Shown here in pieces: positions 1-51,563 of a stretch of DNA of 51,563 nucleotides (position 1 is its first letter; every line of letters starts with the position of its first letter). The stretch is taken from NCBI GenBank assembly GCA_029879645.1, contig JAOUPX010000008.1, positions 1 through 51,563 on the forward strand, given 5' to 3'. The stretch comes from Nitrospinota bacterium. Its GTDB lineage: Bacteria > Nitrospinota > Nitrospinia > Nitrospinales > Nitrospinaceae. The notes beneath the pieces are model-generated. The model was not told where the DNA came from. It saw nothing but the letters and a program-made list of their open reading frames with translations, and did no database searches. A program made the position numbers and the translations under genes.

Positions 1-2
1 TT

Positions 3-596
3 TTAAAAACGGAAACGGGCGCCGAACAGGAAATCGTGGCTTTTGTATTCCGTTTCAAAGAACCCTGGTCCCGCCAAAGCAAAATCGGGATCCGTGGTTG
101 TGAAATAACGGTAACCAAACGTCAAAGTAGCCTTGGGACTGATATCATAGCCCAGGCCCGCCATCAATTGAACGGCTCCCACCAGGTCTGAGTCGGAAGT
201 ATCAAAAACATCTTCGCTCGCACCTGCAATTCCAAAACCGAGTCCGATACCCAGATACGGCACCAGTGGCGACTGAGTCGGAATATCCACATACGCATTG
301 CCCATTAAACTGAGCATGGAAAAATTAAAATCCTGCCCCGAAGTCGTTCGATCGGCAGAATTTAAATGGTATCCAATTTCGCCTTCGACCCTGAAATTAT
401 GCTGTAATTTGAAACCTACGGCACCGTTGACGACAAAAGCGGGATCGTTGTCGAATTTTCCTGAGGCCCCGGTAAGTTTGGAATCCGACCGGATTCCGAA
501 GCCGATGTTGCCCGAAAGGTAGGTTTCCTGCGCCCAGACCGGAACGGCGGCGAGGACCAGCAGATTGATTAACAATAACCCAGTAAACCGTTTCAT
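3..596 (-). CDS. Outer-membrane beta-barrel protein (OmpA-like/porin family)
   Basis: Signal peptide (MKRFTGLLLINLLVLAAVPVWAQ), alternating beta-strand pattern, C-terminal FGARFRF ending in an aromatic residue. Confidence 0.75.
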   Translation of the reverse strand: MKRFTGLLLINLLVLAAVPVWAQETYLSGNIGFGIRSDSKLTGASGKFDNDPAFVVNGAVGFKLQHNFRVEGEIGYHLNSADRTTSGQDFNFSMLSLMGNAYVDIPTQSPLVPYLGIGLGFGIAGASEDVFDTSDSDLVGAVQLMAGLGYDISPKATLTFGYRYFTTTDPDFALAGPGFFETEYKSHDFLFGARFRF

Positions 597-752
597 ATCT
601 CCCCCTGATGTTGGATACCGTTAAATTTTTCAAGAGGATAGCAGAAGGGGGTAAGTGCCGCAACCGAATTTTATGACAGGTTGTGGTGATTTTATCTAAT
701 GGAACCAATATCAAAGAATTGCAGATTAAGGGGAGGGGATTGTTGAAAAGAA

Positions 753-1376
753 TCAAAGGTTGAACAAGTATCGCATTTTCAGGATGAGTTCATGATTTTC
801 CAGTTCCATCTTAATTCTGGATCCAGAAGATAAAACAAATTCCGGATCGGCCGAGTCAAAAAAACGGTACCCCAGGCTGAAATTCACCTGGGGATTGTAG
901 TTCCAGCCGAAGCCCGTTTCCAGTTGGTAAGCAAACACGCTTTCGTCTTCATTCAGATTCTGGCCCAGGGAGATGGTTTCCAATTGTGTAGTGGCCACCC
1001 CGAGGCCTCCGCCAAAATAAACTTCGAAAGAATTGTTGAAAGGAAAACAATCGTAAAATCCATTGAACATCATGACCGAAGTCCCGGCCTGAGGATCCCT
1101 TCCGCCTCCGGTGCGGATTTCATTTTCCCGGTAGGAAATTTCTCCTTCCAACCGGAGGTTATTGCCGAAATCGTATCCCAGAAAACCACCGAATGTGTAT
1201 CCCGGGCTAAACTCCATATTCTGGGTTCCCAGGGTTGAACTTGAAAGCAGGGTATCCGTCCGCAAACTTGCACCCACGATTCCGCCGACGTACAACCCGC
1301 TGCCTTCGGCATATACGGTAGTAGTGACGGCTAGGAGTAATCCGAGGCTGGTGATGAATCCCGACAAGCGGGGCAT
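753..1376 (-). CDS. Outer-membrane beta-barrel protein, paralogous in style to the 3..596 gene
   Basis: Signal peptide, Gly/aromatic barrel pattern, shared motifs (GEI.Y, FSLGYRFF..ADPEF). Confidence 0.75.
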   Translation of the reverse strand: MPRLSGFITSLGLLLAVTTTVYAEGSGLYVGGIVGASLRTDTLLSSSTLGTQNMEFSPGYTFGGFLGYDFGNNLRLEGEISYRENEIRTGGGRDPQAGTSVMMFNGFYDCFPFNNSFEVYFGGGLGVATTQLETISLGQNLNEDESVFAYQLETGFGWNYNPQVNFSLGYRFFDSADPEFVLSSGSRIKMELENHELILKMRYLFNL

Positions 1377-1494
1377 GGCGTTTCTCCCGGTTGGTGAATG
1401 ATCTTTACAGGTTCGCGAATATATAGTTCCACCCTCCTGTTGTCAATAAGGTCGCGCTTCTCCTGTGGACCTGACAAGGTTTTTACCGGCCCAA

Positions 1495-3603
1495 CTAAAT
1501 TTGCCGGATGAGGGACCGGATACGGGCCTGTTCGCCGGGGGAGAAGGGAAGTTTGCCGAAGCGATGGCGTTCATAAAACCGGGTGATCGATTCGATCGCT
1601 TCCCTTTTTTCCAAAGGCAGGCCGGTCAGACTGGCAAGAAATTCCAGGTGCGTTTCATTTTTGGGTTTGATGATTCCCTGCGCTTCCAGACGCCCCAACA
1701 TCTGGCGGTATATTTGAACTGCAATGGGTAACCGGCTTCCCCAAGGCGAGCCCCGCCACTGGAATTTGTAGGTCCAGAGCCGCCAACCCAGCAATACGGC
1801 AATTACCGCAATAAGGGACATTGGGCGATTCCTGAAAAAATCCAATATTTCCTTTAAACTGGGAATCTTCCATTCTTTCCACCGGTTTTTAAAATTCTGG
1901 GTTTCCCGATTGAAGTAATTGGCCAATTGAATCTGGTCTTCGGTGGAATATCGGATGATATATCTCTGCCAGTACAGCTTCATCAGGTCCAACCGGCTGG
2001 CCAGCAGGTTGGTGGAGGGGGCGGCTGCAGAAGGGTCGGAAGGGGTGGGATCGTATACCTGCCAGCCCTGCCCTTCAATGTAGGCCTCCACCCAGGAATG
2101 GGCATGCGCCTGGCGGACAACCATGTACTGGCCCAGATCATTCCACTCCGAACCGGCAAACCCATTGATGATGCGAGACGGTATTCCATTCAACCGCAAA
2201 AGCACGGCCATCGCCGAGGCAAAATACTCGCAATGACCTTCCTTGCGCTCAAAAAGAAAATCATCAAGCGCCGAGACCTGGGAGGTACGTTTCAGGTCAA
2301 GGGAATATCCATAATTGTTCTTCAGGTGAAAAAGAATCTTGTTGGCTGCCAGAGCCGGTGAATCCGAATTTTTCGTCAGCGTTTGCGCCAATCGGCGGAT
2401 CCGGGGGCTGATCTCAGGTAATTGCAGGAACCTTTTTGGAAATAAATGACGTGAGTTAAAGTAAACAGGATTGGGGTAATTGGTTACCGGGTGACCCACA
2501 TCAGATATAAAAGTGAAACGTCGGGGACCGGTGCGGTGGTCTATGGTTTTCAGGGAAAAACCCTGATCCATCAAAATCGATTTGAACGTTCCCTCCAGTT
2601 TGATGGGAATTCCGTAGGTGAACACCACCGGGGAATCAAATGTCTCCATATACATATCCTGCACCACCATTTCGCGGGGAGCGGGGACCGCGAACAGAGG
2701 CACTCCCCGGTCACCTCGATTGAAGGTGCTCCATGCCGGCGGCATGGTGGAGAACCAGGTTGTCCCGTCATAATGATCCAGGCTGACTCCCCGCCAGAGG
2801 ACTTTTGATGTAGGACGAAAGGCCTTGCCGTTTTTGTGAAATTCCACCCGCATGACCACACTGTCGTTTTGTTTAATGCGGCCCACATCCCCCAGTTCCA
2901 CGCGGCTGGAAAACCCGCTGATCTGTTCCTTTCCGGAGTCCAGAGACAGAAATCCCAGCCCCAGCCGCGGGAAGCTTATAAAAATAGCGGCAGTCAAAAG
3001 AAAGCTGGCCAAAATAATTATAGAAGACAGGGCGAACAGGGAAAGCCCGGTCGTTTCATTTTCTCCCGCACGACGAAAACCGGCGGGCGGGCAATGGGTT
3101 CCCACCCGTTCTACCATCATGTTGTAAAACATCAGGCACCAGCACAACACCAGGTAAAAAGACAGGAACAGAATTCCGAAAATCAGGTCCTGAATGAATA
3201 TCGCCCCGATCAACAGGCAGACGATCGAAATCAGGTACCCATAGAGGTAGTCATTGAGTTCCGACTTGAACACAAACCGGGTGAGCAGGATGAAAATCAG
3301 GGACCAGACGGCAAGGTCCAGCACCGGGGGTTTTATCGTGAAATAGATGAGAGGCAGAATGACCAGGCCGGCCACCCAGAGAGAAAGCCGGATGGGGGGG
3401 ATAACCGGGATTTTCTTGTGGATTTCCAGTGTAAAGCAGACCGCCAGGGCGGTCACCACCAGGATTCCCGCCGCCAGGGGGATTACCGCCCCGAATATCA
3501 GGCACGCCACTCCCAGTGCTGCCAGCAGATAGCTGAATCCGACGAAACAAGTCCGCAAATAAGGTCCGCGATCCCGCATGTCAATTGACAATAAAGTTTT
3601 CAT
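1495..3603 (-). CDS. TgpA/DUF3488-type membrane protein with periplasmic transglutaminase-like domain
   Basis: N-terminal multi-TM region; transglutaminase core GHCEYFASAMAVLLRLNGIPSRIINGF...HAHSWVEAYIEGQGWQVYDPTP; C-terminal TM. Confidence 0.9.
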   Translation of the reverse strand: MKTLLSIDMRDRGPYLRTCFVGFSYLLAALGVACLIFGAVIPLAAGILVVTALAVCFTLEIHKKIPVIPPIRLSLWVAGLVILPLIYFTIKPPVLDLAVWSLIFILLTRFVFKSELNDYLYGYLISIVCLLIGAIFIQDLIFGILFLSFYLVLCWCLMFYNMMVERVGTHCPPAGFRRAGENETTGLSLFALSSIIILASFLLTAAIFISFPRLGLGFLSLDSGKEQISGFSSRVELGDVGRIKQNDSVVMRVEFHKNGKAFRPTSKVLWRGVSLDHYDGTTWFSTMPPAWSTFNRGDRGVPLFAVPAPREMVVQDMYMETFDSPVVFTYGIPIKLEGTFKSILMDQGFSLKTIDHRTGPRRFTFISDVGHPVTNYPNPVYFNSRHLFPKRFLQLPEISPRIRRLAQTLTKNSDSPALAANKILFHLKNNYGYSLDLKRTSQVSALDDFLFERKEGHCEYFASAMAVLLRLNGIPSRIINGFAGSEWNDLGQYMVVRQAHAHSWVEAYIEGQGWQVYDPTPSDPSAAAPSTNLLASRLDLMKLYWQRYIIRYSTEDQIQLANYFNRETQNFKNRWKEWKIPSLKEILDFFRNRPMSLIAVIAVLLGWRLWTYKFQWRGSPWGSRLPIAVQIYRQMLGRLEAQGIIKPKNETHLEFLASLTGLPLEKREAIESITRFYERHRFGKLPFSPGEQARIRSLIRQI

Positions 3604-3704
3604 TCCTTTACAATGGCCCGGTTACAGACCTTCCCTTCCAAATACATCCGTGTTGAGACCGGTGGGGGTTATTAAATAGTTTAAATCATTTTTCCGGGGG
3701 TTCC

Positions 3705-4259
3705 ATGCGAAAGATTACTCTTCTAATCCTGATGGCGTTGGCCATGGTTGTGGGCGGTGCAGGTTCCGCGGTGGCCGAAGAAATTGCTGTCATTGAAACC
3801 AAGTTTGGCAATATCGAATTGGAATTTTTTGAGGGCAAGGCTCCCGGGCATGTTAAAAATTTCAAAACGCTCGCTAAGACGGGGTTTTACAATGGAACTC
3901 TGTTTCACCGGGTCATTCCCGGATTCATGATCCAGGGAGGCGATCCCAATTCCAAAAGCCCTGATCGATCCATGCACGGCATGGGCGGACCCGGTTATCA
4001 GATCAAGGCAGAGTTCAACGATACCCCGCATGACCGGGGAATTTTGTCCATGGCGCGCGCCCAGGATCCGAACAGCGCAGGGTCGCAGTTTTTCATCGTG
4101 GTCAAGGATGCCCGTTTTCTGGACGGCCAGTACACGGCGTTCGGCAAGGTCACCAAAGGAATGGAAGTCGCGGACAAAATTGTCAATTCTCCACGGGACG
4201 AAAGGGATAATCCCCTGGAACCCATCAGTATTAAAATTTCCATTAAAACGAAAGAATAA
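3705..4259 (+). CDS. Cyclophilin-type peptidyl-prolyl cis-trans isomerase, exported
   Basis: Signal peptide; FHRVIPGFMIQGGDP, GSQFFI cyclophilin motifs. Confidence 0.93.
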   Translation: MRKITLLILMALAMVVGGAGSAVAEEIAVIETKFGNIELEFFEGKAPGHVKNFKTLAKTGFYNGTLFHRVIPGFMIQGGDPNSKSPDRSMHGMGGPGYQIKAEFNDTPHDRGILSMARAQDPNSAGSQFFIVVKDARFLDGQYTAFGKVTKGMEVADKIVNSPRDERDNPLEPISIKISIKTKE

Positions 4260-4282
4260 TTCTAAAGCCAAAGGAGCTTTTT

Positions 4283-4771
4283 ATGGGTAAAGAAGTCGCA
4301 GTCATCGAAACCGTACACGGAAACATTAAGTTGGAATTTTTTGAAGATAAAGCTCCGGGACATGTTAAAAACTTCAAGGATCTGGCCAACAAGGATTTTT
4401 ATAACGGCACCACCTTTCACCGGGTCATTCCCGGATTCATGATTCAGGGCGGCGACCCCAATTCGAAATCAGACAACCGCTCCACCCACGGAACCGGTGG
4501 ACCCGGTTACGCCATCGATGCGGAATTCAACGACGTCAAGCACGAGAGGGGGGTGCTTTCTATGGCCCGTTCGCAGGACCCCAACAGCGCCGGGTCACAA
4601 TTTTTCATCTGCGTTAAGGATGCGTTTTTCCTCGACGGACAGTACACGGCGTTCGGCAGGGTGGTTGAAGGGATGGACGTGGCCGACAAAATCGTGAATG
4701 AACCCCGCGATTCCAATGACAATCCACATGAACGCATGGAAATGAAGTCCGTTGCCATTGTCGAAGAATAA
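4283..4771 (+). CDS. Cyclophilin-type peptidyl-prolyl cis-trans isomerase, cytosolic
   Basis: Same cyclophilin motifs, no signal peptide; close tandem paralogue of 3705..4259. Confidence 0.93.
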   Translation: MGKEVAVIETVHGNIKLEFFEDKAPGHVKNFKDLANKDFYNGTTFHRVIPGFMIQGGDPNSKSDNRSTHGTGGPGYAIDAEFNDVKHERGVLSMARSQDPNSAGSQFFICVKDAFFLDGQYTAFGRVVEGMDVADKIVNEPRDSNDNPHERMEMKSVAIVEE

Positions 4772-4804
4772 ACAAGTGATAAGTATTTCGCTCAGGAAGG
4801 AATA

Positions 4805-5164
4805 ATGGAAAACGAATTGGTCGTGAGTGTTTATAAATTTATGGGCAACGATATGTTGTCAGGCCGTACTTCGGAAGATGGTTCTCCTTCGGCTGAGTCT
4901 TTTAGAAAGCATATCCTGGAAAACTGGAACCGGTATGAGCGGATATCCATTACGCTGGATAGCATTGTGCAGATGACCCGCCCTTTTCTGGATGAGGCAT
5001 TTGCCAAACTGCTGGAAGACCATTCACTGGATGAGTTTAATCAGAAAATCCATTTTCCCGATGCCAAGGAAAATACGGTTAAGGATTTAAACAACGCGTT
5101 TAAAATTCGCCTGAAAATCATTCAGTCGAAAAAATCCAAAGATGAGGACGCGTTCGGTCTTTAG
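4805..5164 (+). CDS. Hypothetical protein (119 aa)
   Basis: ORF with SD-like GGAAGGAATA upstream, co-directional with the cyclophilins. Confidence 0.6.
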   Translation: MENELVVSVYKFMGNDMLSGRTSEDGSPSAESFRKHILENWNRYERISITLDSIVQMTRPFLDEAFAKLLEDHSLDEFNQKIHFPDAKENTVKDLNNAFKIRLKIIQSKKSKDEDAFGL

Positions 5165-5265
5165 GGACCGGGCGCTCCCCCATTAGAATTGGATTTCCGT
5201 TTCCGGCAGGACGACGAAATGTAAAGTCCTGTCAGCGCCGGGTTGTCACCGGTTGGCCCGGCATT

Positions 5266-5865
5266 CTATTTTCGGGGCGTTTTTTGTACCGCTTCGATAA
5301 CCGATTCGGTGAACTCGTCCGCTGCCTCGGCTCCGGAGGCCGTTATAATTCGATCATGGACCGCCAAATTTTCATCCACCAGAATGGCGGCGGCTTTATC
5401 CAGTTCCGGAAGAGTGAATTTGTCCTGCGGAGCGGCCACTTCGATATTTTCAGTCAAGCCGGCAATGCCCAACGCGGGAACCCCCTGCCCGATGGCCGCA
5501 ATCACCATATCGCTTTTATACCGGTCCAGAAGTAACAGACGGACCAGCTTGTCGTTCCATACATATTTTCGGGTACCGCTGCCACCGATCACCACCACCC
5601 CGTGAAATACGCCGATGATTTGTCGAGTGCCCTTGCCTCCCGTCACATAACTGTCTCCGGTTATGCCTTCGATGGCGTCCACTACCAGCAAATCGGGCAT
5701 GATTCGACCGGTTTTCATGCCGACTGCTTCCTTGAGCTTGGAGGAAGCGATGCGTACATTGGCTCCCTCATTCCTGAATTTATTTAAACAGGCATCCAGT
5801 TCCCGCTCATCGTAATAGTCCTTTGGGATAATGATCAGTATATTTTTGCCTTCCAAACGTGCCAT
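5266..5865 (-). CDS. DJ-1/PfpI family protein
   Basis: KNILIIIPKDYYDERELDACLNKFRNEGANVRIASS fold pattern, GTRQIIGVFHGVVVIGGSGTRKYVWND. Confidence 0.75.
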   Translation of the reverse strand: MARLEGKNILIIIPKDYYDERELDACLNKFRNEGANVRIASSKLKEAVGMKTGRIMPDLLVVDAIEGITGDSYVTGGKGTRQIIGVFHGVVVIGGSGTRKYVWNDKLVRLLLLDRYKSDMVIAAIGQGVPALGIAGLTENIEVAAPQDKFTLPELDKAAAILVDENLAVHDRIITASGAEAADEFTESVIEAVQKTPRK

Positions 5866-5992
5866 CGTTATCTATCTCCTGTTCCTCACGGTCGCGGGGA
5901 CCTTTATGAATAACCCTTTCCCCGAATTCTCTTCCGGGGCATCGGGAAACCCGACTTTAAAGATTGGTTGGGATTATAGAGGAAAACCCGGA

Positions 5993-7897
5993 TTAGTCCA
6001 ATACCACCCGGTAAAGGAAAAAATTCCTCTCCTGATTCAACAGCTTACCGCGCTTGTCGAGGAAAAGGTTCAGCGAGGACTGATGCTCTGCGGGAAAGGC
6101 GGCTTCTTTTCCAAATACGTAGCTTTGATCGTACATCAGATGGGTAATGCCCAGCGACTGCAATTGGCGTCTTATCCCTTCCAGGGAGGCGTCCCGTGCC
6201 AGAATCGTTTGCAGGGTATGAGCTTCGAAAATGCTGTCACTGTGAAAAGGCCTCTCTGCCAAATATCCGAGGTTGCGCATATACACCAGAAGAACCTTCG
6301 AGTCCGGAGAAAGCCGGTTCATGGCCCGATACATGGGATAACGGGGAATGTTCCGTGCCAGATACTGGTCGCGCGTTTCCTCACCTGAGAGATATTTTCC
6401 AGGGGCTTTGTGCGACCAGATATCCCAGATCAGATAGAGATTGAGGGATACCGCCACAGCCGCCAGCCCCAGCATCAATTGAGCCACAGCCCCGGGCAGG
6501 CCGCGGACCGCTGAATTTGGATTTGTGAGTTTCTCCAGGCCGGCAACGCTTATAAGGGTCAGAGCGGCAAACGCCGGCGCCAGGAATCGGACATACTGAA
6601 AATAGGCGAACCAGAAAAGAATCATTACGACGAAAAATAGCGTCAGGAAAATTAATCGAACGGATCGCGGTTTCCATAAGGCGGCAAGTATTGCGGGAAT
6701 TAAAATGAAAAAAGCCGTTCCAATTTGTCCGTCAAACCTCAGAGAATGGGGCTGCGCATAAAAAGTGAGGTTGTAAGGCAATAGCAACAGATCCAGCAAT
6801 CCCCGTCCCATGCCAAACTGTTTGACATAGAAATCGAACATAGCGGCCCGGTTGGGGTCCCAGTTGACCCGGTCCTCTCCTCCAAAAATTGGCATCAGGA
6901 GGGGCATGAACGGATTGCCGGAATACAGGTAATTCCGTATCCACCAGGGAGCCAGGAACAGAAAAATGATTCCGGAAAAAACGAGTAATTGTTTTGTTAT
7001 TTGCGGGAGGTTATTGTCCCGACGGCCCTCCATCAGAATCGCCAGGAAAGTCAGAGGCAGTACAATCATCCCCGTCAGCTTGGTGGAGCAGGCCGCTCCG
7101 GCGGCCAGGGTCATATAGAGAAACCAGAAAGAAAGGCGGGTTTCGCGCCACCGGTCCCAGGCGTAAAACGTAAAAAATATGAAGCCCGCCAAAGCCACAT
7201 CGATGTAAGCGGAGGCTGAGATTTCAAAAAATGTGGGGGTGCTGAAAAACAATACCGGCACAAACCAGATCAGGCGTGGCGAAAGATATTGGCGGAAATA
7301 AATAGTTAATCCCGCAAGGAGTAAAAACGTCATGCCCAGTCCGCAAAGGGCCGGAAGCGACTCCACACCGAAGGTCATCGCAAACAGAAACACCATGTCA
7401 AATAACATGGGGAAAAATGAGTAGAGATTGTTCGGAAGATTGATCAGGCCGTGGTTTTCAAAATATGCCTTGGGAATGGCCAGGTGATACACCAGAGCGT
7501 CGGTTTTTACCGGCGGGGCAAGAGCCAGCGCCAATGACAGAACCACCAGAATCAAAATGAGCACCAGGTTAAATCCCTGAAACACTCTGTCCGGTTGGTT
7601 CCGGGCAAAAACTTGCCCCAGGTGCGGTCGGAATGAGGATATTTCTTTCCACAGTGAGGGCCAGGTATGAACCGATCCCAGACCGATTGCTCCCAGAATA
7701 ATCCAGCCGGTGGCAGGGTAAATTCCTCCGGCAAAGGCCAGAAGCGTGGTCACGCCAGCCACCGCAATTAGACCCAAAAGGGTATGAAATACCCATCGCT
7801 CATGGAAATGTGAATAGACAGGTTTCCAGATGACGGAGAATGCCTCGCCAGTCAGAAAAAATGCTACAAATATAAGGACAAATAGAAGAATTTCCAT
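5993..7897 (-). CDS. Multi-TM glycosyltransferase family 39-like protein
   Basis: About 12 hydrophobic segments, PPVKTDALVYHLAIPKAYFENHG motif; start moved from the TTG at 7960 to the ATG at 7897 (MEILLFVLIFVAFF). Confidence 0.7.
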   Translation of the reverse strand: MEILLFVLIFVAFFLTGEAFSVIWKPVYSHFHERWVFHTLLGLIAVAGVTTLLAFAGGIYPATGWIILGAIGLGSVHTWPSLWKEISSFRPHLGQVFARNQPDRVFQGFNLVLILILVVLSLALALAPPVKTDALVYHLAIPKAYFENHGLINLPNNLYSFFPMLFDMVFLFAMTFGVESLPALCGLGMTFLLLAGLTIYFRQYLSPRLIWFVPVLFFSTPTFFEISASAYIDVALAGFIFFTFYAWDRWRETRLSFWFLYMTLAAGAACSTKLTGMIVLPLTFLAILMEGRRDNNLPQITKQLLVFSGIIFLFLAPWWIRNYLYSGNPFMPLLMPIFGGEDRVNWDPNRAAMFDFYVKQFGMGRGLLDLLLLPYNLTFYAQPHSLRFDGQIGTAFFILIPAILAALWKPRSVRLIFLTLFFVVMILFWFAYFQYVRFLAPAFAALTLISVAGLEKLTNPNSAVRGLPGAVAQLMLGLAAVAVSLNLYLIWDIWSHKAPGKYLSGEETRDQYLARNIPRYPMYRAMNRLSPDSKVLLVYMRNLGYLAERPFHSDSIFEAHTLQTILARDASLEGIRRQLQSLGITHLMYDQSYVFGKEAAFPAEHQSSLNLFLDKRGKLLNQERNFFLYRVVLD

Positions 7898-8073
7898 GGA
7901 TAAGAAGATATTTTCTGGAAAAGCGGACGGAATCTCAATGCCCAGGGGGAATCCCCGCAATCAATCGTAGTGCTTATTTGTTACCTGCTTACAGGATAAC
8001 CTGAAATCCGGATAAGTAAATGGCGCCAGGTGGGCCCCATTTTCCCAGAATGACCCCATGGAGGAATTTTGGG

Positions 8074-8101
8074 TTGACACATCTCTCAGATTTAATATAA
8101 T
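8074..8101 (+). promoter_or_regulatory. Sigma70-type promoter upstream of the cytochrome c gene
   Basis: TTGACA (8074-8079), 16-nt spacer, TATAAT (8096-8101). Confidence 0.75.
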
Positions 8102-8236
8102 TTAGCCCTCATTTTTTGCCGGTTTTATTTGTTTCCTGATTCCTCTCTATCCGGCGCGTAGCGTGGATTTTTCCGGTTTTTATTTTTTTACCGTTTAATT
8201 TGATATACCTTTATTCAATTTGAAAGGATGACACCG

Positions 8237-8668
8237 ATGAAAAAATCTGTAATGTTTCTTGTATTTGCCGTTCTGACTTTATTTGCGGTTAACACTGCTT
8301 TTGCTGGTGCTGAGTGCCCTCAAAAGCGCGCAACCAAAAAAGCTCCTGCCAGCCTGTACAGTAAGGATGAAACCGGTAAAGCGGATGCCGCCAACGGTAA
8401 AGCTATTTTCGAAAAGAAAGCCAAGCCCATGGCTTGTAAAATGTGTCATGGCGATAAAGGTGATGGCACCGGTAAACTGGGTGGCGCATTGAAGCCGAAA
8501 CCCCGCAACTTTGCCTGTGCGGAAACCATGAAAGATGTTACTCCCGGCCAGATGTTCTGGATCATCCAGAACGGTTCCAAAGGAACCGGTATGGCTCCCT
8601 TCAAGACCTTGAAGGATGGCGAAATCTGGGATGTTATCAAATACATCCGGGAAGAGTTGATGAAGTAA
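8237..8668 (+). CDS. Exported monoheme cytochrome c
   Basis: Start at 8237 (MKKSVMFLVFAV) with SD AAAGGATG; signal peptide; heme motif CKMCH; distal Met in GTGMAPFK. Confidence 0.88.
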   Translation: MKKSVMFLVFAVLTLFAVNTAFAGAECPQKRATKKAPASLYSKDETGKADAANGKAIFEKKAKPMACKMCHGDKGDGTGKLGGALKPKPRNFACAETMKDVTPGQMFWIIQNGSKGTGMAPFKTLKDGEIWDVIKYIREELMK

Positions 8669-8684
8669 GCTTTTGATTGTTTCA

Positions 8685-8720
8685 AAAGGGCAGGGCGCCT
8701 TGGCGCCTTGCCCTTTTTTT
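8685..8720 (+). terminator. Rho-independent terminator
   Basis: AAGGGCAGGGCGCC-TT-GGCGCCTTGCCCTTTTTTT, one G.U in the stem, T tract. Confidence 0.92.
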
Positions 8721-8785
8721 ATTGTCTGGAACCTGAAAATCTTCACCGGTTATGGTAACGTTCTTGAAAATATGCGGAGAGAACC

Positions 8786-9694
8786 ATGCAACGCGCAGGA
8801 GTAACTTTCATTGCCATTTTCAATGTCGTAATCGGGATTCTATCTCTTTTTTATTGTTCTCCGGTTTTGGCCAAAGAACGACTGGGAACGGCGCAACATC
8901 CCGTCCGCATGATGTTCGTGCCCTCCGGCGAAGCGCAGACCATTCTGGAAGGCGGCGAGGAAATCGGTCGACGCCTGCAAAAAATCACCGGCCTGCATTT
9001 TAGAACGTCCATCGCCACCAGCTATGCCGCTGTGATCGAGGCCATGGGCGCGGGCAAGGTGGACATTGGCTGGCTCGCCACTTTCTCCTATGTGCTGGCG
9101 AAACAAAAATACGATGTCGATTTAATGCTCATCGTCGTGCGATTCGGCAGTCCGTTTTACCGGGGGCAGATCGTTACCCGCACCGACAGCGGCATTCAGA
9201 AACTGTCCGACCTCAAAGGCAAAACATTCGCATTCGTCGATCCCGCTTCCACCTCCGGCCACCTGTATCCGAAAACCTTGCTGTTGTCCAAAGGGCTCAA
9301 TCCTGACCGCCTGTTCGCGCAATCCCGGTTTGCCGGATCGCATAACGCCGTGATCCTCTCTGTGTTGAAAGGGGAGGTGGACGCCGGGGCAACCTACGAC
9401 GACGCCCGCGCCGCCGTCGCTAAAACCTATCCGGAGGTCTATGAGAAACTCCGTGTAATTGCTTACACCAAAGATATTCCCAACGACACGGTATCGGCGC
9501 GCAAGGATCTCGACCCTGCGATCAAACAGAAAATCAAATCCGGGCTTCTGCAACTTGCCAAAACGCCCGAGGGAAGTAAGGTGTTGAAGCGCGTGTACGG
9601 GATCAGCGGGCTGATGGATTTCGATGCGTTTTTCGATCCGGTGCGCGAGGCGGGCCGCCTGCTCGATCTGGATTTGAAGAAGACCAGTCCCTAA
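8786..9694 (+). CDS. phnD: Phosphate/phosphite/phosphonate ABC transporter substrate-binding protein (PhnD-like)
   Basis: Signal peptide; GKTFAFVDPASTSGHLYPKTLLLSKGLNP and GSHNAVILSVLKGEVDAGATYDDAR motifs. Confidence 0.9.
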   Translation: MQRAGVTFIAIFNVVIGILSLFYCSPVLAKERLGTAQHPVRMMFVPSGEAQTILEGGEEIGRRLQKITGLHFRTSIATSYAAVIEAMGAGKVDIGWLATFSYVLAKQKYDVDLMLIVVRFGSPFYRGQIVTRTDSGIQKLSDLKGKTFAFVDPASTSGHLYPKTLLLSKGLNPDRLFAQSRFAGSHNAVILSVLKGEVDAGATYDDARAAVAKTYPEVYEKLRVIAYTKDIPNDTVSARKDLDPAIKQKIKSGLLQLAKTPEGSKVLKRVYGISGLMDFDAFFDPVREAGRLLDLDLKKTSP

Positions 9695-9737
9695 GGAGGC
9701 CTTTACATAGGCAGTTTGATGTTGTGGTCGTTAGGAT

Positions 9738-9827
9738 AAAACATAGATTCTTCGTCGTCGTTGGCTCCTCAGAATGACAATACTTTACTTTCTGTCATTC
9801 TGAGCGTTAGCGAAGAATCTGTGTTTT
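9738..9827. repeat. About 90-bp imperfect inverted repeat (MITE/palindromic-repeat-like)
   Basis: Outer arms AAACATAGATTCTTCG / CGAAGAATCTGTGTTT and inner arms CTCAGAATGACA / TGTCATTCTGAG. Confidence 0.75.
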
Positions 9828-9863
9828 AATTTATTTTAAAAAGGAAAGGAACCTTACCTCACT

Positions 9864-10610
9864 ATGTTGCGTCTTGAGCAGGTATCCAAAATTTACGGCG
9901 ATGGCACCCGCGCGCTGAACGAGGTGTCTTTGGAAATAGGGGCCGGAGAGTTCGTGGTCATCCTCGGTAAAAGCGGAGCGGGGAAATCCACTCTCCTCAG
10001 GTGCATCAACCGCCTCGTGGAGCCGACCGCAGGAAAAATATTTTTCGAGGATCAGGAAGTGACTGCGCTGGACGGCAAACGGCTGCGCGCCGTGCGGCAG
10101 AAGATCGGAATGATTTTTCAGGATTACAATCTTGTGGGCCGTTTGTCGGTCCGCACCAATGTGCTGTCCGGTGCCCTGGGCCGAACCTCCGCCTGGTCGG
10201 CGCTCATCAATTATTTTGCGAAGGACGAGATCGCTTCCGCCCAGCATAATCTGGAACGGCTGGAGATCGGGGAGAAAGCCGGGCAGAGGGCGGATCAATT
10301 GAGCGGCGGCCAGCAACAGAGAGTCGGCATCGCCCGCGCCCTCATGCAGAAACCGAAAATCATCCTGGCCGACGAACCGGTGGCCAGCCTCGATCCCGCG
10401 ACCTCCCGCACCATCCTCGACATCCTTCGCCGCATCAATCAGGAAGACGGAGTCACCGTGCTGTGCAACCTGCACCTGCCGGAACTCGCCCGCGAGTACG
10501 CCCAACGCCTCATCGCCATGAAGTCCGGTGAGGTGGTCTACGACGGATCCGGCGAGGGATTGACGCCCCGTGTGGTGGACGAACTATATGGCTTGGAGAA
10601 AACGGTTTAA
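9864..10610 (+). CDS. phnC: Phosphonate-type ABC transporter ATP-binding protein (PhnC-like)
   Basis: Walker [10 protein letters not shown], signature [15 protein letters not shown], Walker B IILADEP. Confidence 0.93.
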
Positions 10611-10982
10611 TAAGGTGGAAAACCCAAAGAAGTTTGAATCCGGTTCAAAGAGGCGCTCGGTAAAAATTTAAGTCAACGGTTTGCCTTCATGGGAGGATCG
10701 ACCTCCCTATTCTTCCTCCGCGCGGTCGGTGAGCCCATGCCGGAAAAGATGCGCCAGCGGCAGAAAAGAGTCTCCTGATGCAAGTTGTCTTTTTTCAGCC
10801 CCCCGCCCTTTCCTCAAGGGAACTAATCCGGAACACTAAGGCGGATCGTTAATTTTAATTAAATCAGTGGGTTACGCAGGATGGGATAGGGAACATTAAC
10901 TTTCCATTGATCTGAAAAGTGTGATACTTTGAGAATCAGGCTTCAATTGGTAATTGGGGGGTGAATTTACAGGAGCATTGAG

Positions 10983-11483
10983 ATGAAAACTCGCTCGGTT
11001 GGTTTCCTTCTTGGAGTGGTTCTGGTTCATGTGATATGGATCAAAAGTTCAGCTCACGCCCAAAGCCCCTTTCCACCGTCATCCCAACAATCCGGTGAAG
11101 TCCAAATTCCCAAGGAACCAGGATGGAATGATCCCTCGTACCGTGGATGGGAATTGCTCAGTATTCCGGGGCTGATCGCCACTTATTACGATCTGAACCT
11201 GGACGGTGAACTGGATTACCAGGTGATCCGTAAGATCATCCGGAAGGGCGACAGTGACAAGATGTCCATCCAGGAAGCCATCCAGAGTGCGCGTATCGAT
11301 AACTTGACGGTCTACGTGTCCAAACCGGTGATTTATTTCACCACAAAATATCCCCTGTTTTACTGCATGGGAGTCGACTTCCGGCGTAATTGCACCAATA
11401 TCTGGATCGACGTTGCAGAAGACGGTTTGAATGGCAATGAAACCTTATACACCTTATCGAAACCCCGAAGGCCGGTCCGTTAG
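10983..11483 (+). CDS. Hypothetical exported protein (166 aa)
   Basis: Signal peptide; SD-like CAGGAGCATTGAG; overlaps the next ORF by about 50 nt. Confidence 0.65.
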   Translation: MKTRSVGFLLGVVLVHVIWIKSSAHAQSPFPPSSQQSGEVQIPKEPGWNDPSYRGWELLSIPGLIATYYDLNLDGELDYQVIRKIIRKGDSDKMSIQEAIQSARIDNLTVYVSKPVIYFTTKYPLFYCMGVDFRRNCTNIWIDVAEDGLNGNETLYTLSKPRRPVR

Positions 11484-13020
11484 ACGTTTTTTTCTGGCGA
11501 GTGTTTTCGCCGCCGTACTTGTTTTCGGATGGACAGGGCTGGATGACAGCCTTTTGTATGCTCACACCGACGATCCCGGAGGTCATCAGGGTCATGGAGG
11601 GCAGACCAGCAAAACCATAGGGGCCACCGTTTACAAGCACATGTGCACGTTTTGCCACGGGGCCGACGGCAACGGCGGCGGCAAAGCAATGGCCTATCTG
11701 TACCCCTGGCCGCGCGATTTTCGGAAAGGCGTCTTTAAGCATCGCTCCACCCCGTCCGGTTCTTTACCCCTCGACTCCGATATCTTCAAGACCATCAGCA
11801 AAGGCATCAAGGGAACCGCCATGCCAGCGTGGAAATCGGCGCTCACCGATGACGAAACCTGGGCGGTGGTTGAATATCTGAAAAGTTTTTCAAGTCGGTT
11901 CCAGACCGAGAAACCCAAAAAACCCATCGATCCCGGTCCCACACCGCCAACGACCCCGGAATCCATATCCAAGGGTGAAAAGATTTATAACGAGATGCGG
12001 TGTTCCCGCTGTCACGGTACCGACCTCAAGGGTGAGGGGCCGATGGCCGATAACCTGTACGATATCTGGGATCACCGGGCATTTGTCTATGATTTAACAA
12101 ATCCCAATATCAACAAATTCGGTTACGAGAAAAGGGATTTGTTCATGACACTGACCACCGGCATCGACGGCACTCCGATGAAATCTTTCAGCCATCTGAC
12201 TGATGCCGAGCGCTGGGACCTGGTTTCTTTTGTTCGCTCTAAAATCCAGCTGGATACTCTCCAGAAAGCTGAATATGAGATTGATCTCTTTTCGCAACAA
12301 ACAGATCAGAAGATAGAAGACGATCCGGAGAGCCCTTTGTGGAAGGATATTCCCAGTCACGATGTGCAGTTGATCGCCTTGAATGCACGTAAAAATCCGA
12401 TCAACCGGGTGCGGTTCCAGTCGGTGATCAACGATCAGGAAATTGCCATCCGTGTGGTATGGGACGATCCGGTCGCCAACCGAACTTCCAGTCGCCATCA
12501 GGATTTCAAGGACGCCATCGCGCTGGAATTTGCGCTGGGTGACGTTCTTTTGCACGAGCACGGTCATAACGAACCGTTCTTTGGAATGGGTAACCGGTCC
12601 AAGCCGGTCAACATCTGGCAGTGGCGCGCCGACTGGCAATCGGAGATTGAAACCAAAAAAGAATTGGAATACGCCACCAAGGGAATGGATATGGACGTCA
12701 TGATATTTGGCGGCGAGGTGAACCCGGTGGAATCTCTTAATCCGTTCCGCAATGTGCCGATCGAAGAATTAAACGCAGAAGGATTCGGCACCCTGACCCC
12801 GCAACCGAAAACCAAACAGAATATAATCGGCCAGGGAATCTGGAAAGAAGGCCAATGGCAGGTGGTTTTCCGCAGGTCTTTAAAGTCTCTCAACAAGTGG
12901 GACGTCAAATTTCTCAAGAAACAGCCGATCCTGATAGCCTTTGCAGTGTGGGATGGGGAGTATCAGGACCGCAATGGTAGAAAGATGGTTTCCATGTGGC
13001 AGAGGTTGAATTTACCTTGA
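11431..13020 (+). CDS. Di-heme cytochrome c fused to an ethylbenzene-dehydrogenase gamma-like heme-binding domain (NxrC-like)
   Basis: RRFFLASVFAAVLVFGW export signal; CTFCHG and CSRCHG heme motifs; C-terminal beta-rich domain with IRVVWDDPVANRTSSRHQDFKDAIALEFALG. Confidence 0.75.
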   Translation: MAMKPYTPYRNPEGRSVRRFFLASVFAAVLVFGWTGLDDSLLYAHTDDPGGHQGHGGQTSKTIGATVYKHMCTFCHGADGNGGGKAMAYLYPWPRDFRKGVFKHRSTPSGSLPLDSDIFKTISKGIKGTAMPAWKSALTDDETWAVVEYLKSFSSRFQTEKPKKPIDPGPTPPTTPESISKGEKIYNEMRCSRCHGTDLKGEGPMADNLYDIWDHRAFVYDLTNPNINKFGYEKRDLFMTLTTGIDGTPMKSFSHLTDAERWDLVSFVRSKIQLDTLQKAEYEIDLFSQQTDQKIEDDPESPLWKDIPSHDVQLIALNARKNPINRVRFQSVINDQEIAIRVVWDDPVANRTSSRHQDFKDAIALEFALGDVLLHEHGHNEPFFGMGNRSKPVNIWQWRADWQSEIETKKELEYATKGMDMDVMIFGGEVNPVESLNPFRNVPIEELNAEGFGTLTPQPKTKQNIIGQGIWKEGQWQVVFRRSLKSLNKWDVKFLKKQPILIAFAVWDGEYQDRNGRKMVSMWQRLNLP

Positions 13021-13142
13021 TCGAAGCCGCCGTATGGGATATTAATACTGTATGCTGACAGATTTGTGTTATCCGGACACTGGGAATCTTTGAATTTCTG
13101 GCCGGTTAAGCCGTTTATTAAGTTTTGAAAGAGGTGGGTTCG

Positions 13143-14666
13143 ATGTCTGAAGACCAGAAAAAACAGGAAGAACTTAAGGATGAAGCCCTCGAAGTGGCTG
13201 AGGAAGAACTCGACGAAGTTGAGGAAATAGAAGAAGACGCCCTCACCGAAGAGGAAATGGATGAAATCGACGAAGTCGAAGGTGAGGAAGATGAAGAAAA
13301 AGAAGTAGGCGCAGTCATGGTCATCGGCCAGGGCGATTTTTCCATGCGCGATTCCAACAGAGGGGCGGATGACCCCGGAGACAATACGCTATCCGAACCG
13401 CAATTCGTCTGCCGCTATGGCGATATGCTGTTTGTAACCGACTGGGGAAACCATCGGGCACTGGTCTGGAACCAGTTCCCGGAGGAGAACGGTGAACCGG
13501 CCAGCATTGTGCTGGGCCAGGAAGATTTTTCAGATTGCCTGGAAAACCGGGGCATCAGTACCACCCTCGACGAAATGACTTCCGGTCTTGGGGATGAAAA
13601 CCTGGAAGGATTCACCATCAGCAAACCGGAAGAAGATACCCTGTCCGGACCGGCCGGGCTGGCCGTAATTGATGGCAAATTGTATATCGCCGACAGCGGC
13701 AATCACCGTGTGTTGAGGTGGAACGGCCTGCCGTCGGATGACGGTGAAGTGCCCGGCCTGGTGCTGGGACAAGACAACCTGGAGTGCGGCGAGGCCAACC
13801 GGCGCGGGCTGGTGGGATCCGGATCTTTATTTTTCCCGTTTGTCGTGCGTTCTGGAGACGACCAGCATGTGTTCGTTGCAGATAAGGATAATCACAGGAT
13901 TTTGATCTGGAATAAAATTCCTTTCAACGACGGTTGGAACGCGGACGTCTGCCTGGGGCAGTTCGGTATGGACGAGCGGGAACCCAACCGGGGCGATTTT
14001 GACAATGTGACTCCTGAAACCCTGAGTTTCCCGACTTCCGTGTTTTATCACCAGGAAACCGGGAAAATTTTTGTAGTGGATCAGGGTAACAACCGCGTTC
14101 TCATCTGGAACAAACTGCCGTCGAATAACGGTGTTCCTGCAGATCTGGTTTTGGGTCAAAAAGATTTTTACAGCCGCGAGGTTAACGCCGGTAAAGGCGC
14201 CTCCCGTTGTGATGCGGTGGGAATGCATTTCCCGACTGATGTGGTCTACGGGAGAAAAGGACTGTTCGTATCCGATTCCGGTAACAACCGGGTGCTGGTC
14301 TGGAAGGAATTGCCCACCGAAAACGGCCAGCCGGCAGACCTGGTGATCGGTCAAACCACCTTCTCCGGGCATTTCTTCAACCGGCATGGAGATTGTAATG
14401 AATGTACTTTGAACGATCCGTATGGCTTGTTTCTCGATGAGGATCCGGAAGATGAAGAGGATATGGGTAAGCTCTATATTTGTGACCGGGGAAATTCCCG
14501 AATGGTGATCTGGGAAGACCTGCCGGAACCCAAAGCCGATAAAAAACAGGATGTGATTGATCATCCCGCCATCGAAGATCCGGAACTGCTCATGGGCAGT
14601 GACGATGACTTCATGGACGACGACGAGGAAGAAGAAGACGAAGAGGCTCAAAAAGAACTGGCCTGA
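13143..14666 (+). CDS. NHL-type six-bladed beta-propeller protein with acidic tails
   Basis: Repeats such as VTDWGNHRALVWNQFPEENGEPASIVLGQEDF and IADSGNHRVLRWNGLP; ATG at 13143 with SD AAAGAGGTGGG preferred over the TTG at 13125. Confidence 0.85.
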   Translation: MSEDQKKQEELKDEALEVAEEELDEVEEIEEDALTEEEMDEIDEVEGEEDEEKEVGAVMVIGQGDFSMRDSNRGADDPGDNTLSEPQFVCRYGDMLFVTDWGNHRALVWNQFPEENGEPASIVLGQEDFSDCLENRGISTTLDEMTSGLGDENLEGFTISKPEEDTLSGPAGLAVIDGKLYIADSGNHRVLRWNGLPSDDGEVPGLVLGQDNLECGEANRRGLVGSGSLFFPFVVRSGDDQHVFVADKDNHRILIWNKIPFNDGWNADVCLGQFGMDEREPNRGDFDNVTPETLSFPTSVFYHQETGKIFVVDQGNNRVLIWNKLPSNNGVPADLVLGQKDFYSREVNAGKGASRCDAVGMHFPTDVVYGRKGLFVSDSGNNRVLVWKELPTENGQPADLVIGQTTFSGHFFNRHGDCNECTLNDPYGLFLDEDPEDEEDMGKLYICDRGNSRMVIWEDLPEPKADKKQDVIDHPAIEDPELLMGSDDDFMDDDEEEEDEEAQKELA

Positions 14667-14692
14667 CCTTCATCGTTAAGCAAAATATCTCA

Positions 14693-14736
14693 AAGCGGCG
14701 GAATCCTGATTTTAATCAGGGTCCCGCTGTTTTTTT
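14693..14736 (+). terminator. Rho-independent terminator
   Basis: AGCGGCGGAATCCTGATTTTAATCAGGGTCCCGCTGTTTTTTT. Confidence 0.85.
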
Positions 14737-14803
14737 ATCCTAATGATACCGTTATAATGAATAATTGGGCTATAGTGTAATCCTCATTTGCACAGGGATA
14801 GTT

Positions 14804-15505
14804 ATGGGAATGGATATTGTAGATATGGTTCTGGATATTGAGGAGCGGTTCGGTATCTCTCTGCCTGATGTGGAGTGCCAGAATGTCATCACAGTGGACG
14901 ATTGTTATCAGTTGGTTCTTTCCAAGCTGGACAAAGCTGACCAGACGAAATGTCTCACGTCTGCCACTTTTTACCGAATCAGAAGGGTGATCGCAGACAC
15001 ACTCGGGGTCGACAAACGAACGCTCAAACCCGATACCCCGTTGCAGGACTTGTTGCCCGTAGAAACCCGGAGAACGCTGTGGGCCTCCATTGGACAGAGA
15101 TTGGTATTGCAATTACCCGAACTTGGCAGAAGTCCGGGCTGGGAACCCATCTTGATTGGGGTTCCGTTATTGAGTCTGATCGTTCCGTTGGTGTTGGCCG
15201 CGATGGATATTCTTGAGATGGGAGAATTTGTGGCGATAGCCGCGTCAGGAATTTTTGTTACCTGGGTTTTGGCGAGAGCCACGGAGCCTTTAAAGAAATA
15301 TTTTCATCCGGAATCGTTAACCCTGGGTGCTCTGACCAAAACCGTGTTGGCTCTTAACGTTGGGAGTTTAAGCTCGAATCAGGAAGGCCTGAGTAAAAAT
15401 GATGTTTACACCATTTTGCTGGAAATCATAGCGGACAATACGGGGCTGAGTGCTGATGAAATAAAGCCCCACCACGCGTTTATTGATGATCTTAGAATGG
15501 ACTGA
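14804..15505 (+). CDS. Membrane protein with partial acyl-carrier-protein-like modules
   Basis: N-terminus GMDIVDMVLDIEERFGISLPDVECQNVITVDDCYQLVLSKL resembles the C-terminal half of ACP; VIADTLGVDKRTLKPDTPLQDLLP and IIADNTGLSADEIKPHHAFIDDLRMD resemble the ACP N-terminal half; two central TM segments. Confidence 0.65.
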   Translation: MGMDIVDMVLDIEERFGISLPDVECQNVITVDDCYQLVLSKLDKADQTKCLTSATFYRIRRVIADTLGVDKRTLKPDTPLQDLLPVETRRTLWASIGQRLVLQLPELGRSPGWEPILIGVPLLSLIVPLVLAAMDILEMGEFVAIAASGIFVTWVLARATEPLKKYFHPESLTLGALTKTVLALNVGSLSSNQEGLSKNDVYTILLEIIADNTGLSADEIKPHHAFIDDLRMD

Positions 15506-15530
15506 GATTCCTTCTTGTTAAGGAGAGGTT

Positions 15531-16100
15531 ATGAAAATTTTCTGCATTAAAAGAACCCTCCTGCAGGTTTTTATCCTGACATCTCTGGTTATGCCTGGGA
15601 GTATTCTGGCGGATGCCCCTTTGCGGCGCCCACATCAATATATGGTTTGCTCGAATGATGCCAGACATTGTGCTGTAGCTGACCCGAAGGCGGGAGTCAG
15701 TGTATACGAAGTCGGAACCGAAATGAGGGATCCGCTTTGGCATTTGGATAAGTGGCCGCAATGGAGCTTTTTGGCCAATGGCGGGAATTATTTTGTGGTT
15801 CCCTACTATGGATATAATCTTTTATCTCTTAATTATACAAAATCGACAATCATGCTAAGAGTTTGGCGTGATGGGAATTTTAAATATTCTCTGGAGCTAA
15901 AGGATTTGATCAAAGACTTTGGAAAGCTGGAGAGGTCGGTTTCCCATTTCTTTTGGGGTTACTATAAAGGCTTCGATGAGAATGGGGACTTTATTATCGA
16001 TACAGTGGAGGGTAGGGGGCTTTCCATAGATATCAAGACCGGTAAAATAACAGAGAAATACCTTATTGATATTAAAACTGGAAAAATTATTGAGAAATAA
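15531..16100 (+). CDS. Hypothetical exported protein (189 aa)
   Basis: Signal peptide; SD AAGGAGAGG; C-terminal short repeat IDIKTGKITEKYL/IDIKTGKIIEK. Confidence 0.7.
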   Translation: MKIFCIKRTLLQVFILTSLVMPGSILADAPLRRPHQYMVCSNDARHCAVADPKAGVSVYEVGTEMRDPLWHLDKWPQWSFLANGGNYFVVPYYGYNLLSLNYTKSTIMLRVWRDGNFKYSLELKDLIKDFGKLERSVSHFFWGYYKGFDENGDFIIDTVEGRGLSIDIKTGKITEKYLIDIKTGKIIEK

Positions 16101-16152
16101 GTTCAATCTCCCACCGTTGTTTTGCTATTCAAAAAAATAGAGGGTCCGCCAT

Positions 16153-17532
16153 TTATCGCAACGTCATGTGGCAGAAGGTGATGGGTTGGCTGGTTGGGTC
16201 GAAGGCGGTTTTTAAGTCGCGTTCGCGGTAGCCGAGTTTTTTGAGGCGACCGGCGGATTCGGCGACTTCGCTTGCGGTGACATATGCAACCGTATCCGGA
16301 ACGCCGGTGGCGCTGAGGTTTTTCGCCAGCTCGGCAATCTGTTTGCGCTGTTTCTTGGGTGTGCCGGGCATGGGCGGATAATCCATTTTACTTTTGTAGG
16401 GGCTCCGGTAACTGGCGTTCAATGCCTGCAGGGTCTGGAGCATCAGCAGGTCTGCATCCCACGGCTCCATGCGTGAAATATCGGGATGCACCTGAACCAG
16501 CTCCAGCGCGCTCACTACCTTCTCCGATAGATTCCGCCCGACGAAATCGTGTTGATGTTCCAGTTTAACGTCGGCAAATCCCATAGAGGCACCAACTTCC
16601 GCGATCAACGGAAAATTCACCATCGACGTGTATTGCCCGCCGTACAATTTATAGTAGGGACGCCCCGGAAAGTTCAGTTCGTGATCCGACAGCATGCCGT
16701 AATCGAACGAGGTGTATCCCAGATTTTTTTCCGTCAGTATCCGCTTCGCGCGTTCGAGGGTTTGGAATGCGCCGGTATTAATGGGAATGGGAATTTCGTC
16801 CGCCAGCCGGTCCAGGTGTTTCAGGATGACCTCGCCGTACGGCCAGTCCGAGATATCCGTGCGCTGGAAACTGCGCTCCCACATGATCTGTTCCAGAAAA
16901 GGCGGATTGTTTTTCAGCGCATCGAGATTTTTTTCGGTGAACTGTTCAACGAAGTTGTCCCAGGGCACGCTCGGGATGCCGCGGCTCAGCAGAGGTTGCA
17001 GGTATTCCTCGTACAGCATGCCGTCGTTTTTGATCAGAACGCTGGTGGCCAGGTCGTCCCAGATTTCGTTGGAGATGATTTTATGAACCGAGTGCGGTTC
17101 GAAATCGTCCTGCGTTTCCGCGTTAACCAGGGTCATAAAAAAACGGCCTTCGTGTTCCTGCAGGTTCGGGTTGGCGCGCACCCCGTTTAGGATTTCCTCC
17201 GAGTAGTCGCACAGCGTGTACCGGATGCGTGAGTAGATCGACTCCTCCTCCGCCCTCAGGCGCGACAGAAACCGCGCGGCCAGGTTGCCGTTGCCGACGC
17301 CCCATTCCTGAAGGTGGATCGGTCCCTCGGCAGGCCCGCCTTCTTTGACGTCTATAATGAATTGGTCGGCCAGGGCATGGGCGAGGCGGTAATCCCTGCT
17401 GACATAGGTTTGGAAATGGTGGTGGATTTCGGGACCCTTGGTTCCGTAGAAAATGGCGTTGACGTGCGTCTGCCACTCATCCGAGGGTTTGAAGTCGCCA
17501 AGGGGTAAAAGTTCGGATTCCGGACGGGCCAT
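16153..17532 (-). CDS. SAM-dependent methyltransferase, MidA/COG1565-like
   Basis: EWGVGNGNLAARFLSRLR motif I, YTLCDYSEEIL post-I acidic motif, ISNEIWDDL. Confidence 0.7.
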   Translation of the reverse strand: MARPESELLPLGDFKPSDEWQTHVNAIFYGTKGPEIHHHFQTYVSRDYRLAHALADQFIIDVKEGGPAEGPIHLQEWGVGNGNLAARFLSRLRAEEESIYSRIRYTLCDYSEEILNGVRANPNLQEHEGRFFMTLVNAETQDDFEPHSVHKIISNEIWDDLATSVLIKNDGMLYEEYLQPLLSRGIPSVPWDNFVEQFTEKNLDALKNNPPFLEQIMWERSFQRTDISDWPYGEVILKHLDRLADEIPIPINTGAFQTLERAKRILTEKNLGYTSFDYGMLSDHELNFPGRPYYKLYGGQYTSMVNFPLIAEVGASMGFADVKLEHQHDFVGRNLSEKVVSALELVQVHPDISRMEPWDADLLMLQTLQALNASYRSPYKSKMDYPPMPGTPKKQRKQIAELAKNLSATGVPDTVAYVTASEVAESAGRLKKLGYRERDLKTAFDPTSQPITFCHMTLR

Positions 17533-17695
17533 GAAACCTTTAAAAAGTGAGTTAAGAACTAAATGTAAAATTTACCACAGAGGCTGCGGGGGGTACCTAA
17601 AAACTTCGACAGTATGACGGGTGTTAAAACGGGGCAAACGTGAAAAAGGAAAAAATTCCTCCGGGCGTTGGCCCGGTCGGCGGGGGTTGCCACGC

Positions 17696-18802
17696 CTATT
17701 CACTCGCCGTATCGCCGGTTGTCGACACACCTCCGGGAACTCCGGAGAATTCAGTTTTGCCGCCGGAAGGTGCGGATTCCTTGGTCAGCATTTCGTATTT
17801 CTGAAATGCCCTGGTGGAGTCTTCCTGTCGTCCGATATCCTTGTAGGAACGGTAAAGGTTGAGCCAGGCCTCGGCATCGCCGGGGTTGAGACTGGTGGCT
17901 TTTTTGAATTCCTTGATGGCGCTTTCTACTCGCCCAATGGTTCCGTACAAACTTCCCAGGTTGGTATGGGGAAGCGAGTATTCCGGATCCAGTTCAATGG
18001 CTTTCTGGAACGCCTGCACCGCCTCTTCCACCATGTTCCGTGCGGAATAGATACTTCCCAGATTACAGTAAGCCTGCGGATCCCGTTCATCCAGTTCGAT
18101 GACGCACAGGGCGCTGGAGAGCGATTCGTCGAATTCGCCCAAATGAAAATAGGCGTTGCTGAGGGCGGAGCGCAGCTCCTTATTTTCCGGGTCGAACATC
18201 AGAACTTTTTTCAAAGTCCGGATTTCTTCCAGGTGATTTTTCTGCATGGTATACGCGGCGGCCAGGTTGGCGTAGGCGGTGGTATCGGAGGGATCCAATT
18301 CGATGACTTTCTTGAACTCCCGTTCAGCGCTGACATAGGAATCCTGTAGCATGTAAACCCCACCCAGGTTGAAATGAGTTTCGATATCATTCGGATCCAG
18401 TTCGGTAGCCCGGTTGAGTTCGATAATCGCTTCGTCTTCCTGTTTGCTCAGCGCATAGGCCGTGCCGAGAACCTTATAAGCGCGGGCGCTTTTGGAATTC
18501 TTGCTGACGACGGTCCGGAGCATTTTAATGGCCTCTTCGTAGTTGCCGCCGTCAATATAGAGAGTGGCCAGCTCGATCTGTTTTTCCAGGTTGTCGGGAT
18601 CGGCCCGAAGTTCCTTTTTGATTTGCCGGGTTTTTTTCATGATGGCGGTTTCCAGCTTGATTTGCTCCGGATCGCGCACCCCCAGCTCTTCCCAGATTTC
18701 GGGATGGATCTTCATGGTGATTAAATCCGATTGTTTTTTGCTTTCCTGTTTTTCCCGGAATTCCTGAGGATTAAACTCCTCATTAACATCAATATCCGCC
18801 AT
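17696..18802 (-). CDS. TPR-repeat protein
   Basis: Consecutive 34-residue repeats (ARAYKVLGTAYALSKQEDEAIIELNRATELDPND, etc.). Confidence 0.92.
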   Translation of the reverse strand: MADIDVNEEFNPQEFREKQESKKQSDLITMKIHPEIWEELGVRDPEQIKLETAIMKKTRQIKKELRADPDNLEKQIELATLYIDGGNYEEAIKMLRTVVSKNSKSARAYKVLGTAYALSKQEDEAIIELNRATELDPNDIETHFNLGGVYMLQDSYVSAEREFKKVIELDPSDTTAYANLAAAYTMQKNHLEEIRTLKKVLMFDPENKELRSALSNAYFHLGEFDESLSSALCVIELDERDPQAYCNLGSIYSARNMVEEAVQAFQKAIELDPEYSLPHTNLGSLYGTIGRVESAIKEFKKATSLNPGDAEAWLNLYRSYKDIGRQEDSTRAFQKYEMLTKESAPSGGKTEFSGVPGGVSTTGDTASE

Positions 18803-18927
18803 AATTTGGGTCCTCTTAAGTCCTCAATAATTAAATGATTCTGAATGGGTCTGATTTTAGGTTATCCATCGGGCGCGTGTCAAACGCTAATCCCCGGTAT
18901 TTCCGATCGGGAGGGGAACTGCCAGTA

Positions 18928-20739
18928 TCAGGCCCCTACTGTTTCAGTCACGGCCTCGTCCCGCGCCATTTTCAGGATCTCTTCCCGTCCGAAACGGTCC
19001 AAATAAAGCAGGAAATGTTCCCGCGACAGATAATTCCAAATTTTACGCGAGGGAAACTGCTCTTCCAGCACGGAATCGAAATACTCGTACACCTCCATGA
19101 TTTCCTTGCGCGGCATGCCCTTATTTATTTCATAATCGTAGATGATGGCCATATCGCGATCCGGGTTCTGCAGAATGCGGTCGATCGCAAATTTTTCCGG
19201 ATTGTGGTAAATGGCCGAATCCTTCTCCAGCGTGAACGTGGATTGTCCGACAGAGTGTACCGTACCCGCCCCCTTTTCGCCATTTTCGATGGTGAATCGA
19301 ATGGTGTCTTCCGCTTCTTCCCGTTCCTCGGTGGGAAACCCGAAGAACAGGTACAGATGATTCCAGATTCCGGCGCGGGAACTGTTTTCGAGTACCGTTT
19401 TTTCCGTTTTCTGGTCGCATCCTTTATCGATAATTGACAACACGCGGTCGTTGGCGCTCTCCAGCCCGAAAAACAGCATGATGAATCCTGCATTAAAAAC
19501 ATCTTTGAACAGGTCCGCGCTTTCGACGGTATCGGCCTCAAACTTGATCATGCCCAGGGCCTTCATGTCTACCTTGTGCTTCAGCAGGGAATAGGCCATG
19601 CGCTTGAACGCGTTGGGGGAAATGGCCTCGTCCGAAAAGGTGAAATAACGCGTGCCGTACCGTTTGCCCAGGTAATCGAGGTCGAGCGCCACGCGCTCCT
19701 CGCTTTCCTTGCGGTAATAGGAATCATAGATGTGGCTGTGGGTGCAGAAAGTGCATTTGCCCCAGTAGCACCCGCGGCTGGCCATATAGGGCAGTACGGG
19801 GTAGGGCATCAGGTATTTATCGAGCGGCAAATGGTCGAAAGTCGGTCGCACCAGTTGATCGTAAGGCAAAGACTCCGCTTTGGCGTTGGTAATCACTTTG
19901 CCCTGATCGAAATGGGTCAGATTCGGGACTTCGCTCAACGAGCCTCCGGACTGGAGTTGTTCTACCAGTTTCAGCAAGGGGAGTTCACCCTCGAACTGGA
20001 TGATGCTGTGAAATATTTTTTCAAACAAAATCTGTTTGTTTTCCAGAATGTTGGAATGACGGGTGAAAACACTTCCCCCAATACAGATGTGAAGGTGCGG
20101 ATATTTTTCACGGAGCAGGCGGGCCATGGACAAGCCGGCAATCACCTGCCCGACGTGAATGATGGAAATTCCAACCAGGCCATATTCCCCCCACGGTACT
20201 TTCGGCAGAATTTTATTTTCAAACAAGGTTAGATAGGGGTTGGTCACCGGATCGGCAGTAGCCTGCAGAATGCCTTCCAGGTTTTCCTCCGGGTTGCCCT
20301 GCATGAAATACGATTCCAGGTCCACCCTGGTCGGGTAATGAGCGTAAGAGATTAACTGCATGGCCACCTTGAGAGTGGTGTAAGCACGCTTGTAAATCGG
20401 AAACTGAAAAAACATCTCTTCGTCGCGCAGGGCGTTTTTGGCATCCTCTACTCCGGAAAGGACAGATTCCAGGAAATCGGTGTCGCCCAGAATATCCCGG
20501 TATACGTCTTTGACTTCGTTTTCCTGAAGGGTATAGGCAGGTTGGTTGAGCCGGTTCCGGATGATATCCAGGCATTCCTCAAGATAGGCGCGGCTGAGGA
20601 AAATATCGTAACTCTCGATATTGAAATCAAATTGATCCACCGCATGACCGTGGTGCTCAAGAAAGGCTGTCAGCGTAGGTAAAGCCAGGTAAGGCTGGCT
20701 GGGGAACCACTGCGGTGGAAAAATCAGAGCTGTTTTCAT
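18928..20739 (-). CDS. B12-binding-domain radical SAM protein
   Basis: N-terminal MKTALIFPPQWFPSQPYLALPTLTAFLEHHGH; radical SAM cluster CYWGKCTFC; start set to the ATG at 20739. Confidence 0.92.
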   Translation of the reverse strand: MKTALIFPPQWFPSQPYLALPTLTAFLEHHGHAVDQFDFNIESYDIFLSRAYLEECLDIIRNRLNQPAYTLQENEVKDVYRDILGDTDFLESVLSGVEDAKNALRDEEMFFQFPIYKRAYTTLKVAMQLISYAHYPTRVDLESYFMQGNPEENLEGILQATADPVTNPYLTLFENKILPKVPWGEYGLVGISIIHVGQVIAGLSMARLLREKYPHLHICIGGSVFTRHSNILENKQILFEKIFHSIIQFEGELPLLKLVEQLQSGGSLSEVPNLTHFDQGKVITNAKAESLPYDQLVRPTFDHLPLDKYLMPYPVLPYMASRGCYWGKCTFCTHSHIYDSYYRKESEERVALDLDYLGKRYGTRYFTFSDEAISPNAFKRMAYSLLKHKVDMKALGMIKFEADTVESADLFKDVFNAGFIMLFFGLESANDRVLSIIDKGCDQKTEKTVLENSSRAGIWNHLYLFFGFPTEEREEAEDTIRFTIENGEKGAGTVHSVGQSTFTLEKDSAIYHNPEKFAIDRILQNPDRDMAIIYDYEINKGMPRKEIMEVYEYFDSVLEEQFPSRKIWNYLSREHFLLYLDRFGREEILKMARDEAVTETVGA

Positions 20740-20932
20740 GGCAAGGTTTTTGTCCAATTTGTGGAATTTATTGGACTTCATCTTAGTTGAGGGGGGTCCT
20801 CTCTGTCAATCAGGGGTTTGGATTTTTGAGTTTTCTTTCATTTGTCAGCGTGGCTGTAACACCTTTAGCGTTAAGGAGTTTTACATAGAACGCCATTGTG
20901 AAAAACCTGTTAAAGACCGGGGCCTTATTGTC

Positions 20933-20962
20933 TTGACACTCTTGACAATAAACATATATAAT
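20933..20962 (+). promoter_or_regulatory. Sigma70-type promoter at the head of the DUF1566/NHL/TPR cluster
   Basis: TTGACA (20933-20938), 18-nt spacer, TATAAT (20957-20962). Confidence 0.7.
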
Positions 20963-21059
20963 CCGACTGATTCCAATAAAATTCGTCTAAAGCATTAATT
21001 TTTCATATATTTTCGGAAGTACTCCGGCGGATTATTGTCTTTTTGAAGGAGATAAGGCT

Positions 21060-21674
21060 TTGAGTGAACAAGAGACCAGAACAGAAGAAGAATTAGAGGG
21101 TCAGGAAGCCGGTGATTCAGGACAGAATCAAAGGCAGGAAGATCCTATTGGTGACCTTTCGGAACTGGAAAAAATAAAAAAAGAGCTGGAGGCTGAAAAA
21201 GCCAAGGCCGCCAAGGAGCTCAAGGAAGGTGAGGAAGAGGATGAGGACCTTCGTGAGGTCGACTATCTCCAGAAACTCATTACCTTGTCGGTGCAGTTTG
21301 ATCATCATGTCGGCGTATACCTCATGGCGGGTTACATTGACTGCGGTTTGAAATACAACCACTTGCTGGCTGAGAGCTATCTCAAGCATCTTGGTTCTAT
21401 CCAGGGTTTCCTGCGCCTGCTGGAAAAAGTGGATGGCGTGACCCGCGAGACGGTTACCAAGGATTGTATTATCCGCCTCCGCAACGTGATTCAGGAAATT
21501 CACAAGAACCTCGTCAAGCCGGTTTACAAAGAAGTCAGTTTGATGAAGAAAAAACCCAACATGGAAAATCTGGATAATTTCAAGCGCGAGTGGAACGAGC
21601 GCCTCAATGATCTGCAGGAGGCCTGTGATTTTGAATACCAGATTCTGGATGTTAAAAGATTTTTGGTGGAATAG
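21060..21674 (+). CDS. Hypothetical cytosolic helical protein with acidic N-terminal tail
   Basis: TTG start with SD GAAGGAGATAAGG; Glu-rich coiled-coil N-terminus. Confidence 0.75.
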   Translation: MSEQETRTEEELEGQEAGDSGQNQRQEDPIGDLSELEKIKKELEAEKAKAAKELKEGEEEDEDLREVDYLQKLITLSVQFDHHVGVYLMAGYIDCGLKYNHLLAESYLKHLGSIQGFLRLLEKVDGVTRETVTKDCIIRLRNVIQEIHKNLVKPVYKEVSLMKKKPNMENLDNFKREWNERLNDLQEACDFEYQILDVKRFLVE

Positions 21675-21839
21675 TCCGGGAGAAGCAGTTCGTAAGGTTT
21701 TTCCCATGATGGGTGTAATAGAAAGCACAGGCTCCGAGCGGAGCCGGGGATACTTGCACTGCGGAAGCCTTTACCGGCTTCCGTTTTCATTTATAAGAGT
21801 TTTAGCTATCCGGCCTGCCGGTTTCAGGGAAATAATCCA

Positions 21840-22874
21840 ATGACCCCCGACGATTTAGATCAGAATTCAGAAAATCAGGAAGAGGCGGAGGAATCTTCCG
21901 GTACCTCCACCCTGGAAGTGATTGATCAGGCGGAAGAGGTTCTGCCTGAGGAGCAACCTAAATGGGCGGATGTCGATCACTCCAAATTGTATGTCTGGGT
22001 GGCCGATGCCGGAAATGACCGCATTCAAAAGTTTGACGGGAATGGGAAGTTTCTATTCCAGTTTGGCAAGTCCGCGGGTACGCGCCCGCCTTATCGCGAG
22101 GGTCAATTTAAAGGCCCCTTTGGCGTGGCGGTGGATAAGGAAGGTAATGTCTGGGTGGCGGATACCGGCTGCCATCGTATCCAAAAATTCAGTCCAGAGG
22201 GCGACTTCATCCTGTCTGTGGGAACCGAGGGTTGGGGACAGGAAAAATTCTATTGGCCGGAGGCCATTATCGCCGAACCTGGCGGCACAATCCTGGTGGC
22301 CGATACCCACAATCATTCGCTCAAGCGGTATGATGACGATGGAGAATTTCTGCTTGGATTCGGTTTTCCGGGCGATTTTGACGGATTCTGCAAATTCCCC
22401 TCGGGTGTGGCGGTCGATCAGGAAGGCAATATTTATGTGGCCGATCGTGATAACCAGCGCATCCAGATTTTTAATGAAGAGGGTCAGTTTTTATCCAAGT
22501 TCGGTGAGTACGGTTTCGAGGAAGGGCGCTTTAACTTTCCCTGCGATCTGACCGTGCGCAACGACGGTACCCTGCTGGTGGTCGAAAAAAGCCAGAACCG
22601 GATGCAATTGTTCGACCGTGAAGGAAACTTCATACGTGTTGTCGGCGAATTCGGGAAACGGGATGGCCAATTCAATTGTCCCATGGCCGTGGTGGAAGAC
22701 CCTTACGGTTTCGTGTTTGTGGTGGATACACTGAACCATCGCATTCAAAAATTTGATCCGGATTTGAACTTTGTTTCCAAATGGGGATCGGTCGGCAACG
22801 AGGAAAAACAGTTTCATAATCCCTCCGGGTTGTGCCTGTCCTGGGAGCCGGATTGGGTTCCTACGGATGAGTAG
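21840..22874 (+). CDS. NHL-repeat beta-propeller protein with acidic N-terminal tail
   Basis: Repeats VADAGNDRIQKFDGNGKFLFQFG, VADTGCHRIQKFSPEGDFI, VADRDNQRIQIFNEEGQF. Confidence 0.93.
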   Translation: MTPDDLDQNSENQEEAEESSGTSTLEVIDQAEEVLPEEQPKWADVDHSKLYVWVADAGNDRIQKFDGNGKFLFQFGKSAGTRPPYREGQFKGPFGVAVDKEGNVWVADTGCHRIQKFSPEGDFILSVGTEGWGQEKFYWPEAIIAEPGGTILVADTHNHSLKRYDDDGEFLLGFGFPGDFDGFCKFPSGVAVDQEGNIYVADRDNQRIQIFNEEGQFLSKFGEYGFEEGRFNFPCDLTVRNDGTLLVVEKSQNRMQLFDREGNFIRVVGEFGKRDGQFNCPMAVVEDPYGFVFVVDTLNHRIQKFDPDLNFVSKWGSVGNEEKQFHNPSGLCLSWEPDWVPTDE

Positions 22875-23565
22875 TTTAAGGATGGTAAGGATTAAGACTC
22901 AAAAAGAAAGCCCAACTGCAAGAGCGGGGATCCTTGTGCTGGCTGCGGCCTTGTGGGTGTGGCCGGGCCTCGGTTGGGCAGATGAAGGGGCCGGAGTTGC
23001 GGTGACGCATAATCCTGCGGCAGAGAAGGCGAAGGAGGATCAGACCGACTATGAATTCGGCGGGCAGATTTTGACGTTGACTGAGCCCAGAGCGGATTCG
23101 GCGCCCACGTCCAGTAATGCCCAATTCCAGGACAATAAAAACGGAACGGTGACTGATCTGAAGACGAAGCTGGTCTGGGAGCAAATTGATTCCTATCAGT
23201 CCCGCAAGCAGTGGATCAACTGGAACGAGGCGCAGGATTACATTCGCGAACTCAATGAAAAAAAATTTGGTGGAGCCGACAACTGGCGTCTGCCTACCCG
23301 CGAAGAACTGGCTACTTTATTCGATGAAAAACAGTCCATTCCCTGGAACTATTACTGGACCAAAAACGAGCTTCATATCGACCCCATTTTCGGCAAGAGC
23401 CATTGCTGTTACTGGACCAGCGAGGAGGCCAAGGGGGATATGGCTTGGGGTTACAATTTTATCCGCGGCAAAGCTTATCTGAGTATGAAGGGCGGGATCC
23501 AGAAATCGCTGAGCGTGATCCGGGCTGTGCGAGGTGGCAACGGTTCTGAAATGGCGAACAAGTGA
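22867..23565 (+). CDS. Exported or membrane-anchored DUF1566 (Lcl_C-like) protein
   Basis: Hydrophobic N-terminus ILVLAAALWVWPGLGWAD; FQDNKNGTVTDLKTKLVWEQ...NWRLPTREEL; start overlaps the upstream stop (ATGAGTAG). Confidence 0.85.
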   Translation: MSSLRMVRIKTQKESPTARAGILVLAAALWVWPGLGWADEGAGVAVTHNPAAEKAKEDQTDYEFGGQILTLTEPRADSAPTSSNAQFQDNKNGTVTDLKTKLVWEQIDSYQSRKQWINWNEAQDYIRELNEKKFGGADNWRLPTREELATLFDEKQSIPWNYYWTKNELHIDPIFGKSHCCYWTSEEAKGDMAWGYNFIRGKAYLSMKGGIQKSLSVIRAVRGGNGSEMANK

Positions 23566-23600
23566 TTTCCAGACCCATATTAGGAGTCAACCGGTAAATC

Positions 23601-24404
23601 ATGAGCTCCGAAGATCAAGAGGAAAAATCCATTCCGGATGATCAAGTGCCGGAAGAAGCAACCGACCCGAATCTGCAGGCATCAGAGGAGGACGAGGACG
23701 CCCTGGACCGCCTTGAAAAAGAGGGCGGAGAGCTGGCGGAGTTTGACCTTGAGGCTCAAATCGAGGAGTTTCGCGCCGCGATTGAGGAAGACCCGGACAA
23801 CTGCATTCATCATTACAATTTGGCTGAAGCGCTGGAAGAGGCGGGAGAGCGCGAAGAAGCCCGGGCGGAATATGAACGCGCCTTGGAATGCGATATTGAG
23901 CAGGACTTCCACGCCATCATTCACTTTGGAATGGGCAACCTGATTTTCCATCAATTGCTGTCCGGTATTCAGTCGGTAGTGGTCAAAAGCTCAGTGGGTC
24001 TGCATTCCGCCCATAAACCGGGAGACTCTATTGTGGAGGTGTATGAGGACGATTATACGGTTCCCATTCACCATTTCCAAAAAGCGATCGAACACCTTCC
24101 GCAGTTGAAAGCAGATGATGAGCTGGTTGATTACATCAGCAAAGAGGCCCCGGTTCAACTGGCCAATATCTATTACAAGTGGGCATCGGATCTGATCGAT
24201 AAATCCAGGCAGATCACGAAATATGGAGGCGAAATTCAGGATGTTCAAAAAGCCGTGAAGCTGATGAAAAAGACCCTGGAAATCGATCCCAATCATTCCC
24301 AGGCCAACCTGATGTCCAAATACGCCAAAAAAATGCTGGCCGAAGGATGGAAGGCCTTTGACGAATACGGTTTTGAAGCGAAAAATATAGAGGGGTTAGG
24401 CTGA
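23601..24404 (+). CDS. TPR-like protein with acidic N-terminal tail
   Basis: CIHHYNLAEALEEAGEREEARAEYERALECD repeat; Glu/Asp-rich N-terminus. Confidence 0.82.
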   Translation: MSSEDQEEKSIPDDQVPEEATDPNLQASEEDEDALDRLEKEGGELAEFDLEAQIEEFRAAIEEDPDNCIHHYNLAEALEEAGEREEARAEYERALECDIEQDFHAIIHFGMGNLIFHQLLSGIQSVVVKSSVGLHSAHKPGDSIVEVYEDDYTVPIHHFQKAIEHLPQLKADDELVDYISKEAPVQLANIYYKWASDLIDKSRQITKYGGEIQDVQKAVKLMKKTLEIDPNHSQANLMSKYAKKMLAEGWKAFDEYGFEAKNIEGLG

Positions 24405-24443
24405 TTTTTATTTTAAATTAATATCCTATCCAATGGAATTTTT

Positions 24444-24839
24444 ATGGCGGACATAAAAAAACTGATTAAAGCGAACCTGAGTAGTGACGGCCAGGTGCTT
24501 AACCTTAAAGCCAAGTATATTCGTGAAGTGGGCGCGAAAGAGTTGGCGCAGTGCGAAGAATTATCCGCCCTGCGGGCGCTGGACCTTTCCCAGAACGACA
24601 TAGGAGACGAAGGGATCAGGGCCATCGCCGAGTCGCCGGTGTTCGTCAACCTGCGAACATTGAATTTGAAGTCAAACCGGATTACAGACATAGGCGCCAA
24701 TTATTTAGCCCATTCCCCCACTTTGACCAACCTGAAGTCCATTCAACTGGTGGTCAACGACCTGACTGAGGAAGGGGAGCGGGCGCTAACGAACTCTACC
24801 CATTTGATAAATTTAACCTCTCTCAAATTTCAGGTCTGA
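24444..24839 (+). CDS. Leucine-rich-repeat (ribonuclease-inhibitor-like) protein
   Basis: LRALDLSQNDIGDEGIRAIAESPVFVNLRTLNLKSNRITDIGANYLAHSPTLTNLKSIQL. Confidence 0.85.
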   Translation: MADIKKLIKANLSSDGQVLNLKAKYIREVGAKELAQCEELSALRALDLSQNDIGDEGIRAIAESPVFVNLRTLNLKSNRITDIGANYLAHSPTLTNLKSIQLVVNDLTEEGERALTNSTHLINLTSLKFQV

Positions 24840-24913
24840 GAGGTCGTTTTGCTTGAGGCCGGTGGTTCATCGTATAATCGATTGTTTTTAAATAGATTAT
24901 ATTTTGAATATTG

Positions 24914-24922
24914 TGGTATAAT
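24914..24922 (+). promoter_or_regulatory. Extended -10 promoter element
   Basis: TGGTATAAT; no good -35 seen. Confidence 0.5.
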
Positions 24923-24929
24923 TAATGCC

Positions 24930-25075
24930 TTGACTTGCCAGGCGGGTTTTGCTAATTTCCCTGCATACAAGGCTAGTGTCAGGCTCCCGGAAAGGAACCG
25001 GACTTGAGCCGTATATGGTATTGCGGGTTTTGAATGCTATTCAGAACGGTAGCCGCCCTGATTGGAGTTTTTGAG
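24930..25075 (+). ncRNA. Candidate structured RNA or long leader (class unassigned; 6S-like architecture possible)
   Basis: Intergenic; nested pairings CAGGCGG/CCGCCCTG (one bulge), GGCTCCCGG...CCGG..GAGCC apical hairpin, small GAAT-GCT-ATTC hairpin; extended -10 just upstream. Confidence 0.4.
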
Positions 25076-25151
25076 TCCTATTGACTTTTAGTACATAACT
25101 AACTAATTAACAGTGTTTCTTAAATACCACCAATTTGAAAGGGGGAGCACA

Positions 25152-25643
25152 ATGGTAAGAAAATTTACTGCCGTCCTGACCTTGGCTTTCGTTCTGTTGG
25201 CCTTCACTTCCTTGGCCACTGCTAATGAAACCCTACTGAAAAAAGGCGATTCTTCTGTTTGTGAAAAAGCGTCATGGATTGCCTACAACTCCAGCGAAAA
25301 CGAAGAGACAACCCTTCAGTTCGATATCGGCCCCGTTGCTTATGGCTGGGGAAAAGAGGAGACTGTCGAAATTCCTGCGGGAGGTTGGGAGTCTAACGCT
25401 TTGGCCGAAAAAACTGTATTCACCAACAAAGGCCCGGGAGACGTTGTTGTAAACTGTCAGCGTCAGCGGTTTGACCGCCATGACTGGAAAATCGATGCAG
25501 GTTCCGGTAAGACTTATCAGTCTAACTACCATATGGATCATGTACAACCCGGCACGTATATCGAGCCTGGTCTGGGAATGCCGGATGGTACCGAGCGCGG
25601 TATTGGCGCAATTACGGGTCATCGCTCTGAATTGAATCGCTAA
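25152..25643 (+). CDS. Hypothetical exported protein (about 163 aa)
   Basis: ATG at 25152 with SD AAAGGGGGAG; signal peptide MVRKFTAVLTLAFVLLAFTSLATA; own terminator. Confidence 0.8.
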   Translation: MVRKFTAVLTLAFVLLAFTSLATANETLLKKGDSSVCEKASWIAYNSSENEETTLQFDIGPVAYGWGKEETVEIPAGGWESNALAEKTVFTNKGPGDVVVNCQRQRFDRHDWKIDAGSGKTYQSNYHMDHVQPGTYIEPGLGMPDGTERGIGAITGHRSELNR

Positions 25644-25667
25644 GCGTTACTCTTACATCGCATTATC

Positions 25668-25701
25668 AGCCGGAAGGTTTCGACCTTCCGGCTTTTTTTT
25701 T
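25668..25701 (+). terminator. Rho-independent terminator
   Basis: AGCCGGAAGGTTTCGACCTTCCGGCTTTTTTTTT. Confidence 0.95.
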
Positions 25702-25776
25702 ATGAATCCTAAAATCCGAATCGTTTATCTTATTAATTTTGAATTGATGTGAAACTTGGATTTTACGAGGTAAGAT

Positions 25777-26271
25777 ATGGAAGAACGATTTATAGACAAT
25801 GGGGATGGGACGGTAACCGACCGGAAAACCCACCTGATGTGGATGCAAAACGATTCCTATAATGTATTTAAGAGATTTCTGGTATATTCCGTCGCTAAAA
25901 AATTCCTCGCCAAAATGAATGATGAATCCTTTGCCGGGCACAACGACTGGAGAATACCGAGCAAGGAGGAAGCCCATTCCCTGTATTACCGGGATAAGGA
26001 GAAATCCATCCAGGATAAGTATGAAATGGATCTGTATATAGATCCGGTGTTTACCGAGGGGGGTGGCTATGACACCTGGACAAGTAATACCCGAGGCAAA
26101 ATCACCGCTTATGTGTTTTCGTTTGGCAGTGGCACTGGAGGACATAAAGAGGTGGACGACACTCTGGACACCAGCGTCCGTCTGGTGCGGGGCACCATGG
26201 ATGAAAAAGTCAAAGCGGTTTTGGGTAAAATTCCTCCCAAAAAGGGAATGGTGGTGACCGATCAACGCTGA
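25777..26271 (+). CDS. DUF1566 (Lcl_C-like) protein
   Basis: FIDNGDGTVTDRKTHLMWMQNDS...FAGHNDWRIPSKEEAHSL. Confidence 0.88.
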   Translation: MEERFIDNGDGTVTDRKTHLMWMQNDSYNVFKRFLVYSVAKKFLAKMNDESFAGHNDWRIPSKEEAHSLYYRDKEKSIQDKYEMDLYIDPVFTEGGGYDTWTSNTRGKITAYVFSFGSGTGGHKEVDDTLDTSVRLVRGTMDEKVKAVLGKIPPKKGMVVTDQR

Positions 26272-26474
26272 TTTTTAAAGGTTTGGTGGGAAATCTCGAT
26301 AATTCCGATTTCCTCCGGTTAGGTGTTGAAAAATCACTTCCTGGGTGATACTTTATCTGTAAACTTTCTGAAAAATGAAGGTGTTAGAGGGTGGTCTCCA
26401 GATGGGGTATGGCCATTCTACATCACTCCTGAGAACCCAAAACGAGAAGTTGGTTTTGGGTTTTGGCAATTTAT

Positions 26475-26915
26475 ATGACAAATACTGAAATATTGTTTGA
26501 AGATAATGGTGATGGAACCATAACTCAGATTGGTGAGGATTTGATCTGGGCTAAAAAGGATTCTCGTCAGGAGTTAGGCAAATGGCTTAATTGGGACGAA
26601 GCCAATGCTTATAAGGACGCCTGTAACGAGCAGAGCTATCTCGGGGCCAACGATTGGCGATTGCCTACTAAAAGTGAAATACGGGGCCTGTTGAATGCTC
26701 AGGCGGCTTATGAAGAGCTGTTCATGAACCTCCCCTCCAAAAAACAACGGTCTGTTTCCAACTATCAGGCCGGAGGGGAATGGAGTTACTGGACATCGGA
26801 AACTCGTTACGACTCCTACGCCTGGAAATGCTATTTCCCAGTCGTCAAGGAAGTGTGTGTCGACCAGCAGGTGTCCACCACAGGGACTTCGGTCCGTCTG
26901 GTCAGGGATGCCTGA
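26475..26915 (+). CDS. DUF1566 (Lcl_C-like) protein
   Basis: FEDNGDGTITQIGEDLIWAKKDS...YLGANDWRLPTKSEIRGLL; ...WSYWTSETR. Confidence 0.87.
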   Translation: MTNTEILFEDNGDGTITQIGEDLIWAKKDSRQELGKWLNWDEANAYKDACNEQSYLGANDWRLPTKSEIRGLLNAQAAYEELFMNLPSKKQRSVSNYQAGGEWSYWTSETRYDSYAWKCYFPVVKEVCVDQQVSTTGTSVRLVRDA

Positions 26916-26962
26916 CATCAAAATCCGCCTCCTGAAGGAGGTGGGTGATAAGGAGAACCATC

Positions 26963-27613
26963 GTGCCCGAAGAAGAAGTTAAAGACCCATCGAAAAACCA
27001 GGAAAAAACCCAAGAGGAAGCTAAAGAGACTCTTCCGCTGGACGATGATTTCGAGGATGAAGAGGGCTTCGATGTCGATGAGTGGATCGGCGACGATGAT
27101 TGGGAGGAAATTGAGGAGGAGGAAGAAGAAGAGGATTTCGGAGCTCCTCAGTTTGTTGACAACGGCAACGAAACTATCAGTGATTCCAAATCCAACCTGA
27201 TGTGGAAAAAAAGCGACTCCTTCGCGGATTTTGGTTATGGGATTAATTGGTACGAAGCCAACGATTACATCGAAGAACTGAACGAAAAAAAATTCGCGGG
27301 TTTTGATGATTGGCGGCTGGCTGGGTTTGACGAAGCCAAATCCCTGTTCGCCTTTGCTGTTTCCAATAGGGATAAGGACGGTGCGGAACTCCACATCGAT
27401 CCCCTGTTCACTACCGGCGGCGGCCACAATACCTGGACCTATGAGGAGAAGCCGGATTATCAGCAATACGCCATGATGTTCAGCTACATCACAGGTAACG
27501 AAAAATGGGAACATAAAGATAACGAATACTGTCATGTCCGACCCGTTCGCGAGGAACAGAAAGAAACGTGGGAACCCGAATGGCGGACCGAGACCAGGAA
27601 ATTTGAAGGTTAA
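26963..27613 (+). CDS. DUF1566 (Lcl_C-like) protein with highly acidic N-terminal tail
   Basis: GTG at 26963 with SD AAGGAG-7 nt; DDDFEDEEGFDVDEWIGDDDWEEIEEEEEEEDF then FVDNGNETISDSKSNLMWKKSDS. Confidence 0.87.
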   Translation: MPEEEVKDPSKNQEKTQEEAKETLPLDDDFEDEEGFDVDEWIGDDDWEEIEEEEEEEDFGAPQFVDNGNETISDSKSNLMWKKSDSFADFGYGINWYEANDYIEELNEKKFAGFDDWRLAGFDEAKSLFAFAVSNRDKDGAELHIDPLFTTGGGHNTWTYEEKPDYQQYAMMFSYITGNEKWEHKDNEYCHVRPVREEQKETWEPEWRTETRKFEG

Positions 27614-27654
27614 GATTATTTGGATTTGATGGACGTCGGAAGAGAGAGGTGGTT

Positions 27655-27870
27655 GTGAGTCATTATATGATTTTTGGAAAAGACGATTGTCCTTATACCC
27701 AAAAGGCTCGTGAAGATTATAAAAAGAAATGCAAGCCCTTCATCTATGTTAATGTGGATAACAATCCACAGGGTCTGGAAAAAATGCTGGAATATTCCAA
27801 CGGGGATTACGTGGTTCCGGTAATTGTCAACGTCGATGAAGGAAACGTCGAAATCGGTTATACCGACTGA
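27655..27870 (+). CDS. Glutaredoxin-like protein, CPYT active site (resembles Cys form of the UXX-star family)
   Basis: YMIFGKDDCPYTQKAREDYKKKCKPFIYVNVDNNPQGLEKMLEYSNGDYVVPVIV. Confidence 0.8.
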   Translation: MSHYMIFGKDDCPYTQKAREDYKKKCKPFIYVNVDNNPQGLEKMLEYSNGDYVVPVIVNVDEGNVEIGYTD

Positions 27871-27886
27871 CGGGGGAAGTGACACT

Positions 27887-28396
27887 ATGGCAGAAGAGGA
27901 AACCAAACCGGTTGTTCAAGACACACAAACCGACAAGCTGGAAATCGTGGACGAAGGTCCAAAACGGTTTGTGGAACATGGGCCCCAGGTAATTCAGGAT
28001 ACGAAAACTGGGCTTTACTGGCTTAAAAAGGATTCCTGGCAGGACCGAGGCAAGTACTTTAACTGGCATGAAGCCAAGGAATTTGCAGAAAGAAAGAATG
28101 TACGGAAGATCGGCGGATTCGCCGATTGGCGTTTGCCGACCAACGAAGAAGCGGCAACTCTATATAATGAGGAATGGGAAAACAAAGGTAAATCCGGCGA
28201 AACCATTCATATCGATCCCCTGTTCCCGGAAGGGTCCTTTAAAATGCAATGGACGATGGCGGATACTTCTACCCGTCGGCCACGGTTCGATTATATTAGC
28301 GGCCAAATTGCCAGTGCGGATGAATACGCTTTCGGTTCTGTGAGAATCTGCCGCAAGGATCCAGTTAGAACCGTGGGCCGCAGGAGAAACACTTAA
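27887..28396 (+). CDS. DUF1566 (Lcl_C-like) protein with acidic N-terminal tail
   Basis: ATG at 27887 (MAEEETKPVV); TGLYWLKKDSW...GGFADWRLPTNEEAATLY. Confidence 0.87.
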   Translation: MAEEETKPVVQDTQTDKLEIVDEGPKRFVEHGPQVIQDTKTGLYWLKKDSWQDRGKYFNWHEAKEFAERKNVRKIGGFADWRLPTNEEAATLYNEEWENKGKSGETIHIDPLFPEGSFKMQWTMADTSTRRPRFDYISGQIASADEYAFGSVRICRKDPVRTVGRRRNT

Positions 28397-28409
28397 GGAA
28401 TCCAGCGTT

Positions 28410-29306
28410 ATGAGTGATACCAGGGTCAAATCCCGATTTGTAGACAACGGTGACGAAACTGTCACCGATATCCGAAAAAATCTGATGTGGGCCAAAGATG
28501 ATACTTGGGTCAAACTCGGAAAACTGGTTTCATGGTGGCAGGGGCAGGACTATTTAAAGGAATTGAACGAACAAAAATTTGCCGGGTATTCTGATTGGCG
28601 ATTTCCCAATGGCCAGGAAGCCCGGGAATTGTACGACCCCGAACTGAGCAATACCGATATGGAAGGATGTGAAGCCCATATCGACCCGGTATTCACTTCC
28701 GGGTGCGGGTATACCACCTGGACTACTGAAACCCGAGGCGCCAAAGCCGCCATGGGTTATGATTATCGCTCTGATTACGAATATTGGCTGGCCCGGGAAA
28801 ACGATGGGTTTCCAAGCAGTGTTCGTCCTGTCCGGACCATCACATCAAAAACGAATCTGACCCTTGAAGAACGGTTCAAGGTAAATAAAAAAGGGACCAT
28901 CAGCGACCTCGAAACGGGGCTGATGTGGAAGAGCGCCGATTCCTTTCTGGAAATGGACAAATGGATCAGTTGGCAGGAGGCTAAGGTTTATGTGGGTGTA
29001 CTCAATCAGGAAGAATTTGCCGAGCACTCTGACTGGAGAATGCCCACTCGCAAGGAGGCGCAATCCATCCACGACCCCAATAGCCCTGTGACGGACACTT
29101 ATGGCGATGTTCTGTATTTGCCCCCGGTATTTCCCCCCGGTGCCGGACAGACAACTTGGACCAAAACCCTGCATAAAACCGATAATAGCCTGGCGATTCG
29201 ATTCAACTATTACAGTGGGGATTATAAATTCCATAAAAAGGGGCTGAGAAGTCACGGCGTTCGGGCCGTCCGGACACTCTCGCCGGAGGAAATTAATCAT
29301 GAGTAG
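28410..29306 (+). CDS. Two-domain DUF1566 (Lcl_C-like) protein
   Basis: Two copies: LMWAKDDTW...FAGYSDWRFPNGQEARELY and LMWKSADSF...FAEHSDWRMPTRKEAQSIH. Confidence 0.9.
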   Translation: MSDTRVKSRFVDNGDETVTDIRKNLMWAKDDTWVKLGKLVSWWQGQDYLKELNEQKFAGYSDWRFPNGQEARELYDPELSNTDMEGCEAHIDPVFTSGCGYTTWTTETRGAKAAMGYDYRSDYEYWLARENDGFPSSVRPVRTITSKTNLTLEERFKVNKKGTISDLETGLMWKSADSFLEMDKWISWQEAKVYVGVLNQEEFAEHSDWRMPTRKEAQSIHDPNSPVTDTYGDVLYLPPVFPPGAGQTTWTKTLHKTDNSLAIRFNYYSGDYKFHKKGLRSHGVRAVRTLSPEEINHE

Positions 29307-29754
29307 CGCAGAGCCGGCCCCAGCCATCGCCCAGCAGAGATTTGCCGAGGGGGATGAACTGACAATTATTGATCTCAAGCGGAAACTGGTTTGGATTAAA
29401 CAGGATACGTTTCAAATGACCGGGAAGTGGTTAAACTGGGTCCAGGTCCGCGATTATGCCAAAGAGTTGAACCAATCCCGATATGCCGGTTACAACGATT
29501 GGCGGCTTCCCACCCTGGAGGAAGCTAAAAGTTTATTTGATAAAAATCAGGTCAACAAAGATCATATGGGACAGAAGGCGTATCTTCATGCCATTTTCCC
29601 CGGTGGATTCGGATTTTTATGCTGGGCCAGTGATGTGCGGAATAAAATTCAGGCGGTCCGCTTTGGTTACCGCAAGGGCGGAATGATGTACGACGACGTC
29701 TACCGGGTTTCGCGGGGTTCCACCCGTCTGGTGCGTGATATGAACAAAGTTTGA
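29299..29754 (+). CDS. DUF1566 (Lcl_C-like) protein
   Basis: LVWIKQDTFQMTGKWLNW...YAGYNDWRLPTLEEAKSLF; overlaps the previous stop (ATGAGTAG). Confidence 0.88.
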   Translation: MSSAEPAPAIAQQRFAEGDELTIIDLKRKLVWIKQDTFQMTGKWLNWVQVRDYAKELNQSRYAGYNDWRLPTLEEAKSLFDKNQVNKDHMGQKAYLHAIFPGGFGFLCWASDVRNKIQAVRFGYRKGGMMYDDVYRVSRGSTRLVRDMNKV

Positions 29755-29775
29755 GCGGACGGAAAAACGCGATCA

Positions 29776-30204
29776 ATGGGAAAACGATTTAAAGATAACG
29801 GAGATGGCACCGTCACCGATACGGAAGAAGGTTTGATGTGGAAACAAACCGACGGGTTCCAGGATCAGAGTATGTTTCATACCTGGTACAAGGCTGAGGA
29901 TTATATCCGGGAATTGAATAATCAAAAATTCGCCGGTTACAGCGACTGGCGCATGCCCAACCTGGAAGAAGCGGAAAGCCTGTTTGTTGAAGAAGTGTCC
30001 ATACGCGATTGCGACCGGTTTGAAATATTCATCGATAAGGCTTTTTCGCCGGGTGGGGGCTATACCACCTGGACCAGTGACCTGAGACCCCACAACGGGG
30101 CGGTGATTTTTTATTACCGGTATGGTCACGCAAACATCAATAATAGGGATGACCCGTCTAAAGACTCCATCCGCGCGGTGAGGACCGTGACGGAAGATGA
30201 TTAA
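29776..30204 (+). CDS. DUF1566 (Lcl_C-like) protein
   Basis: FKDNGDGTVTDTEEGLMWKQTDG...FAGYSDWRMPNLEEAESLF. Confidence 0.9.
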   Translation: MGKRFKDNGDGTVTDTEEGLMWKQTDGFQDQSMFHTWYKAEDYIRELNNQKFAGYSDWRMPNLEEAESLFVEEVSIRDCDRFEIFIDKAFSPGGGYTTWTSDLRPHNGAVIFYYRYGHANINNRDDPSKDSIRAVRTVTEDD

Positions 30205-30240
30205 GTTTCAGAATTAATGTTGTAAAGAAGGAGAACCGTC

Positions 30241-31077
30241 ATCGAAGCGTACAGCGTTGTTAATAATCAGGAAAGCCTGAACTCTGTAATGACCTACCGG
30301 TTCGAGAAGGAGGATTTCAAAAACCTCTACGTTCTGGAGGACTACTATTGTACCAATCCATTTTGCGATTGCAAACATGCCACCATATCCCTGTGCGACA
30401 AGGAGGATGATAATAATCGATTTTCCTTTTTGTTGAATTTTAATAAAACGCATGGGCTTCTACCCAATCATCCGGAACTGACCGAGAGGCAAAAAGCCAT
30501 TGTCGAAGAGTTCATGGCGGAAGTAACGGATGAAATGATCGTCCTCTTTAAGCAGAGATACATGGAAGCCAAAGCCTATGGCGAGAAAAATCCCATGTCC
30601 TATCTCGTTTTCGAATCGGGGCGCTATGTCAACTATATGGAGATGTTCCCCCGGTCGAACCAGCTTCTGGACTTTAAATTTAAGGATGACAAGTATTTTG
30701 CCGAAGACGCTTACGAACTCGACCCGCGCAATGACAACAGAAACGTTCAGTTGACGTTTTACAAATTCGACCCGTCAGAAGATCGTCCGCCTCCTATTTT
30801 TTCCTTCAACTATTATTTTAATGAGCAGCAGCGGGAGGAAGAAGAGGCCCGGCTGGAACCGGCGAACAGTGAATTGTTTTTGGAGTTTGTCGGGTTTATT
30901 CCCAATCTGAGTGATCTACTCAAGCAGCGTTACAAGGATGCCAAGCAGATTGGAGATGAGTTGTTGAAAACAACCGCAAAGCTGGAAATCAAGCCCCACA
31001 AGATTCAGCGTAACGAAATGTGTCCCTGCGGATCTGGAAAAAAATTCAAAAAATGTTGTGGCCTGAAACTCAATTGA
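30241..31077 (+). CDS. SEC-C motif protein
   Basis: C-terminal CPCGSGKKFKKCCG zinc motif. Start uncertain: SD AAGGAG lies 7 nt before ATC at 30241; first ATG is at 30289. Confidence 0.8.
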   Translation: MEAYSVVNNQESLNSVMTYRFEKEDFKNLYVLEDYYCTNPFCDCKHATISLCDKEDDNNRFSFLLNFNKTHGLLPNHPELTERQKAIVEEFMAEVTDEMIVLFKQRYMEAKAYGEKNPMSYLVFESGRYVNYMEMFPRSNQLLDFKFKDDKYFAEDAYELDPRNDNRNVQLTFYKFDPSEDRPPPIFSFNYYFNEQQREEEEARLEPANSELFLEFVGFIPNLSDLLKQRYKDAKQIGDELLKTTAKLEIKPHKIQRNEMCPCGSGKKFKKCCGLKLN

Positions 31078-31110
31078 TGGAAATCAATTCAAAATAAAGG
31101 TAGCACGGTT

Positions 31111-31662
31111 ATGGGTAACCCAGAAAAGAAAGTCAAAAAAGTTCAAGCCCGCCATATCCTGGTTGCGACCAAGGAACTTGCGGATGAAATTAAGCAGAAG
31201 TTGGACGATGGCGAAGAGTTTGCCAGGATGGCCGAGCAGTATAGCGAGTGCCCTTCAAAAAAAAGGGGAGGGGATCTGGGCTGGTTCGGCAAGGGCGCCA
31301 TGGTTCGACCCTTCGAGGTGGCTGCCTTCAGCGCGGCAGAGGGGGATGTGGTCGGACCTGTCAAAACCGAATTCGGTTGGCACCTGATTTATGTTTATGA
31401 AATCAAGGACGATATCAACCCCGATGAAGGCCCGCCCACCGGCGATGAAGACGCAGACGAGAAAACCCTGCGCCTGGTGGCCGAAAACTACGCTCACGAA
31501 TTCATGATGCTCGGCTATTCCAGCAAAAAAGTGCTGAGCCTGTTTACCAGCACCCACTTCAAGTCGGCCAACGCGGTTTATAATATTCTGGGTGAAAGAG
31601 TAATCAACGAAGTTATTGCCAAGGTGTTCGGGCAAAAGATCGAAACCGGTGGAAACAAGTAA
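31111..31662 (+). CDS. Parvulin-type peptidyl-prolyl cis-trans isomerase
   Basis: ARHILVATKELADEIKQKLDDGEEFARMAEQYSECPSKKRGGDLGWFGKGAMVRPFE...GWHLIYV. Confidence 0.92.
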   Translation: MGNPEKKVKKVQARHILVATKELADEIKQKLDDGEEFARMAEQYSECPSKKRGGDLGWFGKGAMVRPFEVAAFSAAEGDVVGPVKTEFGWHLIYVYEIKDDINPDEGPPTGDEDADEKTLRLVAENYAHEFMMLGYSSKKVLSLFTSTHFKSANAVYNILGERVINEVIAKVFGQKIETGGNK

Positions 31663-31714
31663 ACTTTAACGAATCGTGGCCGGATAATATCCAGTTGCAG
31701 GCAGGATGATGCAA

Positions 31715-31748
31715 ATAAAAAACCCGCTCCCTTGGGAGCGGGTTTTCT
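31715..31748. terminator. Bidirectional Rho-independent terminator
   Basis: AAAAAACCCGCTCCCTTGGGAGCGGGTTTTCT between convergent genes. Confidence 0.93.
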
Positions 31749-31763
31749 CGTTTGAGCAGTTTT

Positions 31764-33344
31764 TTAGAGAACGACCGAATGCACTTCGACAACATTGGGT
31801 GTCTCACGTAATTCTTTCAGGGTTTCGGAAGTCGGCGGCGAATCGATGTTGATCACCGAAACCGCATTTCCTGTTTCGTCCAGCCGTCCCAGATGGAATC
31901 CGGCGATATTGATATTGTTCTTTCCCAGAATATTTCCAAGCTTACCGATTACACCCGGAACATCCTTGTTGCTCAATATCAACATATGCTTGGAAATCAC
32001 AGCCTCGAAATGGTATTCGTCAAATCGCACGATTCGCGGGTCGCCTTTGCCGAAAATACTTCCGGTGATGTCGCGGCTTCCCTGCTTTGTGGTAACGTGT
32101 ACCTGGATGGTGCTGGTGTATTCCTTGATCTCGTTGCTCTTCAATTCCTGCACCTCTATTCCCCGCTCCTTGGCGATGAACGGTGCATTGACCATATTGA
32201 CTCCATCGATGGCCCGCATTAACAAGCCCTTTAAAACGCAAATGGTGATCGGTTGAACATTGAGGTTTGACACCTCGCCGTTGTATTGCACCTTCACCTG
32301 CGTAATGGGTCCTTCCACCAATTGCGAAGCCAATTGTCCCAAATCCGATCCCAACTCAAGGTACGGTTTGATCTGCTTCAAAGTCTCTTCGTCGATGGAC
32401 GGCATGTTGACCGCGTTTCGAATGGTTCCATTTTTGAGAAAATCTACCATTTGATCGCAGATAGCGATGGCGACCTTGTCCTGCGCTTCCTCCGTGGAGG
32501 CTCCGAGATGCGGGGTGCAGATGATTTCCGGGACGTCCAGAAGGGGACTTTCGGGGTTGAGCGGTTCCTTCGAATAGACGTCAAGCGCCGCCTGAGCCAC
32601 CTTGCCGTCCTTGATAGCCTGGATGAGAGCTGCTTCATCGATCAGTTCGCCGCGCGCGCAGTTGATAATGCGTGCCCCGGGTTTGATAGCATTGAATTCT
32701 TCCGCTCCCAGAAGAGGTTTGTCGCCCACTTTAGGGGAATGCAGGCTGATGAAATCGGCGCGTTGGAGCAAATCCTTCAACTCCACAATTTCCACCCCGA
32801 TTTTTTCCGCCTGCTCCTTAGCCACAAACGGATCATAGGCAATCACCTTCATCGCGAATCCCTTGGCCCGTTCCGCAACAACGGAGCCGATACGGCCCAG
32901 CCCGATAATACCCATCGTTTTCCCATATAATTCGACTCCCATAAAGTTTTTGGGAGACCATTTTTTATCCTGCTTCACCGATGCGTTGGCTTGCGGAATG
33001 TTGCGGGACATGCTCAGCATGAGCGCCATGGCATGTTCGGCGGTGGTGATCATGTTGCCGTCCGGCGCGTTCATTACAATGATGCCCTTTTTGCCTGCGG
33101 CCTCCAGATCGATGTTATCTACGCCGACACCGGCGCGGCCCACAACCTTGAGATTTTTTGCGGCCGCAATCACATCCGCGGTGACTTTCGTGGCGCTTCT
33201 TACGACCAACCCGTCGTATTCGGGAATGATCTTGATCAATTCTTCCTTGGCCAAGCCGGTATTGACGTCCACCTCAATACCGCTTTCCTTTTGTAGAATT
33301 TCCACACCCAACTTGGACAGATTGTCACTGACCAGAATTTTCAT
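31764..33344 (-). CDS. serA: D-3-phosphoglycerate dehydrogenase
   Basis: GKTMGIIGLGRIGSVVAERAKGF, CARGELIDEAAL, C-terminal ACT domain; 526 aa. Confidence 0.96.
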   Translation of the reverse strand: MKILVSDNLSKLGVEILQKESGIEVDVNTGLAKEELIKIIPEYDGLVVRSATKVTADVIAAAKNLKVVGRAGVGVDNIDLEAAGKKGIIVMNAPDGNMITTAEHAMALMLSMSRNIPQANASVKQDKKWSPKNFMGVELYGKTMGIIGLGRIGSVVAERAKGFAMKVIAYDPFVAKEQAEKIGVEIVELKDLLQRADFISLHSPKVGDKPLLGAEEFNAIKPGARIINCARGELIDEAALIQAIKDGKVAQAALDVYSKEPLNPESPLLDVPEIICTPHLGASTEEAQDKVAIAICDQMVDFLKNGTIRNAVNMPSIDEETLKQIKPYLELGSDLGQLASQLVEGPITQVKVQYNGEVSNLNVQPITICVLKGLLMRAIDGVNMVNAPFIAKERGIEVQELKSNEIKEYTSTIQVHVTTKQGSRDITGSIFGKGDPRIVRFDEYHFEAVISKHMLILSNKDVPGVIGKLGNILGKNNINIAGFHLGRLDETGNAVSVINIDSPPTSETLKELRETPNVVEVHSVVL

Positions 33345-33418
33345 TATTTCAAAACTCCAAAAAGTTGAAATTAATTAAGTATGAACTGAATTTTTCATCC
33401 CTGAAGCGGATTGAAAAT

Positions 33419-34564
33419 TCAGTACGCTTCGAGCAGGATTTCCTGAGCCGCGGCAACGCCTTTGCCCAGTTCCACGGCATGACCGAATTTCTTGAGCGCC
33501 ATTTCAATCGCCGAAATAGCGATGATGGTATCGAACGTGTCGACATAACCCAGATGCGCGATACGTATGATTTTACCTTTCCATTGATCCTGTCCGCCGG
33601 CCATAGTAACGCCGAAATCATCGCGCAGGCTTTTAACGATTTTGCCGCCGTCGATCCCGTCGGGAACAAACACCCCGGTGAGGCTGTCCGCTGGAGCGTC
33701 GGGAGCGATCATTTGCAGGCCCATCGCCTTTGCCGCCGCACGGGTGGCCCGCGCCAGACGGTTGTGACGTTTATGAACGTTGTCCAACCCTTCTTCTTTG
33801 ATATTTTTTAATACGGCCCGCAGTCCGATTACCAGGGAGACCGCCGGGGTGTAAGCCGAGGTCTGGTCTTTCAGGTTTTTACGTTCTTTTTTGAAATCGA
33901 AATAAAAATGTGGGCACTTGGATTGATCGGCAAATTTCCAGGCCTTTTCACTGAGTGCTACCAGGGCCAGACCCGGCGGCAGTTCCAGAGCTTTTTGGGA
34001 ACCGGTAACGATAGCGTCAATGCCCCAATCGTCCATCGGCAGGGGAAATACTCCAACGCCGGTAATTCCGTCCACTACTAGCAGGATATCATCCCGGTCG
34101 CGGGTCAACTTCGACAGCTCTTCAATGGGATGGGCCACTCCCGTGGATGTTTCGCTGGCCTGCACCAGAATGGCGCGGATATCTTTATCTTTGTCCAGTA
34201 CGGCCTTAACTTCGTTGACATCTACCGCCTGTCCCCACTCGACGTTTATCCAGACCGGTACCACCCCGTAAGTTTCACTTATTTTTCCCCAACGTTCGCC
34301 GAATTTACCACCGTTGACGACCAGCACTTTGTCGCCAGGCGAGAACAGGTTGGTAATACAACCTTCCATACCGCCGGTTCCGGTGGATGCGAGAATAAGA
34401 ACATCCTGCTTGGTTTGAAATAGATACTTGGCGCCTTCTGCCGCTTCACCAAAAATTTTGCTGAATTGCGGGGTGCGATGGTGCACCATCGGAGCGGCCA
34501 TTTCCAGATTGATGGTTTCGGGTACCGGGGTCGGCCCCGGAGCCAGCAAATACGTTTTTTTCAT
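33419..34564 (-). CDS. Class-V aminotransferase (serine-pyruvate/alanine-glyoxylate type)
   Basis: LAPGPTPVPETINLEMAAPMVHHRTPQF, GSQKALELPPGLA PLP-lysine motif; start set to the ATG at 34564. Confidence 0.93.
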   Translation of the reverse strand: MKKTYLLAPGPTPVPETINLEMAAPMVHHRTPQFSKIFGEAAEGAKYLFQTKQDVLILASTGTGGMEGCITNLFSPGDKVLVVNGGKFGERWGKISETYGVVPVWINVEWGQAVDVNEVKAVLDKDKDIRAILVQASETSTGVAHPIEELSKLTRDRDDILLVVDGITGVGVFPLPMDDWGIDAIVTGSQKALELPPGLALVALSEKAWKFADQSKCPHFYFDFKKERKNLKDQTSAYTPAVSLVIGLRAVLKNIKEEGLDNVHKRHNRLARATRAAAKAMGLQMIAPDAPADSLTGVFVPDGIDGGKIVKSLRDDFGVTMAGGQDQWKGKIIRIAHLGYVDTFDTIIAISAIEMALKKFGHAVELGKGVAAAQEILLEAY

Positions 34565-34591
34565 TGGGTCTGATTCCTGCAAATATAGGGT

Positions 34592-35053
34592 TTATGATCC
34601 GGGCCTGATTACCCAGGTCCCGGCAATTTTATCGTGCCAAGCTTGATTATTTTTATCCACCAGCGCCCAGTAAAAACCGAGACCGAGCGGTAGAAGGGAA
34701 ACCGGATAACCGATCCAAAACCGGATACAAGCGCTTTCCCAGCCAATGGGAGTTCCATTTATATGAACAACCTGCAGTCCCAATATTTTTTTCCCGGGGG
34801 TCTGACCGCAAGCCCCTGTGAATCCGATAAAGTACAGGCTCCACAATAAAAACTGCAACAGGCCGTACAGCCCAACCAGCCAGGCGCCCTCTGTAGTGAT
34901 CATTCCTGTCGCAAACCAGCGGATCAAAACCTTTGCTAGATCCTGATCGGTTTGATTGATCAGAGGTGCCGTAGCCAGCAATCCCAGAATTTCCAAAGCA
35001 AAGATATCCAACAAAAACGCAATATAACGACGTCCGAAACGGGCTGGTGTCAT
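34592..35053 (-). CDS. RDD family membrane protein
   Basis: RFGRRYIAFLLDIF N-terminal motif, TPGKKILGLQVV, multiple TM. Confidence 0.88.
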   Translation of the reverse strand: MTPARFGRRYIAFLLDIFALEILGLLATAPLINQTDQDLAKVLIRWFATGMITTEGAWLVGLYGLLQFLLWSLYFIGFTGACGQTPGKKILGLQVVHINGTPIGWESACIRFWIGYPVSLLPLGLGFYWALVDKNNQAWHDKIAGTWVIRPGS

Positions 35054-35366
35054 TGAGGATATCAGGGAAAAGGTGAACGGGAACCTCCGGAACTGAAAGC
35101 GTTCCGATTCCCAAAGGTGAACGGAGGCCTTCGAGGTCTGCTCCAGATCAACCCGGAACCGCCAATGCCTGTTGTAGAGGGACTCGCTTGAACCATTTTA
35201 TAAATTAAAATCGGTCCAAAATCCAATATTTTCCATCAAACTCTAAAAGAATAGCCTTTTTAGCATAAAACGGGGGAAAATCCAAATTTCAGGGGTAACC
35301 TGTGACAAGTCTTGGGCTATGATCAAAATGGGGGAATGGGGTGAAATTCAAACAGGTGGGGCCGTA

Positions 35367-36485
35367 TTATTGACGATCCGGGTCTTCTTCCTCGGGTTCT
35401 TCGGTTTCCATTTCCAGTTCCAATCCTTCGAGTTCGAAAGAGGGCTCTTCTTCCATAAGGGTTTCGGCTGCCGGTTCTTCCTCATAGGTGACTTCTTCCG
35501 GCTGATCCAAATCCACGCTATCGAGGTCGAAATCGATTCCGCCATCGTCTACCTCGTATTCATCGGATTCTTCCATAGCGGCCTCCAGGGAAGGCTCCTC
35601 GGGTAATTCCAAGTCGTCAGTCAGTTCCAGGGAAGGCTCCTCATCCATGGCAATATCAGGTTCCTCGGACAGTTCCAGAGAGGGTTCTTCGTCCATAACG
35701 ATTTCCGTTTCTTCGGACAACTCAAGGGAGGGCTCTTCATCAGCCATATCCAACTCAGGTTCCAGGGAGATATCGGTTTCCGGCTCCTGGTTTTCTTCCA
35801 AACTTATTTCTTCGGTTTCAGACGGTTCGTCAAAGCCAAAACCCAGACCTTCAATCTCGGAGTCGAATCCGCCTCCGGAGAAATCCATATTCGTGGAGGC
35901 AGGCGCTTCGGCCGTCTCGATATCTTCATCCGGAAGAATATCGAGAGAAATTTCCTCTTCCGCTTCAGCCGGTTCTGGAGATATATCGGGCATTTCCATA
36001 TCAATTTCTGGCGTCAGTGTATCTTCAGAATCGAAATCGCCGGTATTGAAGGCTGATCCACCACTCATCTCAGACAGATCGAGCTCGAAATCATCGGGTC
36101 CAATTTCGGTATCCCCGGCCATGCCGCCCATCCCGGTCGCACCAAAGTCAAAGTCGTCCGCACTCTCATACATGCCGGACGGCTGGCTACTGGATCCAAA
36201 ACCTTCGGCTTCGGCCTCGCTCAGGTCGAGAACATTTTCATCCACGCCGTATTCAGCCCCGCCACTATCAAAATCATCGGTGAAGGTATAATCCTCACTG
36301 CCTAGACCGGCTCCAGCTGTGCCAATACCCGGAATACCGCCTTCACCGGGGGCCATCTCATAAATGGTGAAGAGATTTTCCTGTCCGATCTCGAAGGCCG
36401 ACGGTGCAGGCACAATGGGGGCACTGCAACAGGCGCATTTTTTGGAAGGCTGGAAAAATATGTAACCACAATTTTCACATTGCAT
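35367..36485 (-). CDS. Acidic low-complexity repeat protein with N-terminal zinc ribbon
   Basis: MQCENCGYIFFQPSKKCACCSAPI (CxxC-x13-CxxC-like spacing) followed by Glu/Asp-rich tail with (M)DEEPSLELSEE repeats. Confidence 0.8.
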   Translation of the reverse strand: MQCENCGYIFFQPSKKCACCSAPIVPAPSAFEIGQENLFTIYEMAPGEGGIPGIGTAGAGLGSEDYTFTDDFDSGGAEYGVDENVLDLSEAEAEGFGSSSQPSGMYESADDFDFGATGMGGMAGDTEIGPDDFELDLSEMSGGSAFNTGDFDSEDTLTPEIDMEMPDISPEPAEAEEEISLDILPDEDIETAEAPASTNMDFSGGGFDSEIEGLGFGFDEPSETEEISLEENQEPETDISLEPELDMADEEPSLELSEETEIVMDEEPSLELSEEPDIAMDEEPSLELTDDLELPEEPSLEAAMEESDEYEVDDGGIDFDLDSVDLDQPEEVTYEEEPAAETLMEEEPSFELEGLELEMETEEPEEEDPDRQ

Positions 36486-36568
36486 AATAAAAGGATAGGG
36501 GATGAGTGAAATAACGTCAAGGAAAATAATGCATTAGGTAGTGGGGATGATTTTGGGTCTGAAAGGCG

Positions 36569-36609
36569 AAAAAAAATCCCTTGAAAGCCCAGCGCAGGCC
36601 CTCAAGGGA
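36569..36609 (-). terminator. Rho-independent terminator for the 36628 gene
   Basis: Minus strand: TCCCTTGAGGGCCTGCGCTGGGCTTTCAAGGGATTTTTTTT. Confidence 0.75.
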
Positions 36610-36627
36610 GTTATGGGATTGGATCGG

Positions 36628-37623
36628 TTAGTTTTTTATTCTCCCATTGGGATTTACCACCCGATAGTTATTCTTGCCTATTTGGCGCAGAAAAAGCGTG
36701 TAGCTGTCTCCTTCGACATAGCCGGGATCGTCTTCAATTTCCAGACCCAATCCACGTGTCTGTTGCAGGGAAATCACCCGGGACGTTTTTCCTTTAAACG
36801 TTTCTTCTATTTTTAGTACGACCCGGGTGATGGGTACCGCGCTGTTATCCGGACCGGCCATGTGGCTGAAACTGCTGGCTAGGACGGTGACGTCTACCAC
36901 GGCGTCAGATGCCTCATACATTTCATGGTCGTCCTCATAGTGCTCGGCCCAAAAAGCATGCACCAACCCCTGGGGGCACCCGAAGACAGGATGGCATTTT
37001 TGGGAACCTCCACCACCACCGCCATCCGCATGATCTTCTGCATACATGATATTCAGCAATTCCGTGTCGTGACTGTTTGGGTCCGGATACCCGAGAGGCC
37101 GGGTCTGATCGTTCATACAGGTGTTGTCGGGGGTGCCGCCTGTTGAGCCTTCGCGATTATGATCCAGTCCAAAGGTATGCCCGATTTCCTGGCAGAGAAC
37201 GTGTTTGAATTCAACTTCTTCGTTGAAACCATCGTATCCCGGAAGGGTAATATAGTATTCATTAACTTTGCTTTCGCCCCGGGTAATATGTTTATTCTTG
37301 CCACGCGTAACCCAGATACTGGCCAGCCCCAGCCAACCGGTATCACCGTAGTTGGCATTGTAACTTTCGATATCCCCCGTTCCACCAGCAACCACATTAA
37401 AATCCAAATAGGATCCACCGTAGGCGTTCCAGTTGGAGCCCACATAACTCAGCAGATTCGGCCAGTCCCCGGTGTGGTTGTTACCAATATTTAATGTGAG
37501 CACGGGTGTTCCATTTTTCTCCCAGTGATAATCGCCCCATTGATGGTCTGCATAGGCGCCCGATACGTTCAGCAATAGCAAGAGTGCCGCCAGCGTCCAA
37601 ATTAAGATTCTGTTTCTACACAT
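36628..37623 (-). CDS. Exported matrixin-like zinc metalloprotease homologue
   Basis: Signal peptide from ATG 37623; motif QEIGHTFGLDH (first zinc-ligand His of HExxHxxGxxH replaced by Gln). Confidence 0.75.
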   Translation of the reverse strand: MCRNRILIWTLAALLLLLNVSGAYADHQWGDYHWEKNGTPVLTLNIGNNHTGDWPNLLSYVGSNWNAYGGSYLDFNVVAGGTGDIESYNANYGDTGWLGLASIWVTRGKNKHITRGESKVNEYYITLPGYDGFNEEVEFKHVLCQEIGHTFGLDHNREGSTGGTPDNTCMNDQTRPLGYPDPNSHDTELLNIMYAEDHADGGGGGGSQKCHPVFGCPQGLVHAFWAEHYEDDHEMYEASDAVVDVTVLASSFSHMAGPDNSAVPITRVVLKIEETFKGKTSRVISLQQTRGLGLEIEDDPGYVEGDSYTLFLRQIGKNNYRVVNPNGRIKN

Positions 37624-37891
37624 CTTTTTTCCCTCCAAGGTTCTTTGAAAAAACTCTCGAAAATTAATTGCACTTACTAATCCGAGAGCATTTTCGTCCA
37701 CTAATCGTTGAATCTTCAGTTAGATTTTGAAATTGCAGATAGACTATCAGGCGATCATTTTTTTGGCAAATAATATAAAAGAGAGGGCTGCAGGGAGGGA
37801 GGCCTGGAAAAAACAGGTGACCGCCATGATCACCCGAGATTTTGCGCTAGTGGAAAATCCAGCAGGAATCAGTTTTTAGGGGGGAAGAATT

Positions 37892-37924
37892 TTCAGGGAG
37901 CCCCGTTAATAAGGGCTCCCTGAA
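37892..37924 (-). terminator. Hairpin downstream of the subtilisin gene
   Basis: TTCAGGGAGCCCcgttaataaGGGCTCCCTGAA; T tract weak. Confidence 0.6.
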
Positions 37925-37930
37925 TACGGC

Positions 37931-39115
37931 TTATCTATGGACAATAGGATCGGGGTTGCCATCCGGATCCCCAATCGCGTTTCCGTCTTGTCCCGGTGTG
38001 TTGACCAGGGTCAGTACGCCGCAGACATGAGGGGCGGCCATGGAAGTGCCCGAATAATAAACCACTCCACCGTCCTTTTTGGTGGAAAGAATGCTTACCC
38101 CAGGCGCCGCGAAATCGATCGGCGGATTTCCCCAATTGGAAAAGTATGCGAACCTGTCCGAAGAATCGATTGCAGAGACCGTAAAAACATTGGCATGATT
38201 GATGTGAGCGGGCTCAACATTATTGGCATCCGATCCATTGTTGCCTGCTGATATGGAAAACCGGATTCCCGAGTCCGCCGCATTGAGGATAGCCGTGTGC
38301 AGACTTTCCCAATGACCGGAAGCGCTCAGGCTCATATTGGCGCAATCTCCGGGCGAGGCGTTGGCCAGCACCCAATCGACTCCTGCGACGGCACCATCGA
38401 TGGTTCCCATATTGGAATCATCCAGGACCCGAACCGGGTGGACCACGGCCCCTGCGGCGACGCCGACCACATCAATATCGTTATCGAGGGCGGCAATGGT
38501 CCCGGCAATATGGGTGCCATGACCGTTACCGTCGTCGGGGCTGTTTTTGCCTCGGGTGATAAAGTTGGCGCCGGAGCCGACATTCAGATCCGGATGGTCC
38601 AGATCGATTCCGCTGTCTATGATCCAGACGTTGAAATTCAATCCGTTAACGTTTTGGAAACCTCCAATACGCGTGATGCCGTATGGAATCACCTGCGGCG
38701 GCTCGGTTGGGGTGGAACCCCCTGCGCCTCCTTTTGCAGTGGCTTCAAGGCCGTCTCCCTGGGTATTGATTTTGCCCACGGCCCAAATGACACCGTTAGG
38801 TTCATAATATTGAATCAAAGGCGTATTTTCGGCAAGGCGGGCCGCACCCTCGGCTGAAATATTGGCGGAAAACCCTTGGAGCGCGTGGGTGAATATATGA
38901 CGGAGACCGGCACCATAATCTTGTGCCAGAGCCTTGGATAGGCCGGGTACATCCCCCGGACCCACCTGCTCAGGATCAAATACAAAAATATAACTGCTTT
39001 GAGCCTCCTCAATGACCGCCTGTCCCGGAATCTGAAGCGGTTCCTGACCCCAGGTTACCGTGGAGCTGGAAAGAACCCCCAATAACATCAATATCCCCAA
39101 AAATGGTATCCGCAT
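37931..39115 (-). CDS. Exported subtilisin-like serine protease (S8) with inhibitor I9-like propeptide
   Basis: VWIIDSGIDLDHPDL (Asp), DDGNGHGTHIAGTIAA (His), YYSGTSMAAPHVCGV (Ser); start set to 39115. Confidence 0.93.
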   Translation of the reverse strand: MRIPFLGILMLLGVLSSSTVTWGQEPLQIPGQAVIEEAQSSYIFVFDPEQVGPGDVPGLSKALAQDYGAGLRHIFTHALQGFSANISAEGAARLAENTPLIQYYEPNGVIWAVGKINTQGDGLEATAKGGAGGSTPTEPPQVIPYGITRIGGFQNVNGLNFNVWIIDSGIDLDHPDLNVGSGANFITRGKNSPDDGNGHGTHIAGTIAALDNDIDVVGVAAGAVVHPVRVLDDSNMGTIDGAVAGVDWVLANASPGDCANMSLSASGHWESLHTAILNAADSGIRFSISAGNNGSDANNVEPAHINHANVFTVSAIDSSDRFAYFSNWGNPPIDFAAPGVSILSTKKDGGVVYYSGTSMAAPHVCGVLTLVNTPGQDGNAIGDPDGNPDPIVHR

Positions 39116-39242
39116 AGTCCCTCTCCCACTGAAAACCAGGTTACTCAATTGCCGTGTGCAAATTAATGCAAACCTGATTAATAAGATTGATCTATTTTCA
39201 CCGAGCGTGAAATAAAGTGATCTTTTATATACCTCGAATGGG

Positions 39243-40445
39243 TTACGGTACCAATAAATTAGCCATGTTGCAAGCGTAATGTGCAAAAGGGAAGGCGCAG
39301 GTGAAGGCGGGGGAGACGGCATTCAATATATGCATCGATTTATCATCGTTTTCGATGACGAAATCCATTTCAAGTTTTTTCTCTTTTAAATCCAATAATT
39401 GGGCCCGAATTCCCGGTCGCCCCCACTTTTTGTACCGGCTTGGCCGGACATCCTGGAGCAGGTTGGAGGCGAGGGATACCAAATGCCTTCGGGAATACTT
39501 CTGAATTTCCTCCCAGGCCAGCCGTTTGAAATCGAAATTGGAGGAAACAAACAGCCCAGCCTGCCGGAAGAGGATTTCCATCAATTCAGCACCGCTAAAA
39601 TTTTCAAGGCCTTGATATTGCTCTCGCCAAAAGGCGGGAATGGCCGTCGGCCCGATTTTTATCGCCCCCGATGCGGTGACAGTAAAGTGGACGCCCAGGA
39701 ACGGATTGCGCAGGTCGGGTACCGGATAAATATTGGTGCGGAGCGACCCGGCCGGTTCACTGGAATAGAGATACAGGCCTTTGAACGGCAGAATGCGGTA
39801 GTGCTTTGAAAATCCGAAATCGCGTCCGATGGTGTCGGCGTACAGCCCGGCGCAATTAATTATGAATTTCGCCTGATAATTTCCGGCTGAGGTGGCTATG
39901 CCATCTCCTGCACGGCCCAGGTAACGCACTCCCAAATGGATATCCACTCCCTCGGCCAGTGCATCTTCATGCAGACGGGCCATCACTTCACCGGGATCCA
40001 CCGACGACGTGGTGGGGGAGAACAGGGCGCGTTGACAGGTTTTTACCCGGGGTTCAATCGACTCGGCTTCTTTCTGGTCGATCATTTGCAAGTCGACGCC
40101 GTTTTTTTCGGCCCGGAGCATCAGCTCATCCAGCCACTTCAACTCTCCTTCGTTCTGAGCCACCACCAGCTTGCCGCATTTGTTGATTTTGAGGCCGCGG
40201 GATTCACAGTATTCCGTAAGCGCCCGGTTGCCGTCGCGGGTGAAGCGGGCCTTCAGGCTGTCGGCGGTATAGTAAAACCCGGCGTGCAGGACACCGCTGT
40301 TGCGCCCGCTGGCGTGTTCGCCGCAGTGGGTTTCTTTTTCGACCAGAACCACCCTGGACCCGTGAAACCGCTTGCGGAGTTCGCGGGCGATACTCAGTCC
40401 CATAATGCCGCCGCCAATTACAAGAAAATCCGATTCAAGGGTCAT
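39243..40445 (-). CDS. lhgO: FAD-dependent oxidoreductase, L-2-hydroxyglutarate oxidase-like
   Basis: DFLVIGGGIMGLSIARELRKRF Rossmann, HASGRNSGVLHAGFYY, SPAFTCAFPFAHYACNM; start set to 40445. Confidence 0.92.
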   Translation of the reverse strand: MTLESDFLVIGGGIMGLSIARELRKRFHGSRVVLVEKETHCGEHASGRNSGVLHAGFYYTADSLKARFTRDGNRALTEYCESRGLKINKCGKLVVAQNEGELKWLDELMLRAEKNGVDLQMIDQKEAESIEPRVKTCQRALFSPTTSSVDPGEVMARLHEDALAEGVDIHLGVRYLGRAGDGIATSAGNYQAKFIINCAGLYADTIGRDFGFSKHYRILPFKGLYLYSSEPAGSLRTNIYPVPDLRNPFLGVHFTVTASGAIKIGPTAIPAFWREQYQGLENFSGAELMEILFRQAGLFVSSNFDFKRLAWEEIQKYSRRHLVSLASNLLQDVRPSRYKKWGRPGIRAQLLDLKEKKLEMDFVIENDDKSMHILNAVSPAFTCAFPFAHYACNMANLLVP

Positions 40446-40638
40446 ATATTCCTTTGGAGAGTGATTTTGATCCGTTGTCAAATCGCGAAACAACCACGAA
40501 GGCGGTGCCACCTTATCAAAATCCCGTACCTGTTGCCAGAGGGTGGTGATGAACGTTGAAAATCGGCCCGAATCCGATACAATGCCGATGAATCGGGGCA
40601 AAGGCTCAGGGGGACAACGTTATCTATAAGAGGGAAAA

Positions 40639-41787
40639 TTGGTAAAACGTCAGGATATCGAAAAACTGGAGGATGAATACCTCGCTCCGTTTGCCGTCAA
40701 AAGCGGCGAAAGCTGGGGGAGGGCTCATCCGGAAGACGAGCATACCTACCGCACCCGGTTCCAGCGCGACCGCGACCGGGTCATCCATACCTCCGCCTTC
40801 CGCAAGCTGGAATACAAGACCCAGGTATTTGTGTATCACGAAGGCGATTATTACCGGACGCGGCTGACGCATTCGCTGGAGGTGGCGCAGATCACCCGCT
40901 CCATCTGCAAATCCCTGCAATTGAACGAGGACCTGGCGGAAGCCATCGCGCTGGCGCACGATCTCGGCCATCCCCCTTTCGGACATACCGGACAGGATGT
41001 GCTGAATGCCTTGATGAAAGATCATGGCGGGTTCGAACACAACCGGCAGAGCCTGCGTATTGTCAACGTGCTTGAGAAGCGTTACCCGGAATTTGAAGGG
41101 CTGAACCTGACTTGGGAAGTGCAGGAAGGAATCAGCAAGCATTCCAAAGATACCGCAAATCCTCTTCTGACAGAGGCGGGGCATCGCTATCCTTCGCTGG
41201 AAGGGCAGGTGGCGGATTTCGCCGATGGCATCGCCTACAACGCGCACGATCTCGACGACGGCATCACTTCCAACCTGATCGATTCGGGGCAACTGCGCGA
41301 GGTCGCGCTATGGCATGAAAATGAAAAATTGCTGGATCAAAAATATTCCAACCTGGACTTTGATCTAAAAAAATACCAGATCGTCCGGAGCATCATCAAC
41401 GATCTTGTCACCGATTTCAGGAAGACCACGCAGGACAATATTGAACTCTATGGCATTCGTTCGGTGAGTGACGTCCGGTCCTGCCAGAAGCGCGTGGCGG
41501 GGTTCAGTAAAGAGGTCGCTGAAAAGAACAACGAGCTGAAAAAGTTTTTGTTCAAAAATATGTATCATCACCGCCGGGTACGGCGCATGGAATTCAAAGC
41601 CGAACTGTACCTGACCGAGCTGTTCAAAGCCTACACCCGCATCCCCCAACTCCTGCCGGAAAGCGTACTGGCCAACGAATCGCAAGGACCCCTCCCGCGC
41701 CGCATCTGCGATTATATCTCCGGCATGACCGACCGCTCCTCCATTGACGAATACCGCAAACTCTTCAGCCCCGATGAGAAGGATTGA
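40639..41787 (+). CDS. dgt: dGTP triphosphohydrolase (dGTPase), HD domain
   Basis: RTRFQRDRDRVIHTSAFRKLEYKTQVF, HDLGHPPFGHTGQ; TTG start. Confidence 0.94.
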   Translation: MVKRQDIEKLEDEYLAPFAVKSGESWGRAHPEDEHTYRTRFQRDRDRVIHTSAFRKLEYKTQVFVYHEGDYYRTRLTHSLEVAQITRSICKSLQLNEDLAEAIALAHDLGHPPFGHTGQDVLNALMKDHGGFEHNRQSLRIVNVLEKRYPEFEGLNLTWEVQEGISKHSKDTANPLLTEAGHRYPSLEGQVADFADGIAYNAHDLDDGITSNLIDSGQLREVALWHENEKLLDQKYSNLDFDLKKYQIVRSIINDLVTDFRKTTQDNIELYGIRSVSDVRSCQKRVAGFSKEVAEKNNELKKFLFKNMYHHRRVRRMEFKAELYLTELFKAYTRIPQLLPESVLANESQGPLPRRICDYISGMTDRSSIDEYRKLFSPDEKD

Positions 41788-41901
41788 AAAACCCTTTCTA
41801 ACACGCAACTTTCTCCAAAGCTCGACTCAGCTAGTTGACAAGTTCGGTTTGCCAAATTAGCCTGATAGGACGGGTTAAATTTTGCTGATGGGAGAAACCT
41901 T

Positions 41902-44397
41902 GTGACTGATCCAAAAAATCCCGAATCCTCAAGCGGGCCGGTTCCACCCACGGAACCAGACAAAACCAAATCGATAAGACCCTATCTGGTGAACGGGCTG
42001 ATAATATTTGGGTTGGGTTTTCTTTTTTTGGTAGTGGTCATCCCAAAATTTGACACTAGAGGGAATGGCCGTACGCTTGATTCAGATACCAAAAGTAATC
42101 TGCATGATTTGTATCTGGCCTGTAAAGCCTATTGGGCAGATAATGGTCCCGACCATGTTTGTACCCCTGACATAGCCCAGCAAACCGCCTATGGGTATGT
42201 CAAAAGCGTTAATGTGGAAATAGTCGCTTTAGGGAACGAGAAAAACTTTAAGGCAAACGCTACTCATGCAAAAGATACAAAGGGCAAAGTATTTGAAGTA
42301 AATTCTCTGGGGACCATTAATGAAAGGAAGGCCTCTTTCCTGGAGGGCTGGTATCTGAAAAATGCTTATATCTCATGTCAATCATTTTGGAACGAGTTTG
42401 GAGATGAAAGCATTTGCATTCGCTCAAAAGATGACGATGTATGGATGAAAGCTTTTGGAAACCGCTCAAGTTTTACCGGAATGATCATGAATGTAAATGG
42501 CGACGAGGAGAAAACTTTTACGATCGACACCAAGGGAACCATTTCAAAGGCAGGCGGTACAAAAAGTGAAAAACTGTGGGAAGAAATGTCGTCTTTATTG
42601 GTCAAGGCGGATCAATTACGGCAACTATTTAAAGCCTGCAAGGCCTATTGGGCCGCGGCTGGTCCCGAGAGCCCCTGCTCGGAGCAGAGCGCCCATTCCC
42701 ATGGGTTTTTGGGAGGGAGCGGAAAAATCGAATTCGGTGGGTCGGAGTCCTTCTTCAAAGCGACGATAAATGCAGAAGGTGACTATGACTACATAGGGTA
42801 TTTCTATCCTCTCATCCTGAGGGCGGATGGGAACATTCATTCTATCGATTCGTCTATTCTGTTCGATCTGCATCAGGCCTGCGAACGATTCTGGAAGGCT
42901 ACCGATTGGATTCAGCCCTGCAATGTCAGTCAGGCCACCAGGTATGGGTTTGCCAAACCACCAGGGTTTCAGGTAATGGCGGACGGTCCTCAACCGTATT
43001 TTACAGCGGTGATAAAGCGTGAACCTTACAACGGCCTGCATCGGGAATTAAGGGAGAAATTGGCGGTGCGTAAGGCGAATTGGCTCCACTTAAAGAGCGG
43101 GGAAAAGTTTAGGGAGGCCATTCGTCAGGGCCATTTGGAAGGTATCGAATGGCTGATTTCCCTGGGGGTGAAAGTTGACAGTCAAGAGGGTAATCTCATT
43201 CAAACCGCCATTGATGCAGGGAAGCCGGAATCTGTAAAATATCTCCTTGAACAAGGCATCCGGGTGAGCTTGTCCGATCTCAGGCAGGCCATGAAAGTGA
43301 AAAATAGGCGGATGGTAGAAATAATGGTGTCCCACGGCCTAGATATCAACAGCAAGACTGGTTATATGCACTTGCCCTTGTTCCACGAGGAATTACGGGA
43401 ATCCAACCGCGACTGGATTGAGTTTTTGATCGAAATGGGGGCAGATCCCAATATCAAGGATGGCTTCGAAAGAACTTCTTTAATGGCCCTGAGCGGAGGC
43501 ATAGTTTACGGTCGAAATAGACCGCTCCACGAAACTGATTATCATGAAAGATTAAAGGTGTTGGATCTATTGATCAGCAAGGGAGTCGACGTGAATGCGC
43601 AAGATAGGTCCGGCGATACAGTGGTTCACCTATTAGTCCAAAATACGCCGCGACAGATAAAAATGGAATATATCGAGCCCTTCCTTAAAAAATTGATCGC
43701 TCTTGGAGCGGATATTAACTTGAAAAATAAACATGGAATCACTCCACTTTTTTTGGTTTTGAACCGTCGGAAACCGGAGATGGCTAAAGGGTTTATCCGT
43801 CATGGCGCGGATATTAACCTTAAAAATAGATATGGGGTGACCCCTTTGGATAGGGCTTTGGAATTTAACCTCCGGGAAGTAGCAAAACTGATTGCTCGCC
43901 GGGGGGGAGTCAAAGGAGATCCACCCACTCCCGCAGAGGTGGCACGTTTGGGAAAGTTTTCTAAATTTAACGCCATTCGTCAAGCCGCCCTGCAAAAAAA
44001 GGATGGGAGACAATACCGGGCTCTGGATGGTTATTACAGGCAAATGGGGGGGCCTGTAGGAATTCTCTCCTATATAGAAAAGTATCCGCTCCACGGGGCG
44101 GTTTTGAATGTCGACGAGGCTCGGGTGGATACTTTGATCCAGCAGGGGGCGGATGTGAACTCTGTGGATTATAGAGGAAATAAGCCGCTGGATGTCGCCA
44201 TCCTGGTATGCCAGGAGACCCTCGTTAAAAAACTCATTGCGCACGGCGCGGACGTGAACCACAAAGTCTCAACTGATTTTGTCAGGGTGGTCCAAAGCGG
44301 GAACCCACTTCAACTGGCGGAAAAACTTTGTGGCCAGCCCATGGCGGCTATCTTGACAGCTCCAAAGTCGGGGATGGGTCATCAAAAGGAAAGTTGA
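41902..44397 (+). CDS. Single-TM protein with four pilin-like modules and C-terminal ankyrin repeats
   Basis: GLIIFGLGFLFLVVVIPKF TM, LHDLYLACKAYWADNGPDHVC-type modules x4, ankyrin repeats (GADINLKNKHGITPLFLVLNRRKPEMAKGFIRHGADINLKNRYGVTPLDRAL). Confidence 0.82.
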   Translation: MTDPKNPESSSGPVPPTEPDKTKSIRPYLVNGLIIFGLGFLFLVVVIPKFDTRGNGRTLDSDTKSNLHDLYLACKAYWADNGPDHVCTPDIAQQTAYGYVKSVNVEIVALGNEKNFKANATHAKDTKGKVFEVNSLGTINERKASFLEGWYLKNAYISCQSFWNEFGDESICIRSKDDDVWMKAFGNRSSFTGMIMNVNGDEEKTFTIDTKGTISKAGGTKSEKLWEEMSSLLVKADQLRQLFKACKAYWAAAGPESPCSEQSAHSHGFLGGSGKIEFGGSESFFKATINAEGDYDYIGYFYPLILRADGNIHSIDSSILFDLHQACERFWKATDWIQPCNVSQATRYGFAKPPGFQVMADGPQPYFTAVIKREPYNGLHRELREKLAVRKANWLHLKSGEKFREAIRQGHLEGIEWLISLGVKVDSQEGNLIQTAIDAGKPESVKYLLEQGIRVSLSDLRQAMKVKNRRMVEIMVSHGLDINSKTGYMHLPLFHEELRESNRDWIEFLIEMGADPNIKDGFERTSLMALSGGIVYGRNRPLHETDYHERLKVLDLLISKGVDVNAQDRSGDTVVHLLVQNTPRQIKMEYIEPFLKKLIALGADINLKNKHGITPLFLVLNRRKPEMAKGFIRHGADINLKNRYGVTPLDRALEFNLREVAKLIARRGGVKGDPPTPAEVARLGKFSKFNAIRQAALQKKDGRQYRALDGYYRQMGGPVGILSYIEKYPLHGAVLNVDEARVDTLIQQGADVNSVDYRGNKPLDVAILVCQETLVKKLIAHGADVNHKVSTDFVRVVQSGNPLQLAEKLCGQPMAAILTAPKSGMGHQKES

Positions 44398-44409
44398 ATC
44401 TGGCGCGGC

Positions 44410-44440
44410 CAAAAAAAGGCCGTCCCGAAGGACGGCCCCG
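44410..44440. terminator. Bidirectional terminator hairpin
   Basis: AAAAAAAGGCCGTCCCGAAGGACGGCC between convergent genes. Confidence 0.75.
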
Positions 44441-44474
44441 AGTAAAGTTCAAGTGAAAGCAACGTTGCTCTGAA

Positions 44475-44579
44475 TTACTCCATATTTTTGCCAAGAAAAA
44501 ACATAAATCCGCCAGCCGCCATAACAGCCAGGGCTCCCAGCAAAAATCCGCCTGTCGTTCCAATTTCCAGCCATTCCAT
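44475..44579 (-). CDS. 34-aa single-TM microprotein (not in the ORF track)
   Basis: MEWLEIGTTGGFLLGALAVMAAGGFMFFLGKNME*; SD AGGAGG 7 nt upstream of the ATG; hydrophobic core; followed by a terminator hairpin. Confidence 0.75.
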   Translation of the reverse strand: MEWLEIGTTGGFLLGALAVMAAGGFMFFLGKNME

Positions 44580-44805
44580 GGGTGCACCTCCTGGGAATCA
44601 GAAATTATTGGAAAATCCTCCGGTTTCCCCTGTGGAAAACCGGCATCTTGGCAGGAATATGGGAGCCCGTTGCAAACCTGTCAAGGGACCCCTCTATAAC
44701 CTGTTGGAAATAATCAGATTTTCGCCAGGCATCCCGGCTGTTCACCGATTCTGAAAAAGGCTACAATAGTCCGCTTTTAACCTGTTTCTCTAAACCGGAG
44801 TTGAT

Positions 44806-45384
44806 GTGAGACATATTCACTCGATATGCGTGTTTTGCGCGTCCAGCAATGCTGTCGATGCCGTGTACCTGGAGGCCGCGACCGATCTGGGTCGTCGCAT
44901 GGGAGAAGCGGGGATCGACTTGATTTACGGCGGTGCCTCAATCGGACTGATGGGTGCGGTGGCGCGGGGTGTTCATGAGAAGGGGGGCAGGGTGACCGGC
45001 GTCCTGCCGAAATTCTTCAAGAAAAAAGAGATCGAATACGGCGAGGCCGACGAGCTGATTGTTACCGGTACGATGCGCGAGCGTAAGGCCGTTATGGATG
45101 AACGCTCCGATGCCTTCATCGTTCTGCCCGGCGGGGTGGGCACCCTAGAGGAAGCGATGGAAATTTTTTCATTGATCCAGTTGAAGCAGACGGCAAAGCC
45201 TTTGGTGTTCATCAATACCGACAGTTTTTATGACGGGATCATCCGCCATTTCGAAAAACTGGTGGAGTTGAAATTCGCTAAAGAGGAAACGCTGAACATG
45301 TACGCGCTGGTGGAGTCGCCGGAAGAAGCCGTCGAATACATCGAGAACTTCCGGCCGCCGGAAGTGCACAGCAAGTGGATTTAA
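44806..45384 (+). CDS. LOG family protein (TIGR00730; cytokinin riboside phosphoribohydrolase-like)
   Basis: PGGVGTLEE and LIYGGASIGLMG motifs; GTG start. Confidence 0.93.
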   Translation: MRHIHSICVFCASSNAVDAVYLEAATDLGRRMGEAGIDLIYGGASIGLMGAVARGVHEKGGRVTGVLPKFFKKKEIEYGEADELIVTGTMRERKAVMDERSDAFIVLPGGVGTLEEAMEIFSLIQLKQTAKPLVFINTDSFYDGIIRHFEKLVELKFAKEETLNMYALVESPEEAVEYIENFRPPEVHSKWI

Positions 45385-45995
45385 ACGGTCGAAGTATCGA
45401 CGCTTTCGACTTTGAGGTCTTTACTGAGGGTATCCTTGAGGAAATTCTCAATGAACTCCAGGGTGCCGGTGTTGGAACTTGGGCAGGTGCCGCAGGCGCC
45501 CTGATAGTGAATGCGCACCAGATCCCCCTCCACGCCGAGTAGCGTGATGCCGCCGCCGTCGTTTGCCAGTGCCGGCCGGATGGCATGGTCCAGAAGCGCA
45601 TCGATCACTTCCGATTTTTGCGCGTCAGAGAGGTTCGGGAAATCCTCCACTTCCACCTTTTCCAGAATGTTTGAGGTTGCCGGCGCAGGCTGGGCGTCCT
45701 CGTCGCACGTTTCATAAAACGTCGTGTGCTGTTCCAGGGCGTTTTGAATCGGCTCCATCAGGGTCGTCCAGGCCACCACCTCTGATTTGGTAATGGTGAC
45801 AAAGTTTTCCTTGATGAACACATTTTCCACGCCATAGATTTTGAACAGGGCCTCGGCCAGGGGGTCTCCCTTGGACGAGTCCGGAGAGGAAAATGTTTTG
45901 GTGCCTTTTTTCATCACGTCCCCGCTCATGATGAACTGGGCCGCCTCCGGGTTGGGCGTGTGATGGAATGTCATGACCTTGAAGCCTTTGATCAC
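45381..45995 (-). CDS. NifU/Nfu-type Fe-S scaffold protein
   Basis: N-terminal Nfu_N region (FHHTPNPEAAQFIMSGDV), C-terminal GACGTCPSSNTGTLEFIENFL. Confidence 0.92.
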   Translation of the reverse strand: MIKGFKVMTFHHTPNPEAAQFIMSGDVMKKGTKTFSSPDSSKGDPLAEALFKIYGVENVFIKENFVTITKSEVVAWTTLMEPIQNALEQHTTFYETCDEDAQPAPATSNILEKVEVEDFPNLSDAQKSEVIDALLDHAIRPALANDGGGITLLGVEGDLVRIHYQGACGTCPSSNTGTLEFIENFLKDTLSKDLKVESVDTSTV

Positions 45996-46176
45996 GGTGG
46001 GTCCTTGGGTGCAGGTTTAAAAATTGTAAGAATCCTCATTATACGTGGATTTTCCCGGAAATTAAATAGTGCTTTGCCCTCTTTTAGAATTGGTTCCAGA
46101 TGGCCCAAGACTGGTAAATCAATGATTTTCTATTTGTTTTCATGAGTTTAAGCATATTTCTCAAGGAGAAGAGGGA

Positions 46177-47118
46177 TTACTTATTCGCCGAATCGTTGAG
46201 CCATTGGTAAAAATTATTAAAATCGTTTATGACATCCACGCCAGCGAGATTCTCCGGCGCTCCGCCTCCCCCCACCACCACCTTTGTTTTTTGGCCGATC
46301 TCCTTCCTCAGGCGAAACAGAATGGGCTTGGCGCGGGAAGCGCCATACCATTCGGAAACGCTGACGCAAAGAAGGGAAGCGTTGCATTGTTTTACCGCCG
46401 CGGCAATATCCTCCTCGGGCATGTTCCGGCCCAGAGAAACGACCTTCCAATCGGTGACCGATAGGACCACCGCGCACATCTGGAGGCCGAGGATATGGTT
46501 TTCTTCCGGAAGGGTGGTGAGGATCGCCGTTTTTCCCGGCTTGCGTTCGTTCATACGGCGCCACCGGTCGCCCAGAAAAGTGCTCAATATTTCCGTGGCG
46601 AAATGCTCGTGGGCGACCGTAAATTCACCGCATTCCCATTTTCCCCCGATCCTTGTGATTAAGGGACTCGCCAGGTGGGTGATAAAAGACAGAGGGCCCA
46701 GGGATCCCCATTCCCGATGAAATTCAATATTCAAGTTTTCTTCATCAAAATCAGCGATCCAGTCCAGCCACTGATCGATATTGAATTCGTGTCGCCGTTG
46801 TTGCAAATCTGGTTCCGTGGAAGGCGGCACTTTGGAAGAACGATTCGACTCAAAACCCATGAGGCTGTGCAGTTCCTCCAAAGTGCCTCCCACCACTTTA
46901 CCAGGACGAAACCCCAACTTGATGACCCGGGCCACCGCCCGCAGTCTCTCAATTTCTTGAGGGAGGTAGCGGCGGTGACCCGAGGGAAGTCGGACGGCTT
47001 TCGGGGAATCGTAGCGTTTTTCCCAGATTCTCAGGGTGTGTGTGGTGATCCCGGTGCGTCTGGAAAGTTCCCCTATCGTGATCAGGTTCTCGGACTGGTT
47101 TTCTTCAACGGCTAACAT
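46177..47118 (-). CDS. MerR-family regulator with cobalamin-binding domain (CarH/LitR-like)
   Basis: ITIGELSRRTGITTHTLRIWEKRYDSPKAVRLPSGHRRYL; B12-binding signature ENHILG followed by a Rossmann-like domain. Confidence 0.9.
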   Translation of the reverse strand: MLAVEENQSENLITIGELSRRTGITTHTLRIWEKRYDSPKAVRLPSGHRRYLPQEIERLRAVARVIKLGFRPGKVVGGTLEELHSLMGFESNRSSKVPPSTEPDLQQRRHEFNIDQWLDWIADFDEENLNIEFHREWGSLGPLSFITHLASPLITRIGGKWECGEFTVAHEHFATEILSTFLGDRWRRMNERKPGKTAILTTLPEENHILGLQMCAVVLSVTDWKVVSLGRNMPEEDIAAAVKQCNASLLCVSVSEWYGASRAKPILFRLRKEIGQKTKVVVGGGGAPENLAGVDVINDFNNFYQWLNDSANK

Positions 47119-47152
47119 GATTCATATCCAGGCTAAGGTTATTAAAGTGTTA

Positions 47153-47839
47153 TTACATATTGGCCTGGCTTGAGTTCATTTGAGCCACTTCGCTGTTGGA
47201 GAGGCCCATGACTTTCAAGCCGCCGCTGGTGCGCTCGGCCATTGTGGTTTGACCGTTTACGACCGTATGGAACTGATTGCCTACCCGGACGCCGTAGTCC
47301 GTCAACAGGTTTTGTTCGAACCGGGTGAGACCAACGAAAACCACCTCATTTGAGCTCAGGCGACTGGCAATGCGGTCCTGCGTGTACTCACCGAAAGACC
47401 ACTCAAAAGGCATCATGGAATGGTCATGACCGGAATGATTGGCGCTTCCGGTGGAGATCGGAGTGGCCCAGTTCAGCGGGCGAAGGGGAAGCAGTTCTTT
47501 CTGGGCGATGTCCATTACCCCGGTATCCATAATTTGAATGCCCGTAGAGGTTCGTTTGACATAAGCCTGAACGCCATCCACCTGCGCCGTGAATATGTTG
47601 CCGGTCCGGATACCATAATGCTTCATGGTATTCTGCTCATGAGAGGAAAGACCAACATAGTAACCGTTCCCCTGTAGAGTCCCTCGGGCTTGGATCTTAT
47701 CCTCGACCTTTTTAGAGAATTTCCATTTCAGAGGAATTTCAGAATGATCGTGTTCGCTATGGGCTGCGGCTACATTGGCAAACAGGAACAGGCTGGCGGT
47801 GGTGGCGGTCAGGATTTGGATGATTTTCGTCGTTTTCAT
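47153..47839 (-). CDS. Exported His-rich protein with internal domain duplication
   Basis: Signal peptide; two about 80-residue repeats, each starting with HS(E/G)HDHS. Confidence 0.8.
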   Translation of the reverse strand: MKTTKIIQILTATTASLFLFANVAAAHSEHDHSEIPLKWKFSKKVEDKIQARGTLQGNGYYVGLSSHEQNTMKHYGIRTGNIFTAQVDGVQAYVKRTSTGIQIMDTGVMDIAQKELLPLRPLNWATPISTGSANHSGHDHSMMPFEWSFGEYTQDRIASRLSSNEVVFVGLTRFEQNLLTDYGVRVGNQFHTVVNGQTTMAERTSGGLKVMGLSNSEVAQMNSSQANM

Positions 47840-47883
47840 TTTGAATCTCCTTATGTCGATTGATTAAGTATCAAATTAAAAAG

Positions 47884-47900
47884 TTAAACACAATGTTCAA
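47884..47900. promoter_or_regulatory. Candidate operator dyad
   Basis: TTAAACA-CAA-TGTTCAA, 6 of 7 bp symmetric, at the predicted transcription start. Confidence 0.4.
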
Positions 47901-47905
47901 TTACA

Positions 47906-47933
47906 ATATTAAACTTTATTCTAGGTTTGTCAA
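47906..47933 (-). promoter_or_regulatory. Sigma70-type promoter for the 47153 gene and MerR regulator
   Basis: Minus strand TTGACA (47928-47933), 16-nt spacer, TAATAT (47906-47911). Confidence 0.6.
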
Positions 47934-48259
47934 TAAAAAATCTAGAATTATGTATAAAAATATTAAATATATTAACTTATTGAATTTATTGGTATATATC
48001 GATTAAATTGGAAAATTGACGAAATTAATACACAAAAAATTAGGAGTTTTGTCTAAGAATAGGAGTTATCGGAGGAGAGTTTGAGCTGGAAGGATGCGAA
48101 TAAATATCTATTAATCGTCTATATTTTCAGGGAAGAATTCCGTGGCAGAGGATTGGTGCTCAAAACCTTCAATCAGGGTTAAAATGGATGCGTCACGGTT
48201 TAGCCGATTTTCGTTAAATAAATTTTTTACGGGTTGGTTTAAAACCAGGGGAAGGTATT

Positions 48260-49057
48260 GTGAAAGAACAAACGAAACCGCTTGAAATCAGTATTTATCC
48301 GCCTGAGGCACAGGCCGTGGGCCAGTTCGACGGCGGGCGCATCACCGAGATCAAACCCATCGGGTTTCCTCAGGATGGCCCGGCGCCGCGGCATTTGGGT
48401 CCGCTGTTTTACTGGGCGTGGGCCACGGCGAAGGGTTACGGCAGGATTGGGCTTCACCCCCACCAGGCATTCGAGATCATGAGTTATGCCATTGAAGGAG
48501 AGATCGGACACTACGACACGCTGGGAACCAGAAGCCGGGTGAAGGCCGGTGGCGTGCAGGTGATGCAAACCGGTTCCGGGGTTTCTCACGAAGAAGAGAC
48601 CGTGGGCGATCACACCGAGTTTTTTCAGATCTGGTTCGAACCGAACCTGAGGGAGGCGATTACCAGGACTCCCACCTACAGGGAATTTTCCCACGAAGAT
48701 TTTCCGGTAGAGACTCGTGACAGGGTAACCCTCAAGCACGTCATCGGCGGAGGCGCTCCGGTGACCATTGAGGCGGAAGTGGCCATGCAGGACATCCTCA
48801 TTCAGCCGGGTTATCGCTTCGACCGCGAGCTTCCTGCCAACCGCACACTGGCCATCGTGGTGATCGACGGCAAAGGTGTGTTGGTGGACGAAGCCACCCA
48901 AGGCACGCATTATCTGGAACCCCGCTACTTTGCGGTGGTCCATGCCGGTGAAGCGGGAGCGGTATCCCTTCAGGGGGAAGCGGACAGCCCGCTCCGCATC
49001 GCCCTGATCGACGTGCCGGCCAAAGTGAATTATCCGTTGTATCGAGAAGGAAGATAG
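48260..49057 (+). CDS. Pirin family protein
   Basis: HPHQAFEIMSYAIEGEIGHYDTLGTRSRVKAGGVQVMQTGSGVSHEE. Confidence 0.92.
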   Translation: MKEQTKPLEISIYPPEAQAVGQFDGGRITEIKPIGFPQDGPAPRHLGPLFYWAWATAKGYGRIGLHPHQAFEIMSYAIEGEIGHYDTLGTRSRVKAGGVQVMQTGSGVSHEEETVGDHTEFFQIWFEPNLREAITRTPTYREFSHEDFPVETRDRVTLKHVIGGGAPVTIEAEVAMQDILIQPGYRFDRELPANRTLAIVVIDGKGVLVDEATQGTHYLEPRYFAVVHAGEAGAVSLQGEADSPLRIALIDVPAKVNYPLYREGR

Positions 49058-49093
49058 ATCTGAGTCGAAAGTATTTAAAGAAAGGAAGTCATA

Positions 49094-49717
49094 ATGGAAT
49101 TTTCGGAAGTTGTTCAGCGGCGGTTCAGCGTTAAGTCATACGATCCTGATAAAACCATCAGCGATGCGGAACTTAAAGAATTCTTCGATGAAGTGGTGTT
49201 GAGTCCCAGTTCGTTCAATCTTCAGCACTGGACTTTCATCGCGGTCAGGGAATCGGACATAAAAAGGCAATTGAAGGAGGCCGCGTGGGGTCAGGCGCAG
49301 ATGGAGGATTGTTCCGTCGCTGTTCTGGTATGTGGCAAGCTGGATGCGTATCAGGACGCTCCGGAGATTTATAAAGAGGCTCCCGGAGCAATTCAGGAAA
49401 AGGTGTTGCCCCTGATTCAAAATTTTTATGGGGATAACCACCAACTGCAACGTGATGAAGCCATTCGTAGTGCTTCGCTGGCGGCGATGACGATGATGTA
49501 CGGTGCAGTCGACCGCGGCTGGGGGGCCTGCCCCATGATCGGGTTCGACCCGGAAGCGGTGACTAAAATATTGAAGCTGACTCCCAATCTGATTCCCGTG
49601 ATGTTTATCGTGCTCGGCCATCAGAAAAATGCTCCCCGGCCACGAAGCTACCGTCATCCGGTGCAGGATGTGGTGCGCCTGAATACCCTCGATGGACCGG
49701 GACTGAACGGCGCATAA
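49094..49717 (+). CDS. Nitroreductase family protein
   Basis: RRFSVKSYDPDKTISDAELKEFFDEVVLSPSSFNLQHWTFI; GWGACPMIGFDPEAV. Confidence 0.93.
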   Translation: MEFSEVVQRRFSVKSYDPDKTISDAELKEFFDEVVLSPSSFNLQHWTFIAVRESDIKRQLKEAAWGQAQMEDCSVAVLVCGKLDAYQDAPEIYKEAPGAIQEKVLPLIQNFYGDNHQLQRDEAIRSASLAAMTMMYGAVDRGWGACPMIGFDPEAVTKILKLTPNLIPVMFIVLGHQKNAPRPRSYRHPVQDVVRLNTLDGPGLNGA

Positions 49718-49819
49718 AATCAGTGCATTTTCCGATATTTCGCGCACTTTTGGTGTAGGACTCGGGCGAAAATTCCTTTAAAATAGATTTTTAAATTGAA
49801 CCCGCCTTCAGGAGTCCCA

Positions 49820-50323
49820 GTGAGCGATCCGGTTATTCCCAGTCATCATAAAAAAGTTTTTTCCAATCCCGCCGATCTGGTTCCCGTGTTGGAGGAGCAC
49901 CGTAAGGCGGGCCGCAAGGTGGTGTTCGCCAACGGTTGTTTCGAACTTTTGCATGTCGGCCACCTGCGCTACCTGTTCGCCGCCAAGGCGCTGGGTGATA
50001 TTCTCGTGGTGGCCATCAATACTGACGAATCGGTCAAACGCATCAAGCCGGACCGAAATCCCGTCAACCCGGATTACGAGCGGATGGAAATCATCTCCGC
50101 CATCGAGGCGGTCGATTACGTGGTGCCGCTGGCGGATAATCATCCCGGACCGTTGTGCGGTTTGCTGAAGCCCGACATCCACACCAAGGGAACCGACTAC
50201 GCCGACCGCCTGGAGCAGATGCCGGAGTATCCCATCGTCAAAGCCTACGGCGGCCAAGTGGTAACCGTGGGCGATTCCAAAGATCACAGCACCACCGATA
50301 TTCTCGCCAAACTGAAACAATAA
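49820..50323 (+). CDS. rfaE2: D-glycero-beta-D-manno-heptose 1-phosphate adenylyltransferase
   Basis: VVFANGCFELLHVGHLRYL nucleotidyltransferase motif, KGTDYADR; start at GTG 49820 with SD CAGGAG. Confidence 0.9.
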   Translation: MSDPVIPSHHKKVFSNPADLVPVLEEHRKAGRKVVFANGCFELLHVGHLRYLFAAKALGDILVVAINTDESVKRIKPDRNPVNPDYERMEIISAIEAVDYVVPLADNHPGPLCGLLKPDIHTKGTDYADRLEQMPEYPIVKAYGGQVVTVGDSKDHSTTDILAKLKQ

Positions 50324-50324
50324 T

Positions 50325-51407
50325 ATGAGCGATCCCGTTCAGAGGATTCTGATTCGCTTTCCCAACTGGGTGGGCGATGTGGTGATGGCCGAGCCGGTCA
50401 TCCGCATCCTCAAAAATAATTATCCGGATGCGCGTATCTCTGTCGCGGTTCGCAAGTATGCCGCCAAAATTCTGGTGGGGCATCCGGACATTGACCGGTT
50501 GATCCCCTGTAGTGACAAGGGAATGAGTGGATTGAAGCAGTTGGCTTCTGATATTCGGGACGAGTCGCCGGACCTCGCCATTCTTCTGCCCAATTCCTTC
50601 CGTTCATTCATATCCGTGCGCTGGGGCGGAGTCAAAAATATTGTCGGCTACCGCCGCGGGTTCCGCCGGTTCTGGGTTAAGGGACCCCATCCGCTAAAGG
50701 AAAACGGACGCTATCTGCCGGTGCCGATGACCGATTACTATCTCGAACTCCTGAAATGGATGGGTTTGAAGATCGAAGTGCCGGTCACACCGCAGTTGTA
50801 CCTGACCGATGAGGAATCGGTGCGGGGAGCTGAATTATTGAAGCAGTACGGGATCGAGGAAAATGACCGCGTTATCGGGCTCAACCCCGGCGCTCAATTC
50901 GGTTCGTCCAAGTGCTGGCCGCCTAAATACTTTGCCGAACTGGCGGAAAGTATTCAGAATCGGTATCAGTGCAAGCTGCTGGTATTGGTAGGGCCCGGCG
51001 AAGACGGCATCGCTCAGGAAATTGTTCAAAGTTCGCAGGCCGAACTCATCAACACCGGCCCGGACAAGGTCGACCTTGGGGTGCTCAAAGCCCTGGCGCG
51101 GCGCACGGATTTATTGGTGACCAACGACACCGGACCCCGCCATTATGCGGTAGCGTTCGGCAAACCGGTGGTGGTGCTGATGGGACCGACCGACCCGCGC
51201 CACACCAACTGCCATCTGGACAAAACGATTATCCTGCGCGAGGATTTGCCCTGTGTGCCGTGCCACAAAAAAGTGTGTCCCATCGATCATCCCTGCATGA
51301 TCGAGATGACGCCTGACAAGGTGTTCCACGCCGTTCAACAGATTATCGATCAAGGAGGTGCCGGTGAACAGTCATCGGGTGCTGATACTCGGAGCCAGAC
51401 GGCGTAA
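50325..51407 (+). CDS. waaF: Lipopolysaccharide heptosyltransferase II
   Basis: ILIRFPNWVGDVVMAEPVIRILK; GLNPGAQFGSSKCWP; TNDTGPRHYAVAFGKPVVVLMGPTDP. Confidence 0.94.
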   Translation: MSDPVQRILIRFPNWVGDVVMAEPVIRILKNNYPDARISVAVRKYAAKILVGHPDIDRLIPCSDKGMSGLKQLASDIRDESPDLAILLPNSFRSFISVRWGGVKNIVGYRRGFRRFWVKGPHPLKENGRYLPVPMTDYYLELLKWMGLKIEVPVTPQLYLTDEESVRGAELLKQYGIEENDRVIGLNPGAQFGSSKCWPPKYFAELAESIQNRYQCKLLVLVGPGEDGIAQEIVQSSQAELINTGPDKVDLGVLKALARRTDLLVTNDTGPRHYAVAFGKPVVVLMGPTDPRHTNCHLDKTIILREDLPCVPCHKKVCPIDHPCMIEMTPDKVFHAVQQIIDQGGAGEQSSGADTRSQTA

Positions 51408-51563
51408 ACAGGGACTCGGGGAATTCCTCGCCAAATTTTTTCACGAGGCGGGTGCCGGGATATGCGCCATTGTCGGAACTTCGTCTTCCTCGGTGGAAGA
51501 CACCGCGCGTCACCTCCAACAGCAGTACGCCATATCCACTCAGGGCTACACGGATTTAACAAC
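51364..51563 (+). CDS. Partial CDS, Rossmann-type (Gfo/Idh-like) N-terminus, runs off the window
   Basis: GTG at 51364 with SD AAGGAGG; VNSHRVLILGARRRKQGLGEFLAKFFHEAGAGICAIVGTSSSSVEDTARHLQQ. Confidence 0.6.
   Translation, partial: MNSHRVLILGARRRKQGLGEFLAKFFHEAGAGICAIVGTSSSSVEDTARHLQQQYAISTQGYTDLT

Follow-up and report, generated by a model that had tools for sequence, protein, structure and literature searches.

A conserved sixteen-gene cluster with nine Lcl_C domains in Nitrospinales: a candidate intracellular assembly

Organization of the cluster

The window, that is, the whole stretch of 51,563 nt of Nitrospinales DNA that was analyzed, carries at 21060-31662 a cluster of 16 genes, all in the same direction (+), which is ancient, strongly preserved and, within the phylum searched, confined to the order Nitrospinales. 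The cluster encodes nine Lcl_C (DUF1566) domains in eight ORFs together with NHL, TPR, LRR, UXX-star glutaredoxin-like, SEC-C and parvulin proteins, an acidic helical protein (hyp1) and a small exported protein (secr). Our tentative reading is that it specifies a putative lineage-specific, mainly cytosolic hetero-oligomeric assembly with the Lcl_C domains as its dedicated protein-binding subunits. The genes are the following:

21060..21674 (+), hyp1: 204 aa; acidic tail and helical bundle; no Pfam family
21840..22874 (+), NHL beta-propeller: Pfam NHL 116 bits; no signal peptide; acidic N-terminal tail
22867..23565 (+), LclA: Lcl_C 80.9 bits; predicted hydrophobic export signal
23601..24404 (+), TPR protein: Pfam; no signal peptide; acidic tail; 21 orthologues aligned
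24444..24839 (+), small LRR protein: Pfam LRR_6 46 bits
25152..25643 (+), secr: 163 aa, predicted exported; no known family; two conserved Cys
25777..26271 (+), LclB: Lcl_C; no signal peptide; 1:1 orthologue
26475..26915 (+), LclC: Lcl_C; no signal peptide
26963..27613 (+), LclD: Lcl_C; N-terminal tail long and acidic; pI 4.1-4.3 across all genomes
27649..27870 (+), UXX-star family 1 glutaredoxin-like protein: CPYT (cysteine form); NF041114 83.6 bits, cut-off 72
27887..28396 (+), LclE: Lcl_C; mostly basic, median pI 9.0
28410..29306 (+), LclF: two Lcl_C domains (F1, F2)
29299..29754 (+), LclG: Lcl_C; mostly basic, median pI 9.3
29776..30204 (+), LclH: Lcl_C; dN/dS 0.03-0.05
30289..31077 (+), SEC-C protein: SEC-C 38 bits; N-terminal 230 aa an order-specific family
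31111..31662 (+), parvulin (PPIC): Rotamase_3 90 bits; no signal peptide; cluster-specific C-terminal part

A preliminary description of this DNA had counted about 15 co-directional genes; the common orientation holds, and the number rises to 16 with secr (25152-25643), which had been omitted. The nine domains in eight ORFs that it announced were all recovered by the PF07603 profile search, spanning 23143-30183 and each above the Pfam gathering cut-off, while Pfam confirmed the NHL, TPR, LRR, SEC-C and PPIC-parvulin identities and NCBIfam NF041114 that of the glutaredoxin-like ORF. Its helical acidic protein is hyp1, whose AlphaFold model (pLDDT 73) is made entirely of helices next to the acidic tail; a fold search of this model against the PDB gave no match at E<=0.001. 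The set was also right to be presented as a candidate undescribed one: its order is conserved across Nitrospinales, and no match to a described system was found among PADLOC, PHROGs and the literature searched. A phage or defence origin was considered and not retained, as PHROGs and PADLOC were uninformative; the PADLOC models matched the SEC-C motif and gave one weak NHL hit, with nothing beyond these that would indicate anti-phage defence.

Conservation and distribution

An identical gene order with exactly nine Lcl_C domains is shared by the window and 20 relatives belonging to three families. In genome G013, which represents a fourth family, 15 of the 16 cluster genes are found together (LclB is absent from its cluster) with one local change of order, LclG preceding LclF, and none of the 37 flanking genes of the window lies near them. 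Genome G014 has kept 16/16 cluster genes, but only 6/37 flanking genes. Conservation of the ordered set in relatives, on which the preliminary description had made its proposal depend, is well established, even where the flanks have changed, and the cluster is not a chance neighborhood. It should be noted that about 17 kb upstream of the cluster is also syntenic in three relatives; since local order is generally well kept in Nitrospinales, the argument from gene order is weaker outside G013 and G014.

The cluster marker genes are present in about 88-91% of the Nitrospinales genomes and in 0/13 other Nitrospinota, the misses being incomplete MAGs. The genes hyp1 and secr were each detected in 56 of 64 Nitrospinales and in none of the 13 genomes outside the order, and the full-length SEC-C protein has the same phyletic pattern (most Nitrospinales, 0/13 other Nitrospinota). 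Full-length relatives of the latter occur only in Nitrospinales, outgroups matching the zinc motif alone; the SEC-C motif itself is missing from 7/20 orthologues and is therefore dispensable. No Pfam family was found for secr, a gene confined to Nitrospinales that every cluster read contains, and no second copy of the C-terminal part of the parvulin was found in the genome. Genome G057, a one-contig record, seems to have lost most of the cluster, but this is most readily explained as an artefact: stretches of unknown bases in the record resemble joins between contigs, other members are found elsewhere in it, and the cluster is intact in the sister genome G056.

Transcription units

The signals read around and within the cluster were:

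20933..20962 (+), sigma-70-type promoter TTGACA-18-TATAAT upstream of hyp1: 12/12 match to consensus
21761..21784 (+), intrinsic terminator-like hairpin 3' of hyp1: similar hairpin in 13/19 genomes
24929..24954 (+), own promoter of secr, CTTGACTT-N11-TTTG-TA core: -35 (TTGACTT) and TTTG-TA invariant in a 20-genome alignment
25668..25693 (+), strong terminator 3' of secr: 11-bp stem and T tract; 20/21 genomes
31719..31746 (no strand assigned), hairpin flanked on either side by A and T tracts, between the convergent parvulin gene and serA: read in the sequence; not listed by the consensus terminator scan

The preliminary description had placed a single transcript between a promoter at 20933 and a bidirectional terminator. 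Both ends could be found: the promoter is perfect, and its hexamers are kept, with a variable spacer, 94-127 bp upstream of hyp1 in 18 of the 19 genomes checked; at the other end, a terminator-like hairpin lies downstream of the parvulin gene in 11/21 genomes. The single transcript has to be abandoned, since there are conserved promoters before hyp1 and secr and terminators after both. The cluster is thus predicted to form four transcription units and not one operon. The secr promoter pattern matches once per cluster locus and never in the loci of the dispersed Lcl_C copies, and the Shine-Dalgarno sequence of secr, AAAGGGGGAG, is invariant in the same 20-genome alignment. Three Rfam matches inside the cluster were too weak (E 0.013-0.8, all below the gathering score) to be taken as a riboswitch or leader RNA. 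Similarly, the idea that secr is expressed at the level of nxr was discarded, because its codon use (CAI 0.655 vs nxrAB) is not extreme and does not set it apart.

Lcl_C paralogues, location and selection

The cluster belongs to a wider fixed set: the genome holds 26 Lcl_C domains, 24 of which have one-to-one orthologues over three families, nine of them clustered and 15 dispersed, the latter being single-copy, equally conserved and also located in conserved neighborhoods. These 24 are reciprocal-best orthologues with 42-77% identity, each forming a supported clade, and each cluster paralogue has invariant residues of its own. Taken together, such features argue against redundancy and turnover, and the sequences suggest that the paralogues are not interchangeable. 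The profile count was nine domains per cluster in every genome counted, so that the additional LclD and LclE copies that a BLAST map had suggested for some lineages were attributed to overlapping-frame artefacts. The AlphaFold model of LclF (pLDDT 80) matched the C-terminal domain of Legionella Lcl (8q4e) in Foldseek with a probability of 1.00 and a TM of 0.59 over the target; from this model, a C-type-lectin-like fold is predicted for the Lcl_C domains of the cluster.

Export signals were predicted for LclA, alone among the eight Lcl ORFs, and for secr, the remaining cluster genes having none, in agreement with the earlier view that the bulk of the set looks cytosolic. About three quarters of the Lcl_C proteins of the genome lack an export signal; an export-like N-terminus was found in 5-6 of the 23-27 Lcl_C genes per genome, compared with 11/19 outgroup genes. 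Elsewhere, the Lcl_C domain is usually found at the cell surface, and the cluster copies are mostly predicted to be intracellular.

For the non-exported members dN/dS is mostly 0.03-0.10 (0.03-0.05 for the NHL protein), similar to that of the neighboring serA; the clustered cytosolic genes are under purifying selection at housekeeping level. The least constrained members are secr and LclA (0.13-0.17 for the latter). An array diversified by a retroelement (DGR) was ruled out, given that dN/dS values are far below 1 and that no reverse transcriptase (RVT_1) was found in this genome, which is 94% complete.

Possible function

The assembly that we propose would have arisen from a domain that in outgroups mostly bears export signals, and that in this order would have largely lost them while multiplying to about 24 fixed single-copy paralogues. 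The Lcl_C domains would then act as dedicated, non-interchangeable protein-binding subunits on a scaffold of the acidic hyp1 and the NHL, TPR and LRR proteins, which could bind the basic LclE and LclG partly by charge. Help with folding or redox tuning of these subunits would come from the parvulin, the glutaredoxin-like protein and the SEC-C protein, and the exported LclA and secr could connect the assembly to the envelope. Mutual binding of the products, pairing by charge and the division into scaffold and helpers are all inferred. In favor of this reading we count the conserved order, the retention in G013, the common distribution, the one-to-one paralogues, the low dN/dS, the scarcity of export signals and the fold match to Lcl; it is weakened by the four predicted transcription units, by the loss of the SEC-C motif and by the fact that the arginine that stabilizes the Legionella trimer is not present in all paralogues. 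A bolder version, in which an exported adhesin-type domain entered the cytoplasm in the common ancestor of Nitrospinales and the cluster is the core of a new putative intracellular machine, a large hetero-oligomer of about 24 non-redundant lectin-fold paralogues, seems to us rather unlikely.

To a similar, low degree the genes could be an old array of independent members, each Lcl_C with a different partner, held together by the slow evolution of local order in Nitrospinales. The separate transcription units predicted and the likewise conserved neighborhoods of the flanks and of the dispersed Lcl_C genes fit such an array, but it does not explain why the cluster stays together where all or most of the flanks differ (G013 and G014) nor why the marker genes have one phyletic pattern. 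It is also unlikely that the cluster serves the envelope, with exported secr and LclA as its working parts, in a layer at the surface or in the periplasm, and the cytosolic genes as factors for their quality control and assembly, or with the Lcl_C proteins leaving the cell without a signal peptide. The typically exported adhesin fold of Lcl_C, the export signals of LclA and secr, and the constant position of secr in mid-cluster with its invariant promoter and Shine-Dalgarno and its strong terminator would agree with this; however, most Lcl_C proteins, as well as NHL, TPR, LRR, hyp1 and parvulin, have no export signal, and constraint is weakest in secr and LclA, the codon use of secr being unexceptional.

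Binding of polysaccharide, by which cytosolic lectin-like domains would coat or organize carbohydrate inside the cell, for instance the glycogen deposits reported in Nitrospina gracilis, is considered improbable: Legionella Lcl_C does bind sulphated glycans, but several cluster members are strongly acidic and an Lcl-like lysine cluster is not evident in them, in loops where the alignment is unreliable. Least probable of all, and in our view very improbable, are assembly factors for nitrite oxidoreductase (NXR) or another respiratory enzyme. The cluster is found order-wide in a nitrite-oxidizing clade and its parvulin is distantly NifM-like (59 bits, below the cut-off), but in genome G000 nxrAB lie on another contig, beside flagellar genes and with no Lcl_C seen there, and NxrB was not detected in several complete-looking genomes with the cluster, e.g. 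G013, although MAGs frequently miss the multi-copy nxr.

The Nitrospinae are described as the most abundant known nitrite oxidizers of the oceans (PMC8026999). Nearly all Nitrospinales keep this 16-gene block at housekeeping-level constraint; the literature searched contained no description of the cluster, and that on DUF1566 nothing on Nitrospina. Should its products make up a single assembly, this would be a cell component that defines the lineage and, to current knowledge, an unusual case in which a lectin fold of adhesin and DGR type became a fixed set of intracellular parts. The cultured N. gracilis is expected to carry orthologues, so the idea is testable there.

Comparison with known systems

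Legionella Lcl is exported, carries collagen repeats, forms a trimer and binds glycans, including sulphated ones; its C-terminal domain is itself a trimer (PDB 8q4e; PMC11162425). The cluster shares with this domain the Lcl_C/DUF1566 profile (8q4e, E 8.6e-5) and the predicted fold. On the other hand, Lcl is one protein with export signal and collagen repeats, whereas the cluster comprises eight Lcl_C genes, mostly without signal peptide, and no collagen repeats were seen in its translations. Furthermore, the position of Arg342, which stabilizes the Lcl trimer, is R/K in A, B, C and F2 and F, N, G, L and L in D, E, F1, G and H, respectively. DUF1566, with its CLec fold, is reported to be the most common Pfam domain among DGR targets (PMC6642488); the cluster has this domain in common with them and differs in showing purifying selection instead of diversification, with no RVT_1 found. 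Regarding the NHL protein, its best NCBIfam match is ScyF, of scytonemin synthesis (NF035926), at 186.5 bits against a cut-off of 350; apart from a score this far below the cut-off, it is unlike ScyF in lacking a signal peptide. The glutaredoxin-like protein, in turn, scores above the cut-off of UXX-star selenoprotein family 1 (NF041114) and has cysteine instead of selenocysteine in its CPYT motif; the placement of a protein of this family inside an Lcl_C cluster is a new element.

Organization and distribution of the cluster

The window is contig G000:C76 of a 3.2-Mb source genome (94% complete) and carries 16 co-directional genes between flanks of opposite orientation:

Upstream flank, strand opposite to the cluster: TPR gene and radical-SAM gene
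21060-31662, co-directional, in order: hyp1 (acidic-helical, 204 aa), NHL, LclA, TPR, LRR, secr (small exported protein, 163 aa), LclB, LclC
Continuing after LclC, co-directional: LclD, glutaredoxin-like, LclE, LclF (two domains), LclG, LclH, SEC-C, parvulin
Downstream flank, strand opposite to the cluster (from translations): serA and an aminotransferase gene

All nine clustered Lcl_C (DUF1566, PF07603) domains passed the Pfam cut-off. The preliminary description had proposed this ordered set as a candidate system, and its neighbourhood proved to be conserved: the gene order is identical in the window and in 20 relatives of three families, with exactly nine Lcl_C domains per cluster by profile count. 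Additional genomes with long enough contigs presented an agreeing arrangement, small changes aside. In G048 an in-frame TAA splits LclG (G048:C39:116473-116850), the only clustered Lcl_C gene seen disrupted, and in G013, the only sampled member of its family, LclB is missing and LclG precedes LclF.

Both hyp1 and secr were found in 56/64 genomes of the Nitrospinales, the order of the marine nitrite oxidisers, and in 0/13 other Nitrospinota; the Nitrospinales genomes without hyp1 are 57-84% complete. A gene-specific scan of named genomes located the first cluster protein at 51 loci, titled Nitrospina, Nitrospinaceae, Nitrospinota/Nitrospinae or Nitrospinia, with two SZUA records titled Nitrospirae; this places the source genome in Nitrospinales. 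Full-length relatives of the SEC-C protein occur in Nitrospinales only, the outgroup matches being to the zinc motif alone. This terminal motif is gone in 7/20 relatives (L042, L043, L045, L047, L048, L049, L052), where the remainder of the protein stays conserved. The outgroup Lcl_C copies that most resemble the clustered ones belong to G031; none of its six is orthologous to a cluster member or clustered. In G000, nxrA and nxrB (nitrite oxidoreductase) directly adjoin a flagellar gene block (L261, G000:C159), and no Lcl_C gene was seen near them.

The Lcl_C repertoire

G000 encodes 26 Lcl_C domains; for 24 of them G014 and G017, representing two further families, each have a single gene as reciprocal best hit. 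These orthologues share 42-77% identity across families, different cluster paralogues 27-43% with LclH, and each orthologue set forms its own supported clade in a maximum-likelihood tree. G017 has exactly 24 domains, every one accounted for. Nine of the conserved 24 lie in the cluster and fifteen are single and dispersed, each with a locally conserved neighbourhood. The 17 dispersed G000 genes (loci L119-L135, ~6-17 kb each) stand singly amid metabolic and housekeeping genes; they are mostly of 140-160 aa, without signal peptide, and 15/17 are one-to-one across three families. FGE-sulfatase proteins, another C-type-lectin-related fold, are encoded near two of them (L124:4974-5822, L126:118-1095). 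The two domains outside the 24 are near-identical copies cut by the ends of C47 and C23 (L130, L135), which may represent a single gene or a recent duplication; the Lcl_C domain is C-terminal, and the longer copy opens with a receiver-like (response regulator) part and a hydrophobic segment.

Beyond the general Lcl_C signature, every paralogue of the cluster has invariant residues of its own. Surface adhesins that vary would not be expected to show fixed one-to-one paralogues without turnover; subunits or adaptors that each do a different job would. DUF1566 proteins are known for retroelement-driven diversification (PMC6642488). No reverse transcriptase was found in the G000 genome (94% complete), so this process does not apply to the Lcl_C set.

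Predicted transcription

Four transcription units are predicted: hyp1; NHL-LclA-TPR-LRR; secr; and LclB to parvulin. The hyp1 promoter has conserved hexamers, but not spacer, in 18/19 genomes, and terminator-like hairpins follow hyp1 in 13/19 genomes and secr in 20/21. The predicted promoter of secr (TTGACTT and TTTG-TA) and its Shine-Dalgarno sequence AAAGGGGGAG are invariant across 20 genomes; each cluster locus contains the promoter pattern once, and the dispersed-copy loci lack it. A conserved sigma-70-type promoter was sought for the second and fourth units and none was found; these units may therefore depend on read-through or on a promoter of another type.

Interpretation and rival explanations

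From sequence, the best reading, with low to moderate confidence, is that the cluster would encode a mainly cytosolic assembly specific to the lineage, in which Lcl_C domains would serve as dedicated protein-binding subunits. One main rival is an envelope system with secr and LclA at its centre; these two alone in the cluster have an export-like N-terminus under a deliberately lenient rule that allows every start codon and every hydrophobic stretch. In LclB, C, F, G and H only a few residues precede the domain, which leaves no space for a signal, although Lcl_C proteins may be exported independently of signal peptides. By the same rule, export-like N-termini occur in 6/25 Lcl_C genes of G000, 5/23 of G017 and 6/27 of G014, largely the same orthologues, and in 11/19 of outgroups. 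LclD, hyp1, NHL and TPR have acidic tails; the LclE and LclG proteins are mostly basic. Against three congeners, dN/dS ratios, which are rough because several pairs have nearly saturated dS, are mostly 0.03-0.10 in non-exported members (LclG up to 0.12), similar to those of the adjoining serA and aminotransferase genes, and reach 0.13-0.22 in LclA and secr. In G010, the 5' part of secr (L043, ~9300-9791; G010:C28:18305-18790) contains three TAA codons in frame: either the gene is broken or the assembly is in error.

The other main rival is that independent genes are held together by slow rearrangement. Conserved order alone is weak evidence on this point, since in three relatives synteny extends up to ~17 kb upstream of the cluster. 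Against this background, the useful cases for cohesion are G014, which keeps 16/16 cluster genes vs 6/37 other window genes, and G013, with 15/16 vs 0/37. That the cluster exists and is conserved is the firm result; the proposed mechanism is not firm.

Comparison with Legionella Lcl

The predicted structure of hyp1 is an all-helical bundle, for which the fold search gave no convincing solved relative. The two-domain LclF model (pLDDT 80) matched the solved C-terminal domain of Legionella Lcl with a Foldseek probability of 1.00, and this entry was also matched at the sequence level by a mixed profile (E 8.6e-5). In Legionella the domain is trimeric and binds sulphated glycans (PMC11162425). Its trimer-stabilising Arg is not common to all cluster paralogues, and therefore hetero-oligomers or different contacts are possible among the cluster Lcl_C proteins.
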